Source: Ascidia mentula (Eukaryota; Chordata; Ascidiacea; Phlebobranchia; Ascidiidae). Taken from it: a stretch of 64,000 bases of DNA. The notes below the pieces were generated by a model. It saw only the letters and a list, made by a program, of their open reading frames with translations. It was not told the DNA's origin and searched no databases. The DNA lies in contig OX387199.1 in NCBI GenBank assembly GCA_947561715.1, forward strand, positions 4,655,001 to 4,719,000, written 5' to 3'. The position numbers and the translations under genes are program-made. This document shows, in pieces, positions 1-64,000 of the stretch. Positions within the stretch are counted from its first letter, which is position 1. The number at the start of each line of letters is the position of its first letter.

Positions 1-428
1 ATTCAACTGGCTATACTGTAATTGCATGCGCGTTGAACGTGATCAATGCAAGCCAAGTCAAAATATACACAACAGCACATAAATTCGCTTGTTATGGAAT
101 GGTTGAAAAACGTCGATTTTGAGAAAACTCCATACATTTCTTCGTTGTTTGACTACGTTTATGTTGGTTTGAGTTTTTGCAATCATGCAATTGACTCTGC
201 ATTTGTAATAGCCTTCGGTGTCTTTACTTTAAAGTGAAACCGTAACTTAACACGAACTAAACTATATGTCGTGAAGTATACCTGACCTTCGTAGGTTAGC
301 TGATATTCATGTACAGCTTTATGGAGTAATTATAATAACAACACTCAGCCAAAACAGTAACAATATTGCTAAGAACCTTTGTTCCAACCATCATCACGTG
401 ATATAAAGTGACATCGTGATGTTAACTC
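1..428. other. Intergenic flank, no gene seen
   Basis: No exon with convincing splice sites or recognisable protein was found. A 63-codon open frame at 46-237 on the plus strand has no recognisable similarity and no splice context. An E-box CACGTG lies at 395-400. This stretch is downstream of the minus-strand LU gene that ends at 429. Confidence 0.5.
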
Positions 429-1608
429 TCAAATTAATAAAATGTGATTAACAATAAGAATAAAGCACAAAGCATCAGAAATACTCTTCCTAGGCGCGGT
501 GGCATTCAACAACACATGATCTATGTTGGTCTCTTGGATCGTCACGGTATTGTTGTGCAACGCTGTAACGGCGGATGACTTTTTGAAAGATGTTGTCGCA
601 TACCTTTGGTGAGCTGTGACTGGATTTCGAGTGGAAATTTTCCGTTCTGGTAATACAGATGTTGTTTTTGTTGGCATGGCATTAGTCGTCGAAGCTGTCG
701 AACTCCTTGGAGCTTCGAGAATGCTCGCCACGCTTTGACTGTTGCAGCCGTCTGAGTCGCAACACGCTGCTTTGCATTTACTGCAATATTAAGGAATTGC
801 ATGTTTCGGTTTTGTTCTAACGTCAAAACACTAAACTTAAATAGAAATCAACCACGCCATTCCAACAAGTTTAACTTGATAAAAATAGTGTATAAGCTGC
901 AGACAGATGGCCACTGTTTCGACCTAAAAGGTCTCATCAGTGCAGCTGGTGTGACTACAAGACGACTTTGCTGACCAAACGGTCAAGCAAAGACCACTTT
1001 GTGGTGACTATACAATCACCGTCATCCGTTGATAAAAATAAACCACACTTTGTACAGCAAAGAATTCAACACCCCGTTTTAACCTCAGGGTATTCGTTCG
1101 CCCTCTTGTAACATGCTTGAATACAATCTTAAGGAACAATTTTCATTTGGTAACCCACTAACTTTACCTGATTTGGGGTGATAGGCTTGCCAGCGATGGA
1201 ACCAAACGATTGAGTAGAGTTTGTGTATACTGAATGCAAGCTGCCTGACTCGATTCTATTTGTGAGCATTCAGAAGCAGTGTAGCATGACATGGCGTGGC
1301 CCGAGACGATGTAGGGGAAAATACTACCAGTTGCTGCAGACGAAGTTAAAAGTAGTGCACATATATAAAACGGTTTTAAGAAGTTATTGTCGCAAAAATT
1401 GGTCACGAAAAGTTTGACAAAGTTCAATGTCGTGCAAACCTTCAATACGAAGACACCTTTCCTCTGCTTCTCCGCACAGCATGTCATTTATAGCAGTGCT
1501 ATAAATTCCTGTGTTGTCCACAAACCCATTTCTGCACCGTAGAGCGTTCACGGCCATTGGGTACAGAAGGAGACAAAGGAAATGCAAACGCAAACTAAAA
1601 ACATCCAT
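429..1608 (-). CDS. Single-domain Ly6/uPAR (LU) protein, GPI-anchored
   Basis: Three exons read on the minus strand: 1440-1608, 1168-1333 and 429-780. The junction phases agree (1, then 2) and the product is 228 residues. It starts with a signal peptide (MDVFSLRLHFLCLLLYPMAV) followed at once by LRCRNG, the usual first cysteines of a three-finger LU domain. The last exon gives the LU C-terminal signature CCDSDGCN. A short Thr/Ser-rich stalk follows, then a hydrophobic C-terminus (ALCFILIVNHILLI) with no cytoplasmic tail, typical of a GPI-attachment signal. The likely role is a cell-surface recognition or signalling protein; the ligand is unknown. The first intron interrupts the domain in the same phase as in the two-domain gene at 2577-6549, so the two genes probably share an ancestor. 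Intron 2 (781-1167) carries a ribozyme-bearing repeat in the sense orientation. Confidence 0.8.
888..1028 (-). mobile_element. SINE-like element with terminal hammerhead ribozyme, copy 1
   Basis: A 141-bp insertion is bounded by a perfect 12-base direct repeat, TTGATAAAAATA at 876-887 and 1029-1040, which is a target-site duplication. Read on the minus strand the element begins near 1028 and ends with a hammerhead ribozyme about seven bases before the duplication. It shares its full length with the copy at 22323-22462. No open reading frame and no poly-A tail are present. It lies in the last intron of the one-domain LU gene and is transcribed in the ribozyme's sense direction by that gene. 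Schistosome SM-alpha SINEs and metazoan retrozymes have a comparable design; membership in either is inference. Confidence 0.85.
895..947 (-). ncRNA. Type I hammerhead ribozyme, complete
   Basis: On the minus strand every invariant part is present. Stem I is AGCTGCA (947-941) paired with TGCAGCT (901-895), 7 of 7. The core CTGATGA is at 940-934. Stem II is GACCT, loop TTT, AGGTC. GAAA is at 920-917. Stem III is ACAG paired with CTGT across a 7-base loop. The cleavage triplet GTC ends at 902, placing the scissile bond between 902 and 901. Stem I is open, which defines type I. In-cell activity is inferred, not shown. Confidence 0.9.
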
Positions 1609-2576
1609 ACAGTTGTGTGCACGTATTACTGTTTTCCTAATCAAACTAATCACGCAATTCGTGTCAAACAAATATTGCTTGCAGCACTCTCCCAAAAACC
1701 GCGCCCTCACACAATCATACATCAAACGACATGGAAATGCCTGTATGTCTTTGATATGGTTCCATTTTTTCTTCTATATTATCTACGTCAGGTTAGCCTT
1801 TGTCAGTCTCATATCAGCGGGCGTAAAAACGAAAATACAAACACCATTTATACCACGTCCTATATACCAGTTTGCGTGGGATCAGTTTAAATTAAGGATT
1901 TGTTTGTGCCCACGACAAATTGACGCATGGCCTTTAAATTAAAACTGCATAAAACACCATCGTATGCATCATGACGTTATGTTTTAGCATGTAGAACAAT
2001 AAATACTCATTTAATTCATTGACTCTGCCCCGAAAACTGAGCAAAGTAGCGGTGTTGTTGATTTTGGATGTCACATTGGGATTAATTTTCAAGCAAATGT
2101 TGTGATCAAGCAAGTTTGGAAGGAACTGCATTGATGAAAACCAGAAGTTGTCAATATTGTTTAGGATTTGGCCAATTAATAAACGTGCGCAATTAACGTG
2201 CGCCAAGCGTTATCCAAGCATTCTATTTAGTTTTTGCGTCGGTAGCTCATAATGTTATTGATGTAGTGTGCTTGTATGGATGTAGTGGTATATATTATGC
2301 GAATAGCGGTCATTATTTCTTGACTGTCATACTGCCAACGTAGCAACTCGAATAAAATATACCAACAAACATTTGACACTTTCAGAAATGTGTTGCATGT
2401 TTTTGTATACAACGGAAACAAGTCGGCACCGGAGTGGAAGGCGACACTTTTAAAATGTACTCATTCATTTTTTAACCGCTGTCGCCTTTTTTGCATGCAT
2501 TATACAAAATATTTGATATTTTTTTACTTTCATCTGTTTATCGCTGCAACTTAAATATATAAAAATACAAATGGTT
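1609..2576. other. Intergenic, upstream of one-domain LU gene
   Basis: This stretch separates the start of the one-domain LU gene from the stop of the two-domain LU gene, both on the minus strand. It should hold the promoter of the former. The open frames here (for example 1511-1942 plus) have no recognisable similarity and no supporting splice sites. Confidence 0.5.
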
Positions 2577-5500
2577 CTAAGCATAACAAAACATAGAAAA
2601 CAACACACATAGAGTAATGAAAAACAGCATGCCGCTTATGGCCACCACTGTTTTCGCTTTCACAGGAGTATGAAAATTCTGACCCGTTTGAGTGGCTTGC
2701 TTGTGCAAGCTAACCAAGGCGGTTACCAATGTTGATTTGGTTTGGTTGCTGGCTGTTGAAACAGGAGAAACATGGGTAGTGCCATGGTGACGGCGTTCGG
2801 CACTGCCGCTTGGTGTACTTGTGGAATTAACAGATGAACTTCCTCTCTGTTGCTTGTCTGCAGTTGAACTTCCTGAAGTTGTAAACTGCTCCAAGTCCCC
2901 CATTACTGTTGTGCCTCCATTATTAGGCCTGGCATCTAATGATTCTATTTGCGAAGACGCGTTGTACGGAGCACTGTTTGGGTACAGGAACAGACAAATA
3001 GATTTTATTCTTTCCGATTGCGCTTGGGTGGTCATGTTTGATTTGGAAACCGAAATAGAACACATGCTTTTGATTGTTTGTAACTGGGTCGAGTTGTCTG
3101 CATTCGATTCTAACGCGGAAGCAACAGCTTTCTCATAAATCGTTGCGGTATTTTCTGTCCCTCTTTCCGATTTTATTGTTGTTAATGGTATTGCCTCAGT
3201 TGGCGCACTTGTTTGTGTGATAGCATCATCGTTTACTGTTGTTTCGATTGTTGGTTTCACTTTAGTTGTGTCTTCAATTGCGTTTACTGTCGGTGATTCG
3301 AAATGTATATCACTGTTTGTTTGAAATTCGGCACCAAAACTAGCAGTTTTTGATTCGAGTTGCTTTCCATAGAGAACCATGTTTGTAATTGCGACTTTTC
3401 TGGTTTCAATCGATGGTTTGGTTTGGGCTTGTATTGTTGTTGCGACAGTTAATGCGCTTGTGATTGCACTTGCTGTTGTTGGATATTGATTTGAAGTTGT
3501 TGCACCGTTTCCTGTTGGATCTACTGGTGTTGTCGTTGTTCCTATTGTTGTTTGATTTTTAGCCTGTATATCTGTTTGTGTTCCTTTTTCAACTTTGGAT
3601 GTCATCCATGCATGGGATAAGGCTGGAGTTGCAGGTGTTGCTTTTACTGTTGTTAGAGGTTTCTTTGCAGTCATTGCTGGTTCTTCAGGAGTAATTGCAG
3701 CTCTTGTTGTCATTGCAGCTTCAGTTGTAGTCATTGCTTTTGTTGTTTCGGGTACCCCCGGTGTAGTGGTTACTCTTGCTGTTGTTTGAGGTTCGACAGA
3801 GGTCGCTGCCTTTGTTGTAGTTGGAGATTCCGTTGTAGTAGTTATTCTTGTTGTTGTTAAAGCTTGAGTTGAGGTTGTTGGCCTTGCTGTTGTTGAAGAT
3901 TCAGTTGTAGTCTTTATGTTTATTGTTGTTAAAGCTTTACTTGTGTTTGTTGGCCTTGCTGTTGTTGGAGATTCTCTTGTTGTTTCTAGAAACCCCGGTG
4001 TTGTGGTTACTCTTGCTGTTGTTGGAGATTCAGTTGTAGTCGTTATTCTTGTTGTTGTTAAAGTTTTAGTTGTAGTTGTTGGCCTTGCTGTTGTTGGAGA
4101 TTCCTTTGTAGTCGTGGCTCTTGTTGTTTCTAGAAACCTCGGTGTTGTGGTTACTCTTGCTGTTGTTGGAGATTCAGTTGTAGTCGTTATTCTTGTTGTT
4201 GTTAAAGTTTTAGTTGTAGTTGTTGGCCTTGCTGTTGTTGGAGGTTCAGTTGTAGTCGTGGCTCTTGTTGTTTCGAGAAACCTCGGTGTTGTGGTTACTC
4301 TTGCTGTTGTTGGAGATTCAGTTGTAGTCGTTATTCTTGTTGTTGTTAAAGTTTTAGTTGTAGTTGTTGGCCTTGCTGTTGTTGGAGGTTCAGTTGTAGT
4401 CGTGGCTCTTGTTGTTTCTAGAAACCTCGGTGTTGTGGTTACTCTTGCTGTTGTTGGAGATTTAGTTGTAGTCGTTATTCTTGTTGTTGTTAAAGTTTTA
4501 GTTGTAGTTGTTGGCCTTGTTGTTGTTGGAGGTTCAGTTGTAGTCGTGGCTCTTGTTGTTTCGATAAACCTCGGTGTTGTGATTTTTATTGCTGTTGTAG
4601 GAGATTCTGTTGTAGTAGTTATTCTTGTTGTTGCTACAGCTTGAGTTGTGGTTGTTGGCCTTGCTGTTGTTGGATATTCAGTTGTAGTCGTGGCTCTTGT
4701 TGGTATTGGCTTTGTTGTGGTAGCTTGAGTTGTCGTAAATATCCCCGTAGTTGTCAAAGATGCTGTTGTGGGTTTGGGCCACTGGTCCATAGGCAGTTTG
4801 TTGCAATCGTTTGTGTAGCAACATCCAATATTGCAATCTCTGAAAAACAAGTTATGTATGACGAAATGAATGCAAAGTAATGTCCACTACATCGCTACCC
4901 CCAACAATAATATAGCTGTTTTATACAATTAAACAGATATTTACTTTCAACCGACGGCTTATTTTATTTATGGGCGCATATTTTGCAAAACGAATGCACC
5001 ACTTTTTAGAATGTTTTTCCCATTAAAAGGGATTATACATTTAATTACTGTCAGCAAATAGTCGTAGATCTCGTGTTTTAGGATTGTTCAAGACCTGACG
5101 TTTTCGACGTATTCAAGAATTCCGCCAATCAGAAAGGTTGCCAACTTGGAGCATTCTGCTTGGAATGTGGCGCAAGTTTTCTGAGTCACGCATTCGAACC
5201 CTTCGCCAACAAAGTGACCTTCAAAAGTAAAAGTGTTGCAGGAATTGCGTTGCAAAAACAGCAAAACACAACTTTTTGTGGAGATTCACAGTGACCAATG
5301 CAGACACTGCGTAAGTGCAATGAATGTTTGAGGATATGTGTTCCTTTGGCATTTAAAATTTATTTTATATTTTCTGAAAACATTGACCTTTCGTAAGAGT
5401 TTACATTAGCGCAAAAATGGTACAGTTCCCCATGTAACAATTATATTTGTCCTTACTTCCATAGATCTGGCTTTCGGCATCAACCCGAACGCAGGCGAGT

Positions 5501-6549
5501 TCTTCTCCATCCATCTTAGGGCACACCTCCGATGCGCTGAAATTGCCGCTTCGAAAATTCTGTGGGAATGGGGTGACGATCACATTCTTCCCGACGTAAC
5601 ACGTAAGACCGGGTGGTTTAGATGTGGATGTGGGAACAGGAGTGGGAGTTGTGGTTGGAGCTGTGGAGGGCCTCTTGGTATATGACATTGTGGTAAGTGA
5701 CATTGGGGTAGTTGGAGCGGCTGTGGTCAGCTGGGGCCATTGGTCCCAAGCAACGGCGTTGCAGTTATCATTGTAGCAGCAACCAATCTTACAGGACCTA
5801 TATGTGAAAGAGAAGGCACTTAAAAAGGCAAAGCAAAAGTACGAAACAACCACCTTTGTAATTGGATTTTTAAAGAAACTAACAGCTTTAAATTTTATGA
5901 AATAATTTTTATGGTTTCAAAGGCGTTTTTAACTATTATGTTTAATTTGCAGTTTTCAACAACATTTCAATAATGATGAACAATGCTCCTGCGCAGGAAC
6001 ACACACTTACTTGACCCCGTAAAATTCCAAATATCTGGAGATAATAATCATTGCAATCTCCTCACACATAGATTGTATGTTTTCACACGTGCTGCGATGC
6101 ACGCAGTCGAATCCGGATTCTGTTATGTCAACTGGAAAGGACGAAACAACAACAATACAAATGTTCACATTAGCCTAAACGTTCTGCTCATAGTATTTGA
6201 GTGATCACATGTTTGCCACATTTAAGCTACACTATGAGCAGTGAGGACAGATCGTATTTGCACTGTGGCAGGTATAGATTTGCTATAAGATTTACTACAA
6301 GTTTCAAAATCAAATTTTATTGCTGGACAATACGACACCTTCATTCGCAGTCGCTTCCACCGCCATGCAAGCCAGGTCTTCTCCGAAATTCTTGGGACAA
6401 ACCTCAACCGAACTTTCCGCTTCAGTCTTGTCTAGAGGAAGAACTCCTGGGTAGGTGCCAGTGACACAGGACCGGATCGAACCCACAGCAAACACGCCAG
6501 ACAAAAACAGAAGAAAAACGCCCAGCTCCCTAAGCCGAAACCTGGGCAT
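2577..6549 (-). CDS. Two-LU-domain mucin-stalk protein, GPI-anchored
   Basis: Five minus-strand exons: 6339-6549, 6011-6119, 5457-5797, 5095-5218 and 2577-4839. All phases agree and the product is 1,015 residues. A signal peptide (MPRFRLRELGVFLLFLSGVF) leads into LU domain 1 (about residues 25-120), which ends CCYNDNCN. A short Thr/Pro linker follows, then LU domain 2 (about 165-265), ending CCYTNDCN. The two domains share the motif GEDLAC/GEELAC and matching intron phases, so one arose by duplicating exons of the other. From about residue 275 the protein is a Thr/Pro mucin stalk, largely a 48-residue tandem repeat, expected to be densely O-glycosylated. The end (SGMLFFITLCVLFSMFCYA) is hydrophobic with no cytoplasmic residues, as for a GPI signal. 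The donor after exon 4 (gtcttg) is weak but keeps frame. A recognition or barrier role at the cell surface is inference. Confidence 0.82.
3950..4620 (-). repeat. Coding minisatellite, 144-bp unit
   Basis: Within the mucin stalk a 144-bp unit (48 residues, with landmarks TTEPPTTARP, KTLTTTRI and TTTPRFLE) is repeated about four times with few differences, flanked by degenerate units. The unit length is a multiple of three, so copy-number change keeps the frame. This is probably a length-polymorphic VNTR. Confidence 0.85.
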
Positions 6550-8650
6550 CTTCACGCCTCGGTGGATACTTGTATTTATCAAAGATTCTGGAAATCATTT
6601 TATCATGGCTACAACTAAAGTATTGGTACCTGACGAAAAATGTATTGTGATAGAAATTGGTAGCCTTTATTATTCGCCTGCAGGCGTTGTTATCATGTTG
6701 CGTTTCTTTCCTTCTACGTGGTTTAATACTATTAATACGTTGCTTTAACTAACCTGTTCTGGTCAATTTGTTGTTTGCAGAATATTCGGAACAAAACATA
6801 ACCTCTGTGTTTAATTAAATATTTAAACATTTTATCTTTCTCAGCCAGCATCTACCCTTGCTTTCTTTTGCGTTTGACATATTTCCCCACCCGAGTTCGG
6901 ATAAAAAAAGACTGGAAGTCACGAATATGCACGTGTTTTTATAGATAATTAGACAATTGCACTCTTTTCCTTTTGCTGCACGACAACTTTCAGTTTTAGT
7001 TCACCGAAACCAGACTCGCCCGTTAAAGTTATAACAAAACCGCTCACTGGCTTGGTCGCATCCTTCGCACTGAGCGGAAGACTGTTCGCATGTTGACGAC
7101 AAAAATGGATGTGACATCACTTCCAATAAACAGTTTGCCGCCTGATACCTGCACTAATGTAACCTTGTTTGACGTCAAACGTAACGGTGAGGGAATGACA
7201 TTTTATCACCTAAGTTCATTCATTATTTCTGTGTTATGCGTGACGAGCAATAATACGGAATTCCTAGCTGTGTTTTGCCACTTTGTAAAACAGTAACATT
7301 ATTAAGCCCGTTTACAGGATACTTTAATCAGGTAATTTGAGTAATTAAGGTTCCAATTAAGCTGGGGTGTATTTCAAAGAACTTTTAATAGTTTTTGGTG
7401 TCGTAAAATTGTTATTAATAGCTTGGGTCGTTAAAACAAAGTTACCAGAGGAAGTGGAAGGTCTATATAATCGTTTGCTGCGTTAAGTACTGCATTTCAC
7501 GAACTTTTATCAAACAGAATACAGTTAACTAGTGCAACAAAATCAACCAAGTAAACACATGCAATAAAACTAAATCAAACACAAGCATAATTTTACGAAA
7601 AAATATAAATATTTATTTAGTAGAAGACAATGTAATAAACAAATTTTTGCATAATGTGCCAATAAACACATATTTTATAACGTCGAGAGAAAAAAACTTT
7701 GGGGGCAACCGTACTTGTTATATGTGTAATAAGGTGGCGTACATTCGTTCTCTGAATAATGTACGTTGATTGATGGCCAATTTCCGTCCAATTGCCTCCC
7801 GAACGGAAAATATCCTTTTACCAAACTGTGGAAATTGCATTGTGAAAACAACCGTATGTCGAAAATACAATCTCCATAGCGTTGTCTTTTTAGTATTTCA
7901 AATTCTCGGCTACTGCAGGTCGCGATAAGTCATGTTAATATGCATCAGCATGGCTGTTATTTTATTTCATGCTTTACTTGGTAATTTATGTAAAGTTAGG
8001 CGTATATTTTCGATGTACCCCTCTATGTATGGGTGGTAATTGATATCGCAACGAAGCATCTATTTGACAATTTTTATAATTTGGCTACAGCTATCGTTAA
8101 CACGACAAAAAAAACAACTTTTGCACGGAATTTCAATGGAAGAAAAAACCTTACCTGTAGTATACGCCATCGCACAATTTATTTTCGATCTCGGTAAAAC
8201 GCATGTTTTTTTTGCGTTGTCATTCTTTCAAACAGTGTGTCGAAAAAATAAACGTCGCAGGCACACAAATATGCTGGCACGACGGTAAACACAACAAAAA
8301 TTTCCAAGCCAACGTATCACCATGGTCGCGCATTCGGGTGAGGAGAGGAGATGAAATGCTCTTGAGGTCGCGGAAAAGACACGTTTGAGAGCTCTTCATT
8401 CAATACGATTCCGCTTGTGTCTTGAGATGCTCTCTCCACTTGGGTGTGATTTACTAGCGTCGGCCGGTTGAAGTGACTCGGTCAGAATAGAACGTTGTGC
8501 TTTTGGTTAGTTTGGTAACAGTGAATGGAGTGGAGTTTGTTATATGTAACTGTGATATTCCAGTTGAAAAGGTTCGGTGAGTTATGATATCAAGAGTAAA
8601 TTGTAGAGGTAGTTGGTGCTTCTTTTGTGTTTGACCGTTTGGAGGTCAAG
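6550..8650. other. Divergent intergenic region between LU genes
   Basis: Minus-strand and plus-strand LU genes diverge here, so both promoters should lie within it. No whole gene could be built. A possible minus-strand terminal exon at about 6949-7080 (ending KVVVQQKEKSAIV then stop) has an acceptor-like cgctcag just upstream, but no partner exon was found with confidence. Open frames at 7090-7296 and 8040-8288 have no recognised similarity. Confidence 0.4.
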
Positions 8651-11600
8651 ATGACTTTAATTGAAATTCTTTGCATGTGGGGGCTTCTGAACTTATACAA
8701 ATCAGGTAAAGTTTACACATTGTTCTGTCAAAGGTCTACAAAGACACTGGAGAACTCCGTGGAGTTTAATTATTTAAATTATTTAGCAAAAATTTGACTT
8801 TTGACACGATTATAAGCATGTAAACCCTATAACAAGCGAGTAATAACGAATTTTGCGGTAAACATAAACAGTGACGAAATTGGATGAAACAAACAGAAAA
8901 AAATAACGTGTTTTATTTTAGTCGCAACAAGTCAACAACCAACGTTCGAAAGTGATGAACCGCCTCTGTCCTGTTACACGTGCGAAGACGTTGACCCAAG
9001 GAAGTGCGCCACGAATCTGAATGTTATCAACAGGAAATTCTCTAAGTTGTGTCCAGCGGCTGTGAACCGTTGCATGGTTGCGTATTTTGACGTAAACCCT
9101 CGGCAATATTCGCAAAACTTTACCTCATCCAGTTACGTCATTCAGGAGTGTGACGCGGGCGAAAGTTACGTAAACGTGTCAGAAGTCTTTGGAATTGACA
9201 CCGTGCCGAAAAGCGGAGATGACCTGGTGTTATTGAACTGTACTAACTACATGGGGTGGAAGTGGGCAGAGACGGGTTTTAGTGATAAACTGACCATCGT
9301 TTACCACTGCTGTAACAAGACCAACTGCAACGGGGTGTACATTGAACCCGAATTGTCAACAACCACTGTACATCAGAGAGAAACTACAGAACAAGGAAGT
9401 GGTAACAACGACGAAGGAAGTGTTCTCTTATACGAAAACTCAGGGACAACTTACAGGCCATCAACGCATACGTCATCCGGCCAGAGATCTGATACTGATC
9501 CTACAGTTGCGCGAGATAGTTCAGGGGACAATGATATCGGTAGCGGCCAACCGACCAAGCCCGTCGCGAATATGACGCACGCGATCCCCGGGAAGATACC
9601 TCTTGCTACAAGAAACACAATTTCAGATGATGGTTCAGGTAGCAGCGACAGTGGCGACTCAATAAACTTGCAAAATTTACCCAGTACTCGTGCGGAAGGT
9701 GGTGACGCAAACTCGTCTGAGTCCTACGAAATTCATGAGATCACACTGCCGTCAGCGAGTAATCAAACTTTCACAAACAAGCCACACTCTGTCCAGGATT
9801 CAAGTACAATCGATTCGCAAGTTTATGGTTCAACTGCTTCGTGGCTGGGAATTAACGATTTTGAAAGATTTGCCATGTTTCCTTTGGGCATTTTGCGCAA
9901 AGAAAACTCCTCAGTTTCGTCATCTAATGAGACTGAAGACAGGAGTTTGGGTACGGAAATTTACAATACAGTCTCGGACAATTTTTCCGGACCTTTTTCG
10001 TCTGGCTCAGGGTCAGGGGAAACGCACAGTACTGCAACTATTCAAACAAGCGACATTCAAGTACACACTCTAACAAATGCTTCGTCAACAGTGACGTCAA
10101 CTACATTTACTCCCACAAAAAGCACAACTAAAACAACAAACATAGATTTGTCAATTGTCACCGAACTTGGAAGTGGCCATTCAGGGGACATCCCATTGCC
10201 ACCTGTGACTGATTTTGCACCGATACCTACAGTTACGACCACGGCAAATTCAGCAGTTAACGCAACGAAAACAAATGATGTATCTATGCAAATTGGTAAC
10301 GAGATAGGAAGCGGCCAATTAGATTCTACAACATGGCACGCAGTTACAGATTACTTATCAACTGGTGTAAGTACTTCCCCAGCTTCCCGTGATGTGACAG
10401 ACACTTTGGATGAGATTTATAGTGGAAGTGGTCAATCTGGCGGCATTCCCCGGAAGATTGTTGCAGATTCAACACAACTCTTTACCACCACTTATCCCAC
10501 TCCATTTCTTACACAAACCACTGTCTCTGAGAAAGATATTACGGAAAGTGTCAATGATCAACTGACTACAGCTACATGGCAAGACGGTTCAACTTCCAAT
10601 ATTGATTACTTCGTTTCGTCAGGCTTCACCGAAAATCCCATCGTTAATGAAGAGAGGCAACTCCAAACAACTTCCAACACTTTATCACCAAGTTTTCGGC
10701 CCTCAATTGAAATCACGACAGTGTTCGCTCCGTTTACTAAAGCCGTTACGAAAGGAAACGTTGACCGGCAGTCAGGTGATTTTCTAATTGACGAGATTAC
10801 TGATGTCTCTCCCCATCACACGTCCCAAACTGTTGATTTCACGGTGCACTCGAATGCTCTTGCAGACAGAACAGAAACAACCAGAGCCGTTAAACAACAG
10901 AAAGCCACGACGTGGCATCCAATAACTGGTTCTCATGTTGATACTACTTTCCCAAGTTTGCAATCTACGACCTCGTGGTTGATAAGTTCAAACAGCGGTA
11001 GCGGTCAGTCGGAGCTAACCACTTTGAACGACGCAAGTACCGATCCTACAGATGCAACATTTCAATGGAAAAACGTCACCACAATGCACGAGTCGACGGA
11101 ATGGATTGAGGGGAGCGTTGGAAGTGGTAGTAAATGGACCAATACTGCTCCCAACTTAGACACCACACAGTCATCTGCCACATATAACTTCCTAACGTGG
11201 TTCAAAACCACAGACAGGGGTATGACAACTGTCTACCAAACTTCACCACCAACATCTGAAGAAAACGGTTTGACCAACTCAGTTACGACAGAAGATACTT
11301 TTGCGACATCTACAACTTCCAGTAGTATTTCTACCATATATACTACCTTCCCTGAAGCTCCGTCCAACCAAACACTGTTTGTGACAAAGAAAATTGAAAA
11401 GCACGTCACACCTGACTATACACAAGGTATTACAGTATTTCCGACCACTGGTCTTGCCGACCAAAAAACAACCAGCAATATAAACAAGAGGACGATTGTA
11501 ACACAAACAACTTCTACGACGTTTTCTTACTCTGAGGATACCAATATTGAAACTCACACGTCAACAAACATACCAAAAAGACGCCAATCCACTTTCGGCT

Positions 11601-14600
11601 CTTCTAGTGTCATAAACACCCCGAACGTCTTTACTTATACACGTGCTGTCACAGAACCTGATCCAAGCACATCTGCAACTAGTAGCAGCCAAACAATTAT
11701 TTCAGTCGTTGATCCGACCAAAAAAATGACCAAATCTCCTAAAAGCACGACACCATTTACAAAACAAACGACTGAAACTGCCTTCTTAAGTTCTGTTGTA
11801 ACGTCAAAACCGACAGAAAAGTCGACAGAAAGTTCCAGTGAAGCGCAGAGCACACCCGAATTCACCGCAACAACTGAACCAAGCTACACAAGCAAAGATC
11901 TTAATCACACCACGCCAGGAAGCACCACCAGCATGTTATCAACACTTTTATCAACATCCAAACCAACGACAATTCCGGTAACTACAACTCATTCGAATGC
12001 GGCCACCACAGCACGCAGTAACCTTACTACGACTCATTCTCACCGCAAAGAAACTGCGAATGATGCAGCTGAAAACTCAAAGAATACAAATGAAAATTTC
12101 TATAGTATAACAAAGCCAGTTCCCGGTACTTTAGTCTCCGTACTTCTCATGATCAACATCACAGTTAACATAAACAATGAAAGGCTCGTCGCCTCATTGG
12201 AACGCCGTCTTGAGGACGTCTGTGAAGTTGTATTTGGGGTAATAAGAAAAATTCGAAAGCATGAAAGTCATACGTTTATGTGATAAGAAGTTGTTTTGTA
12301 ACTGCCTAATGGCGTGATGTTCGCGAAAATACTTACGATTCCGTCAACCATATTCAAAGATTTTTTAAAATAAATTAATTATTTTAATTTCAGACAGAAG
12401 AAAAAGTAATAACACCAAAGCAAAGTTATTTTGCAGATGCAAAACTCCACTATTAACTTTGTTTTACAGCTTTTTCATATTTGCACAATATTGTTTCAGG
12501 TGATAGATAAGAAAAATGTATCAGTCAAGAAGCGACGTTCGTTGCGACGCCTACTACAGAGCAACAAATACAAGGTAGTTAAGTAGTAGTAAATCCACAG
12601 TTACTCACTGTCCATACCAGTCTTGTCCGACGTACGCCTTGTACTGAAGGGTCACTTAAGGCACTTGGTTTTGTTTTCATCAGGTCGATGTGAACAGTTT
12701 AGAGAGAGAAAGCGATTGGGCCGTGGACGCTAAGTTTAGCGTGACAAGAAACAATGAACCAATCGCCAGTGATGTGGTTGTACAAAATTTAAGGTGATTC
12801 AGTTTAGAATAAAGATTCATTTAGTCTCCGTGTGCGCATTTCACTTTCACTCGAACAGTCAAAAGTCCCAGCAAAGCTTTAATTATGCCTAAAACTTTCT
12901 TTGTGTTTTCCCCTATAGAAAACTGTCAGCACGTCAGATTTCATCAGTTGTCGGGTACCCGGTTCTTTCCCACGCGACCAAAGTGGGTGTGCTTAAACTT
13001 CCATCAGGCAAAACTTACTATTTCACAGGTTTGATAATAGTGTTGAGTTTCTCTTACATTCTCATAATTCTGATTACATTTCTAATATTTCTCTGTTTCT
13101 TGTAGAGTTGGTCATAACGATTGCAGTCATGAGCGCCATAATTATTGGACTATCAACCACCTTTGTATTTTGTTTTAAGCACCCAAAGAGTTTGTCAAGA
13201 AAGGTATGCGTGTCACTAGCAGCTGCACCAAGTAAGGCATTTAGGAACTGTTTTTTATTCAAGCAGAACAACAGAGTATCCAATGTCGAAGCAATGCTGG
13301 AAAATGGATCCCTCAGTCCATCTACTGAAGACTCTACGAACGCGTTTTGCGGAACAGAAAACACAGCGTCGAATGCCTGTTTAAAGGACTTTCCAATGTA
13401 AGCTTGCACATAAATCAGTTTTATATAAATTCTTTGCAACATAATGATGAATGTTTTGCCGTGTGTGGAATTTGAAAAATATGGTTTCAGGTCGCACGAA
13501 AAACCTCAGCAGGCTCCAAAACATTATGAGACGCTAAAACCACCGGCTGCCATCATGTCCACAGCCACCGAAGCACTGCAAACTTTCGAGGATCTCAAGC
13601 AGTTAAAACTGCAGCCACAGACGATTTGTGCAAGCGCTGGTACACAGACTAACGTTAGTGCTGAAAAGGAAATTAAAGCCAAACAAGAGGTAGGAAAGTT
13701 AGAGGTATTTTAAGCTTTGAATTAGCAGGGAAGTTGACTCAAAATCATTTTGTTAAATAGTCTCCGAAACGGAAACTAGACGAAAATCTATGGAATCCAG
13801 TTAAATCAAGAACTGAGAAGTCGCAACCCAATCACCTTTCGTTTTTACCACTTTTGCCGGAAAAGGTAACTGCGTTACATTTCGTGAAGTACACGAGTTT
13901 GCATTACACAAAACACTTTCTTCATAGAACATTCCCCTGATACTACAACCCCTGCCACAAGCTCCGTCAATCAACGACCACGGTACAAAAAAATGTAACA
14001 AATTATAAGGCAAATATCCAATCAATTTCTCGACGCAAATTGGAATGTTTGTTACTTCTACATTTTGAGTTAAAAAGGCGCTGTCATGGAATTTTTAGAT
14101 CAGGCCACTGTTTCGAACCTATTATGACTCATCAGTGCAGCTTGGTGACTTTTGATTATCTTGCTGGCAACACAACTGGGCGAAGACTTTAGATCGTTTA
14201 AAAACTGCACTGATGAGAGAACTAGTAGATCCTGTCTGCCACTCACTTAAAATTATTGCCTCTATGCTTATATTTCGAATTTTGGTTAAACAAGTAGAAA
14301 TTCCATCGGGAGTTCACAACAATCCTGAATTGGAAAAGAGCATACGAAGGTCTATGACGGCAGAAAGGCGAAGAAATAAGCGACGGTTACGCGAAATGGC
14401 CAAGAAAGGAAGAACCAAGGAGCAGGTAATGTTTTGTGCCATGTATGTTTGGTGTTTTTTTGTTTAGAATTTTATCTAACATAATTTCCCGCGTTGAATA
14501 AGGATGGTCGTTGTACAAATAACGTCACACCGTAGAGAGTACATTTTTTTAATCCCAAACAGAAAAGGAATGCATTTGCAATTGTACGGTAAGTGAATGT

Positions 14601-16145
14601 CTAGGCTACGCAACATTCCAGTAGTGTTGCATGCTAGTTTAAGTTTTGCCAAAGGTGAAGAAATACAAGTGCGGTAATTTAGTGTCTCCAATTGGTTGTT
14701 AGTACAATCTTGAACACAGGGATCAGTATTTTGACGCATATATTCCAAAACACTTACGTAGGCCAGCCCTACTGTGGACCCGTTTCTTTGCCATTACATT
14801 TTATGATCTCTATGTAATCTAAAAAAGACGCCGGAAAGATCTGTGGAACCAGAACCACCAAAGCTCGAAGATCCGACGTCACGTGAATTTTACTCCGCTT
14901 GCCTCTCTCCGCCAATCACCTTGCAGTCACTGGCTTCCTCGGTCACACCTCAGGAGAGCGCATCTCCCCGGCATCCTGCAGGTTCCTCTCCCAAAGAAAG
15001 AAGATCGAGAAGGGAAAAGGGCCGGTTAGTTCACTTCTAATGATACACTTAAAAGTAAAGCAATCGGATAAGAACATTTTCTTTGCGACATCAACCTATT
15101 TCGGTAACACTTCTTTTGCGTGATTCGAGTTAATGCTTTGCAGAAAATTTCAAAACGTTATAAAAAAACTTGTAAAAACGCTTTTATGTTTAACATTCTC
15201 AGTTCTTGTTCAAATTGATCAAAACGAACATTTAGGCCAGTTTGCCACAAATTCCACTTAAAAGCCTTCAAAGGCTTTTATCGGTAGCCATGCCAAACAA
15301 GTGTTTTGGCGATCCTGTTTTAACCTTAGTTTGTAATGTGCAAATTATTTTTCAAGAGAGTCAAATCCTCGCCTATATATTATTTCCGCCAATTTCCTTT
15401 AAAATGTTCTTATTCGAAAAATCACGTGGGCAACGTCACTATTTCGCAGGAAACGAAACAAGAAAAAGCAAGGTGACAAAGACCAGTTGCAAGAAAGTCT
15501 ACGTGAGGCTCAACACAAACTGGACGAGCTGATTGGCGTTCGAGAACCCCAAGTCTTTAGCCCTGCGTATTTGGATTATCAGGCAAATAAAATTTATGAC
15601 CAATATCCGCGTTTTCTAATGCAAATTTTGGTCATGCAATATCAGTTTAAACGTTAAACCGTTTTCGGTGGTAAAAACAATACAGAAACAGTAGATGGAT
15701 ATGACTATTTATTGCCGGTCACGGATTTATGCAGTTCACTTTGATTACTTTTCTTTCTCCAGAAAGCAAAACGATTACGATGGAAATCTAAAATACAACC
15801 AGGAGATCATGATGTTATTGTCAGTGTTCAGTCAGACACCATGCAGGTACGACCATCGCTTCGAATAAAAATGTTGTTGATATAGGCTCTAACTCGTTTG
15901 CAACCTGTCTGCAGATGCCTCACCGAGAAAGCCATCGCATTTTTCTGGATGAGGCAGGGATTTCAGATGCAGTCGCGATTCCTGTTAATTGCCAAACTGA
16001 CGTACGTGGAAGTGGGTCACTGCGTTATGCCCATTTTTACTAAACTGGATAAATTGTATTGATGCTTTAATTACAGGCCCAGCTAATAAGGGTTTCTTCC
16101 ACGAATCCTGACCAACCCATTTCTCTACATGTTCCTTTTACGTAG
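8651..16145 (+). CDS. KIAA1549-like membrane protein with N-terminal LU domain
   Basis: Fourteen exons: 8651-8705, 8922-12238, 12500-12574, 12684-12793, 12919-13028, 13106-13397, 13491-13689, 13761-13865, about 14298-14425, 14828-15024, 15450-15582, 15763-15846, 15915-16001 and 16077-16145. The product is about 1,650 residues. Order: signal peptide (MTLIEILCMWGLLNLYKS), LU domain (LSCYTC to HCCNKTNCNG, about residues 30-120), Ser/Thr mucin region with GSG repeats, a folded juxtamembrane domain (exons 2-5), one membrane helix (about 1225-1245), and a basic cytoplasmic tail. The tail segments NPELEKSIRRSMTAERRRNK and REAQHKLDELIGVREPQVF align in layout with the cytoplasmic part of vertebrate KIAA1549, and the juxtamembrane domain is placed likewise. 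The exon 8 to 9 phase does not match, so a small exon may be missed there. The intron after exon 11 is GC-AG. Confidence 0.68.
14098..14180 (-). repeat. Decayed hammerhead-repeat copy 3
   Basis: Minus-strand sequence keeps stem I 5' strand AGCTGCA, core CTGATGA and GAAACAGTGG of the ribozyme repeat, but stem II is degraded and the 3' strand of stem I is missing. It lies in intron 8 of the KIAA1549-like gene, antisense to it. Confidence 0.7.
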
Positions 16146-16170
16146 GACCTGTTTATGTCGCAACAATTTC

Positions 16171-16176
16171 AATAAA
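16171..16176 (+). terminator. Poly(A) signal of KIAA1549-like gene
   Basis: AATAAA lies 26 bases after the TAG stop at 16143-16145, consistent with a very short 3' UTR. The next gene is convergent, with its stop at 16498. Confidence 0.6.
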
Positions 16177-16497
16177 ATCTGAATAATTTTAGTTCGAATT
16201 TGGTTGATGTCTGTTTCGTGGATTTAAAAGTCGTGCTTTCAACAGACTCCATACTTTGTTAAAACAATTAAAAATTTGCACTTTTCGAAATGTACTGTAT
16301 TACTGAAAATGTGCGTTTGGTCACAGAAGGTACAGTAACTCCACAGAAAGCACCATAAATTAACCACATCAAACCTCGTTGCACATCAAGCTACAAATTG
16401 CGAAACAACAACACAGGAATGTGGTACTTGGTTCTAAAGTCACAGAACAACATGCCCTAAGCTGTCACAACACCAAAAGTTGCAACATTTAAAACTG

Positions 16498-18265
16498 TCA
16501 AGACTTGTTCCACGGTATTCTATTGATAGATTTGTAGGATTGTAAATGCAGTTCTTTTACAATGGCAAATTGTCCTGAAAATGCCAGTCTGCTTGCATCG
16601 GCTTGCAGTAAATGTGAATTGATTTGAACAGGCCTTGTGCACAACAGCGGTGCTTCAGAAATTTCAGAGTCACTTTCATACTTTGGCAAAGGCCAGGCAA
16701 GCCCCAAGTGATGTCTGTGTACCTGAAAATAGAACAAAAAGTAGATGTCAATAAGGCATAAAATGAATAAATTAAATGGAATATTTGAAGCCATAGCAGA
16801 CCTTGAACATGCAGTTGTTTTTACAATGCCACACAACTCCTTCCACGTTTCCCCAAACATTTTTGCCATCTTTGCCACTAAACCAATTCATAATCTGCTC
16901 ATAGTTTAGAGGCACAGGAAGGTTTACAGCTTTTATATCTCCGTGAATCACCAAAAAATGCATTGGATTCAGTTTAGATCCCAGTCCTACAAGAAAAGTT
17001 CAAACAGCACATGTGAAATGTATGAAAGTTAATGTCACAATGCCACAAGAGTATTGGGTTATTTATCACACAACACAAACTTACCATAAGGGTTTCCATT
17101 AATGTTGGTTCCAATCAACTCAAGAGTCATTCCATCCAATTCATTTAAGGGCAAAACTACAATTTTAAGTTCGTCTGCATAATTCTCACCACTTTCCTTG
17201 TGGTTTCTGTTACCTCGAAGTAACAATGCAAGTTGATTTTCTTCATCCACCACTGTATGGTGCCAGCAGTATTGTCTTGGGTCATGGGAAATTGGCACCC
17301 AGCCTAACATAAAAATAAAAACATTTATCACTGCATTTTGCTCGAAGGTTTAGAAAAATGTCTAGCTATCGAAAAACCATGACATATTTACTTTGCTCAT
17401 ATTGATTTTGCAAAATTATGATAAATGGCATTATTTGTTTTACCAGGTATGTGGCCATTTTCATCAGCGATAGGGTGTCCATCTGCAGAATTGGTATTAA
17501 CATTGAGTGCAGGAATCCAACTGTCTGGTACCTCTTTGAGATCCTCTGGATACTTCCAGTCAAATTGTGGTTCCTCTCCCTTTAGAAAAAAACCCAGTCA
17601 CCCAAAAAGTTTTTTGCCAAAAGAAATAAAATCGAACCATTGAACCATTTTTCCTCCACTGCCTCTTTTCAGCTAGAAATTTCTTGAAGCGCTTGTCACA
17701 CTTCTTGTTTGGTTTTCTATCAAGTCGAGCCCAAAGTGACAACCTACCTACATAGACCAGTAATATGGCAACAAACATTAAGTGTGATTATGCATGGCTG
17801 TTGTAGACTGCGTAAAAGTTGGCAAAGGACATAAAATACAATAGCAGGTTGAAGTCAAATCATTACTTTATTTTACAAACACTAATAGTGGACTTCGCAG
17901 GGGAATAAAAATCGAACCAATAAAAAAACACAAAGGTTATCAGGCCCACAATGTACAAGAAAATGCTTGCTATATGTCATAGTGAAGAAATCATATGTAC
18001 ACATGTACATCGCAAACTGCATGGATTAATACTAAAATAAATGATAAACTACATGGATACCTTTGTATTTCTGAACGAAGCAGCATGTTCCATCAAGCTT
18101 TTCTGTGGCGGTGGCCAATTGCAAGTCAGACAAAATTGCCTTTTCTGAAAGTTGTTTGGTGGCAACAACCCTGAAACTTTGCCCAGGCCGCTTTTTGGAA
18201 GGTAGTTCTTCAACAACAGTATCGAAAATGCATTGTATTTTACCTTGCACCCCTCGTTTCATCAT
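16498..18265 (-). CDS. RLIG1: RNA 5'-phosphate and 3'-OH ligase 1
   Basis: Six minus-strand exons: 18061-18265, 17638-17747, 17444-17579, 17085-17303, 16802-16986 and 16498-16722, giving 359 residues (human RLIG1/C12orf29 has 325). RLIG1 is an ATP-dependent RNA ligase of the nucleotidyltransferase superfamily that joins 5'-phosphate to 3'-hydroxyl ends. The adenylated lysine motif is EKLDGTCC (Lys56; human uses the equivalent KVDG). Further family landmarks are LWARLDRKPNK, DENGHIPGWVP, QYCWH, LELIGTNINGNPYG, EGVVWHC and VHRHHLGLAWP. All junction phases agree. The exon 2 donor (ATG|gttcga) is weak and was chosen for phase, so a few residues there may be wrong. Translation starts at one of two adjacent ATGs, 18265 or 18262. 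Confidence 0.92.
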
Positions 18266-18767
18266 GTAACGAAGGTATAGTCTCACCCATCAACCAATCC
18301 TTGTGTTTTGGCTACCGTGTTGTACAACGGGTTATTTGCTTGTTTGTTAAACTATTGCTTAAGGAAAGAAAGTTTTATTAACGTCGCTGCAACATTTCCT
18401 TAATTTTCCACAATTGAGCCAAAATAATACAAAATTAAACCAACAAACAACTTAATTGCAAGTTTAATTTCAAATCATCCATTCTTACGCTGGGAAAACA
18501 CCTCGCGGTGCTTTTTCTAGTAATAGAGTAGTAGGCAAAAAACTATTTTTATTTCACCATTAGTCGGGAACCTTCTTCAAAATCGCACAACCAAAAATTT
18601 TATTCCCATCAACTTATTGTAAATGCTACATTACTTGACAATAACGTATCAATGCAAATTTCATAGGCCTTACTATAAATAACATCAGTTTGTCACTAAG
18701 CGTCATTTATCGTTGAAAGAAAATGGCAACAGTACAGTAGAACACACACACCGCACAAAAAGACACT
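18266..18767. other. Intergenic, RLIG1 upstream region
   Basis: This 0.5-kb gap lies between the RLIG1 start and the stop of the next minus-strand gene. It presumably contains the RLIG1 promoter. No other feature was seen. Confidence 0.5.
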
Positions 18768-20243
18768 CTATTTAATTTTCTTGTGCACACCATTAGATAA
18801 TACTCTCGAATCCTCGACAAGACAAATTTCTATGTTGCGAATGTGTACCAACTCATCCGAAATAGTAAGAATGAAAATCATGAAGGAGTAAACCAAGATC
18901 CATTCCGCTGTGCTCGTAGGATGTGTTAAAACCTTAAAGAAACATTTGACATAATGCAAAGATTTTCACCAAAAGCCGAACTGAACGACTTATATAACTC
19001 TAAATACTTACATTATCGAAGATAACTCCCTTGGTAACTGCATAGTTGTATAGTTCAGTTGTTTAGAAAAAAAAGTCCAAATAAAATAGTTTTCAAAGTA
19101 TAAGTATGTCAAGCGACTAAAATTTTTCATTTTCTAATACACAAATCTTTGACCAATTTTTTACAATTTAACAGCATATACAGTGCTATGGGAAAGGATA
19201 CAAATATATGATGTAACAGCTTGTGTAATGAGAGAAGACCACCGAACAGCTGACAGAAAAGTTTTCGAACGTCTGTTGTGCGTTTTCGACAGTTCAATCA
19301 GTAAAGACATTGCGAGTACGCAGTAAGTGAACCCACCTACCAAGGTTAGAGTTGAACCTACTTGATGTAACCCGTACGACTGACGGACCTGAAGTAGGCA
19401 AAAATACAATATCAGTAACACTGTTTTCATACTAATTCTACTACTCAAAATGACCATTTCTTTGAAAAAAAAAGATCTTGTACACAGCGCAGGCAAACGA
19501 ATGTTATTATGATTTTATTAATAATCGATTTTTCACACTCTCTTAATATTAAAGAGATTTGTTTGAAGGTTTGTTGCATTTTAAGTTACATGCAACATTT
19601 AGCAGAACTCTTTAATACCTCAAAGCAACCAGCTATCGATCCACCAACAGCCTGTACAATGGAGGCGAACAACGCTAACTTGTTGGTGTTCGACTGTCCC
19701 CGTATTGCAATGATATATCTAGGAAAGAAAGTTTAATTTAATTTTTTTTAAATTAAACTTCATACATTCGAATATTTTGTGCTTTTGTTTATCACCTAGC
19801 GCAAAAACGAAGGCAAAACGTTGTTTTTGCCGAATGAACAGCTTTGATGCAAGTCGTGTATATTTGAATTACATTACTTCCAATATAATAGCCTGCTAAA
19901 AAAAATGAGGAAAAGTGAATTCACGTTTCCAATATTTGCACAATTAAGGCTTTCTAACTTACCTGTAAAATATGTAGGCTTGAAGAAGAGTGCAAAAGCA
20001 AAACCAGTTTAAAACTATAGCTACCAAGCCACCTCCAGGTGGACGTGATGCTGTATCGCTTATCATAGGCAACGAATCTGGGTCATGGATTCCGTAAAAT
20101 AACGACGTGAGGTAGCTGTCAAAAATATTATAATTTTTCTGCTTTTCGGCAGTCTCTATTAAGTGATATACTGCAGCTTACCAAGCAACAAGACCGCTTG
20201 CCATCCAAACGAATCCAAAATAGGTAATATGCGCTGGACGCAT
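18768..20243 (-). CDS. DRAM/FRAG1-family six-pass membrane protein, copy 1
   Basis: Six minus-strand exons: 20182-20243, 19963-20115, 19619-19718, 19202-19388, 19012-19037 and 18768-18932, giving 230 residues. The family (Frag1/DRAM/Sfk1, including DRAM1/2 and TMEM150) consists of six-helix lysosomal or plasma-membrane proteins; DRAM proteins promote autophagy. Helix 1 starts MRPAHITYFGFVW. The loop after it is PMISDTASRPPGGG, matching the family's SDTG-x-PP loop but with SDTA. The fifth exon is a 26-base microexon. The C-terminus (AEWILVYSFMIFILT, then a cytoplasmic tail) matches DRAM. It forms a close pair with copy 2 at 20998-22869. The exact substrate or partner cannot be read from sequence. 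Confidence 0.85.
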
Positions 20244-20997
20244 GGCTTGATATTGACCTATGATTCTTTTTCTACTATAAAAGTTTCAACTTTCTAAATC
20301 TAACAATCAATTGTGCTAATTTGGGTGTTATAATGAATTCCTTTATTTTGTGCTTGGTAGTAAGACGGAATGACATTTCAATTGCAAAAAACTGAAAAAG
20401 GGGAAACATCGCGCGAGAATGACTAAGAACGGCTAATAAAAATCCCTAAAATTTAAACACATCAGTCAAATATACTGCGTACTGGGCAACTGTCATTTTC
20501 ACGCGATCTCCTTTTGAGGAAAGTTTTATACCAAAACAAGCGGCACGCGAGGGGCCATACACATCCGTTTTAACAATGACGCATCCATTGGTCAAAACAG
20601 ATGGCTATGGCTTATCTGCTCGTCCGTGCCCTGAACATTTAAGACGTAAAATGTTGGCACGCCTGTCATGTCAGGCTGCCCAAACAAACCCAAAACAATT
20701 GCATTTAGGATAAAATGTTCGGTCAACGAGCACGAAGCACTTCGAGCCATTTGCATCTCGCAAAAATTACAAAAAAACTTTAACGCGTCAAAAAATGTGC
20801 TGTTGTGCAATTCAAATGGCTGCACAAAGTTCGGGACACAAATTTATAAATAACTTTTATTTGAAAATAAAATATTCAACAGACACGAAACCAAAAAAAA
20901 CGTCTTCTTTAAAATCAATTTTAAATGCAAGTTATAACAATTTAGCAACATCATAATTGTAACACAGATATCATGCCAACCGGTGACAACGTTAATT
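20244..20997. other. Intergenic between DRAM-like copies 1 and 2
   Basis: No gene seen. A TTTATT at 20856-20861 is AATAAA on the minus strand, about 137 bases beyond the stop of copy 2, and may be its poly(A) signal. Open frames at 20592-20853 overlap on both strands and lack similarity. Confidence 0.45.
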
Positions 20998-22869
20998 TTA
21001 ATCGTTTCTCTTGTGCACACCATTAGATACTCTCGAATCCTCGACAAGGCAAAGGTCGATGGTACGAATGTGTGTCAACTCATGCGACATTGTAAGAATG
21101 AAAATCACAAAGGAGTAAACCATGATCCACTCTGCTGTGCTTACAGGATGTGTTACAACCTTAAAGAAAAATTGAAAAAATGAGTTATTTTTATCCCAAT
21201 ACCGAACTGCCTTATTTTAACTCTAATTTTGTACATACTTACATTATCAAAGATAAATCCTTTGGTAACTGCAAGTTGTATTATTTCGTTGTTTAGAAAA
21301 AAGTTCGAATCGACTGCATTCAAAGTATAAATATGTTGCCATGCTAAACATTATCATGGTTTATTATACACTTTATATCCTCAAGCAATGTGTAAATATA
21401 TTTTTGGCAGTGTTTCGAGAAAGGATACAAATTGAGGAAGCAACAACTTGCGCAACGAGGCAAGACCACCGAACAACTGAAAGGAAAGTTTTCGATCGTC
21501 CGTTGTGCGTTTTCGACAGTTCGATCAGAAGGGACATTGAAAGCACGCAGTAAGTAAACCCAGCCGAGAAAGTAAGAAACGCGCCTACATAATGTACCAA
21601 GTACGACTTGCGAACCTGAAAAGAACAAAAACAATACAATTTTAGCCTTGGTGTATGTGAATGACAGACAGTATAACACATAACGTTTGGAAATTCAACG
21701 AGACATCGAACGGAACCATTTCTACTATTTAATAAATGTTAAACCGTTCTTGTTTCAAACAAGTTATTCATATAGTGCTATTCTTGTTGATAGGCAATTT
21801 TAAATAACTGTTCTTCTGGCCTGAGGTTAGGGGATTTTTGTTACAACCGACGTTTCGTCCACTATCTGGCTCCAAATGTTATCTACTCCCCCTTTTTTTC
21901 TTGTGTTTTCTTACGGTTTTGTGTTTTGGAGAAGTCTCACCGGATGGTTGTGATCAAAATCTCGTAACCTTGTGCCAAAAGAACATTTCTTTAAAATGTT
22001 ATTCATAGTTTATATTTCACATCAACGTTCATGATCGAAGACAAACAAAAAGATGGTTTTAGTTTGAAGCTATAAGGAAGGCTAATACCTCAAAGCAGCC
22101 AGCCATCGAGACCCCAATAACGTTTATAATACCCATGAACAACGCCGATGTGTTCGTAAAAGACTGTCCTCGAATTGCAATAAAATATCTAAAAAATATT
22201 AAAATTATTTAATTTGGGTTGTTTTGTTTTGACTTATCATAACTTGTTTCGTTTTATTCTCTAGAACAAAAAAGTTGAAAAATTTTCTATTTCATATATT
22301 TTTATCAAATAAACGTTTTAATTGTGTAAGTTGCAGACAGATGGTCACTGTTTCGACCTAAAAGTTCTCATCAGTGCAGCTGGTGTGACTTTCAGACAAC
22401 TTTGCTGACCAAACGGCCAAGCAAAGACTTCCACTTTGTGGTGACTTTACAATCACCGTTATAAACATTTTAATATAAAGTTTACTGAGCTTTTTAACTT
22501 TTGTTGACAGAAATATGTTAATCACGAAATTATCCTATCGGTTTGCTCAAGACGATACTAAACCAAATGAGTGTTTTAATTCTACCGGTAAAATATGTAG
22601 ACATGAAGGAGAGTGAAGAAGCTGTACCAGTTCATGACCATAGCTATCATGCCGCCTCCGGGTGGTTGCGACGCTATATCGCTTATCATCGGCACTAAGG
22701 ATAGGTCCAGGTTTCCATTGAACAACGACGTCAGATAGCTGTATAAAATCATATGTATTTTTATTACTTACTAAGCTGCCTGATGCATGTATGATGATGC
22801 AACTCACCAAATAACGAGACCATTTGCTACCCACGTAAAGCCGATGTAGGTTATATACACAGGACGCAT
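20998..22869 (-). CDS. DRAM/FRAG1-family six-pass membrane protein, copy 2
   Basis: Six minus-strand exons: 22808-22869, 22586-22738, 22089-22188, 21429-21615, 21243-21268 and 20998-21159, giving 229 residues. Every exon has the same length as in copy 1 except the last, which is one codon shorter. The start MRPVYITYIGFTW, the loop VPMISDIASQPPGGG, the block MSLLIELSKTHNGRSKTFLS and the C-terminal SRVSNGVHKR pair closely with copy 1. The two are tandem duplicates, diverged in introns and intergenic sequence. The predicted role is as for DRAM/TMEM150 proteins (lysosomal or plasma-membrane tetra- to hexaspan). Intron 3 carries a retroelement-tail fragment near 21833. The ribozyme repeat copy 2 lies in intron 2. 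Confidence 0.85.
21833..21900 (-). repeat. Retroelement 3'-tail-like fragment
   Basis: On the minus strand GGACGAAACGTCGGTT is followed a few bases later by AAAAATC. A near-identical string occurs at 49308-49332. Such CGAAACGTCG tails are common at the ends of Penelope-like and some LINE elements, so this is probably a truncated insertion. Confidence 0.4.
22323..22462 (-). mobile_element. SINE-like element with hammerhead ribozyme, copy 2
   Basis: This 140-bp copy is co-linear with the one at 888-1028. It is flanked by AAACGTTTTAAT (22311-22322) and AAACATTTTAAT (22463-22474), a 12-base target-site duplication with one mismatch. It sits in intron 2 of DRAM-like copy 2, in that gene's sense orientation. 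No coding capacity. Confidence 0.82.
22329..22381 (-). ncRNA. Type I hammerhead ribozyme, near-complete
   Basis: The core CTGATGA, GAAA and the GTC cleavage triplet are intact on the minus strand. Stem I has one mismatch (AGCTGCA against TGCAACT), stem II one (GAACT against AGGTC), and stem III (ACAG/CTGT) is whole. Reduced but possible activity is inferred. Confidence 0.8.
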
Positions 22870-24118
22870 GGCTGGATTTCGGCCTTTCTTTCTTGTAAGA
22901 CGTAATTCGAAGCTCCTAAATATGAAAAAGCGTCGTACTAATGTTATTATTGCATGACAACAACTGCATAAGGTGAAAAGGCGAGTCAAGCAGTCAAATT
23001 TTTCGTATTCCTGAATAAAACAAGCAGACGCACTAACTTCAGAATTGAATTATTGCAACTAAGTTACATGAAGTTAACAGAAATCATTATCACAGACGCC
23101 AATAAAATCTCATCCTGAAAAAATCGGTCAAATTCATACACAACAGGGCTAAAAGCAGCCTTTTTCGCAGGAAAAGTTTGTTAATCAAAGCACGTTATCT
23201 ATACTAGCGCATTATACATCCGTTGTGGCAGTGACTCATCCAATAACCATAACAAAAGGTTGTATCCCATCTTCTCGCTCGTGTCTTGAATATCTAGGAT
23301 TGGAAGCATTGGTACTAACAAGAAATGACGTCGCAACAAAAACGAATTTTTTTTCTTTGCCAACAAATTTAAGCTTTTTACTACCTCATCATCTTCGAAG
23401 TAAATGAAAAACATGTTGCCTGTTCGCAAGAATAACTTCTTTGATTCGACTCCTTCCAAAAACAACAAATTTAGATAATACATTTTCACTCCTCAAATAA
23501 AAACCAAAACTGCTAGGTGGCGATAAAGAGCTAAGAATTTTGATTTGTATTCGCACTAAAAAGGGTTGCCTGGTCTGCGATTTTTTGAACACTATAAGTA
23601 AAACACCAAACTTTGACTTGTTACTTGCGCAAAGAATGTTTAATACCGACAGAGTGGAAACGGTGAAGAGTAGAAGAAACGAACACGAAAAGTAGTTTAT
23701 ATGACAGCCAGTTTCGTGACAAAACGGGTCACCTCACAAGACAACACCAGTAATACTGATGATGACATAAGTTCTTGCCGAAACAAGTTACACATTTTTC
23801 ACGTAATCACATGGACGCAGTTTTTCTACTAAACAGAGAAGCATGATTTATTTTTTTAATAGTTACCTTGACACATGCACATATTTCAACCACAGTACAA
23901 GTTTACTTAGCCTAAATTTTTATCACAATATAGGGTTTTCATAATGACTGAACATTATTAAAATTCACTTTTACTCAACACTTCAATCAACTTTTTGAAT
24001 TTGTTTTTACTTTTTTAAGCGCACTTCTCGTTTGGCGTGAATGTTTAGCTGCGAGGGCGAATTTCACAAATCACAAAAAATGCCAAGGTTTTAGGTTTCA
24101 CTGTCACATACGCCACCA
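22870..24118. other. Intergenic, GNAT 3' flank and DRAM copy 2 upstream
   Basis: Apart from the decayed GNAT exon at about 23330-23425, no feature could be supported. The promoter of DRAM-like copy 2 should lie just above 22870. Confidence 0.45.
23330..23425 (-). pseudogene. Decayed copy of GNAT exon 1
   Basis: The minus strand reads FEDDEVVKSLNLLAKKK, close to FQEDEVSKCLNLSAKEK in exon 1 of the intact acetyltransferase gene 1.7 kb upstream. After the match the frame loses similarity, the expected donor is not in place, and no further exons of the copy were seen. It is the remnant of a tandem duplication. Confidence 0.6.
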
Positions 24119-25216
24119 TTAGAGGTTTGGTGTCAAAAGTATTTTAAACAAAGGCACTGCCCCAGTGTAATGTACCGGAATCCGTTCAAACACAGCTTCT
24201 CCAGTAACCGGGTCACGGTAATCGGCATATTTTATTTCCTTGGAATAATCCAAAACCCAGCCTCGTCTTTGAACACCAGCACGCATTTCATTTGGCAAAG
24301 CGACAGAAAAAATAACGCTGTATCCCTTGCGTGCTACGAATTCAGTCAACCTGTATTAAAAATTGTCATCAAAGTTATGACTGCTATTAAAATAGATTTG
24401 CAAAACCCAGTCAGAACGCATTGAAATGGGAACGCTATTTTTTTCCAGTTTGGCTCAAACGCTTTCAAAAAACTGGTGAATATGATTACGAGAGTGTTTG
24501 AATGACTTACCAGTCCATAATTCGACGAGCCAATCCCTTTTGCATAACCTTTGGGTTGACAATGACCATCTCCGCAAATGCGTAGTTGTCATTGGGAAAC
24601 TTGCTCTGCAAGTATTCCTCCATAATACTGTCAAACTGTGAACAAGCTGGACTTCAATTACTTCGCAATGTTAAATATACATAATTTCTTTGGTGGTATT
24701 TACGGTACAGTTTTATTGTAATTGAGGCAGCAGCTATAGGGCCTAGAAATTTCTAATTGTATGTTGAACCAAATATTCTTGAATGTCGAAGCAAACAAAG
24801 AAAATTATGATTGTATTATACTTCAATTATATTTACTCGAGCTAGTTTTTGGAGGTTTGGGCATTCGTCAAGGTTGTTGTAATCTTCTGGTCTTACGTGG
24901 TTGTATCTGTCGGTTGCAAGAACACATCCCAACAACTCCCCCGAAACTTCGTCGAAAATACCAACCGATAATCCATATGGAACGACGTGCTGCAAAACCA
25001 TTAACGCTGACATATACACAGCACGTCCCATAGCCGTATTACTGCCATCATGAACTGTACTACCTTGACGTAAGCATCAGCACAAATAGATTTTTCCTTT
25101 GCAGACAAATTTAAGCATTTCGAAACTTCATCTTCCTGGAAAAATATTTCAATCATTCTTCGAACTTTGCTCTCATCTCCTCCATTTAACACCCTAATGC
25201 AGAGTTTTTCATCCAT
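24119..25216 (-). CDS. GNAT-family N-acetyltransferase, arylalkylamine NAT-like
   Basis: Four minus-strand exons: 25064-25216, 24837-24989, 24511-24635 and 24119-24350, giving 220 residues with all phases in register. GNAT enzymes move an acetyl group from acetyl-CoA to an amine. The layout matches dopamine/arylalkylamine N-acetyltransferase-like proteins: an N-terminal acidic helix region (FFQEDEVSKCLNLS), a strand VPYGLSVGIFDEVSGELLGC, and motif A at about residues 126-141, VNPKVMQKGLARRIM, whose Q-K-G-L-A loop would hold the CoA pyrophosphate. The C-terminal part (KGYSVIFSVALPNEMRAGVQ) is the usual motif B region. The substrate is not readable from sequence. A decayed exon copy lies downstream at 23330-23425. 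Confidence 0.82.
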
Positions 25217-27315
25217 GACCTACAGAATGGGGTGTTAAGTAAATTTATTTCACTCACATACTTTCACATGTCTTTCGATCGATGTACATTACGCCACGAT
25301 TTCAGATATGTTTTGTGATGTCACAATGGTGTGGAGTTGCGCGTCTTCAAACTTAACTAAAGTGTAGAGTAGAGGTATAGACCTATCTGAGGATACCACG
25401 ACAGCAGTTGGTGGTGCTACGAGTACATGTTGTTTGACGTGTTTTCGCGTAGTAACTGCTGGCCACTTTGGCGTGTTTGCTAAAAGCGTTTAACAGAGAA
25501 GTAAAAGCGACACGGCGCAATGATTGCTAGTTGTTATATTAAAAAAACAGCGTTTCGACTTTGTAGGACTTGTACCTTACAGTGTATGCCTTTGAACCAC
25601 GCTGACGAGAGGAGTTAGATAGATAGCAATATTTCAATCTCTTCTAAATGCAGTTACGACAAACCTGATCAGTTCATAGTTTGCATGTTACCTCGTTAGG
25701 CGTCATTTACAAGTTTCAGGTTTGTAATGTTAGGGATAGACGAGCATCTAACATATATGGTCAGGCTACAAATACAACACTTAATTCGAAGTAAACTGCA
25801 CATACACTTCTCTGTCCTATTACAAACTGCAACGATTGTTCGTCTTGCACTGCAATCTTAAAGAAGGTAATCAGAAAGCACGAGGAAGGACATTACGTCA
25901 CAATGCGACCATGCGAAACGGCCGTGGATGCCTCATGTAGTGGGGAGCGTTATTGTCAGTAACACACACACGGCCCTCTAAATAACCAACGTGGAAACGA
26001 GGTAATTCACACCAAGAACGAAATACAGGTTAGGGCACATTTTTATCAATAAAGTCATATCTTTCCAGAAGGTCTAGAATCCAACTGAAACAATTTTTAG
26101 GTTATTATAAGGCCATAAATTGGAAATAGTTTGTTCGACTGCGGGTTGCTTACATTGCTTCTATAACGCAAAAATTCTTGGTCGGATTAAAGTTTTGAAT
26201 CGCAACAATCGAGTTAGTTTTACATTGTATTGTTAATTTTGCCTAAATATCTTATGCAAGGGTTTTGCAAATGCTATTTTAGAAATTATACGCGTTCTTA
26301 TAATTGATTATAGCCGAAATAAGGCTTGCTTATTAATTCACTAAAGGATTGCTGACAGTTCCATCACCCTAAATAAAGACTTATTTTAGTAAAAATAAAG
26401 TCATATTTTGAAAATTGTATGCTAATAATATTCAAGCAGCCTCGCGCAGACACAGCTTGTGAACGTCACGCGTATGCAATTGGGTGATTGATCAAGGCGT
26501 GTGACCCTCATACACCAGGTAGAAAACTTGATTGGGGTTTTTCTTATGATTACCAGGGATCAAACCCCTGTGGTTGCCTGGGTATAAAAAATAAAAAAAA
26601 ACTTTGATTGCAATTCAAGTCTACTTCGGAAATGACGAAAATATATTAGTTGTCCAAATCTACAACACTAGGCAGGCTCGACGTGTTTGAGGTTTGCAGT
26701 TTTTTGCGAGAGTCACTTTCAGCAAATGAGAAAAAGGCGGGTCCGCTCTCGAAGCTCTCCAAAAAAAGAAAACAACAGTTTGCACGCACCAGTAGTCACA
26801 GTCACGTGGTGTATGCCATATAAGGGAAACCAAAGTAACAGATGTCACGTGATCGCCAACAGGAAAAAGGCGTCCAGTCGCCACGCACGTAGTGTCTTTT
26901 TCCATTGAAAATAGTGCTCGTTTTACAAGGGCGCGAGTGCTAATAGCGATGTGACAGCATGTACTGCAGTTTTGTTTGTTTGTAAACAATAGCCATGCTT
27001 TTTTCAACAATCTGACTGTAACAGCGGTGACTTAGTTTAGGCTCATTGTATTTTTTGTCAGTACAGTAAACCAGTTGTATTAGTACAGGCTACCTTCTTA
27101 ACTGCAGAAATTGTGGTAAACATTTGCATTTTGTTTATTTCAGGCCAGCAGAATTTGTGCAAGTGAATTTGGATCAGACAGTTCAACTTTGAATTTTTAC
27201 GTATGTAAAGTTCAACTGAGTGGCGACTGGCAATGTGTGCTTACTGATAACGCAAGCTGCTGTGGATTAGTGAAAAGTTATAACACCCTCTGTGGGGTGA
27301 CAGCATATAAGCAGC
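25217..27315. other. Divergent intergenic region, GNAT/MNT
   Basis: This 2.1-kb gap separates the minus-strand GNAT gene from plus-strand MNT. CACGTG E-boxes at 26803-26808 and 26846-26851 lie about 0.5 kb before the MNT start. No coding exon was recognised; the open frame at 26660-27010 minus has no similarity. Confidence 0.5.
26803..26851. promoter_or_regulatory. Two CACGTG E-boxes upstream of MNT
   Basis: CACGTG occurs at 26803-26808 and 26846-26851. This is the site bound by MYC/MAX/MXD/MNT bHLH-zipper dimers. With further sites in introns 1 and 6 it suggests feedback control of MNT by its own network, which is inference. Confidence 0.45.
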
Positions 27316-30300
27316 ATGAGCCTACACACTTTGTTGGCTGCCGCAGAGTATCTGGAGGATAAAAACGCTGACTCCAAAGATGCTGCCGTACGTTGCGTGG
27401 CAATTTCTGCCACAGACGATGGAGTCAGAAACTTTGGAACAAGCCGGGTGGAACCAGCAATGGCGGAACCGCGTTCGTCTCCCACGACCGACGAAGAGAA
27501 ACCGAGTTTTGGAAGTTTCGGTCAGGGGAATCTAGTTTCTGTCCAAGGTGAAATATTTTTTTGATTGGCAACTAGTTTAAGCAAGTATTTTGTCGTTTTT
27601 TTCTTGAATCAATTTGTTTTATTATCATCACCAGCAATTCAAAGACATTTTATTTGGATGTCTGATAAAATTGTCAGGCACATGGAGGAATTCGCATATT
27701 TTTGGTGGAAAAAAACTGTAAAGAATTATGTCGCTATGTTTTTTAATTAATTTAAACGTTCATAAACGATGATGTAACATGAACCAGCACATATAGATGA
27801 AAAGCAAGAGTTGCTGAGCAGTGAAACCCTCTCTTGTTTCGCAAAAACATGTGTGTTAAAGTTACACGCTTACTTCTAAAACCGCGCTCATATCTTTGGA
27901 GTGGCGCAATAAAGAGCAGACGTGACTTCGCAATCCCGCAGGCTGAAGAGAAGGCTGACAACAACTGACACACGTAACCTCGGGGCAAACACGGAGAGTT
28001 CACTCTTTGGCTGAGTGGGCAAAGCACGTGATCAAATCGGAGTGGAGCGCGGTGCGTCACGTGTTGGCTTATCCACGTGCGCGCCGATCGCGTGGTTCTG
28101 CTTGAACGCCCCAATTGCGCGTGCGTGTGCGAATTTGCCGTTGTATGTGCACGCGCGTGTGTAAATACCTAGTGCTTGCTGCGTACTTCAGGGTCGATGA
28201 GCCAACGCGCAGTTTTAAGTAATTGATCCTTTTCACTTCGGCGTGCGCGCTAACAACAAAAAAGCCACTTGTTGTACAGTAATCTATTTTTAAAACGTAA
28301 GCACACACGCAGGTTTTTATCAAACATATCGTGAAAGGCAATACCATCATGAACGAAGAGCAAGTTACCCTACTGTGAACGTATTGCGAAACTTCCGTTT
28401 TGTTTGCCCTGGCGGGAAAGGGGAATTGTGTGTTTTTCGGTTCCAATGAAAACGTGAATCACCACGGTTAAGCCCTTTACGGACAAACCGCGTTTATAAG
28501 GCTAAGATTAAACGCTACTGAACAATGCTCATTTGAAGATATTTTTCCTGCAATACGCAAAAATAAAAAAAAAAACTAGCCAAACTGGTTGCTGTGTCAT
28601 TCTGCTTGTGGTTATTTTTACGATAGCCACGCAAATGTCGAGATTGTGTGTCATGTTCACCATTACAATTGTGGTCGCTCCACGTATTTCGCGGTTTAAA
28701 CACCGGTGAAAATTAGCTAACCATCATATTACACCACTGCTCGGGGCGCTTAGCCCACATTTGTGACCAGAGAAACAAGTTTTACGGCATTTTAAGTAAA
28801 TCAAGCGACACGAATGCATTGTTACGAGGTACTACATTGATATAAGGTACTTCTTAACTGTGTATTGGGTGTATTACACACTTAAAGACTCTGGAAGAAA
28901 ATGTTTTCCTTCTGTGGTTTTCTTAACCCAAAGTTTTCTGAGAATAAAAAGACTGGCCCATACTGTTGTTAACATTGTCATGTTTTTGAAAAAACGTTTC
29001 TGCAAGAACTTATGCCATCTCCAGTTTAAATGACGCGATTGGGCCAGTCTTTTTATTCTCAGAATTATGAGCAAATCCGTAAGTGGTGTTCCAAAGTTTT
29101 CTGGGTTTTGTGCAATCGCTGTCGTTTTTAGTAGGGCATTAAGCCCACAGCGCAACAAGATTAGTCCCGAAGTGTGGTAGGGAAATGCCAAGGTCAAATG
29201 CGCACGTCCCAGCTTCCAGTTCAGACTGTGGCATATGACACGTCACTGACGGCCGTAAACAACATTGTATCTTAACTTGCTTGCGTAGGTCGACTCATCA
29301 ACCAACTGTTGCATCTAGTGTCTTAAACAATTCCGATTATTTGTGTTATAGATCTATTGTTTGAAGTGTTGTTTTTAGTGGTTTCTGTATGTTTATCTTG
29401 CTGAAGGTCACTTCACATATATAAACACAAAACTTTCCACAAAAAATCATTTGTTAAAATATTATCTTTTCGTGATAATATTTCCTTGGTTGTGGTAGAG
29501 CAACTGATAACCTAAAATTCTCACAAAAACAATTTAGCATAAGGCATGTCTGTGCCTGTTTCCGTAAAAAAAACAATCAACATAAATATGCAAAAAATAT
29601 TGTTGCACTTACCGATGATACTATTCCGTTCACAGCAGAATAATTTTTCTTTGTAGGTACAGTTACCAACACTAACCTTCACCAGCAACCAAATGAAGGA
29701 AGTCACCTTCAACAATCTGTCTCTGAAAGACAGGATTTACCCTCCATGATTAAATACAACCACCAGGTATATCAACATTATATTGTATCCAGATACTGTT
29801 TTTGCTTTAAAGTATCAATAATTGCTACTCATTAAACATGTACACTTTTGTGGTTGGTTAAATGTTGGCCAATATTGTAAAACAATTTAAAACTTAAGAT
29901 GTATATTCTGGTTGTTGTGAACATAATTTCGAGTTCCAGTGTTCGTTTTAATGTTCTTGTCCGCAATTTTCCTTTTCTGACAACAGTTCTTGTTTTTGTA
30001 GAGCAAAGAAGCTGTTGATGAAACTGTCCGAGAAGCTGTCAATCACAATCCGGAAACAAGTCTCATGCAGGAAAAAGGAAATGTTCAAATACAATCAACA
30101 TCAATGCCCAACATGGATGTTATACTTGCAAGGGCAAGGCTGGCAATAGCTTCATCAACAGTGGCATCAGGTTTGATACAATAGGTCAAGCAAATATATT
30201 ATCACCAGTTTTCTTTTGAATTTGTCGCAGTGCATTTGGGTTTTATTGTAAATGCCTGTCTTTCAACACCATTGTAATAAGATTTTATACAAACGGTTAC

Positions 30301-33300
30301 ATGTAAAATATGCTTCCTGTAAAACGAATTCATCAGTTCACAATTTGGTCCAATTTATGTTTGATAAAGAAAGCTAAAACAAAATAATTTCCCTTCAATC
30401 AAAAAAACTGAAGTGTCCCTGTTCCGAAAAAATCGTTTTATTGCAGGTGGTCACACATCTGTCCCAACCAAGTTTACCAACCCAAACCAAGCAAGTGACT
30501 TGTCCACATTAACCATGCCAGTGAGCGGAGGTGTTTTGCATCCTTCAATTCAAGACTGTAGTGCCATGCAGCAAGCTGCCATGTGGCATGGCCAGGCTCC
30601 TCTTAAACCTGCCGATAGCCGCATTGTGCTCACGAGCAATATAACAGACCCGAATCTCAACACACTTCTTCCATCGCTAATTAAAACCAGTGAAGATGAG
30701 AAGGTGTATGCAGCGTTGCAATTCAAGTGGGTTTGTGTTTGTTTGTACAAGTTGGATTTCATAATATATGTGTTACCTATATTTTTTCACAATTAAAACC
30801 TAAAAAACAATTAAAAACATCTTTCAAAGAGCTGTCTAACAGATTGATTTAAAAAGGCTTTACTCAGCTATTAAAACCTAAAATTTACATTTTTAACAGT
30901 ATGGAATCCTTGTTAGCCCAAAACCTTCATGCTGTTAATACAAGGGAAGTGATCTGTTACGCTCCTTTTGTTAGCGTAGCAACCCAACTCTTATGGTTGT
31001 TTCAATAAGGTCTGGGTATTCCTGGTAAAGGCCCAGTACCCAATAATATAAGCATTGTTTAGATTTTCTCAGACCTTCTTCATACCTGATGACAACGAAT
31101 GTTAGAGCAATATGTTTGGTGGTAGTGTTGTAGCAGCAGTTTTTGTAACTTTTTTTGTTTATTATTACAAGCAGTAGTGCTGCTTTAAATTAACTTATGG
31201 TTGTAAGAACCTATGTAGGTGTAATGTTCTTTATTATTTGTGAGTAATTTATAAAATCAACCTTTTTTGCAGACCTGTGAAGAGATCAATGACCTTGACT
31301 CACAACCAGCTAGAGAAAAACAGGTAAGATGACCTTGCAGAATTCTTGTGTCCCATCCCAAAACAGTTCTGGGTTTTTTTTTTGAAGAGTGACAATGCAG
31401 AGCAGTGGCAGATTCCTTAAATTGCCTTCAGGCATTGGCTACATAGGCCATTGTATAACATTGGCCAATTATGTTCTTGTTGTGTAAGCCGGCATTTAAT
31501 CTGTTCAATGATCTGGAGAAGCATTTACAGATCAGTCAGGAGGATTGCCGGCACCCAACCATAGTCTAAGTAGAAATGTCAGCGTAACAAGTGGTGTCAG
31601 GAAATTGTGTAATTAAGTTCTAACATAAGGCCCAAATGAAGTTGCACTTAAAGACCGACCCAAGCAGTCGAATCCAGCGCAGTACATGGTGACGCCGGCT
31701 TTGGGGCGAACAGCAAGTCAGGCGTACGTGTTGGTAAAGTCGTGACAGTCTGCACTCTGCAGGACGCCAATTCTGTTGGTTGTGCATTAGTATTTTGCGT
31801 ATCGGTCTGCAGCATTATCTCTGGCACTAGAACAGTGTTTGTTGCAAAGGTTTCATATGTCGATGCTAATGTACCCTGTAAAAATTTATCGACCAGTGCC
31901 TAAGAATTTACTCTAAAATTACTGAAAAATAGAAGCTGGTTTTGAATTTGCCGCTGCCCTTTGCAGGCGAGCTCATTTAAAGGAGCGTTTCGAGTCGTTG
32001 AAGTCGTGCATACCACGCTTGGGAATGAGACGTTCTTCAAACTTGACTATTCTAAAGGCTGCGCTACGACATATACAGGTCAGTACTGTAACCTGGTACA
32101 TTTTCGATGTATGCTTTTGCTAGTTTATCATACAGTGGTATTTCGCGGTGCTGGCATGTTTATTAACCTCTACATAGAAAACTAATGTCATCGTCATTGT
32201 GCTGCTATCAGCTTATGGATAAACTATACGTTTGTCATATCTGCATGATAATTAAATGTTGAACAGTTAATTGGTAATTAGGAGGTGATAAGGATATAAA
32301 TACACCACTTTACGTTGACAAGCTCGCCTGTGTATGCAATTCATATCACACATATTGTTGTGGGTTCAATATTTTTTATTGTTTTAACGAAAATATGGAG
32401 GCACTGTAACTGTAAACATAACCATTCGGTTTTACCTTAGTGTGACAGCGGCGTTAGAAGAAATTGCGCCCAAGCAACCTTGTCTTCGTAACTAAACTGA
32501 CAACAACATGGCCGACGAATACATTTGCGCGTTGTTGAAGATAATACAAGCTAAGAAGCGCGCCCAAATCGTTTTTACGCATCAATAATGCATTGAAAAA
32601 ACGTCCACAAGTAACTGTTGCGAACAAATTTCGTGTCTGCAGTCGTTAACTTTGCAGAATTAATCCTGCCACTATCGAGCGCGAACGACCGATTTGCAAC
32701 TGATTAATTGAGAAAAAGTTTTCATGCAATAATACCTGGTACAAGAACACGAAAGCTATTCGTTCACAAAGCAGAGATTGCAAGTTTAGAGGCGTTTTAG
32801 AACGGTAGGAATGGTAATCCGCATTTAGGGGCGCAAATGTGTTGGCTTTGTCAGACAGGCATTTACTGTCAATTCGCCTGCCAAGCAAAACAGACGAAGT
32901 CCGCATTACTTCTTGGGATCTGCATTTCTAGTCGGCCCCATTAAACGACAGAATCCAATACAGTTTTTGTTCGAAAATTATCCTGTCATGCAAGGTTCAG
33001 AACCAAATATGGACTAAAAAAATATATTTGTGGCGAGGTAAAGGTTTTCATCATACAATAAAAACAAGTAAGAAATAGCGGGCGGGAGTTGTCTTACTGT
33101 TTAAACAAGCATCTTTTGTTGAGGCAGCGAACTGGTGAAGTTTGCGGTCGTGAGGAGTCGTCTGCAATAGTTTGACTAACGTTGCGTATCGACGTGGAGG
33201 TTGGTCCGCAAACGCGTGGTTGGTTTCCGACAACCTTTCGCCTCTGTTTGAATGTTTTGTTCCGAAGTAAATATAGAACAAATCAACCTTTGAGATCTTG

Positions 33301-36300
33301 GTCACCAATCAGCTCTTTAGGACATCAGAGTGTCGAAGCAAAGGCGTTTTTTAAATTCTGGAGTCTGCCGAGAATTTAGGACGTCCAAATGTTTTCAGAA
33401 AATTAAACAATTTTTTTCTGCTGTCAGTTGCTTGTGCTCGGGCTTTATCTATTGCGAACGCTCTTGTAGTCTGCGCTGATAAACGTGTGAAAAACGTATT
33501 ACGCAATTTTTCAGTGGCTGCATGCGTCGAAGAAAGTTTTTGAAAGAATCTGTACGTTTTTATAGGTTCAGTCTCTGTAAGTAGTTAAACGCAAATCGTA
33601 ATATTTTCATTTAAAGTGCAAACCTCCATTCTGGCACCCCCTCACTCCAACACATTAAACTCGCATCCTGTCACGTGACGTCGACGTCACCGGAACCCTC
33701 CACATGTTTCATAACACAAAACCGCCTCGTTGTGAGTCCGTGGCCGTGGTGCATTAATCGACCTGTTATTGGCTACCCTCCGGTCGCCCATTGGCTACCT
33801 CGGAGGCGTGGCCAATTCACATACGCACTTACGTATGTTTTGTAACGGCGGTCGGCATGTTTTCGGGGTTATTCAAGTTCGTTGCATAATCGTGACTGCT
33901 TGGTCCATTTTATTGGTTTTTGTGGCGTTTTAAAAGCACGCGCAGAATTGATATTCGGCATAACTCCCGTCTTCTTGGTTGAGAAAAAATTATTGTACGG
34001 CGCATTTTGAAGGTCTGACATTTTCGAAACAGCAAAGCGACCATGCCATTTTGTTTCACACGACACCGTTCCCTCTGCATAATTTATATATATACAAAGC
34101 TATAATAATATCGCTGTAATTTGCCATTAGCTACAACAACACGTCATATTGTATGTTTGTCATCTGGCGTCGTACAATTTGTCACTTTTCTGGCTCTCCA
34201 CTGGGTGCCGTACATATGTCATTGTACAATAGTAGGTTTTGCTATCGACGTGGCTTGAAACTGGAATAGCACCAAACACTCGTATTAATCCTCATATTGG
34301 AAAATATAATGTGCTACGCAAGTTGTGAAAACAAAAAGATGGATGGACTGTCGTAAATAACACTGCAAGCTCAACGTATTTTTTCACGTAAATCCCTCGA
34401 GAGCGCAACGCATGTGCGTGCAGTGTCGCAACGTCTGCAAATAGACTTTATGCGATTTCGAACGCCATCCTACCAGCTGGCCCCGGCCGGGTCGTTGGCA
34501 TTTGGCCCAGGGAACTTAGTTTGCTTGTCTGGGCACGTTGACAGTTCTTTGTCGTGAGGTATTTGCAAATAGCCTTTAAATATGGTCGGACCAAAGGTCC
34601 CTATTTAAAATTCTCCTTTTGTGCGTCACATTAACCTCCACTTTGCGTGGGTAATTCTAACGTTATAACATTATAATTAAAGCCCAGTATTGGATAAATC
34701 TGTGTTCGACGACAAATTGCATTCCAAAGTTATAATGTGAGGATTTCTTAATGGCCACAGGGATTGTTCATTTTCAATAAATAAATGTTTTCTTTAAGCA
34801 TAATGACGAACTTCTAACAGGAATGTGGTACCACCTTATTCAGTAACTATGCTCGGACGATGTGCGAGCAGCAAACAAACTTTTCACCACCGCCACAGTT
34901 GTCGCATGTGCTCACGTGCTTGTGTTGTCATGCAACTCTTCGTGCAGTGCCAGCGTCTTGTCCGTGGTTATATGCGTGATCATCGCATTGCGACAGCAAT
35001 CGTCGAAAACGTGACTGAGCAAGCAAGGACTTGCAGAAAATTGCTTTACACGCCTCACTTTGCAACCCCCGAGCAAGCTTTGAGCCAGCAAAGCTGTCTG
35101 AAGGACATTCCGCCGCTTTATCACGTGTCTGGTCACGTGGTTTGAATGCCAGCGCGCCGCACACACGTGTAACTGCGCCCGTGCTCTTTTGCTCGTCCTT
35201 CTCTTCTGTTTTCTCGGTTTGTTTCCTTATTCTCTCGGGCGGTGCCGCGTGTCGGAGCGATTGCGTAATTGCTCGCCTGTTCTAGCTCGTATTCATCCGC
35301 GCCGTAGGTTTTTCACGGTCACTGCCCAATTATGTAAAATGGTTCGAGTGCACTTCTTCGCTTTGTAACGGCTGGCTTTGTTCCGCATAAGGTTTGTGAA
35401 AGACCTTGCTATCTCTACAATTAAATAGAACAACTTGCTCTTTTGTGCGTCAGTATTTCTTTGTCGTATGTTGCTTGATCGCTGACCTAACAACTCAACA
35501 CATTACTCACAACGCAGAATTACGATATTTTTATAGTGTTCGAATCATTTTCGTTGCACCAGTGACCAATATTATGCGGCCTACGAAACGCAAAATCAGA
35601 GGTCAACATTGCCGAGTCATAAATCATATTGTAGTGGTTGATGTTTTTTTTGTTTTGAACTACACGACACTACAAATGTTGCGAAATCATTGGCAATTAT
35701 TACAGCGACCCTGTTTAGCGTTTATTTTTGTGGCAACGCGAACAAACGAACTGGCCCTACGACATGGGTGGGTGTTATAACAAAACCAAACTCTGCAGTG
35801 TGCTGAAGGTCGAATCCAACACGACAGACGCAAACATAAACTGTCTGTATTTCCGCTCAGACCCAAAACTTCGTCGTGTTACGCGGGGTTCGTACGATAG
35901 ACATCCGAAACCACATGTTGGTTTCGAACTCCGAACAATACACAATCACAACGTGACGTTGTTTAGTCGAGCTTATGTTGACAAGGCCTGGTTGTTTTGA
36001 CTAACATGGGCATCGTTTAGGACGGAAACATGTTCTGAGGTTACAAGTTCAACTGTTTGACAGTTTCAGAAGCAAACACACTGAAATCTGTGAGTTGGGA
36101 AAGATTTGTATGCATTTCCATTTTCACGAGGAAATGGTCGCTTATTTTCTGCGTTTTGTTTGGACAAGTGCGTGGCCTGTGGCCTTTCACGGGCTTAGGC
36201 CCTCTGCATAATATGTAGGATGTTGTGGTGAGAAAAGCTTTTTGATTCACTGAATGCGTACGTACTATGTATTTTGTAAAGCCATTCTTTTGTAGCGACG

Positions 36301-39300
36301 CCCGTGACCTTTTCACGTCAAGTCCTATTATCGGAAAACGTTCTCTCAAATTCGAACACGTTTATAACCGGAATTTATACCTTTTTGCCACCCAGCATAA
36401 CATTGTATGTAGATCAGTTATCTTACCCGTATATTTGTACGTTGTTTTGTGGGCTCGTGAAGTATTGAAGTGTATAATATAATTAATAGGTCTTGTGATT
36501 GCGCTGTAGAACTTTTTTGCGCTGTCGTATTAGCGCAGTATTTCCTTTGCTGCGCATGCGCAGTTCCATCTTTTACCGAGGATTTCCCGCAGACCTGGGC
36601 GTGTCTCTCCCCGGGTGTGCTTACCCCTCAACAATGTTGCGCGAAACCTGAATGAGGAAAATCGTCTCGTCCTAATGCGCTCTATAGTCTGCACTCAACT
36701 GTGCGCATCGAAGCTTCCCAATCCGTGACTATAGTACCCTGTCGTACACGGTTGAGAGCCAGTGGTGGTGAAATACCGGCTTGTCATCATTACTTCGTGG
36801 TTTTCGGCGACATTTCTGCCTTTCCGGGGATATATTTGGCAAAATGACGTATTTTTAAGCTGGCGGACAAAATTACTTGAATCGTGGCCTGGATTAAATG
36901 TACATTAAAAGGGCGGTTGCTGGAGATTGCTATGTGCAGTATTGTTTTCTTGGGCTTCGTCACTTGTGGTCTGGCTCCCAGTTTCTGAAAATGGCAGTTT
37001 TGTAACGCGATACACTTGCTAAATTTTGTTGCTAGGTATCGCGTAAATTTTACACGTCGTCTTGTTACGTTGCAGCAAATACCGTTTTGTTAGCGGCCAA
37101 CACCCCCCTACCTCCACCAACCCACGCGTGAGATCGACCCTAAGTCGTCGGTAATTCGTGTACAATGTCAAACAGGTTTAAAACATGTCCTCGGTGTAGA
37201 GAAAAAATTGTTGTCAAGGCCGAGCGTTTGCGTCCCGTGAACCCAAATGAACTCAGTGTGCGTTGTAGGCAGCGACGTCACGCGAGTTATCGTGGGTTGT
37301 CCAATATTATAGTGACGTTTTTCCGACGTCGTTTGTCATATTAGCAAGTGAACGAGGAAGTGTGCGCATTCTGGAAATGGTATAGGAGGGTCACTAGAAA
37401 AAATAGTGTTCAGGAAGATTTCCATGCATACTTGGGCTATTAACAAGAGTTTTGTTAATTTCTCCCTGTTGTTGCATAATGTGTTTAATTACCTCGGAAG
37501 CGTTTTGACATTTTGCTCACAGGTACTACGTTTTTAAAAACGTGCCATATTTCATAGATGCCTCGAACCTGAAAGCATTACTTTGGTTATATTTGTATTG
37601 CATAAAATCTAGCTTAACCTGTCATTTGGTACAGTCGTATGTTCGTACACAACTTCCCTTGCGCCCGCACGCACTGTAGTAACCATTACGTAACTGTACA
37701 GGTTCTGAAGAAGAAATCCATCGAACACGAACAACTTATGAGCGCCCTCCAGCGGGAGAAATGCGAGAAGTTTGAACGTCTCGGGAAGTTAAAGAACGAC
37801 CTCTCAGAGAAAGTGAACGGCAACGTTATCGATCAGTATTTGGACAATTGCGTCGAAAAGGGTAACGTATCGTGCGAAGTTGTTCGTTTCGTTTTCTGAT
37901 TGCATGATTGTGTTTTTTTTTAAGACTGTCGCCCAAGACAAAGTTGAAGTTGTAACCAGTGGAATTTGGATGTATTTAGTTTTTGTTTAACGTTAGCAAA
38001 TTTGTAATGAGTTCGTAGGACTTGACCTCCACTCCACTGCACCTGCAAAATGTTATTAGCATCAATCCTGTATTGCCTTCTTGCTGTACTCCTCCACCCC
38101 GTATGTAAATTGCACATATGCTTATACTGTTTATTTCGTGCACAGATTTCGCCCAAGAGGAAACCTCGTCAGTCGTGTCGGTCCAGACATCCGCGATGTT
38201 GGACGACGACGACCAACAATCCACTTCCACTGCATCTGGTGAGTTCGTATGGAAAACTGGGGAGCAAAAAAGTAGGGTTTTCTGGACGGGGTATGTAAAT
38301 AATGCGCAAGTTAACGACATGTGTGATTCCCATTTCTCTACGAAAAAGGTTGTCGATTACTTCAGGGCAACGTCCAGCACAAACCACAAACCACAAATAC
38401 GTATTTACGCAATTCAGCATAACTTTATACCAGCGTCAAATGTTTTTTTGCTAGATCACTGTAACACGAAATAAATTAAAACACCCTCAAAATTTAATGC
38501 TGCTTGCTTTAGTGGTCATACGTTTTAACCTACAAAGTGGTAGATCAACGTATCATGTTATGTCGACGAAAACTTTGGACCAACCAAACTTCTAAAACAA
38601 AAACTGCTAAAACTGTTTTTACTTTTTCATGTTTTAAATTGAAGCTGTAACCGAACCATATGTTTGTGCAATTCTTTCGGAAAAACTTTATTTAAAAAAG
38701 TCTGACATCGAACCGCAGCGTGTTGCTTTATTAAAATATGAATATAACACAGTAAATTGATGTCACAGATAAAAAGACAACAGTCTATCCTATAGCCAAA
38801 TTTCTACTAACATTAATAAGGTAATCTTAAACTCATTAATCTCACCCCTAACCTATTAATACAGAGGCAGAAGAGGAAGAAATGAAGGCGTCCCTTTCCT
38901 TCCTTCCCCGCTCCCCCAACCTAAGCCGAGATATCGTGGTTTATCCCCCAGCCAGCACCGCCAACCGGCACCCCCGCCGTCGCATTGTACCCACCACCCC
39001 AACCGCGCAACCAACGACGCCCCCTCGGTCGGCCCCAACCAACACCCATGTTGATGTACGCCGGAGTGAGCCCAAACGGGGCCCTGAAAAATCGCCGTTG
39101 AAGCTCTACCACGCCCCGTCGGGTCGCTCAGCCACTCCGTCTCCTCCTTCCAATTGTGTCTCGTTTTTTCCACGTTTCGCAATCGGCAGCGGGGGCAGCC
39201 CCCCACTGTTACCCTCCAAAGACTCGATATTCGCCCAGAAACCCGTGGAATCCATGGTGTTCGCCGGGCAGAAGAACTTCGGGCAAAAACAGGAAAACGG

Positions 39301-42300
39301 CGCCGTGCTCAACCCTGTTTACAAGGGTCTCAGCAGATTCGCACTCCCCTCGACGACCGAACCTGCGAAGTCCATCTATGCTTCTTTGGGTGTTCCCCAA
39401 TACGTAGCTTCAACCCAGCTGCCAGTTGCGTCATCCGGTGACGTAACGACTGGCTTGGAAAAGCAAGAGAAGACGTTGCCATCTGTGCCGGTTAGGGCTG
39501 GCGTTGTGTTGGAGCCGGACGGGCGCGTTTCATTGCCCTCGTTTTCAGGCTACCAGGTTAAGGTAATAAACCCTTTTTTTTACTTCAGTGTGATGGCCTT
39601 GCCTGTATATTTAAATGTAATGTTTTTTTGGCGATTTTATTAATATATTTTTTCTATTTTGTCGTTGATCACATGGCGCAGTTCGGCGCTACTTTACTGT
39701 GTAAGGATATATTGTTCGGATAATGCTGCAATAACCAGGGACTCAGCTTCAATAAGCAATTTAACTGTGCCAGTTGGTTTTGTATGCGTTGTAATTAAGG
39801 TTTATTTCTTCAATATATTTTCCTCCATCATAGTTGGATCTTATTTACTACAATATTCACGTTTCACAGGTCAAATACGTCAACCCGACAATAGCCGTAA
39901 ACTCGAGCGCAGCTCCAAACCAAGCCCACATTCCTATGAAAAAACGCTACCATGACGCAAGCTCATTCACAGTTCAAGCTTCAGTTCCTGCAAAAAATCC
40001 ACGCTCTTACATGTCGTCTATGTGCAACAGCGCCCCCAAGCTGACGTCGTTGTACGTCGGTGCTTCGGCGACAGTTCTCGGTCTCGAAAACTCGAATTCC
40101 GGCATCTCGACGTCTGATAACGAAAGCGACCGAGATTCGCCGATGTATCCCGAACAGTCCCGAATAAACCCGAAGATGATGCATTGGATGAAAAATGCCG
40201 TCGGGAAGGAATGGACGCAGTACAGGAGCAAAGAGGTTGGAAAAAAGAAGCCAGTCATTCAAGTGCATCCCTATGAGCCCGCGAAGACCTCCGGAACGGC
40301 GCCGTTGGCCAAGACAACCGACAACCGGCCGAAGGCTACGTTCAGCTTATGGGATCGAAAGCACCATGCCAGTAGGTGTCTTGTGTAACTTTTGCCCCTT
40401 GGATAGCATTTTCCGAACTTTTATAACCTTTCAGTTACCATGACAACAGCGACAAACTGGCGAGGAAAACAGAAGCAGCTTCTTGCATCGCAAGCGAAAA
40501 CCAGCGGTGTTTCTTCCGTCCCCGCCCCGTCGCCTGTTTTGCCGGCGCCAACTTCCATGACTCAGGCAAGTTACTTTTTTGAGCAGCTCTTTGCTTTAAA
40601 AATAGCGGGGCCATAATTAATTTATCTGTTTTTTTTTTCCAGGTGTCTTATACTACGCTACAGAAGCCCGCTAAACCAGCTGTACCATCCGCTCTAGTGG
40701 TCGGGCGTAGTGTGGGGTCTTCGCCACAAGCTGTCGCGATTCACACTTCGGAGTCCAGGACGATCCCATCTGGTAAGGTTTTGATTTCTTAATTGAAGAT
40801 TGGTGGACAATAATTTGGCGATACATGTATTGTTTACTATATGAGGTAGCTGTGGTAAAACACAGTTGTAATGATTGCAGTTGTAGTGTTTTACCACTGC
40901 ATTAACAGCAGAAAGCTTTTTAGGGCTTATTATGGACAGTGAGCTGCTGTGATTTCTTGTGCTTTTTACAAAGAGTTTTAACTAAAAAAAAACTGACACA
41001 CATTTTTTCTTCGTCAGTTATGATATTTTTATTTGCATTACCGGGCTTCCGTATTAACTCGCGTTTCTATGGCAGCGACCATCCCTCAACCATACCAAAA
41101 GAACCAACCGCCAATCAGCAGCTCCACAGCAGGCCATCAAACACTTGATTCGAACGGAATCCTCCACACTGCCGGCCACCCCATCCCAAGCGTCCAAGTC
41201 CTTCCAGTGACGGGCGCGGGGAATCAGATCGCCTACCACATTGTCCAGACACCGATGGTGGCGCAAGGCGGTTCCCAAGGGACCCCGATGGCCGCTCCTC
41301 AAGTCCAGGGCCACCCGCCAGTGGGTTACGTCGTTAACGCGCCCAGCGAGGCAAAAGACGCCGGAGTTCCGGTTGACCGCTCGACCGTTTTGACCCCCGC
41401 TAATATGCCCCTCATGATACCTGTAGGTTATGTTATGTACCCTACGGGTATGCCAGTCGGACAACCCGGTGTGCATTTAGCCAACATGCCCGCGCAGCCC
41501 AAACTAGTATCTCAACCAGCACCGAATCAAGTAAACCTGCAGATGCACGCTGGATCGACAAGGGGCACGCCCACCCCTGTTCCAACTGACAGAAGCCGAA
41601 AACGCGTAGGCTCTGCCGACAGCGCGAGCAGTTCGACTGTGTCCGTCGACTCCCAGGAAGGCGAGAAGCGTGACCAGCAGCCAAAACGAGCCAGAATGAC
41701 CCCGTCACGTGAACCGGGCGTGTCCACTGCGCTGACCAATCACGTCTTGCCGGTAGATAAGTCGCCTGCAGAAAATGCCCAAACGCAGTTTGTAGTTCCG
41801 GGGAATCCCGGTTTTATGGTAGCCAACAGCGCTTCCGCTATTCCTATTAACTTGATGGGATATCCGCTACAAGCGTACTCCGCGGGAGCAGCCGGTGGAA
41901 TTCACACCGTGCAGATGACTGGAATGCCAAGTAACCAACCTGGTGGATTCGGTCAGGTAATGGAACGATATAAAGCATGTACCTATTAACGTTTTCGCTT
42001 AATGCTGCCCCAAAAGCACGTTGAATCGCAAAATCAATTTAAAAAAAAAAATTTTTTTTGAAACGGTAAAAACGTTAGGGTTTTGATCACGAATACGAAT
42101 GATTGCAACTGCGTATGTACAGGGATTAAAATGTGACAGTAAGATATATTCTACACCCGGTCGTTCCCAAGCGTTTGCATCAAACATGATATCAATTCTC
42201 AACCCCCAGCATTTTTACAACTTTAAATCCGTTATTTCCTCCCACAGATTCTTACCCTCCCGCACGGTATGGGTTTACAACTAGCCAACATGACAACGAC

Positions 42301-42388
42301 TGTCGGCGCCCCCCAGCCAATGACGTCACCGGTCACCCTGCAGGTCATGCAGGCCCCCACCCAGCCAAAAGACAAACCACCGAGCTGA
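27316..42388 (+). CDS. MNT: MNT, MAX-network bHLH-zipper repressor
   Basis: Fourteen exons: 27316-27547, 29657-29766, 30002-30170, 30447-30726, 31273-31323, 31967-32078, 37702-37861, 38146-38238, 38865-39562, 39870-40371, 40435-40565, 40643-40772, 41076-41956 and 42248-42388. All phases agree; 1,229 residues. The start MSLHTLLAAAEYLED is the SIN3-interaction helix of MNT/MXD proteins. The basic region (THNQLEKNRRAH, about residues 273-284) carries the His-Glu-Arg triad that reads CACGTG. The HLH follows (LKERFESLKSCIP, SNLTILKAALRHIQ), then a heptad zipper (VLKKKSIEHEQL to NDLSEKV). MNT dimerises with MAX and recruits SIN3 to repress E-box genes, opposing MYC. The long Pro/Ser C-terminal region is as in vertebrate MNT (human about 580 residues) but twice as long. 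The intron after exon 11 is GC-AG (CAG|gcaagt). A 5.6-kb intron separates HLH from zipper. Confidence 0.93.
28025..28079. promoter_or_regulatory. Triple CACGTG cluster in MNT intron 1
   Basis: E-boxes at 28025-28030, 28058-28063 and 28074-28079 lie within 55 bases, about 0.5 kb into intron 1. They are probable binding sites for MAX-network dimers. Confidence 0.45.
28936..29064. mobile_element. MITE-like element with 25-bp perfect terminal repeats
   Basis: The 25 bases from 28936 (TTCTGAGAATAAAAAGACTG and CCCA core) are exactly inverted at 29040-29064, around 79 bases of non-repeated interior. This is typical of a non-autonomous DNA transposon. No clear target-site duplication was seen, so the family is open. 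It is in MNT intron 1. Confidence 0.6.
35122..35169. promoter_or_regulatory. Three CACGTG E-boxes in MNT intron 6
   Basis: CACGTG at 35122-35127, 35133-35138 and 35164-35169, three sites in 48 bases, with another at 34913-34918. Confidence 0.45.
36551..36562. promoter_or_regulatory. NRF1-type palindrome TGCGCATGCGCA
   Basis: This perfect palindrome matches the NRF1 consensus found at many metazoan CpG-type promoters. It lies 1.1 kb before the zipper exon of MNT and may mark an intronic promoter. Confidence 0.35.
37165..37344 (+). CDS. Small Cys-rich open frame in MNT intron (tentative)
   Basis: A 59-residue frame begins MSNRFKTCPRCREKIVVKAE and continues with a second Cys/His group (RCRQRRH). 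The CxxC pair and later Cys/His could bind zinc. There is no recognised homologue, no clear splice context, and it is short enough to be chance. Same strand as MNT. Confidence 0.2.
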   Translation: MSNRFKTCPRCREKIVVKAERLRPVNPNELSVRCRQRRHASYRGLSNIIVTFFRRRLSY

Positions 42389-43592
42389 CGTAAATCCGAT
42401 ACAGTTTCCCGTACATGTAAAAATAAAGGTTTTTAGACGGAGATATTATGTCTACGGCGAAGGCGTTTGATCCATTCTTACCAATTGTTGAAAATCTATG
42501 CTATGCTCTTCTATTGTTTTGCAGATTAGCATTAAATGCATAAGCGCATCCCGCTAATGCGATAACCTTGGTTTAATAATACTATCTGCACTGTGAGAGC
42601 ATTTTACAATGGGTCAAGACGAAGGTCGATCCTCGCGTAAGTTTAACAAGTCAACAATGCAATGCGATGTAAGCATTTTAACCAAACTGTCTTTTCCACA
42701 CTAGAAACTTGTATAAAACACAAGCCCTCAATCTATTGAAATCGCTTGAAGTCAGTTCAATGTGCTGAACGTTTATTCCGCAACCGCATCTCTTTTATAT
42801 GAACGAGGGTGCTTGTTCTCTAGTCGCTATTGCCTCAATTCTGCCTAAAGTATTATTACGTCGGCCGTCCTCACAAATTTTATTTTTTGTATGTTGTACC
42901 TTTTTCGTATTCTCGTTGTGCCCCGATCACCTCGTAGTGGTAGTTTAACTTATTTACGACGCTTCAAGTATCGCCAACTGATTCAATGTGCTTCATTAAA
43001 CGCAATTAACACTTTGTGGTCGTCATTGCTTCGGCTAAGTCAGTTAGTTTTGTGATAAAATGTTTTGGTTATGCAGTGTATATTGTTGGGAATAATTCCA
43101 CTCCTAAAAATTTATTATATGTGTAAATGGATGTGGTATGGACTTCAATAGCTGAGTTGTGCAGTCACAAAAAATGTTTTTTAATCAACTTAAAGTGGTG
43201 CCCCATGTACAGCGTCGTGTATCTACATGTACGTACTGGCCTTGCCGATTTAAAGAAGCCATTAGGCAAAAAAGTACGTATTTCACTTTTCCAAACTTTT
43301 TTCTTCGCGGAACGCGGCAAGTTAACAAGAAACCCTCCAAAAACTTTAAGCCAAAAAAATTTAGTTCCAAGGTGAACAATAACCTATACAGTAAAACACA
43401 CAGATGTAAGATTTGGTTTCGATTCTTATAAAAAATACAGGCTTGTAGAACGATAAAACAATGCAATTATTTAAACGAAAACAAAATCATTGCATAGCAT
43501 TTTACAGCGTAGGCCTGTGTAATTTCGTAAGGCACTACAGTAGGTTGCACTGAAGTGAATTTCAGTTCATGAAAGTGTAATGCCCATCGCAA
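42389..43592. other. Convergent intergenic region, MNT/DRAM copy 3
   Basis: AATAAA at 42422-42427, 34 bases after the MNT stop, is the likely poly(A) signal. The rest holds the 3' flank of the minus-strand DRAM-like copy 3. Open frames near 43127-43466 are low-complexity and unrecognised. Confidence 0.5.
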
Positions 43593-46001
43593 TTATGGCT
43601 CCTCGTTAAAAACGCCGGTAGAGGTGTAGGTTGCTTGCACGCCACCTAACGGCATTGTCGGCGAATCCTGGTTGGGTATCTTTAGCTGCACGGTGGCGCC
43701 ATGAATCCTTTTTAAGTCGTAAGCAAGTGTTCCAATATAAATGATAGCTGAATAAATGAGCGCCCACTCACCGCCCGAAGCAATGTTTGTGTACGATTCG
43801 TCAACCTGCAGTGAACAATATACATACGATGTAATTGCCCTCTTACATTCGGTTTAAGTTGGAAAACAAAAAAACTTGCCTGCATGAGAATCCCGCCGAC
43901 AGTCACTGCAATTATTTATTGCTGAGGAAAGTATTTGTTAATGCTGATAAGACAGTAGGGCTACGCGTTCGCTGGTAAAACGAAAAAGTCATTAGGGAGC
44001 AGTTACAGTGTTCAAAGGGACCTTTATACGTAATAATAATAATAAAAGTAAAAGGATACTGACAATGAACGACAAAATTTCCATTATGACGAGTACAATC
44101 CTCACGTAGACCACGTTTCTAGAATGAACCTTGTCTGCCATTTGATTCCAGGAGACATAGATGATTATGATGCTGTAGATTACGGCACCAACAAAGGCCA
44201 AAGCGGCACCGATAATGTGTGGAACAAATACATTGGTCCACTGCAAAAAAAATTGTATTATCAGCGTAAATGGAATGATTTGGACTTTCTTAGGGCAGAA
44301 ACAGACATTGCGTAATATTGTCTCAAAATTCTGAGGTAAACACTTAGCCTAGCGATCAGTATGATTACCTAGTAATGAAATTGGTAAACACAACATAATA
44401 TCATTTACACCAAACAATAAAAATTTATGAGGGGAAATTTGCACCAAACAATAAAAATGCCGAAAATCGTTCGAGCATGACGTAAATAATCTGAGACACT
44501 GGATGGTAGTAGGCTAACTGCAGTAAGCTAGGATAGAAGTGCATAAAATATATTAAAAGACTCGCCTGCTAGCAGCAGAAGCGCATTGTCTGCTAATGTC
44601 TAAGAATTAGATTTAGAAAGCTCTTTGTTGTTAATCAAAATATCGGGTAAAAATTTGTTGCTTTTGGAAATTTGCATCATCTTGACTAAAAAGTGGATAA
44701 GGTTTTATCTAATCGTAACAAATAGCTTGAGCATATTTTGTACAATGCACAAAAATCATAAAAACATTGTTATGTATGGTTTTCGATCATATCAGCTTTG
44801 CATTTGAGTGAACATGACACAGCATTCTGTGGCATAGGATGTAAACAAAACTGAAAAAGTTTAAGAAGCAATGGGCAAAGAGTCTTCGTTGTATCCCACC
44901 TGAAAAGCACCGACCATCGTGATTCCAAAGCAAGCGATTGCTCCTATTATAACGGATGCGATGTTGCACTTTGACTGTCTGTCACAGTGGATAACATACC
45001 TACAAAGTGCAGAATTATTAGTTTGCAACAGAAAAACCAAAGTTATATGCTAGTCATTGAGGAGACGTTTGGAATACCACATTGTTTATTTTAGCACAGA
45101 TGATGTACACAGTGGTGTTCGAAACGTCCGCTCAATGAACAGCATATTAGCGTTGGCTTTTTGTTCAAACTACTTATAGCTTCAAGTTTTTTGCACTTTA
45201 GAATCATTAGTTTAGTTCATTTTGACCGCTTTGGAAGCATATTGGTTGCAATGCTCAAAAATGTTTGAACCTAACTACATGTCGTGTTATTTTTGCAATG
45301 GGGCACAGAGAACGTACTTGTAGTAGGAATACATGGTCATCAAAACAGCGAATGCACCCCACGTTAGCAAAAGGGTGAAAATGCAGCTTTCCGGTGGATT
45401 TGCTCCAGTATCACTTACGAACGGCCACTTCGGCAGCAACACCACATGTTTGTTACTCACTGCAATTCCGTAACTAAAAAGACCAAATGTTGTCTGGAAG
45501 CCAGCAAGTACGTGTTTAGATTTTGTGAATTTGTGTTAGTTTGTTCTCCAGTTTGTAACTTTAGGTATTGGTATGATATTTTACTATGCAACTTTGTAGG
45601 TATAAATTGGGAATGATAAAGTATTGGCAATAATACCAGACTATGCAAAGTAATAAATTCAGGTGTATGGCAAATCATATTGGACTTATACATCAAGTAA
45701 AAAATACATGTGTCAGTCGGACCGAATCCAGCACTTGTTACACAGGTAACGCGGCTTACACACCTTGTACCTACATTATTCATTGGTATATGTGAGTTAA
45801 TTATTAATCAGTGGCAACAAAGGTATCGGTGGGAGTAACCATCGATTGGTGTTCCAAACAAGGCTTGTGACACCTTTTATAACTTCGCTCTATTCATAAA
45901 AACTTAAATTACACAATGCTGACTCACCATATCCAGAAACCCCCACCCAGAAGTAACACAAACAGAAGTGGAAAGTGAATGAAAGATTTTGCGTTCGACA
46001 T
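43593..46001 (-). CDS. DRAM/FRAG1-family membrane protein, copy 3
   Basis: Six minus-strand exons: 45928-46001, 45318-45473, 44900-44999, 44060-44240, 43880-43905 and 43593-43805, giving 249 residues. Six hydrophobic helices are present. Helix 1 is FIHFPLLFVLLLGGGFWI. The first loop, WPFVSDTGANPPESCIF, is the DRAM/TMEM150 signature SDTG-x-x-PP. Helix 5 to 6 includes WALIYSAIIYIGTLAYDL. The cytoplasmic tail is Pro/Thr-rich. The 26-base microexon ends with a GC donor (CAG|gcaagt), unlike the GT donor at the same place in copy 4. Copies 3 and 4 are close tandem relatives. DRAM proteins act at lysosomes and in autophagy; function here is by family. Confidence 0.87.
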
Positions 46002-47185
46002 TTTGGCTTTGGTGCTGCAGATGCTTCAATCTTGCTGGTCAAACAGACATTGCCTGAGCACGCTTTAGCTGTTGGATTCTATATCTACTAAAGCAGTACT
46101 AACCCAAGAAACAGAACAAATAGCTTTTGAATGGCACAGTAAATTGATGTACAATGCATAGCATTGTCGGTAAAACGTTTGCTGGATGCTTGATATCACC
46201 ACTATTGTATGTTATTACTCTGCTGCTACAGGTAGCACACCATCCCACGCCAAGCAACTGTCTCTTCCGCCCGTTTTGTATCACAATAGTTTAATAACTA
46301 GCGCTATATCCTCCAACATAAACAGGACGCCATAATATAATGCCTTATTTTAAGTTTACACACAAATATGCTATGCTTTCAAGCGTCTTTTTCAGTATGT
46401 ACCTTCTCTGCAAAAGAAAGTTGATTATTACGTGTTAGCCTAGGTAAATGTCGGGAACACGGATGGCAGTATTGCTTGCTATTTGCTTAAGTCCTGGCAC
46501 TGTACATAGGTGTGGACTGAATTTATCACCATGGCGTCGACGCAAAAGCAAACATGCACTTCGTCACTTTTCGAATCCAAAAACCGTGGTCAAGATGCGC
46601 TTGATGCTGTGGAAAGGGGCACGAAACCCACTCTGCAGGTGCGAGGACAAATTTCTATTTTCGCATAAATGTGTGCATATAGTTCACCATGTCAGTCACT
46701 CTTAAATTATGTCAGATTAAACCTCACGTGTTCTGTAAAACTCAGGACATGCTTCTAGGTGTACACGTGGTTTACAGCACATACATTAACACACATGAGG
46801 TCCGTTTACCATATAACTCACTTGGGTTTGTGTGAAGCTCACGAAATTCAGATGCGTTTAATTTGTTTAATTCTAACTTTAATACTAAAATGTCAATTTG
46901 ATGAAGGGGTTTAATCAGAAATATATGGAACTAACGCAGACAGCATTGCGCATGTGCTTACATTCACAAGAAGACTATGAGATTGTAAGCAAAAACATAT
47001 CATGGCAATTGGCAATTTCGTGACCAGGGTAACCTGGGTTCAAAGACCACTGCGATAAAAAAAACTAAAAGATTATAAGAAGAAGTTCGCACGAACCCTT
47101 CTGAGACCGTGAATGCCACCACTACATTGGAGGTGTGTTTGTAAGTCTGCACTTTGGAACATCAACATCAAGGCACAGTTTAGGT
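46002..47185. other. Intergenic, upstream of DRAM copy 3
   Basis: The stretch 46220-46320 resembles 54265-54360 upstream of copy 4 (shared CTGCTA, TCTTCCG and a gap-matched tail), so it may be conserved promoter sequence. A 45-codon open frame with a good start context (caccATGGCG) lies at 46531-46668 plus. Confidence 0.45.
46531..46668 (+). CDS. Small open frame, possible first exon (tentative)
   Basis: The frame begins MASTQKQTCTSSLFESKNRG and runs to KPTLQ, where CAG|gtgcga could be a donor; otherwise it stops after 45 residues. Composition looks protein-like and the start context is strong. No partner exon or homologue was recognised. Confidence 0.22.
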   Translation: MASTQKQTCTSSLFESKNRGQDALDAVERGTKPTLQVRGQISIFA

Positions 47186-49501
47186 TCAAATATCCCCTTG
47201 GCTAAAACCCTGGTTGGTCTCCGCCGAGACGCTGACGTCATTCGGCTCCGTTTTGATTTCTATGACAGTTCGAAACGACTTGATTCGACTCATCTCAACA
47301 ACCAGAGTCAAAACAAAGAAAAGTGAGCTGTATATAAACAACCATTGAGATATGGTGGCGTGGTAACGAGGTTCGGAACGAAACTGCAAAAAAGTGATTT
47401 TTGATCAAAATCAAACATGATAACAAGAAAATATTGTAATGCTGCTGACATGGTGAACTTGTCAGTGGTGAGCGTTAAGAAAGCATTATCAATATGATAT
47501 ACATTAATGTATCCACGGCCACATTTGATAAACTGTAAAAGAATTACTTACGTAGTATAAGCACACAAATGTAATAACTTGAAGACAACAAAGGAGGAAA
47601 TAATAAAGCTGTAAAGGAAAAAATGAGGATACGAACATTTGATACAAGCGGTTTATCTGGCACAGCACTCATGGTCGAGTAATATTAAAGTGAATCAGCA
47701 ACAGCTTGTAAGATTGTAAAAAAAAACATGAAAAACAGGGTGATGTAGGTTTAGTGTAGACTTAGCATATAAAATCAAACGACTCTTTAAACGAATTGTA
47801 CCTATAGCTGCCTAATATCCGCTGTTAACTCCATTTGCTAATAATGTTCAACTTGTAAATTACACCGCTGGGTAAAAAGGATACAAATTACACAGAGGAC
47901 GGTTGTGATGGAAGCCATGAGAAAACGAAGGACCACGAGCCAGTCTCTGATATTCGATCGTTCCTTCAAGGTTATGACGGTAACAAACCATCCGTATAGC
48001 ACGATTCCAAAAAACACAGCGTACGCCGCAATAAGATGCGGTATCAACAGCACTGTCCACTGAAAATACAAAATAATTGCGACAAGAAATACTTGAGAAT
48101 TTTCATAACAAATCCATGTCGCCTACAAGAGCATTATGACATTGCAAGCACCTATGTTAGAAGAATTTTCACTTTTTTGGCCATTTTTGTTTTCCTAAAC
48201 CAAAGGTGCACAACACAAATTTGCCACGCCGTTGGTTAGAAGGTGACAGCATTAAGCTGTGTTCAGCGTGTAATCTGTTATTTCATGCATAATGGCCTCA
48301 AACCATTTCGTTTGTAAACTTTTCGAAGTGAAGCCTACAGTTGAACAGCAGGCGAAACGACGGCGAATAAAAGTATAATTTTGATTGGGCCAGAAGGACA
48401 GAATTGCAACATACTTGAAAGCAACAGAAGCAGAATGTTTTTTTTGTAATGCTTAAAGTATGTCATGCTACGTCAATATGTGCTTCCTTCGCAAGTACTG
48501 GTTATAAAGTGATTGTAATATTATCAGCACCTGAAATGCTCCAACACCCGTGATTCCAATCGTTATTGCCACACCGACGTACCAAGCTGCCTTATTAGTT
48601 TTCGGACAAAATCCCAGTTTTTCAACGTACCTGCAAGGGATTTTGATTAGTTTCTCGATCACCAATGAAAATTACCACCAACTTGTAGTAACAGTGTAGT
48701 GTTCCCATCAAAGGTACGCAGGCCCACGTAAGTACGAGGGTAAACACACAGCTCTGCGGTGTGTAAGTTCCCGTGTCACTGACGAACGGCCATTCCTGGT
48801 ATCTTCCCTGACTTCGACCGATTCCATAACTGCGTAAAAACAAATGAAAGGAGTAAATATGTTACACTTACTTTCATTAGGGCTCGTATAGGGCCGACTT
48901 CAAACCAGTCGGGTGTATACGACTTTATTAAAAACCAGAAGTTTTTGCCTTGGTGTTTGGCGTACAAGATCGTCTATAGCCATGCCGCACTGATGAGACC
49001 TTATAGGTCAAAACAGTGGGTGACAAGCAACATCGCGAGGCGTTCCTCACGAAAAAAGAAACGATACAGTGGCCATTTGTCTGTAACTCTCATAATTAAT
49101 ATAATATGTCCTTGAAAAGTTAAAAAAAACTCGAGTTTTGAAAAAATAGAGGTGCAAACAGTACGTCGAGGCACAAGTTTTACAAACCAATGTTTTGTGT
49201 TCAGCGCTTTCACGCAAAATGTGCTTGCCAAAATTTGAAATACTGTTGCTGCCGGGCATATATTGTAATTTCAAAGAATCTGACCTTCTCTGGTACAATT
49301 TTACGTTGATTTTTATTAACCGACGTTTCGTCTGATATCCAATTAAGTTTTTAGCGTCAGATTCTTTAAAACAAAACTTTTTTATTGGTCTCATTTCTCG
49401 CAAAATAACAACACGATTCTGTGCAGCCAATCAGCCACAACGCGATACTAACCATATGAAAACTCCTCCGCCGAATAACAGAAAAAAGGCAACAGGCAGC
49501 G
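47186..49501 (-). CDS. DRAM/FRAG1-family membrane protein, copy 5 (5' end incomplete)
   Basis: Six minus-strand exons: 49453-49501, 48683-48829, 48531-48630, 47885-48059, 47552-47577 and 47186-47383. Helix 1 is LPVAFFLLFGGGVFI, the loop is WPFVSDTGTYTPQSCVF, and the C-terminal tail ends SAETNQGFSQGDI. The 26-base microexon and intron phases match the other copies. The first exon has an in-frame stop just upstream and no ATG, and it is preceded by an acceptor-like ttacgcag, so a further 5' coding exon is needed but was not found. It is shorter in exons 2 and 4 than copies 3 and 4. Intron 1 contains a decayed ribozyme repeat and a retroelement tail. Confidence 0.8.
48981..49030 (+). repeat. Decayed hammerhead-repeat copy 4
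   Basis: On the plus strand CTGATGA and a whole stem II (GACCT/AGGTC) remain, but the invariant GAAA reads AAAA, so the ribozyme should be dead. It lies in intron 1 of DRAM-like copy 5, antisense to that gene. Confidence 0.75.
49308..49332 (-). repeat. Retroelement 3'-tail-like fragment
   Basis: The minus strand carries GACGAAACGTCGGTTAATAA followed by AAATC, nearly the same string as at 21833-21859. It probably marks the end of a truncated Penelope-like or LINE insertion. Confidence 0.4.
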
Positions 49502-51808
49502 CTGCGTAAGGTCCAGGTCAAATCATTTCAAATGTTAACGGTTTGTAAGGTCTTACTTAAAACACATTAATCTGCAATTTATAAATGAACATCGAAACTT
49601 TGCTATGTGAATGCCTACCCAACATTTGCCAAATACGGCTGGGTTATTTTAAAGCATGTTTCAACTTATTACTGGTAACTAACAGTGGCAGATTAACCAC
49701 TAGGCAAACATTGCAAGTGCCTTAAGACTGCATTCAGGTCTCTTCTTTGCATCTATAGTTAATTCTCAACGACTTTGACATCGTAAAATAGTTTGACAAA
49801 TTTTTAGGGAGAGCTGTGCCTCAAGCCTACACTGGTTACCAAGACAACGGCCCATTAATTCTTTAAATTGTAAAATCCGATTGAATTAAACAAGAGATAT
49901 AGATGAATATCGCGGCTAAAGATAAATTAATTAGAAATCAACATGAATCATACGTTCGCCTTACCCGTGGTTTCAATCTACGTTCTCTGTGCCCTTGCAG
50001 CAAAAAATACCTGCCTGCAACTACAAAGCCGACTTACAAATTGTCAAGATACAGTTTAGCGCAATGTGCCACAAATTGCCGCCGGGCGTTTTTTATCGAT
50101 TGGCATTTCAAAGTTCTATCGCATTGCGATAACATTTTGTATGCAAAAAAGTCTGTACTTACAAAAGGAGCTCTTTTTTATCATACCATATGCCTTAAGT
50201 CGGCAAGGCTTTAAAGCGAATTATTAAACTGCCTCCATTGCACACTAGAAAACTCGGTATGATCGGACGTTTAAATGTCTTCAAACCATAGCGCCCTGCT
50301 TCAAACCCAGCCCTTTTCGGACATGACGTCACAATAATGACGTAAAAATCATCGTCGGCAGTATAATGACCCAGCAATTGTAACCTACATGTCACCGAAC
50401 AAGGCCAATGTTCCACCGTTATCTACTGTTGTGATCTGTGGCCCTAAACAGTGTCCTCTTGTTGTTTTGGCCTGTTTGTTTCGACGGGAAAGTCGCGACT
50501 CAAATCATGCATTATTACGTCACAATGTTGTTTTATAAAATCCTTATTTGCTACAAATTGCAGTGGAATTAATACGTGTTATATTTCTATTTCAACGCAT
50601 CCATTGTGTAACTCGTTTGCAGTTTTAATATTTCTGTTATGTAGATTAATTAAAGGCTACATCAAAACATATGACTGTTCCACGGTTTATCGACAAAACT
50701 TCAATACGTGCGTACGTGCATGTTGACTGAAACTGCAGTGGATAATGTCACGTACAGCAGTTCGTGCTTCTTAATCGGGCAAATGGTTCTTCAAAAGGTG
50801 AATGGAATTTTGCAGTGGGGAATGGAAAATTAATTTGTTGAAATATATTTTAAATCCATCCAATATTGGTCACTTCGGATTGGAAGTCATTTTGTTCTTA
50901 TTTGTAAAATTTGTCCCTATTTTTTGACTGTTTGCTATCTTTAACATCACCTCCAAAAATTTCGCACAGGTTTAACCTCAAGAAATATTATATGGCAAAG
51001 TAATAAAACGTACAACATGGGGTGCAGTGAATAAAAAGCAATTACGTATAGACGAACGACGTTTATTGTTGAACCAGCAGTTTACTTAAAACAAATGACA
51101 ACTTCAGTAGTGCATTATAAACTTAACAGAACTTGGACACCTTGTAGCAAAAAGCGTGCGCGTTATTGCCGGAAGGAAAATTCCCCTAAGCTGATATCTT
51201 CACGTTTCAATTTCGGTTGATCGTATGAAGCCATACTGAGTTCAACAACCAGTAGTGCTTATCATGTAGGCTAAAGTAGAATAACGCTAAATATGGAATA
51301 GCAGCTTTCGTTGACTTATGTGGTAAAATTGAACTTCTCAAACGGACCAACAGCTCTCATACAGATGTGACATTGCAGCAGGTATTTTCTCCCTGTTCAA
51401 CCTGGTATAATTTCCTTTTCAAACATTAAGCTGCAGTAGTGTAACTTAACTGTAACTGTTCATATGGTGTCCAATAATCGCTTAATTGCTTTTCGAAACA
51501 TATGCCGAGATTCTAACGCAGGGCATCTTGAATTGAATAAGAATACTTGTAATACCTTAAAGGCGAACTATATGTATTCTAACCATTAGGTGACGATTTT
51601 GGTTAATCCTAGTAATCACGAAAATTTTAGTGCAACGATGCCAAGACCGAGACCAAATGCATTTGTCAGTGGGAGATCCATACACTACGTTTATAAATAT
51701 TTATAGTCAAGTTATCATGGTAACGCATCCAGATCAGTTTGTAAATTGTTTCAGAGGGCGAGCGGCTTTCCCAATTTTGCCATTGTCAGCTCTTCGTTAC
51801 ACACAGGT
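49502..51808. other. Intergenic, 2.3 kb, no gene recognised
   Basis: It should contain the missing first exon and promoter of copy 5. A block at about 51294-51372 is similar to 55234-55312 (shared ATAGCAGCT and TGAACTTCTC). Open frames have no recognisable similarity. Confidence 0.45.
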
Positions 51809-54050
51809 TTAGGGATTGGCTGCATTCAAACCGCCTGACGGTGGATCCTGGTTGGGTATCTTTAGCTGCACGGTGGCGCCATGAATCCTTCTTAAGTCAT
51901 AGGCAAGCGTTCCAATATAAATGATAGCTGAATAGATGAGCGCCCACTCACCGCCCGAAGCAACGCTTATGTAGGATTTGTTACTCTGCGATGAACAATG
52001 TATAGTGTGAATAGGTTGCCCACTTACTTTGCCTCTTGATAAAACATAGCCTTACCTGCATAAGGATCACGCCGATCAGCACTGGAATTATTTACTGCAT
52101 AGGAAAGCAATTGAAGTATGCAATTAGGGGATTAAAAAACTAAAACACCCCCATTGGATAGCAAATAGTGGTACTTTAACGTGAAAGTTGCTTTTGAACT
52201 TAATTATGAAAGTAAAAGGATACTGACAATGAACGACACAATTTCCATTATGACGATTACAATCCTCACGTACACGACGCTTCTAGAATGTACCTTGTCT
52301 GCCAGTTGATTCCAAGAGATGTATATGTTTATGATGCTGTAAACAACAGCGCCAGCAAAGCCCAAAAGAGCGCCGATAATGTGTGGGACGAACACAGTGA
52401 CCCACTGCAAAACGAAGTGGTCAAAATTAGTAATGTGTGAAAATAGATAGGCGAGCTTAAAACACAGAAAGACAAAATCTAATTCTCTAAAGCAGTGTTT
52501 CCCAACCGGTGGTACTCGACGGCATTCCAGGTGGTACGCGAGCACCTTTCCGTAATTTGCGGATTAAGTTCGAATTGAAAAATCGTAAGTGATCTTAAAA
52601 TGTTTGTTAATTCATCCCCTAGGTTGTAACACTCAACTAGGTGGTACGCGTCGAAATTGTTTTACCTCCCACTGGCACGCAACCACAAAAAAGGTTGAAA
52701 ATCACTGGTTTGCTTTCAAAAAATGCATATTCGTTAGCTGTCAATGATTTGTCGTGGTGCGAATGCGACCGGACAATTGTTTTGAATCGAGATGACGTCA
52801 TGGCGTTAACCACCCATTAGAAGTTCATGGTATGAGACACAGTAAACAATCTGCTGGGAAATCCCTTGATGATTGTCATGAGTTCGGAACTGAAGTTTTT
52901 AGCATTTTCATTCACCCATAAATGTTGTTCATTGCATGTTCTTAATTAACTAATTAATTAACCTAATTTACCCAAGAATACGTGACATAAAATAGGCACC
53001 TGGAAAGCACCGACCATCGTGATTCCAAAGCAAGCGATTGATCCTATTATAACGGATGCGATGTTGCACTTTGACTGTCTGTCACAGTAGATAACATACC
53101 TGCAAATGGCAGAATTATTACGTGGGAGAATGGTTGCCGATTCTCAAAAGATATCCACAGTTAACTATGGACTAGAAACAATGGCATCACAGCCAACTGT
53201 TTGCTTAAACTATGTCTGGCATGAGTTTTGCAATGGAGCACACAGAACGTACTTGTAGTAGGAATACATGGTCACCAAAACAGCGAATGCGCCCCACGTT
53301 AGTAATAGAGTGAAAATGCCGCTTTCCGGTGGATAAGCTCCAGTATCACTTACGAACGGCCACTTCGGCAGCAACACCACATGTTTTTTACTCACTGCGA
53401 TTCCGTAACTAAAAAGACAAAAACCTTGATCTTTTGTGAATTCATGTATGTTTGTTAACAACAACAAGCATGTTTATAAGCAGGAAGTTGGCAATATCAA
53501 CTCAATTTGTAAAGGTTATTAAACCAGGCACAACAAATTGAAAATCTGCTATACTTTTACTTGCGGTTGAAATATACACTGATAAAAACACATATGTACG
53601 CAAAACTCAGTACTTAGCCGTTATCCTGCGAGACCACGCCGTGTGTGAATCAAACCAAACAGGTTTTAAACACTTTCGGCAACTTTTGACGTCACCGCAA
53701 TTTAAGGTTAATCCAAACTCTATGCCCATACATTTATATGACCATACACTTCCTCCATATAGTAATAACTGTAGATCGGATTCAGAGGTGCTGTGACGGC
53801 GAAAATAAGTTTGACTTCAGTAAAATGATTCTGTGGTGTGATTATAACAAACGACAAATAGTTGTAAAAAAAATCAATTGTAAACGGTGGTGGTTGGAGC
53901 CGCCCTTGGTTAGCTTTTTGTGAAACGTTTTTGACAGAACTTCGTATTTTCCGGTCATACAATGCTTACTCACCATATCCAAAAACCTCCACCCAGAAGT
54001 AACACAAACAGAAGAGGAAAGTGAATGAAAGATTTTGCAAAGTTTGGCAT
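51809..54050 (-). CDS. DRAM/FRAG1-family membrane protein, copy 4
   Basis: Six minus-strand exons: 53974-54050, 53253-53408, 53000-53099, 52224-52404, 52056-52081 and 51809-51985, giving 238 residues. It is very like copy 3. Exon 3 differs at only 3 of 100 bases, and exons 1, 2 and most of 6 are also near-identical, while exon 4 and the tail differ more. The loop is WPFVSDTGAYPPESGIF. The C-terminus is shorter than in copy 3, ending SGGLNAANP. The microexon uses a normal GT donor. Intron 4 to 3 (52405-52999) holds a hAT-type MITE. Confidence 0.87.
52494..52707. mobile_element. hAT-type MITE
   Basis: The ends CAGTGTTTCCCAACC and GGTTGAAAATCACTG are imperfect inverted repeats of the hAT kind (CAGTGnTTCnCAACC). 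The 214-bp interior has the GGTGGTAC motifs usual in these elements and no coding capacity. The 8-base flanks no longer match, so it is not recent. It is within an intron of DRAM-like copy 4. Confidence 0.72.
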
Positions 54051-54458
54051 TTTGGCTTCGGTGCTGCAGATGCTTCTATCTTGCTGGTCAAACAGGCGCT
54101 GCCTGAACTGAACACGGTTCAATAGTTAGATTCTCTTAGCATATAGCAGTGATGAGTAAAGAAACCCAACCTGATACACAAAACTGATAATTAACAACAT
54201 CTAGAAATGCCGATAAACAATATATTTACGCTTGTTTTCACCAGAATGTTGTTTATTTTTACTATCTGTTGCTGCTAGCTGCCACAACATTCAGCGTTAC
54301 TCTTCCGTCCGCTTCACACCCCAACAGTTTATTGAATGACGTCATATCCCATTACTCAACGGCTCCTAACCTTAACTCTATCGCTTGTTTTAAGCGTAAC
54401 CACAAGACTTTAAATTATAATGCAAACAAGCGTACAATTTCAAGAAAGTACCCTTCAG

Positions 54459-54512
54459 TATATATATATGTATATATTCAGTATATATATGTGTATATAT
54501 ATATATATATGT
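54459..54512. repeat. TA/TG microsatellite
   Basis: Alternating TA with occasional TG over about 54 bases, 0.4 kb upstream of DRAM-like copy 4. Confidence 0.8.
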
Positions 54513-54844
54513 ACGCTTTTAGCTGAGTAATTTCACAAAAGTAGTCACAGCTCATGGATTATCACGTCACAAACTGTTTACATTTGTATTTGCTGTAGAT
54601 AATAAAAGACTGAGTATTATCTTACACCCAGGATTACCATTGTGTGCTCAAGGTTTATTAGTTAATGACAGACTATGCAATGTGTTGGTGCTGTAGTTCA
54701 CGAAATTCTTTGGCGCTATTAATACTGTTTTGACGTCCACGTATGGGCCATAGTCATAGTACGGTTTCCAAGCAAAGTAATTGGTTTAAATTTAACTTTC
54801 GTTTTCTTTGAACATCCAGTTTTCTGTTGTCTGTGCCGCCTAAG

Positions 54845-54910
54845 CGACATCCGCCGAGAGCGTTTTGATTTCCATGACAACATGAAGCGATGTGATTTGG
54901 CTAAGCTTAG
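54845..54910 (-). pseudogene. Relic of a DRAM-like last exon
   Basis: The minus strand reads KLSQITSLHVVMEIKTLSADVA then a stop, resembling SRIKSFRTVIEIKTEPNDVS in the tail of DRAM-like copy 5. No other exon of this copy was found, so it is probably what remains of a seventh tandem member. Confidence 0.5.
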
Positions 54911-56231
54911 CACAGCGGCCGATGTAAATCACGGAAAATACTACTACACCGGGTCACAAAGTTTTTTCCAAACTCGACCCACACATAAGTCTGTGCAAAA
55001 CAGAAATCTGTGCGAGTTTTTTTAATGATTAGGCATAAACAGGGCCACCGCCTGGTAATTTTGTTTATAAATTTGAGTTGAAATACTACACGAAATTGTA
55101 ACGTTAACATTCGAACAGATTTCTATGTTACATAGGCTTATATGTGGATCAAGTTTGGAAAAAAACTTTGTAACCCGGTGTAAAAGTATCTTCCGTAAAT
55201 CACAGTTGAGGGCAAACAGAAGAACACCAATTAGAGAATAGCAGCTCACCGTGACTCATGTGTTTAAACTGAACTTCTCGGCCAGGTCAAACGGCTTTAC
55301 ATGTGACGCACACTTGCGTCATTGCCTCAGGCATTGTTGTTCTGTTTCGTGACAAACATGATTATTTTTACGAACGAAATTGTTGTTGTACAAAACCACA
55401 GCCTAAAATTAACTATGTGTTGAAAAAAGTTAACTATTATACATTCCGCATTAACTTACAAGCTAAAAATTATTATCAGATTGGAGAAACTATGAGAATA
55501 TATAGATAAACTCACCGACACAAAATTTTTGTTCATGATATTCACAGTGATAACTCTACACTACCACTTCCTATGCATGCAGCGAGACTGGACTTGGCAA
55601 AGTCTGCATATATGGAAGTTAACATGATTAACTTATTATATCCGATATTTATTCTGAAGAGACTTGATGGTTTATGTCGCGAATTTGGAACAATGATGCA
55701 CTGGACGTATTTCAAACATAACAGATTTACATTTCGAAAGTATTTGTCTGTAGGCGGGTTTCTGGCAAGCTCGTGTGGCTACTTTGGCACACCTGTCGTA
55801 TGCCGCAAGTGATTTGCAAATATTTCACAGAAAAAACATTTTTTTGTTTAATTTGGAAAAAACCATTGCAAGGTCCTAAAGAAAAAAACACAATGTAGGT
55901 CTGTAGGTTGGAGCAGCAATAGAAAGGTAAAAACAAAGAAAAGAGGCAGTGAGTGCGCTTGTTTTTGGAAAACAAAACATTGCACGATTTTGACTTTGCA
56001 CGAACTCGACGCGAAACTGCGATCCAAAAGCTCTTGTGTCAAATGTTGTTTTTAATTTGCTATTTTAACCTGTATGAGGTTCGTGTGTTGCAAAGAAAAC
56101 GCGGACATACTTAAGGCCCAAAACATCACATATCACAGTTCGCATTGACAAATTATCTAACGATACAAAATAAAAATAAAAAAACGTGTGCAGCTCACAA
56201 ACTATACAGGCAAATATATCGAACATGTTTG

Positions 56232-59123
56232 CTACACACTGACATCAATTTGTGTTGAAACTTTGGCAATTGGGTGAGCTGGGCGTGTCAACGGGTGACT
56301 GATGACCACTTCGGTTTTGAATTCCACTACATTCCGCAGGTCATATGCTAACGTTGACAAAGTAATAACTATAAGGTAGATGGCTATCCATTCCACAATA
56401 GTGGCCCAAGCCCGATGGTTTCCCGGATCCACCTAAAATAGTCATGACAACTTGAAATTCAGCGAACTAGCAAAACCACTTCTTGTAACAAAATGTATGC
56501 CTTTGATAAGTGAACTTTATGTAACAATAGGGTTCTTACATCATAACAAATCATTAATCCTTGCATTTTATAGTTGCTTCCACAACAACTATGAAGCCAA
56601 TAATTTCATTGTGTTACGGTATATTATCGCCCACTTCATACAGTGAATTTGAAAAAAAATAATTACCTGCGTGTCAACGAACAACCCAAACCCAACTGAA
56701 GATAGAAGTGGATTCAGTTAAGGAATGAAACTATAGCAGGAAACTAATGTAACACAATAAAGAAAGTGCGAGAGGTTTTAAGATATTTTAACATTTATTA
56801 CAATGTCCACCTTTTCAAATTTCAGTCAATGTTATTTTCGTGCAACTGCTTTTGTATTGAATCCTAAGTAATTCGTTTCACAAGTTTAAATCTAAGATTT
56901 GATACAGAAGTCGTTGAAAAAATCTGAGTCTTTCTGCGCTGTAAAAGCTATCAGGAGAGCCAGATGAAAACAAACGCTCATCTGTACTTTCGTGCCGATA
57001 CCGTTTTTGTCAAAAAAATGCATTTTTCCAAAGCGGTTTTTCTAGATTTTTTCAGCATACTTGTTTGACATAAAAGGATACAGCCTAAGACACACAAGGT
57101 TGTCATCAATGTCAGAATCCCTCTTAAGTAAACTATCATCTTTCCGTGCGCGTGTGGAACCAGTTGGCGCCATGCGATGACCACTATCAACCAGCAATAC
57201 ACAGCGGCACCCACGAACACAACCGAGGCTGCAGCGAGATGGACTTCGAGCCAGATGTTCCACTGTAAACAGTTGAAGTACAGTTGAAGTGAAAAAACAC
57301 AGACCACACCAGGGTCAAAATTTTAAAATCAAGTTTTAGGATATTATTCGAGGAATGATTGGTAATCAATTTAAGCATACTTTAGATGGCAATGTAGCAT
57401 TTGTTTCAAAAAGTAATTGCTGTGAGCCGAATAAGCCAATAAGTCCATATCAGTAGCCAGCCGCACTGGTGAGACCTGCGGATAGGTCCAAACAGTGTAC
57501 ATTGTCTGTAACTTAAGAAGTAACTTATCCCAGTGCTTGATATATTACCCGTATTGTGCCTGTAGGTATTATTCCCAGACAAGCGACCATTCCGACCCAC
57601 CAGGCAGCTTGGTTGAGCTTTGTATCTTGGTCGCATGCAATCACGTACCTGCAGTAAAATGATCATATGAACATATATATATATTGATCATGGAAAATGA
57701 TCATGTGAAGATCTGTTTCATTTAAGCACTTTTTCCTGATGAAGGTCGAATGCATAACGACCGAAACGTCGACCAATTAAATTAACTTTTGTCAGATAAA
57801 GAGGTTCCTTTACTTGTTATACTTACTTGTAATAAAGGTGCATGGTGGCGAAGCCAAAAATCGCACCAAAGGCCAAGAACAGTCCGAACAGACAACCCTC
57901 TGGTCCCTGGGAACCAGTGTCGCTTACATAAGGCCATTCAAAAAAACGACCTCGTGATTTTCCGACTCCATAACTAAAAACAGAAAACCTTGCTTAGATG
58001 GACACAAACAGGGGCTTTTCTGTGTCCTTGTGTGACCTATAAAGAACAGGCAACTTTTAACCTCGGATATTTGGGTCAAAAGTTTTTGTTTTCACCAGTA
58101 ACGACACAAATCGCGTGTTTATTATGTTGTAATAGTTGTGATGCTATCCAAAGAGCTCAGGAAAGTGATCGGGCGGAAAGGCGTGTAGTGATTAGTCAGA
58201 TTTTCAATCTGATGCTATTTCAGGAAATTCCCCTGTATCGTATACGTGCGTGACTGGTATAAGTGCAAATGTTCAATTTCTCCTCACTGTAACTGTCACG
58301 GTTTGATTCGCGTATGAAATTTGTAGCTGACAAAGTGACGTTGGAAAAGTATATTTTACGTGCATGGGACGAGACGTGCAGCATGTGACGTTTACCTGTC
58401 ACGTGACAATATGTTACGTAAATAATTAGGTTTTCGTATACAAAGGTTTGACATACCAACACTTCCGTCGTTAAATCAGTAGTAATTTACGTTGTTGGAA
58501 CAAAACAAGATGGTTGGATATCGACATGATTTGAAAGTAAGTTCAGGCGCCGAGTTAAAATTTATTTGGACAAACAATGGCATACACCAACGCAGCCAAC
58601 CGTCTTTTACCGTTCAGTATCAGCCCAAATCCTAACACAACAAATAAGCGGAAAACTTGTGGTTTTTACTCAACATTCGAAACTTTTTGTATAATCTACC
58701 CACAAAATGCCAAAGTTGCGAAGGCATATAATTGTTAATGAATCACATATAGCAGACATGCTGTTTTAACAGAACTGACCTTCACATACATGAGCTATAT
58801 AGCGCACTGCCAACAACAACAACGGCAGCATTTAAAACTGTTGATGCTGATGAAGTGCGTTTTTTCAAAACCTTCATGTTTAACTAGTGTTTGAATGTTC
58901 TAACATCCTAACATCCAATAATAGACCGACATCTCATCGGCATTTAATCCCGTTATAAAGTGATCCACCGCCCCCGTTCCACCAGATTCAAGGTTTACGT
59001 TTATTTTATAAACTCGTCACATTGCTTAACAAAACATCTCGCTTACCATATCAAAATTCCTCCTCCAATAAACAGTAGGAAGATTATAGGAAGAAAAATG
59101 CCTGTCTTTTGATATCCGTACAT
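56232..59123 (-). CDS. DRAM/FRAG1-family membrane protein, copy 6
   Basis: Six minus-strand exons: 59047-59123, 57827-57973, 57549-57648, 57082-57262, 56667-56695 and 56232-56432, giving 244 residues. Helix 1 is IFLPIIFLLFIGGGILI, the loop WPYVSDTGSQGPEGCLF, and the last helix IAIYLIVITLSTLAYDL, preceded by the conserved VEW. The microexon is 29 bases here, one codon longer than in the other five copies. Exon 2 has the same short length as copy 5, so copies 5 and 6 may form a subgroup. Introns 2 and 3 contain ribozyme-like repeats. Confidence 0.87.
57458..57514 (+). repeat. Decayed hammerhead-repeat copy 5
   Basis: The plus strand keeps the outline (GCACTGGTGAGACC, AGGTC, TGTCTGTAACTT), but the core reads CTGGTGA and GAAA reads CAAA. 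Two invariant positions are lost. It lies in intron 3 of DRAM-like copy 6, antisense. Confidence 0.65.
57736..57770 (+). ncRNA. Minimal hammerhead-like motif, Penelope type (tentative)
   Basis: CTGATGA (57736-57742), a 5-bp stem GGTCG/CGACC with a 9-base loop, GAAA (57763-57766) and GTC (57768-57770) follow in hammerhead order, with a minimal AC/GT stem III. One extra A precedes stem II and stem I is only about two pairs. This resembles the minimal hammerheads of Penelope-like elements, though the downstream CGAAACGTCGAC is also a common retroelement tail. Confidence 0.4.
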
Positions 59124-60259
59124 TTTATTTTTATCCCTAATACAATTCCTGGGTTAAAACATAACGCACCTTTAGGTTAATGCTGTATCTCGGCGTACTA
59201 ATATTACCCGTAAATACGATATAACTGAACAAGCGAACTCAAGAATACTTCCTTAATTTGTATCAAAGACATCTGGCTTCCAATCGTGCCCCGAGGTTAG
59301 CGGGTGGACTCTAAACAGACAAAATCATTCATTTACAGCCGGCCATTACTTTGTGCATTCGTCTGGGGAAAAAAGAAAAAGTTTGTCGGTGACGTTTGCA
59401 TTCGCACTGCGCGAACACACGGCACGTTAACTAAATGTGTTGTTAACTGACGCAATATGAACGGCGCTAAAATAATACGTCAGAAAAGTACCTTAATCAA
59501 ACACTTTATGTTTGCTGGGCCAATATAGCACTGACCTAATTAGAGTAATGCCTCATATGGGCCTTCCAATTGGCAGTAATATTGTCAGTTCGCTGGATTG
59601 TTGAAACCAAAATCTCCGTTTTTAAATAAGTCTAATTTAATTATGTTAAGTTTGTGGGCTGCGTACATACGGCCATTGTTTTGACCTACAAGGTCTCTCA
59701 TCAGTGCAACTTGGTGTGAAAAGCTACTTGGGATCAACGTGAGTTTTATTTCACGAAATTTTAGGTCGGTTATTATATGCTGTTAAGGTGAGAAACAAAT
59801 CACAGGTAAAATTGTAAGCAACAACAGGCGGAGCTACCCAGGATTATCAGGTTGGCCTTTTTTTTGAAGAGGTTCAGTTGTGAAAAAATGCCTTTCGCCT
59901 CTCATTAAATTTGGCTTTTATTTGGCCCATTTTACTTTATTCTCCGTGAATGTTTATTCGTTAAAACTTATTAAATTTTTGTGTCTTTCCCTGTAGTGCT
60001 ATCATTGGTTACGGGTAGGTAATTTGCTTTTTTTGTAACTTTTTGGCTTGATGCATTTATTATAGTCTGGTAACTATTGGGGCCTCCTTTTTCAGTGGAA
60101 GTAACTCTTTAATATAATACACGCATGAGCGCGTTTTAACAATTATATTATCATCAAGTGCAATCAACCATCATAAATTTACTCAGCCGTAAAAATATTA
60201 CATAACAAGCCGGGAAAAGTAAACAAAGGGAAAATGTTGCTGAAGGTATAAATGATATC
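59124..60259. other. Divergent intergenic region, DRAM copy 6/TMEM53-like
   Basis: The promoters of the minus-strand DRAM-like copy 6 and the plus-strand TMEM53-like gene 1 should lie here. The only other recognised item is the decayed ribozyme repeat at 59656-59722. Confidence 0.5.
59656..59722 (-). repeat. Decayed hammerhead-repeat copy 6
   Basis: The minus strand has AGTTGCA and CTGATGA with a recognisable stem II, but GAAA reads AAAA and the 3' strand of stem I no longer pairs. No target-site duplication was found. Confidence 0.65.
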
Positions 60260-61048
60260 ATGGAGGCTGAAGAACAAGCAACCGCGCAAAAACCACTGGT
60301 AATTTTGTTAACGTGGATTGGTGCCACAGAAGGAGCGGCAGCCAAGTATTGCGAAATATACGAGGCTTTAAACTGTGAATGCCTTGTCAAGTACTCAAGC
60401 ATTGTAACTTGTCTTTGGCCAAGCTGGATGATTCAAACCACAGAGGCGTTGCTGCAACATGTAGACAATCAGTTGAAAATTGAAAAACGCCCCATCATTG
60501 TCCACTGTATGTCTATAGGAATGTACTTTTACTCTGCAATGCTCTATATTTTAAAGGAACAACCAAATGACTTTCAAACCATTCAGAGTTGCATTGTGGG
60601 TTTAGTGGTGGATAGTCCCACATTGGAAGACTTATCGATTCTGGAGTCATTGACTCTATCTTCTGTATCTAATTCAGCCACTGTACAGTATGTGTTAAAA
60701 ACAGTTTATTGGTGCTTGACTGCAATCACCAATTCACAAAACAAAAGCTACCACAAACTGTTATTGGATATGTTTAATAGTCAACCATTGCATATCCCTT
60801 GCTTGCTAATGTTGCCGGAGGGAGATCCCTTTTGCAGTGAAAAACATTTCTGCAATGTTATAGATCGGTGGAAAGACAAATCTGTTCCAGTGCAACATAT
60901 CATATGGAAGGGGTCACAACATTGCAAAAATCTAGTGTTTCATCCAAAGGCTTACAGAGAAAAAATAAAAAAGCTTGTGGAATGCAGTCGGCCACTATTT
61001 TTTGGGCACAATTCTGTTGATTTAAATCTCTCTTCTTCTCGGATGTAG
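60260..61048 (+). CDS. TMEM53/DUF829-family alpha/beta hydrolase, gene 1
   Basis: A single open exon of 262 residues. TMEM53-family proteins have an alpha/beta-hydrolase fold; vertebrate TMEM53 sits at the nuclear envelope and dampens BMP signalling. The fold start KPLVILLTWIGATEGAAAKY matches the family. The nucleophile elbow is HCMSIGMYF (Ser85), with the expected Asp in PEGDPF (Asp189) and His in GSQHCKNL (His221), so the catalytic triad looks complete. The ATG follows gatatc directly and no upstream coding exon is needed. It is first of three tandem relatives with 0.4-0.6 kb gaps. Exon structure differs from the intron-rich neighbours, suggesting a retrocopy origin followed by tandem duplication, which is inference. 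Confidence 0.85.
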   Translation: MEAEEQATAQKPLVILLTWIGATEGAAAKYCEIYEALNCECLVKYSSIVTCLWPSWMIQTTEALLQHVDNQLKIEKRPIIVHCMSIGMYFYSAMLYILKEQPNDFQTIQSCIVGLVVDSPTLEDLSILESLTLSSVSNSATVQYVLKTVYWCLTAITNSQNKSYHKLLLDMFNSQPLHIPCLLMLPEGDPFCSEKHFCNVIDRWKDKSVPVQHIIWKGSQHCKNLVFHPKAYREKIKKLVECSRPLFFGHNSVDLNLSSSRM

Positions 61049-61492
61049 TATTGTAGTGTTTTTCACTATGCAATTGTTTATAACTCTATGGGCCAGGTAA
61101 CACCTATCAAATAACTGTGTCCCAAAGTGAACTATGAACATTAGAAAATACCTCAAAGATTTTTCCTCATTGTACAAAACTGCCTTAAATGCCTCGCATT
61201 TAGTTGTCCTATTTTTCTTTTATCTTTATTAGTCCTGTTTATTGCTTGTGTCTTAACAATTATTTTTTGATAAATTTTAGGTCTATGTATGAACAATTTC
61301 TTCCAAGTAAGAGAACCTGGGGCAGCAGTTGTACTACATAATTTTCTGAGACGTAATTGTGCTCATTGTTATGACCTATCACATCTTTACCTTTCTACGC
61401 ACAAAACTTGATCAAAACAATCAGCCTATCTAAGTTGACATCTCTGCATTTCAGTACTATTGTTAGGTCTAATGCAAATCAAATTTTTATAA
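61049..61492. other. Spacer between TMEM53-like genes 1 and 2
   Basis: AT-rich non-coding stretch of 444 bases. No perfect AATAAA was noted close to the stop of gene 1. Nothing else seen. Confidence 0.5.
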
Positions 61493-62245
61493 ATGGGCAA
61501 GAACAAAGGCAAGCCAATTGTGGTGCTTTTTCCATGGCTTGGATCAACACCTGGTCTCATTGCAAAATATTCCGTACTGTATGAAGTGCTTGGTCTAAGT
61601 GTGAAAATTAAAGTTCTTCACATATTGGACTTTTTTTGGCCACAACGAGGTATTCAAAGTGCAGTGACCTTCCTGGACCACCTGGAAAAGGAATTGGAGA
61701 ACCAACAATGCCCTATCATTATTCATGCCATGTCAATTGGGTGTTATTTTTACAACATTTTGTTGTACCTCTTCGCAACGCAGCCACAGAAATATGCAAA
61801 AATTAGAAATAATATTTGTTGCCAGATTGTAGATAGTCCAGTGGTCGGAACCTTGCGAGAAATGGCAAAAGGGTCTGTAAAGCCTTTGACAGACTCCACA
61901 AAACTCCAGTGCATTCTGGAAAAAATGCTAATGCTGTATTTTGCAACAAGTAGGCCCTACACTGTGTGGTATTATGATAAATTTGTTGACATCTTCAAGA
62001 ATAAACCTGTCAATGTACCCTCTCTCTTATTGACAAGCATTGGGGACAAGTTTGCTCCAAAGGCACATTTTGAGTCACTAGTTGATGCCTGGACAAACAA
62101 CAAACAAATATTTTCTGTTGTTGTTTGGGATGATTCAGAGCATTGTGCTCATCTAAAACACCACCCACAAGAGTACAAGGAAGCTATTTACAAACTACTG
62201 AACCAGGCATTGCCTGACTTGGTGCTTAGAAAATCTGTGCTCTGA
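61493..62245 (+). CDS. TMEM53/DUF829-family alpha/beta hydrolase, gene 2
   Basis: A single open exon of 250 residues. The N-terminus is short, so the fold begins almost at once (KPIVVLFPWLGSTPGLIAKY). The nucleophile elbow is HAMSIGCYF (Ser81); Asp185 is in SIGDKFA and His217 in DSEHCAHL, followed by KHHPQEY, a family landmark. The sequence VDSPVVGT is shared with gene 3 and VDSPTLED with gene 1. It is a tandem duplicate of its neighbours but well diverged, so the duplication is not recent. Substrate unknown. Confidence 0.85.
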   Translation: MGKNKGKPIVVLFPWLGSTPGLIAKYSVLYEVLGLSVKIKVLHILDFFWPQRGIQSAVTFLDHLEKELENQQCPIIIHAMSIGCYFYNILLYLFATQPQKYAKIRNNICCQIVDSPVVGTLREMAKGSVKPLTDSTKLQCILEKMLMLYFATSRPYTVWYYDKFVDIFKNKPVNVPSLLLTSIGDKFAPKAHFESLVDAWTNNKQIFSVVVWDDSEHCAHLKHHPQEYKEAIYKLLNQALPDLVLRKSVL

Positions 62246-62820
62246 ACTGTTCGATAAATGTTACTTTAATTATTTTTGTAGTAAATTTAGGTTGTAAGTA
62301 AATATTTACGAATTTATACCTGCCAATGAGTATTCCAGTAAAACCTGGCCCACAATTTTGCATATCTAAACACCAATGGATGAATTTATATTTTAGATTT
62401 GCTACTATGTACCAACACACAAACCTCATGCTATTATGTGCTGAATTTCTTCAAGCACAAACAACACAATTACTTCTCACATTTTTATAGCACTTAATTA
62501 TTTCCGTACGCATTTTGATTGTCACCTTTATTCATTCCGACACTAGGAAAATGCACTAATGTATGCATACATTTCAGATGTAACATTTCATACGTACTGC
62601 TTAATTGCTTAACATTTTTATCTCCTATTGTATTTATGTGCCTTGATTGCCCAGCTATTTTAACTGATTGATCTATTTGTGTTCCTCAACTAAATTGCAT
62701 TGTTCTTCCGTTTTTACATTCTGAAATCTCATGTAATATTTACAAATTTATCACGTGAATTATTTCTGTTTAACTTCTTTCAAACAACTTGTGATTTCTG
62801 TGTTTGTTAACAGATAAAGA
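62246..62820. other. Spacer between TMEM53-like genes 2 and 3
   Basis: AT-rich, no gene. An acceptor-like tttgttaacag ends at 62813, eight bases before the ATG of gene 3, so gene 3 may have a non-coding first exon further upstream. Confidence 0.45.
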
Positions 62821-63651
62821 ATGGCCTTTATTAGGTTAGGTGCCAACTTTGCAAGGTCCAAGCTATTTCTCTTGCAAAGCCAATCACAAAACTGCTTGCA
62901 AATCCAGAAAAGGTTGGTTAAAACAGTACAACAAGACAGTCTCCGTCCCCTAGTTGTGCTGCTTCCTTGGCTTGGTGCAACACATAGGGCAACAGAAAAA
63001 TATGTGGAGCTCTACAAGAAACTGGACTTTGATGTCATATCATATCAGCCTGTGCCTATAGATATTTTATGGCCCCTAGCAGGCATGAAGAAGAGCAGAA
63101 ACTTCCTGCTAAATATACAAAAGGAGATGAAGGTTTCAAACAGGCCAGTGATTGTTCATTGTATATCAGTTGGGGGTTACTTCTTTGCTCTAATGCTGCT
63201 ATGTCTTGAGAAAGAACAAAAACTGTTTCAAAATATTTTATCAAACATACGGTGCCAAGTTATTGATAGTCCTGTCATTGGAACAATGAACGAGGTTGCC
63301 ATTGGTGTTAGCCTTCTGTCAGCTAATTCCAAACCATCTCAAACCATTACACAGTTTATTATTAATGCATATTTTAAACTTCTGTCCCCCTTTACTGTTA
63401 CCCACTATAATAAATCTATGGATGCAATAAAATTTCGCCCTTCAGTGGTACCAGCTTTGATGATGACATCAAATAATGATCCAATGATGCTTCCCAGGGC
63501 ATTTGATGGCTATGTAGATGCATGGTCCAAAAGAGGCATAGAAGTAAAAGTAAAAATGTGGCAAAATTCTGAGCATGCACAACACTTCAAACACCACCCA
63601 GATGAATACACAAGTTTGGTTCAAAACTTTGTGAAGCAATTTGTTACCTGA
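62821..63651 (+). CDS. TMEM53/DUF829-family alpha/beta hydrolase, gene 3
   Basis: An open exon of 276 residues. Unlike genes 1 and 2 it has about 40 extra N-terminal residues (MAFIRLGANFARSKLFLLQS and on), rich in Arg, Lys, Ser and Leu with no acidic residue until about residue 39. That looks like a mitochondrial presequence. The fold then starts RPLVVLLPWLGATHRATEKY. The triad is Ser116 (HCISVGGYF), Asp220 (SNNDPM) and His252 (NSEHAQHF), followed by KHHPDEY. A likely poly(A) signal AATAAA lies at 63663-63668, 12 bases after the stop. An acceptor-like site just before the ATG suggests a 5' UTR intron. Different targeting from the other two copies is inference. Confidence 0.85.
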   Translation: MAFIRLGANFARSKLFLLQSQSQNCLQIQKRLVKTVQQDSLRPLVVLLPWLGATHRATEKYVELYKKLDFDVISYQPVPIDILWPLAGMKKSRNFLLNIQKEMKVSNRPVIVHCISVGGYFFALMLLCLEKEQKLFQNILSNIRCQVIDSPVIGTMNEVAIGVSLLSANSKPSQTITQFIINAYFKLLSPFTVTHYNKSMDAIKFRPSVVPALMMTSNNDPMMLPRAFDGYVDAWSKRGIEVKVKMWQNSEHAQHFKHHPDEYTSLVQNFVKQFVT

Positions 63652-64000
63652 TGTCCTGAAAAAATAAATACTTTTCTCATACATATGCTCGATTGTGTAA
63701 CAAAACATCAGAAAGATTAAAAAGGATTTTTTAAATTGGTGTTGCAAAATGCATATTTATAATATATACACATTTCATGTTGCCTTTTATGTTTACTAGA
63801 CATGTTACCTCTTTTGCTTGTTGTAATCACCTAAACACAGTTGTATGTGGGCTGTAACTTTGCAATGCATTACAAGAACCAGGTTTTCCAACATAATACA
63901 CATTTCACGGATTTCTATAAATTTAATGTGCCTTTTCCATTATGTTATATTGTTGAAAATTTATTAGACATTGTTCTTCGATACCTTTGTACATGTTTGT
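63652..64000. other. 3' flank of TMEM53-like gene 3
   Basis: AT-rich, with the poly(A) signal at 63663-63668. Nothing else recognised before the window ends. Confidence 0.5.

Follow-up and report, generated by a model that had tools for sequence, protein, structure and literature searches.

Genomic evidence for a Penelope-like route of insertion in a hammerhead retrozyme family of Ascidia mentula

The schistosome element SM-alpha is a non-autonomous retroelement that bears a hammerhead ribozyme (HHR), as is the Ascidia mentula retrozyme described here. Metazoan non-LTR retrozymes combine type I HHRs with units of 150-450 bp that occur as dimers to multimers (PMC7229834). The enzyme that spreads them has been left open, with Penelope-like elements (PLEs) proposed as a strong candidate and no more (PMC7229834, PMC7761336); the words tunicate, Ciona and inverted are absent from the main text of the former paper. 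Among the PLEs themselves, the protein of the Anolis element Poseidon_Ac cuts and extends both strands of an AT-rich target, reverse transcription (RT) begins internally in the RNA at two neighboring positions past the HHR, and the sequence separating these positions makes up the genomic tail (PMC11167929, whose main text contains neither the word retrozyme nor the word circular). In Adineta vaga Penelope elements, a 31-bp tail is optional at one of the inverted pLTRs and the target-site duplications measure 8-10 bp (PMC3846280, in which the word hammerhead is absent). The Didemnum genome paper reports nine type I hammerhead loci. In the openly licensed literature, covered mostly as titles and abstract openings, we found no report that ties the two-site (A+B) insertion signature set out below to retrozymes. 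This signature links one retrozyme family to the PLE route, and so provides genomic evidence for a route of animal retrozymes that was formerly only suspected.

The window analyzed here is a stretch of 64,000 nucleotides (C52:4655001-4719000) in a genome that was searched over 195.8 Mb and 79 contigs; its features are collected in Table 1. A sequence-only reading of the window had proposed a complete type I hammerhead on the minus strand, with stems of 7, 5 and 4 pairs and a GTC cleavage triplet. This proposal held up: under a strict descriptor (stems II and III fully paired, stem I with at least 4 pairs) the motif is the sole match in the window, and the same scan returned no HHR from any of 20 sequences resampled from the window under a first-order Markov model. 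In the covariance-model check that the reading had proposed, the window HHR stays below the Rfam gathering scores (21.4 bits for Hammerhead_3, 19.8 bits for RAGATH-1-hammerhead). The Rfam type I search gave zero matches in the whole genome but also in each of 14 control genomes, and so does not discriminate. Among 11 related sequences, CTGATGA is invariant, GAAA has changed to AAAA in two, and 88% of stem cells are paired, against 19-36% in slid structures. Since no pair shows double changes among these 11 sequences and 119 of 500 shuffles equal the observed pairing, the stems are without covariation support. The usual contacts between loop I and loop II are not obvious, given a three-base loop II and an unbulged stem I (both by eye). 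The window motif is a type I hammerhead ribozyme with a full catalytic core, for which cleavage is predicted. Elsewhere in the genome, for example in C1:3568139-3600179, an additional variant of the HHR has a stem III that is longer and palindromic (GTGTACAC), which might favor ribozyme dimers. The window also holds a threonine-rich, internally repetitive, mucin-like ORF (2577-4850, minus strand) and adjoining ORFs of 262, 250 and 276 aa that look by eye like paralogues of one another (60260-63651, plus strand).

Table 1. Retrozyme-related features of the window (positions are those of the window)
Feature	Position	Strand	Remarks
Type I hammerhead ribozyme	895..947	minus	strict scan; sub-threshold Rfam matches; predicted cut 902/901; letters AGCTGCA CTGATGA GACCTTTTAGGTC GAAACAG TGGCCAT CTGTC TGCAGCT
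HHR stem I	947-941/901-895	minus	7 pairs; placed by eye
HHR core CTGATGA	940-934	minus	by eye
HHR stem II	933-921	minus	5 pairs; by eye
HHR core GAAA	920-917	minus	by eye
HHR stem III	917-914/906-903	minus	4 pairs; by eye
HHR GTC triplet	904-902	minus	predicted cut between 902 and 901; by eye
Retrozyme copy, 5'-truncated	888..1028	minus	unit about 152/155-284, then 1-14; alignment to family
14-nt stretch TGCAGCTTATACAC, cut site to inserted 3' end (RT start site A)	888..901	minus	
Target-site duplication TTGATAAAAATA, copy on the 3'-end side	876..887		strandless
Target-site duplication TTGATAAAAATA, copy on the truncated 5'-end side	1029..1040		strandless; first 3 bases ambiguous with element
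Second 5'-truncated copy	22323..22462	minus	90% identity over 140 nt; HHR core retained, one mismatch in stem II; flanks ATTAAAATGTTTAT / ATTAAAACGTTTAT (by eye)
Diverged HHR-region relative	59658..59719	minus	82% over 62 nt
Diverged HHR-region relative	14103..14150	minus	inverted piece of the same motif upstream (by eye)
Diverged HHR-region relative	48984..49019	plus	
Diverged HHR-region relative	57457..57515	plus	

A genome search with the window copy as query, in which 40 of 1,758 candidates were scored, produced 50 matches. The truncation of the window copy is evident from most of the 30 loci fetched, where the family sequence extends beyond position 1028. The full unit is defined by locus L027, where the HHR cut sites lie exactly 284 bp apart: it spans 284 nt in the order HHR-body-HHR, has a GC content of 47.5% and stands in tandem in L026/L027. 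Dimers or tandems occur in L013, L017, L026 and L030, along with longer arrays; individual arms of insertions exceed 284 nt (507 nt at the longest among the fetched loci), and exact patterns place six HHRs in a single arm on C1 at a spacing of 285-286 bp. The earlier reading had described a 141-bp SINE-like element with boundaries at 888 and 1028, where in fact a 5'-truncated piece of this unit is found; position 888 stands as a 3' end of the family (end A below), and 1028 is the truncation point of this one copy alone. Its perfect 12-base duplication is present, but the first 3 bases can be assigned to the element as well, so that the length is 9-12 bp. The earlier reading was right in its broader suggestion that this is a retrozyme-like retroelement carrying a ribozyme and flanked by a target-site duplication. 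Judged by its sequence features, namely the type I HHR motif, a unit within 150-450 bp, duplications of more than 4 bp and a GC content below 50%, the window contains a single truncated copy of a metazoan non-LTR retrozyme with a 284-nt unit. Genome-wide, 1,129 exact HHR core matches were found, a lower bound on the copies that includes more than one HHR variant, as compared with zero in the reversed-pattern control. Recent activity of the family is suggested by main arms whose identity to the unit is 93-100%, with a median of 97%, and by at least 29 places, among the matches listed, that are identical across the 88-nt query.

Aligning copies of the family allowed us to ask where insertions end. 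We compared 47 unique insertions from 60 loci (13 of the 60 being merged as duplicates), which represent the best matches to the window copy rather than a random sample. Two clusters of 3' ends emerge, A at unit 10-20 and B at unit 34-55. A script based on the duplications places the end 10-20 or 34-55 nt beyond the HHR cut in 46 of the 47, and in the window copy the distance is 14 nt, which contradicts the proposal that self-cleavage defines the inserted 3' end. For L013 the script value was spurious and the alignment alone gives 15; the duplication fixed the end wherever an alignment overran into the target (e.g. L015, L025, L066, L070, L073, L074). Head-to-head insertions, in which both outer ends are 3' ends, make up 26 of the 47, and each of the 26 joins one A end to one B end (with A taken as unit 24 or less in this test); shuffling the ends among these pairs produced an all-AB outcome in none of 20,000 trials. 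The 21 single-arm insertions comprise 18 with A and 3 with B, counting as single L090, which carries an inverted B piece of 8 nt (by eye). An exact-pattern check of chromosome 1, as far as it was listed, covered 10 head-to-head clusters beyond the fetched loci; 9 were A+B and one, C1:6185295-/6185806+, was AA (exact patterns only). Exact matches across the genome, obtained with slightly different patterns, number 909 that reach the A site and 353 that run past it. Between the two arms of the L025 insertion, at about 1400-1500, lie some 100 nt unlike the unit (by eye), as if RT had jumped onto another RNA. L050 494-760 holds a different retrozyme family with roughly 70% identity over 209 nt; 22 nt of its A-B tail region are unchanged, which suggests that the tail is a recognized signal.

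Target-site duplications of at least 9 bp flank 36 of the 47 insertions (that of L013 having been rejected by eye as spurious), compared with 3.4% of 854 mismatched-flank controls. Seven further insertions have a duplication of 7-8 bp only, and none of at least 7 bp was found for L006, L016, L068 and L075. Around head-to-head pairs taken as a whole, the duplication is at least 9 bp in 21 of 26 and 7-8 bp in three, with none found in two; most of these pairs are therefore single insertion events. Among the 34 lengths listed, 12 bp is modal (16 cases), with 13 bp in 8. The listed duplications are 83% AT against 60% in the window, and at 32 sites, with the A arm oriented to the right, the flanks tend to be A-rich before the duplication and T-rich after it.

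The genome also houses PLEs with the same kind of ends. A GIY-YIG search gave 121 matches, a number of which lie in 730-892-aa open frames and in head-to-head neighbors (by eye), and the two PLE ORFs examined both contain RVT_1 and GIY-YIG. Family 1 has 801-aa frames with these two domains; a protein search with such a frame returned 1,161 hits, with PF00078, PF28514 and PF26215 in most of the 120 listed. Its 3' ends lie at query 243-248 and 281-293, and A+B is seen by eye in 7/7 neighboring pairs with both outer ends listed, a count that leaves out query-spanning matches, a 358-bp array and small fragments. The PLE in L061 likewise combines an A end with a B end on the opposite side and is flanked by a 12-bp duplication, TTTGCCAATTTT (by eye). 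Family 2 ends at 307-317 and 343-352, with A+B in 13 of 15 neighboring pairs (by eye), of which three C1 and two C52 pairs may be segmental duplicates. Its exceptions are C67:6425556-/6429263+, where both ends are A and lie 3.7 kb apart, perhaps as two insertions, and C69:7929675-/7929878+, where the left match ends at 248, at neither site. Both families thus have two 3' ends 37-38 nt apart and an A/B pairing like that of the retrozyme. A hammerhead-like motif sits just 5' of the family 1 ORF (by eye), and RT starts about 77 and 115 nt past the cut in this family (cut placed by eye) and about 15 and 45 nt past it in the retrozyme. A search of PLE loci L031-L063 for similarity to the retrozyme tail yielded nothing above shuffles save the retrozyme copies themselves. 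Within the window, the plus strand at 57736-57793 contains a Penelope-type minimal hammerhead-like motif, CTGATGAAGGTC..GACCGAAACGTC (by eye). In C70:3829790-3833654, a 358-bp piece of PLE family 1 (query 34-394, with a 3-nt ATG overlap) is repeated in both head-to-head arms. This array (ends L094 and L095), as read on either side of its central ~1.3 kb, has A on the left, B on the right and a 10-bp duplication, AATCGACCAA (by eye). To judge from these letters, its unit looks like a retrozyme newly formed from a PLE.

Insertion by PLEs is the best reading of these data because the retrozyme copies bear the published PLE tail signature: two 3' ends about 30-40 nt apart, a tail in one arm, and an AT-rich target with a short duplication. 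The earlier reading had put forward no mobilizing machinery. We consider it very probable that the retrozyme is inserted through PLE machinery, with HHR-cut units, a probably circular template and A/B priming by the PLE protein in trans. From the unit, the HHR motif, the 3' ends, their pairing, the duplications and the PLE pattern we infer the steps of cleavage, circle and action in trans as follows. Tandem retrozyme copies would be transcribed, and their type I hammerheads would cut the RNA into 284-nt units, which a host ligase probably circularizes, by analogy with published retrozymes. The PLE protein, with its RT and GIY-YIG endonuclease, would bind the retrozyme RNA and cleave both strands of AT-rich DNA, with cuts about 12 bp apart. 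RT would then begin inside the RNA, at A (~15 nt past the HHR cut) or at B (~30 nt further). With both DNA ends in use, one priming at A and the other at B, head-to-head arms would form; with one arm only, the product would be a single copy, often 5'-truncated like that of the window. RT may also run past its own start, as it could on a circle, and so produce tandem units.

A variant of this route would use a linear multimeric transcript as the template, leaving the HHR dispensable for movement. HHR-dead Anolis PLE RNA still inserts in vitro (PMC11167929), and genomic tandem copies could yield multimer RNA, which could template tandem arms. We nevertheless regard this variant as unlikely, given where arms stop: 12 of 72 arm 5' ends lie at A (unit 13-24; the next highest 12-nt bin holds 6, and L013 is left out), and nine arms measure 274-285 nt with none at 256-273, as if one circle had been completed. 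A linear template would also be expected to lose length with each truncated generation. A circular RNA template, suggested by the arms longer than 284 nt and by the 5' ends piling up at A, fits both. Another cluster of 5' ends, at unit 229-252, comprises 12 ends over two bins, and RNA structure may therefore account for some of the stops as well. The predicted fold of the 284-nt circle has a z of -2.8 against 100 dinucleotide shuffles, and in its minimum-energy form a rival CACU/AGUG helix (unit 244-247 and 271-274), whose letters most of the 11 aligned HHR sequences retain, replaces stem III. In this model, the competing helix could silence the ribozyme within the circle.

With PLE insertion from a circular template as the preferred reading, a tentative and rather doubtful extension is that one RNA circle serves both DNA ends, with one subunit of a PLE dimer priming at A on one target strand and the second at B on the opposite strand, and with each RT liable to halt where the other began. 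In L010 and L018 the arms add up to nearly one circle and hardly overlap, the B arm stopping at unit 14-16 and the A arm at 50-57, and in L007 the B arm stops at 16 and the A arm continues to 23. Most other pairs overlap, which would require strand displacement or two RNAs. If the extension were true, the structure of the PLE dimer would itself impose A+B, any small circular HHR RNA could exploit this, and the PLE-derived 358-bp unit on C70 would represent a retrozyme at the moment of its origin.

Judged by the retrozyme and PLE insertions, the proposal that a LINE, rather than a PLE, mobilizes the retrozyme, with inverted arms produced by twin priming, is improbable. Target-primed reverse transcription by LINEs is also compatible with 5' truncation and short duplications, which counts in its favor. 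In twin priming, however, the inverted segment derives from a separate region further upstream in the RNA that is copied, whereas both retrozyme arms carry a 3' end and most arm pairs overlap. The joining of two distinct 3' ends in every head-to-head pair is moreover the PLE tail signature, present in the resident PLEs, and by eye no poly(A) or repeat tail is seen at retrozyme ends in the fetched loci. LINEs and PLEs are both named as candidates by Cervera and de la Pena (PMC7229834).

A SINE with a passenger hammerhead, made as a linear Pol III RNA whose 3' end is trimmed by self-cleavage, would account for short, repeated, truncated copies with duplications and is highly improbable on other grounds: the HHR stands at both ends of the tandem unit, and insertion ends do not coincide with the cleavage site. 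ARAGORN detected no tRNA in the window and crude A-box and B-box patterns were not found in the unit, and a tRNA-derived SINE was rejected for the window element. Satellite-type DNA amplification in place of retrotransposition, which the C1 arms with 6 and 4 HHRs might suggest, is scarcely credible as the source of the tandem arrays, because both of these arrays lie inside head-to-head clusters with A+B ends and the 47 copies are dispersed, with fixed 3' ends and, in 36, duplications of at least 9 bp.

The insertion signature reduces to a plain expectation, namely that every double-armed insertion has one A end and one B end; other genomes and in vitro assays offer a way to check it, and the signature also constrains the poorly known PLE mechanism. 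Plant LTR retrozymes are likewise HHR-bearing and non-autonomous, but they have LTRs, type III HHRs and 4-bp duplications (PMC7229834). The metazoan non-LTR retrozymes are closer, with a type I HHR, a small unit, multimers, a GC content below 50%, duplications of more than 4 bp and co-resident PLEs; unlike in the A. mentula family, we found no two-site 3' ends, head-to-head arms or A+B pairing described for them in PMC7229834. Adineta vaga Penelope differs in being protein-coding, and resembles the retrozyme in its optional tail, in head-to-head arrangement as the most frequent one, and in pLTR sequences that are trans-acting (PMC3846280). Poseidon_Ac is autonomous and coding, its RT starts lie further from the cut, and its HHR cleavage required protein, unlike what is proposed for the retrozyme; the two are alike in having two neighboring RT starts downstream of the HHR, an AT-rich target and an optional tail of 30-40 bp (PMC11167929).
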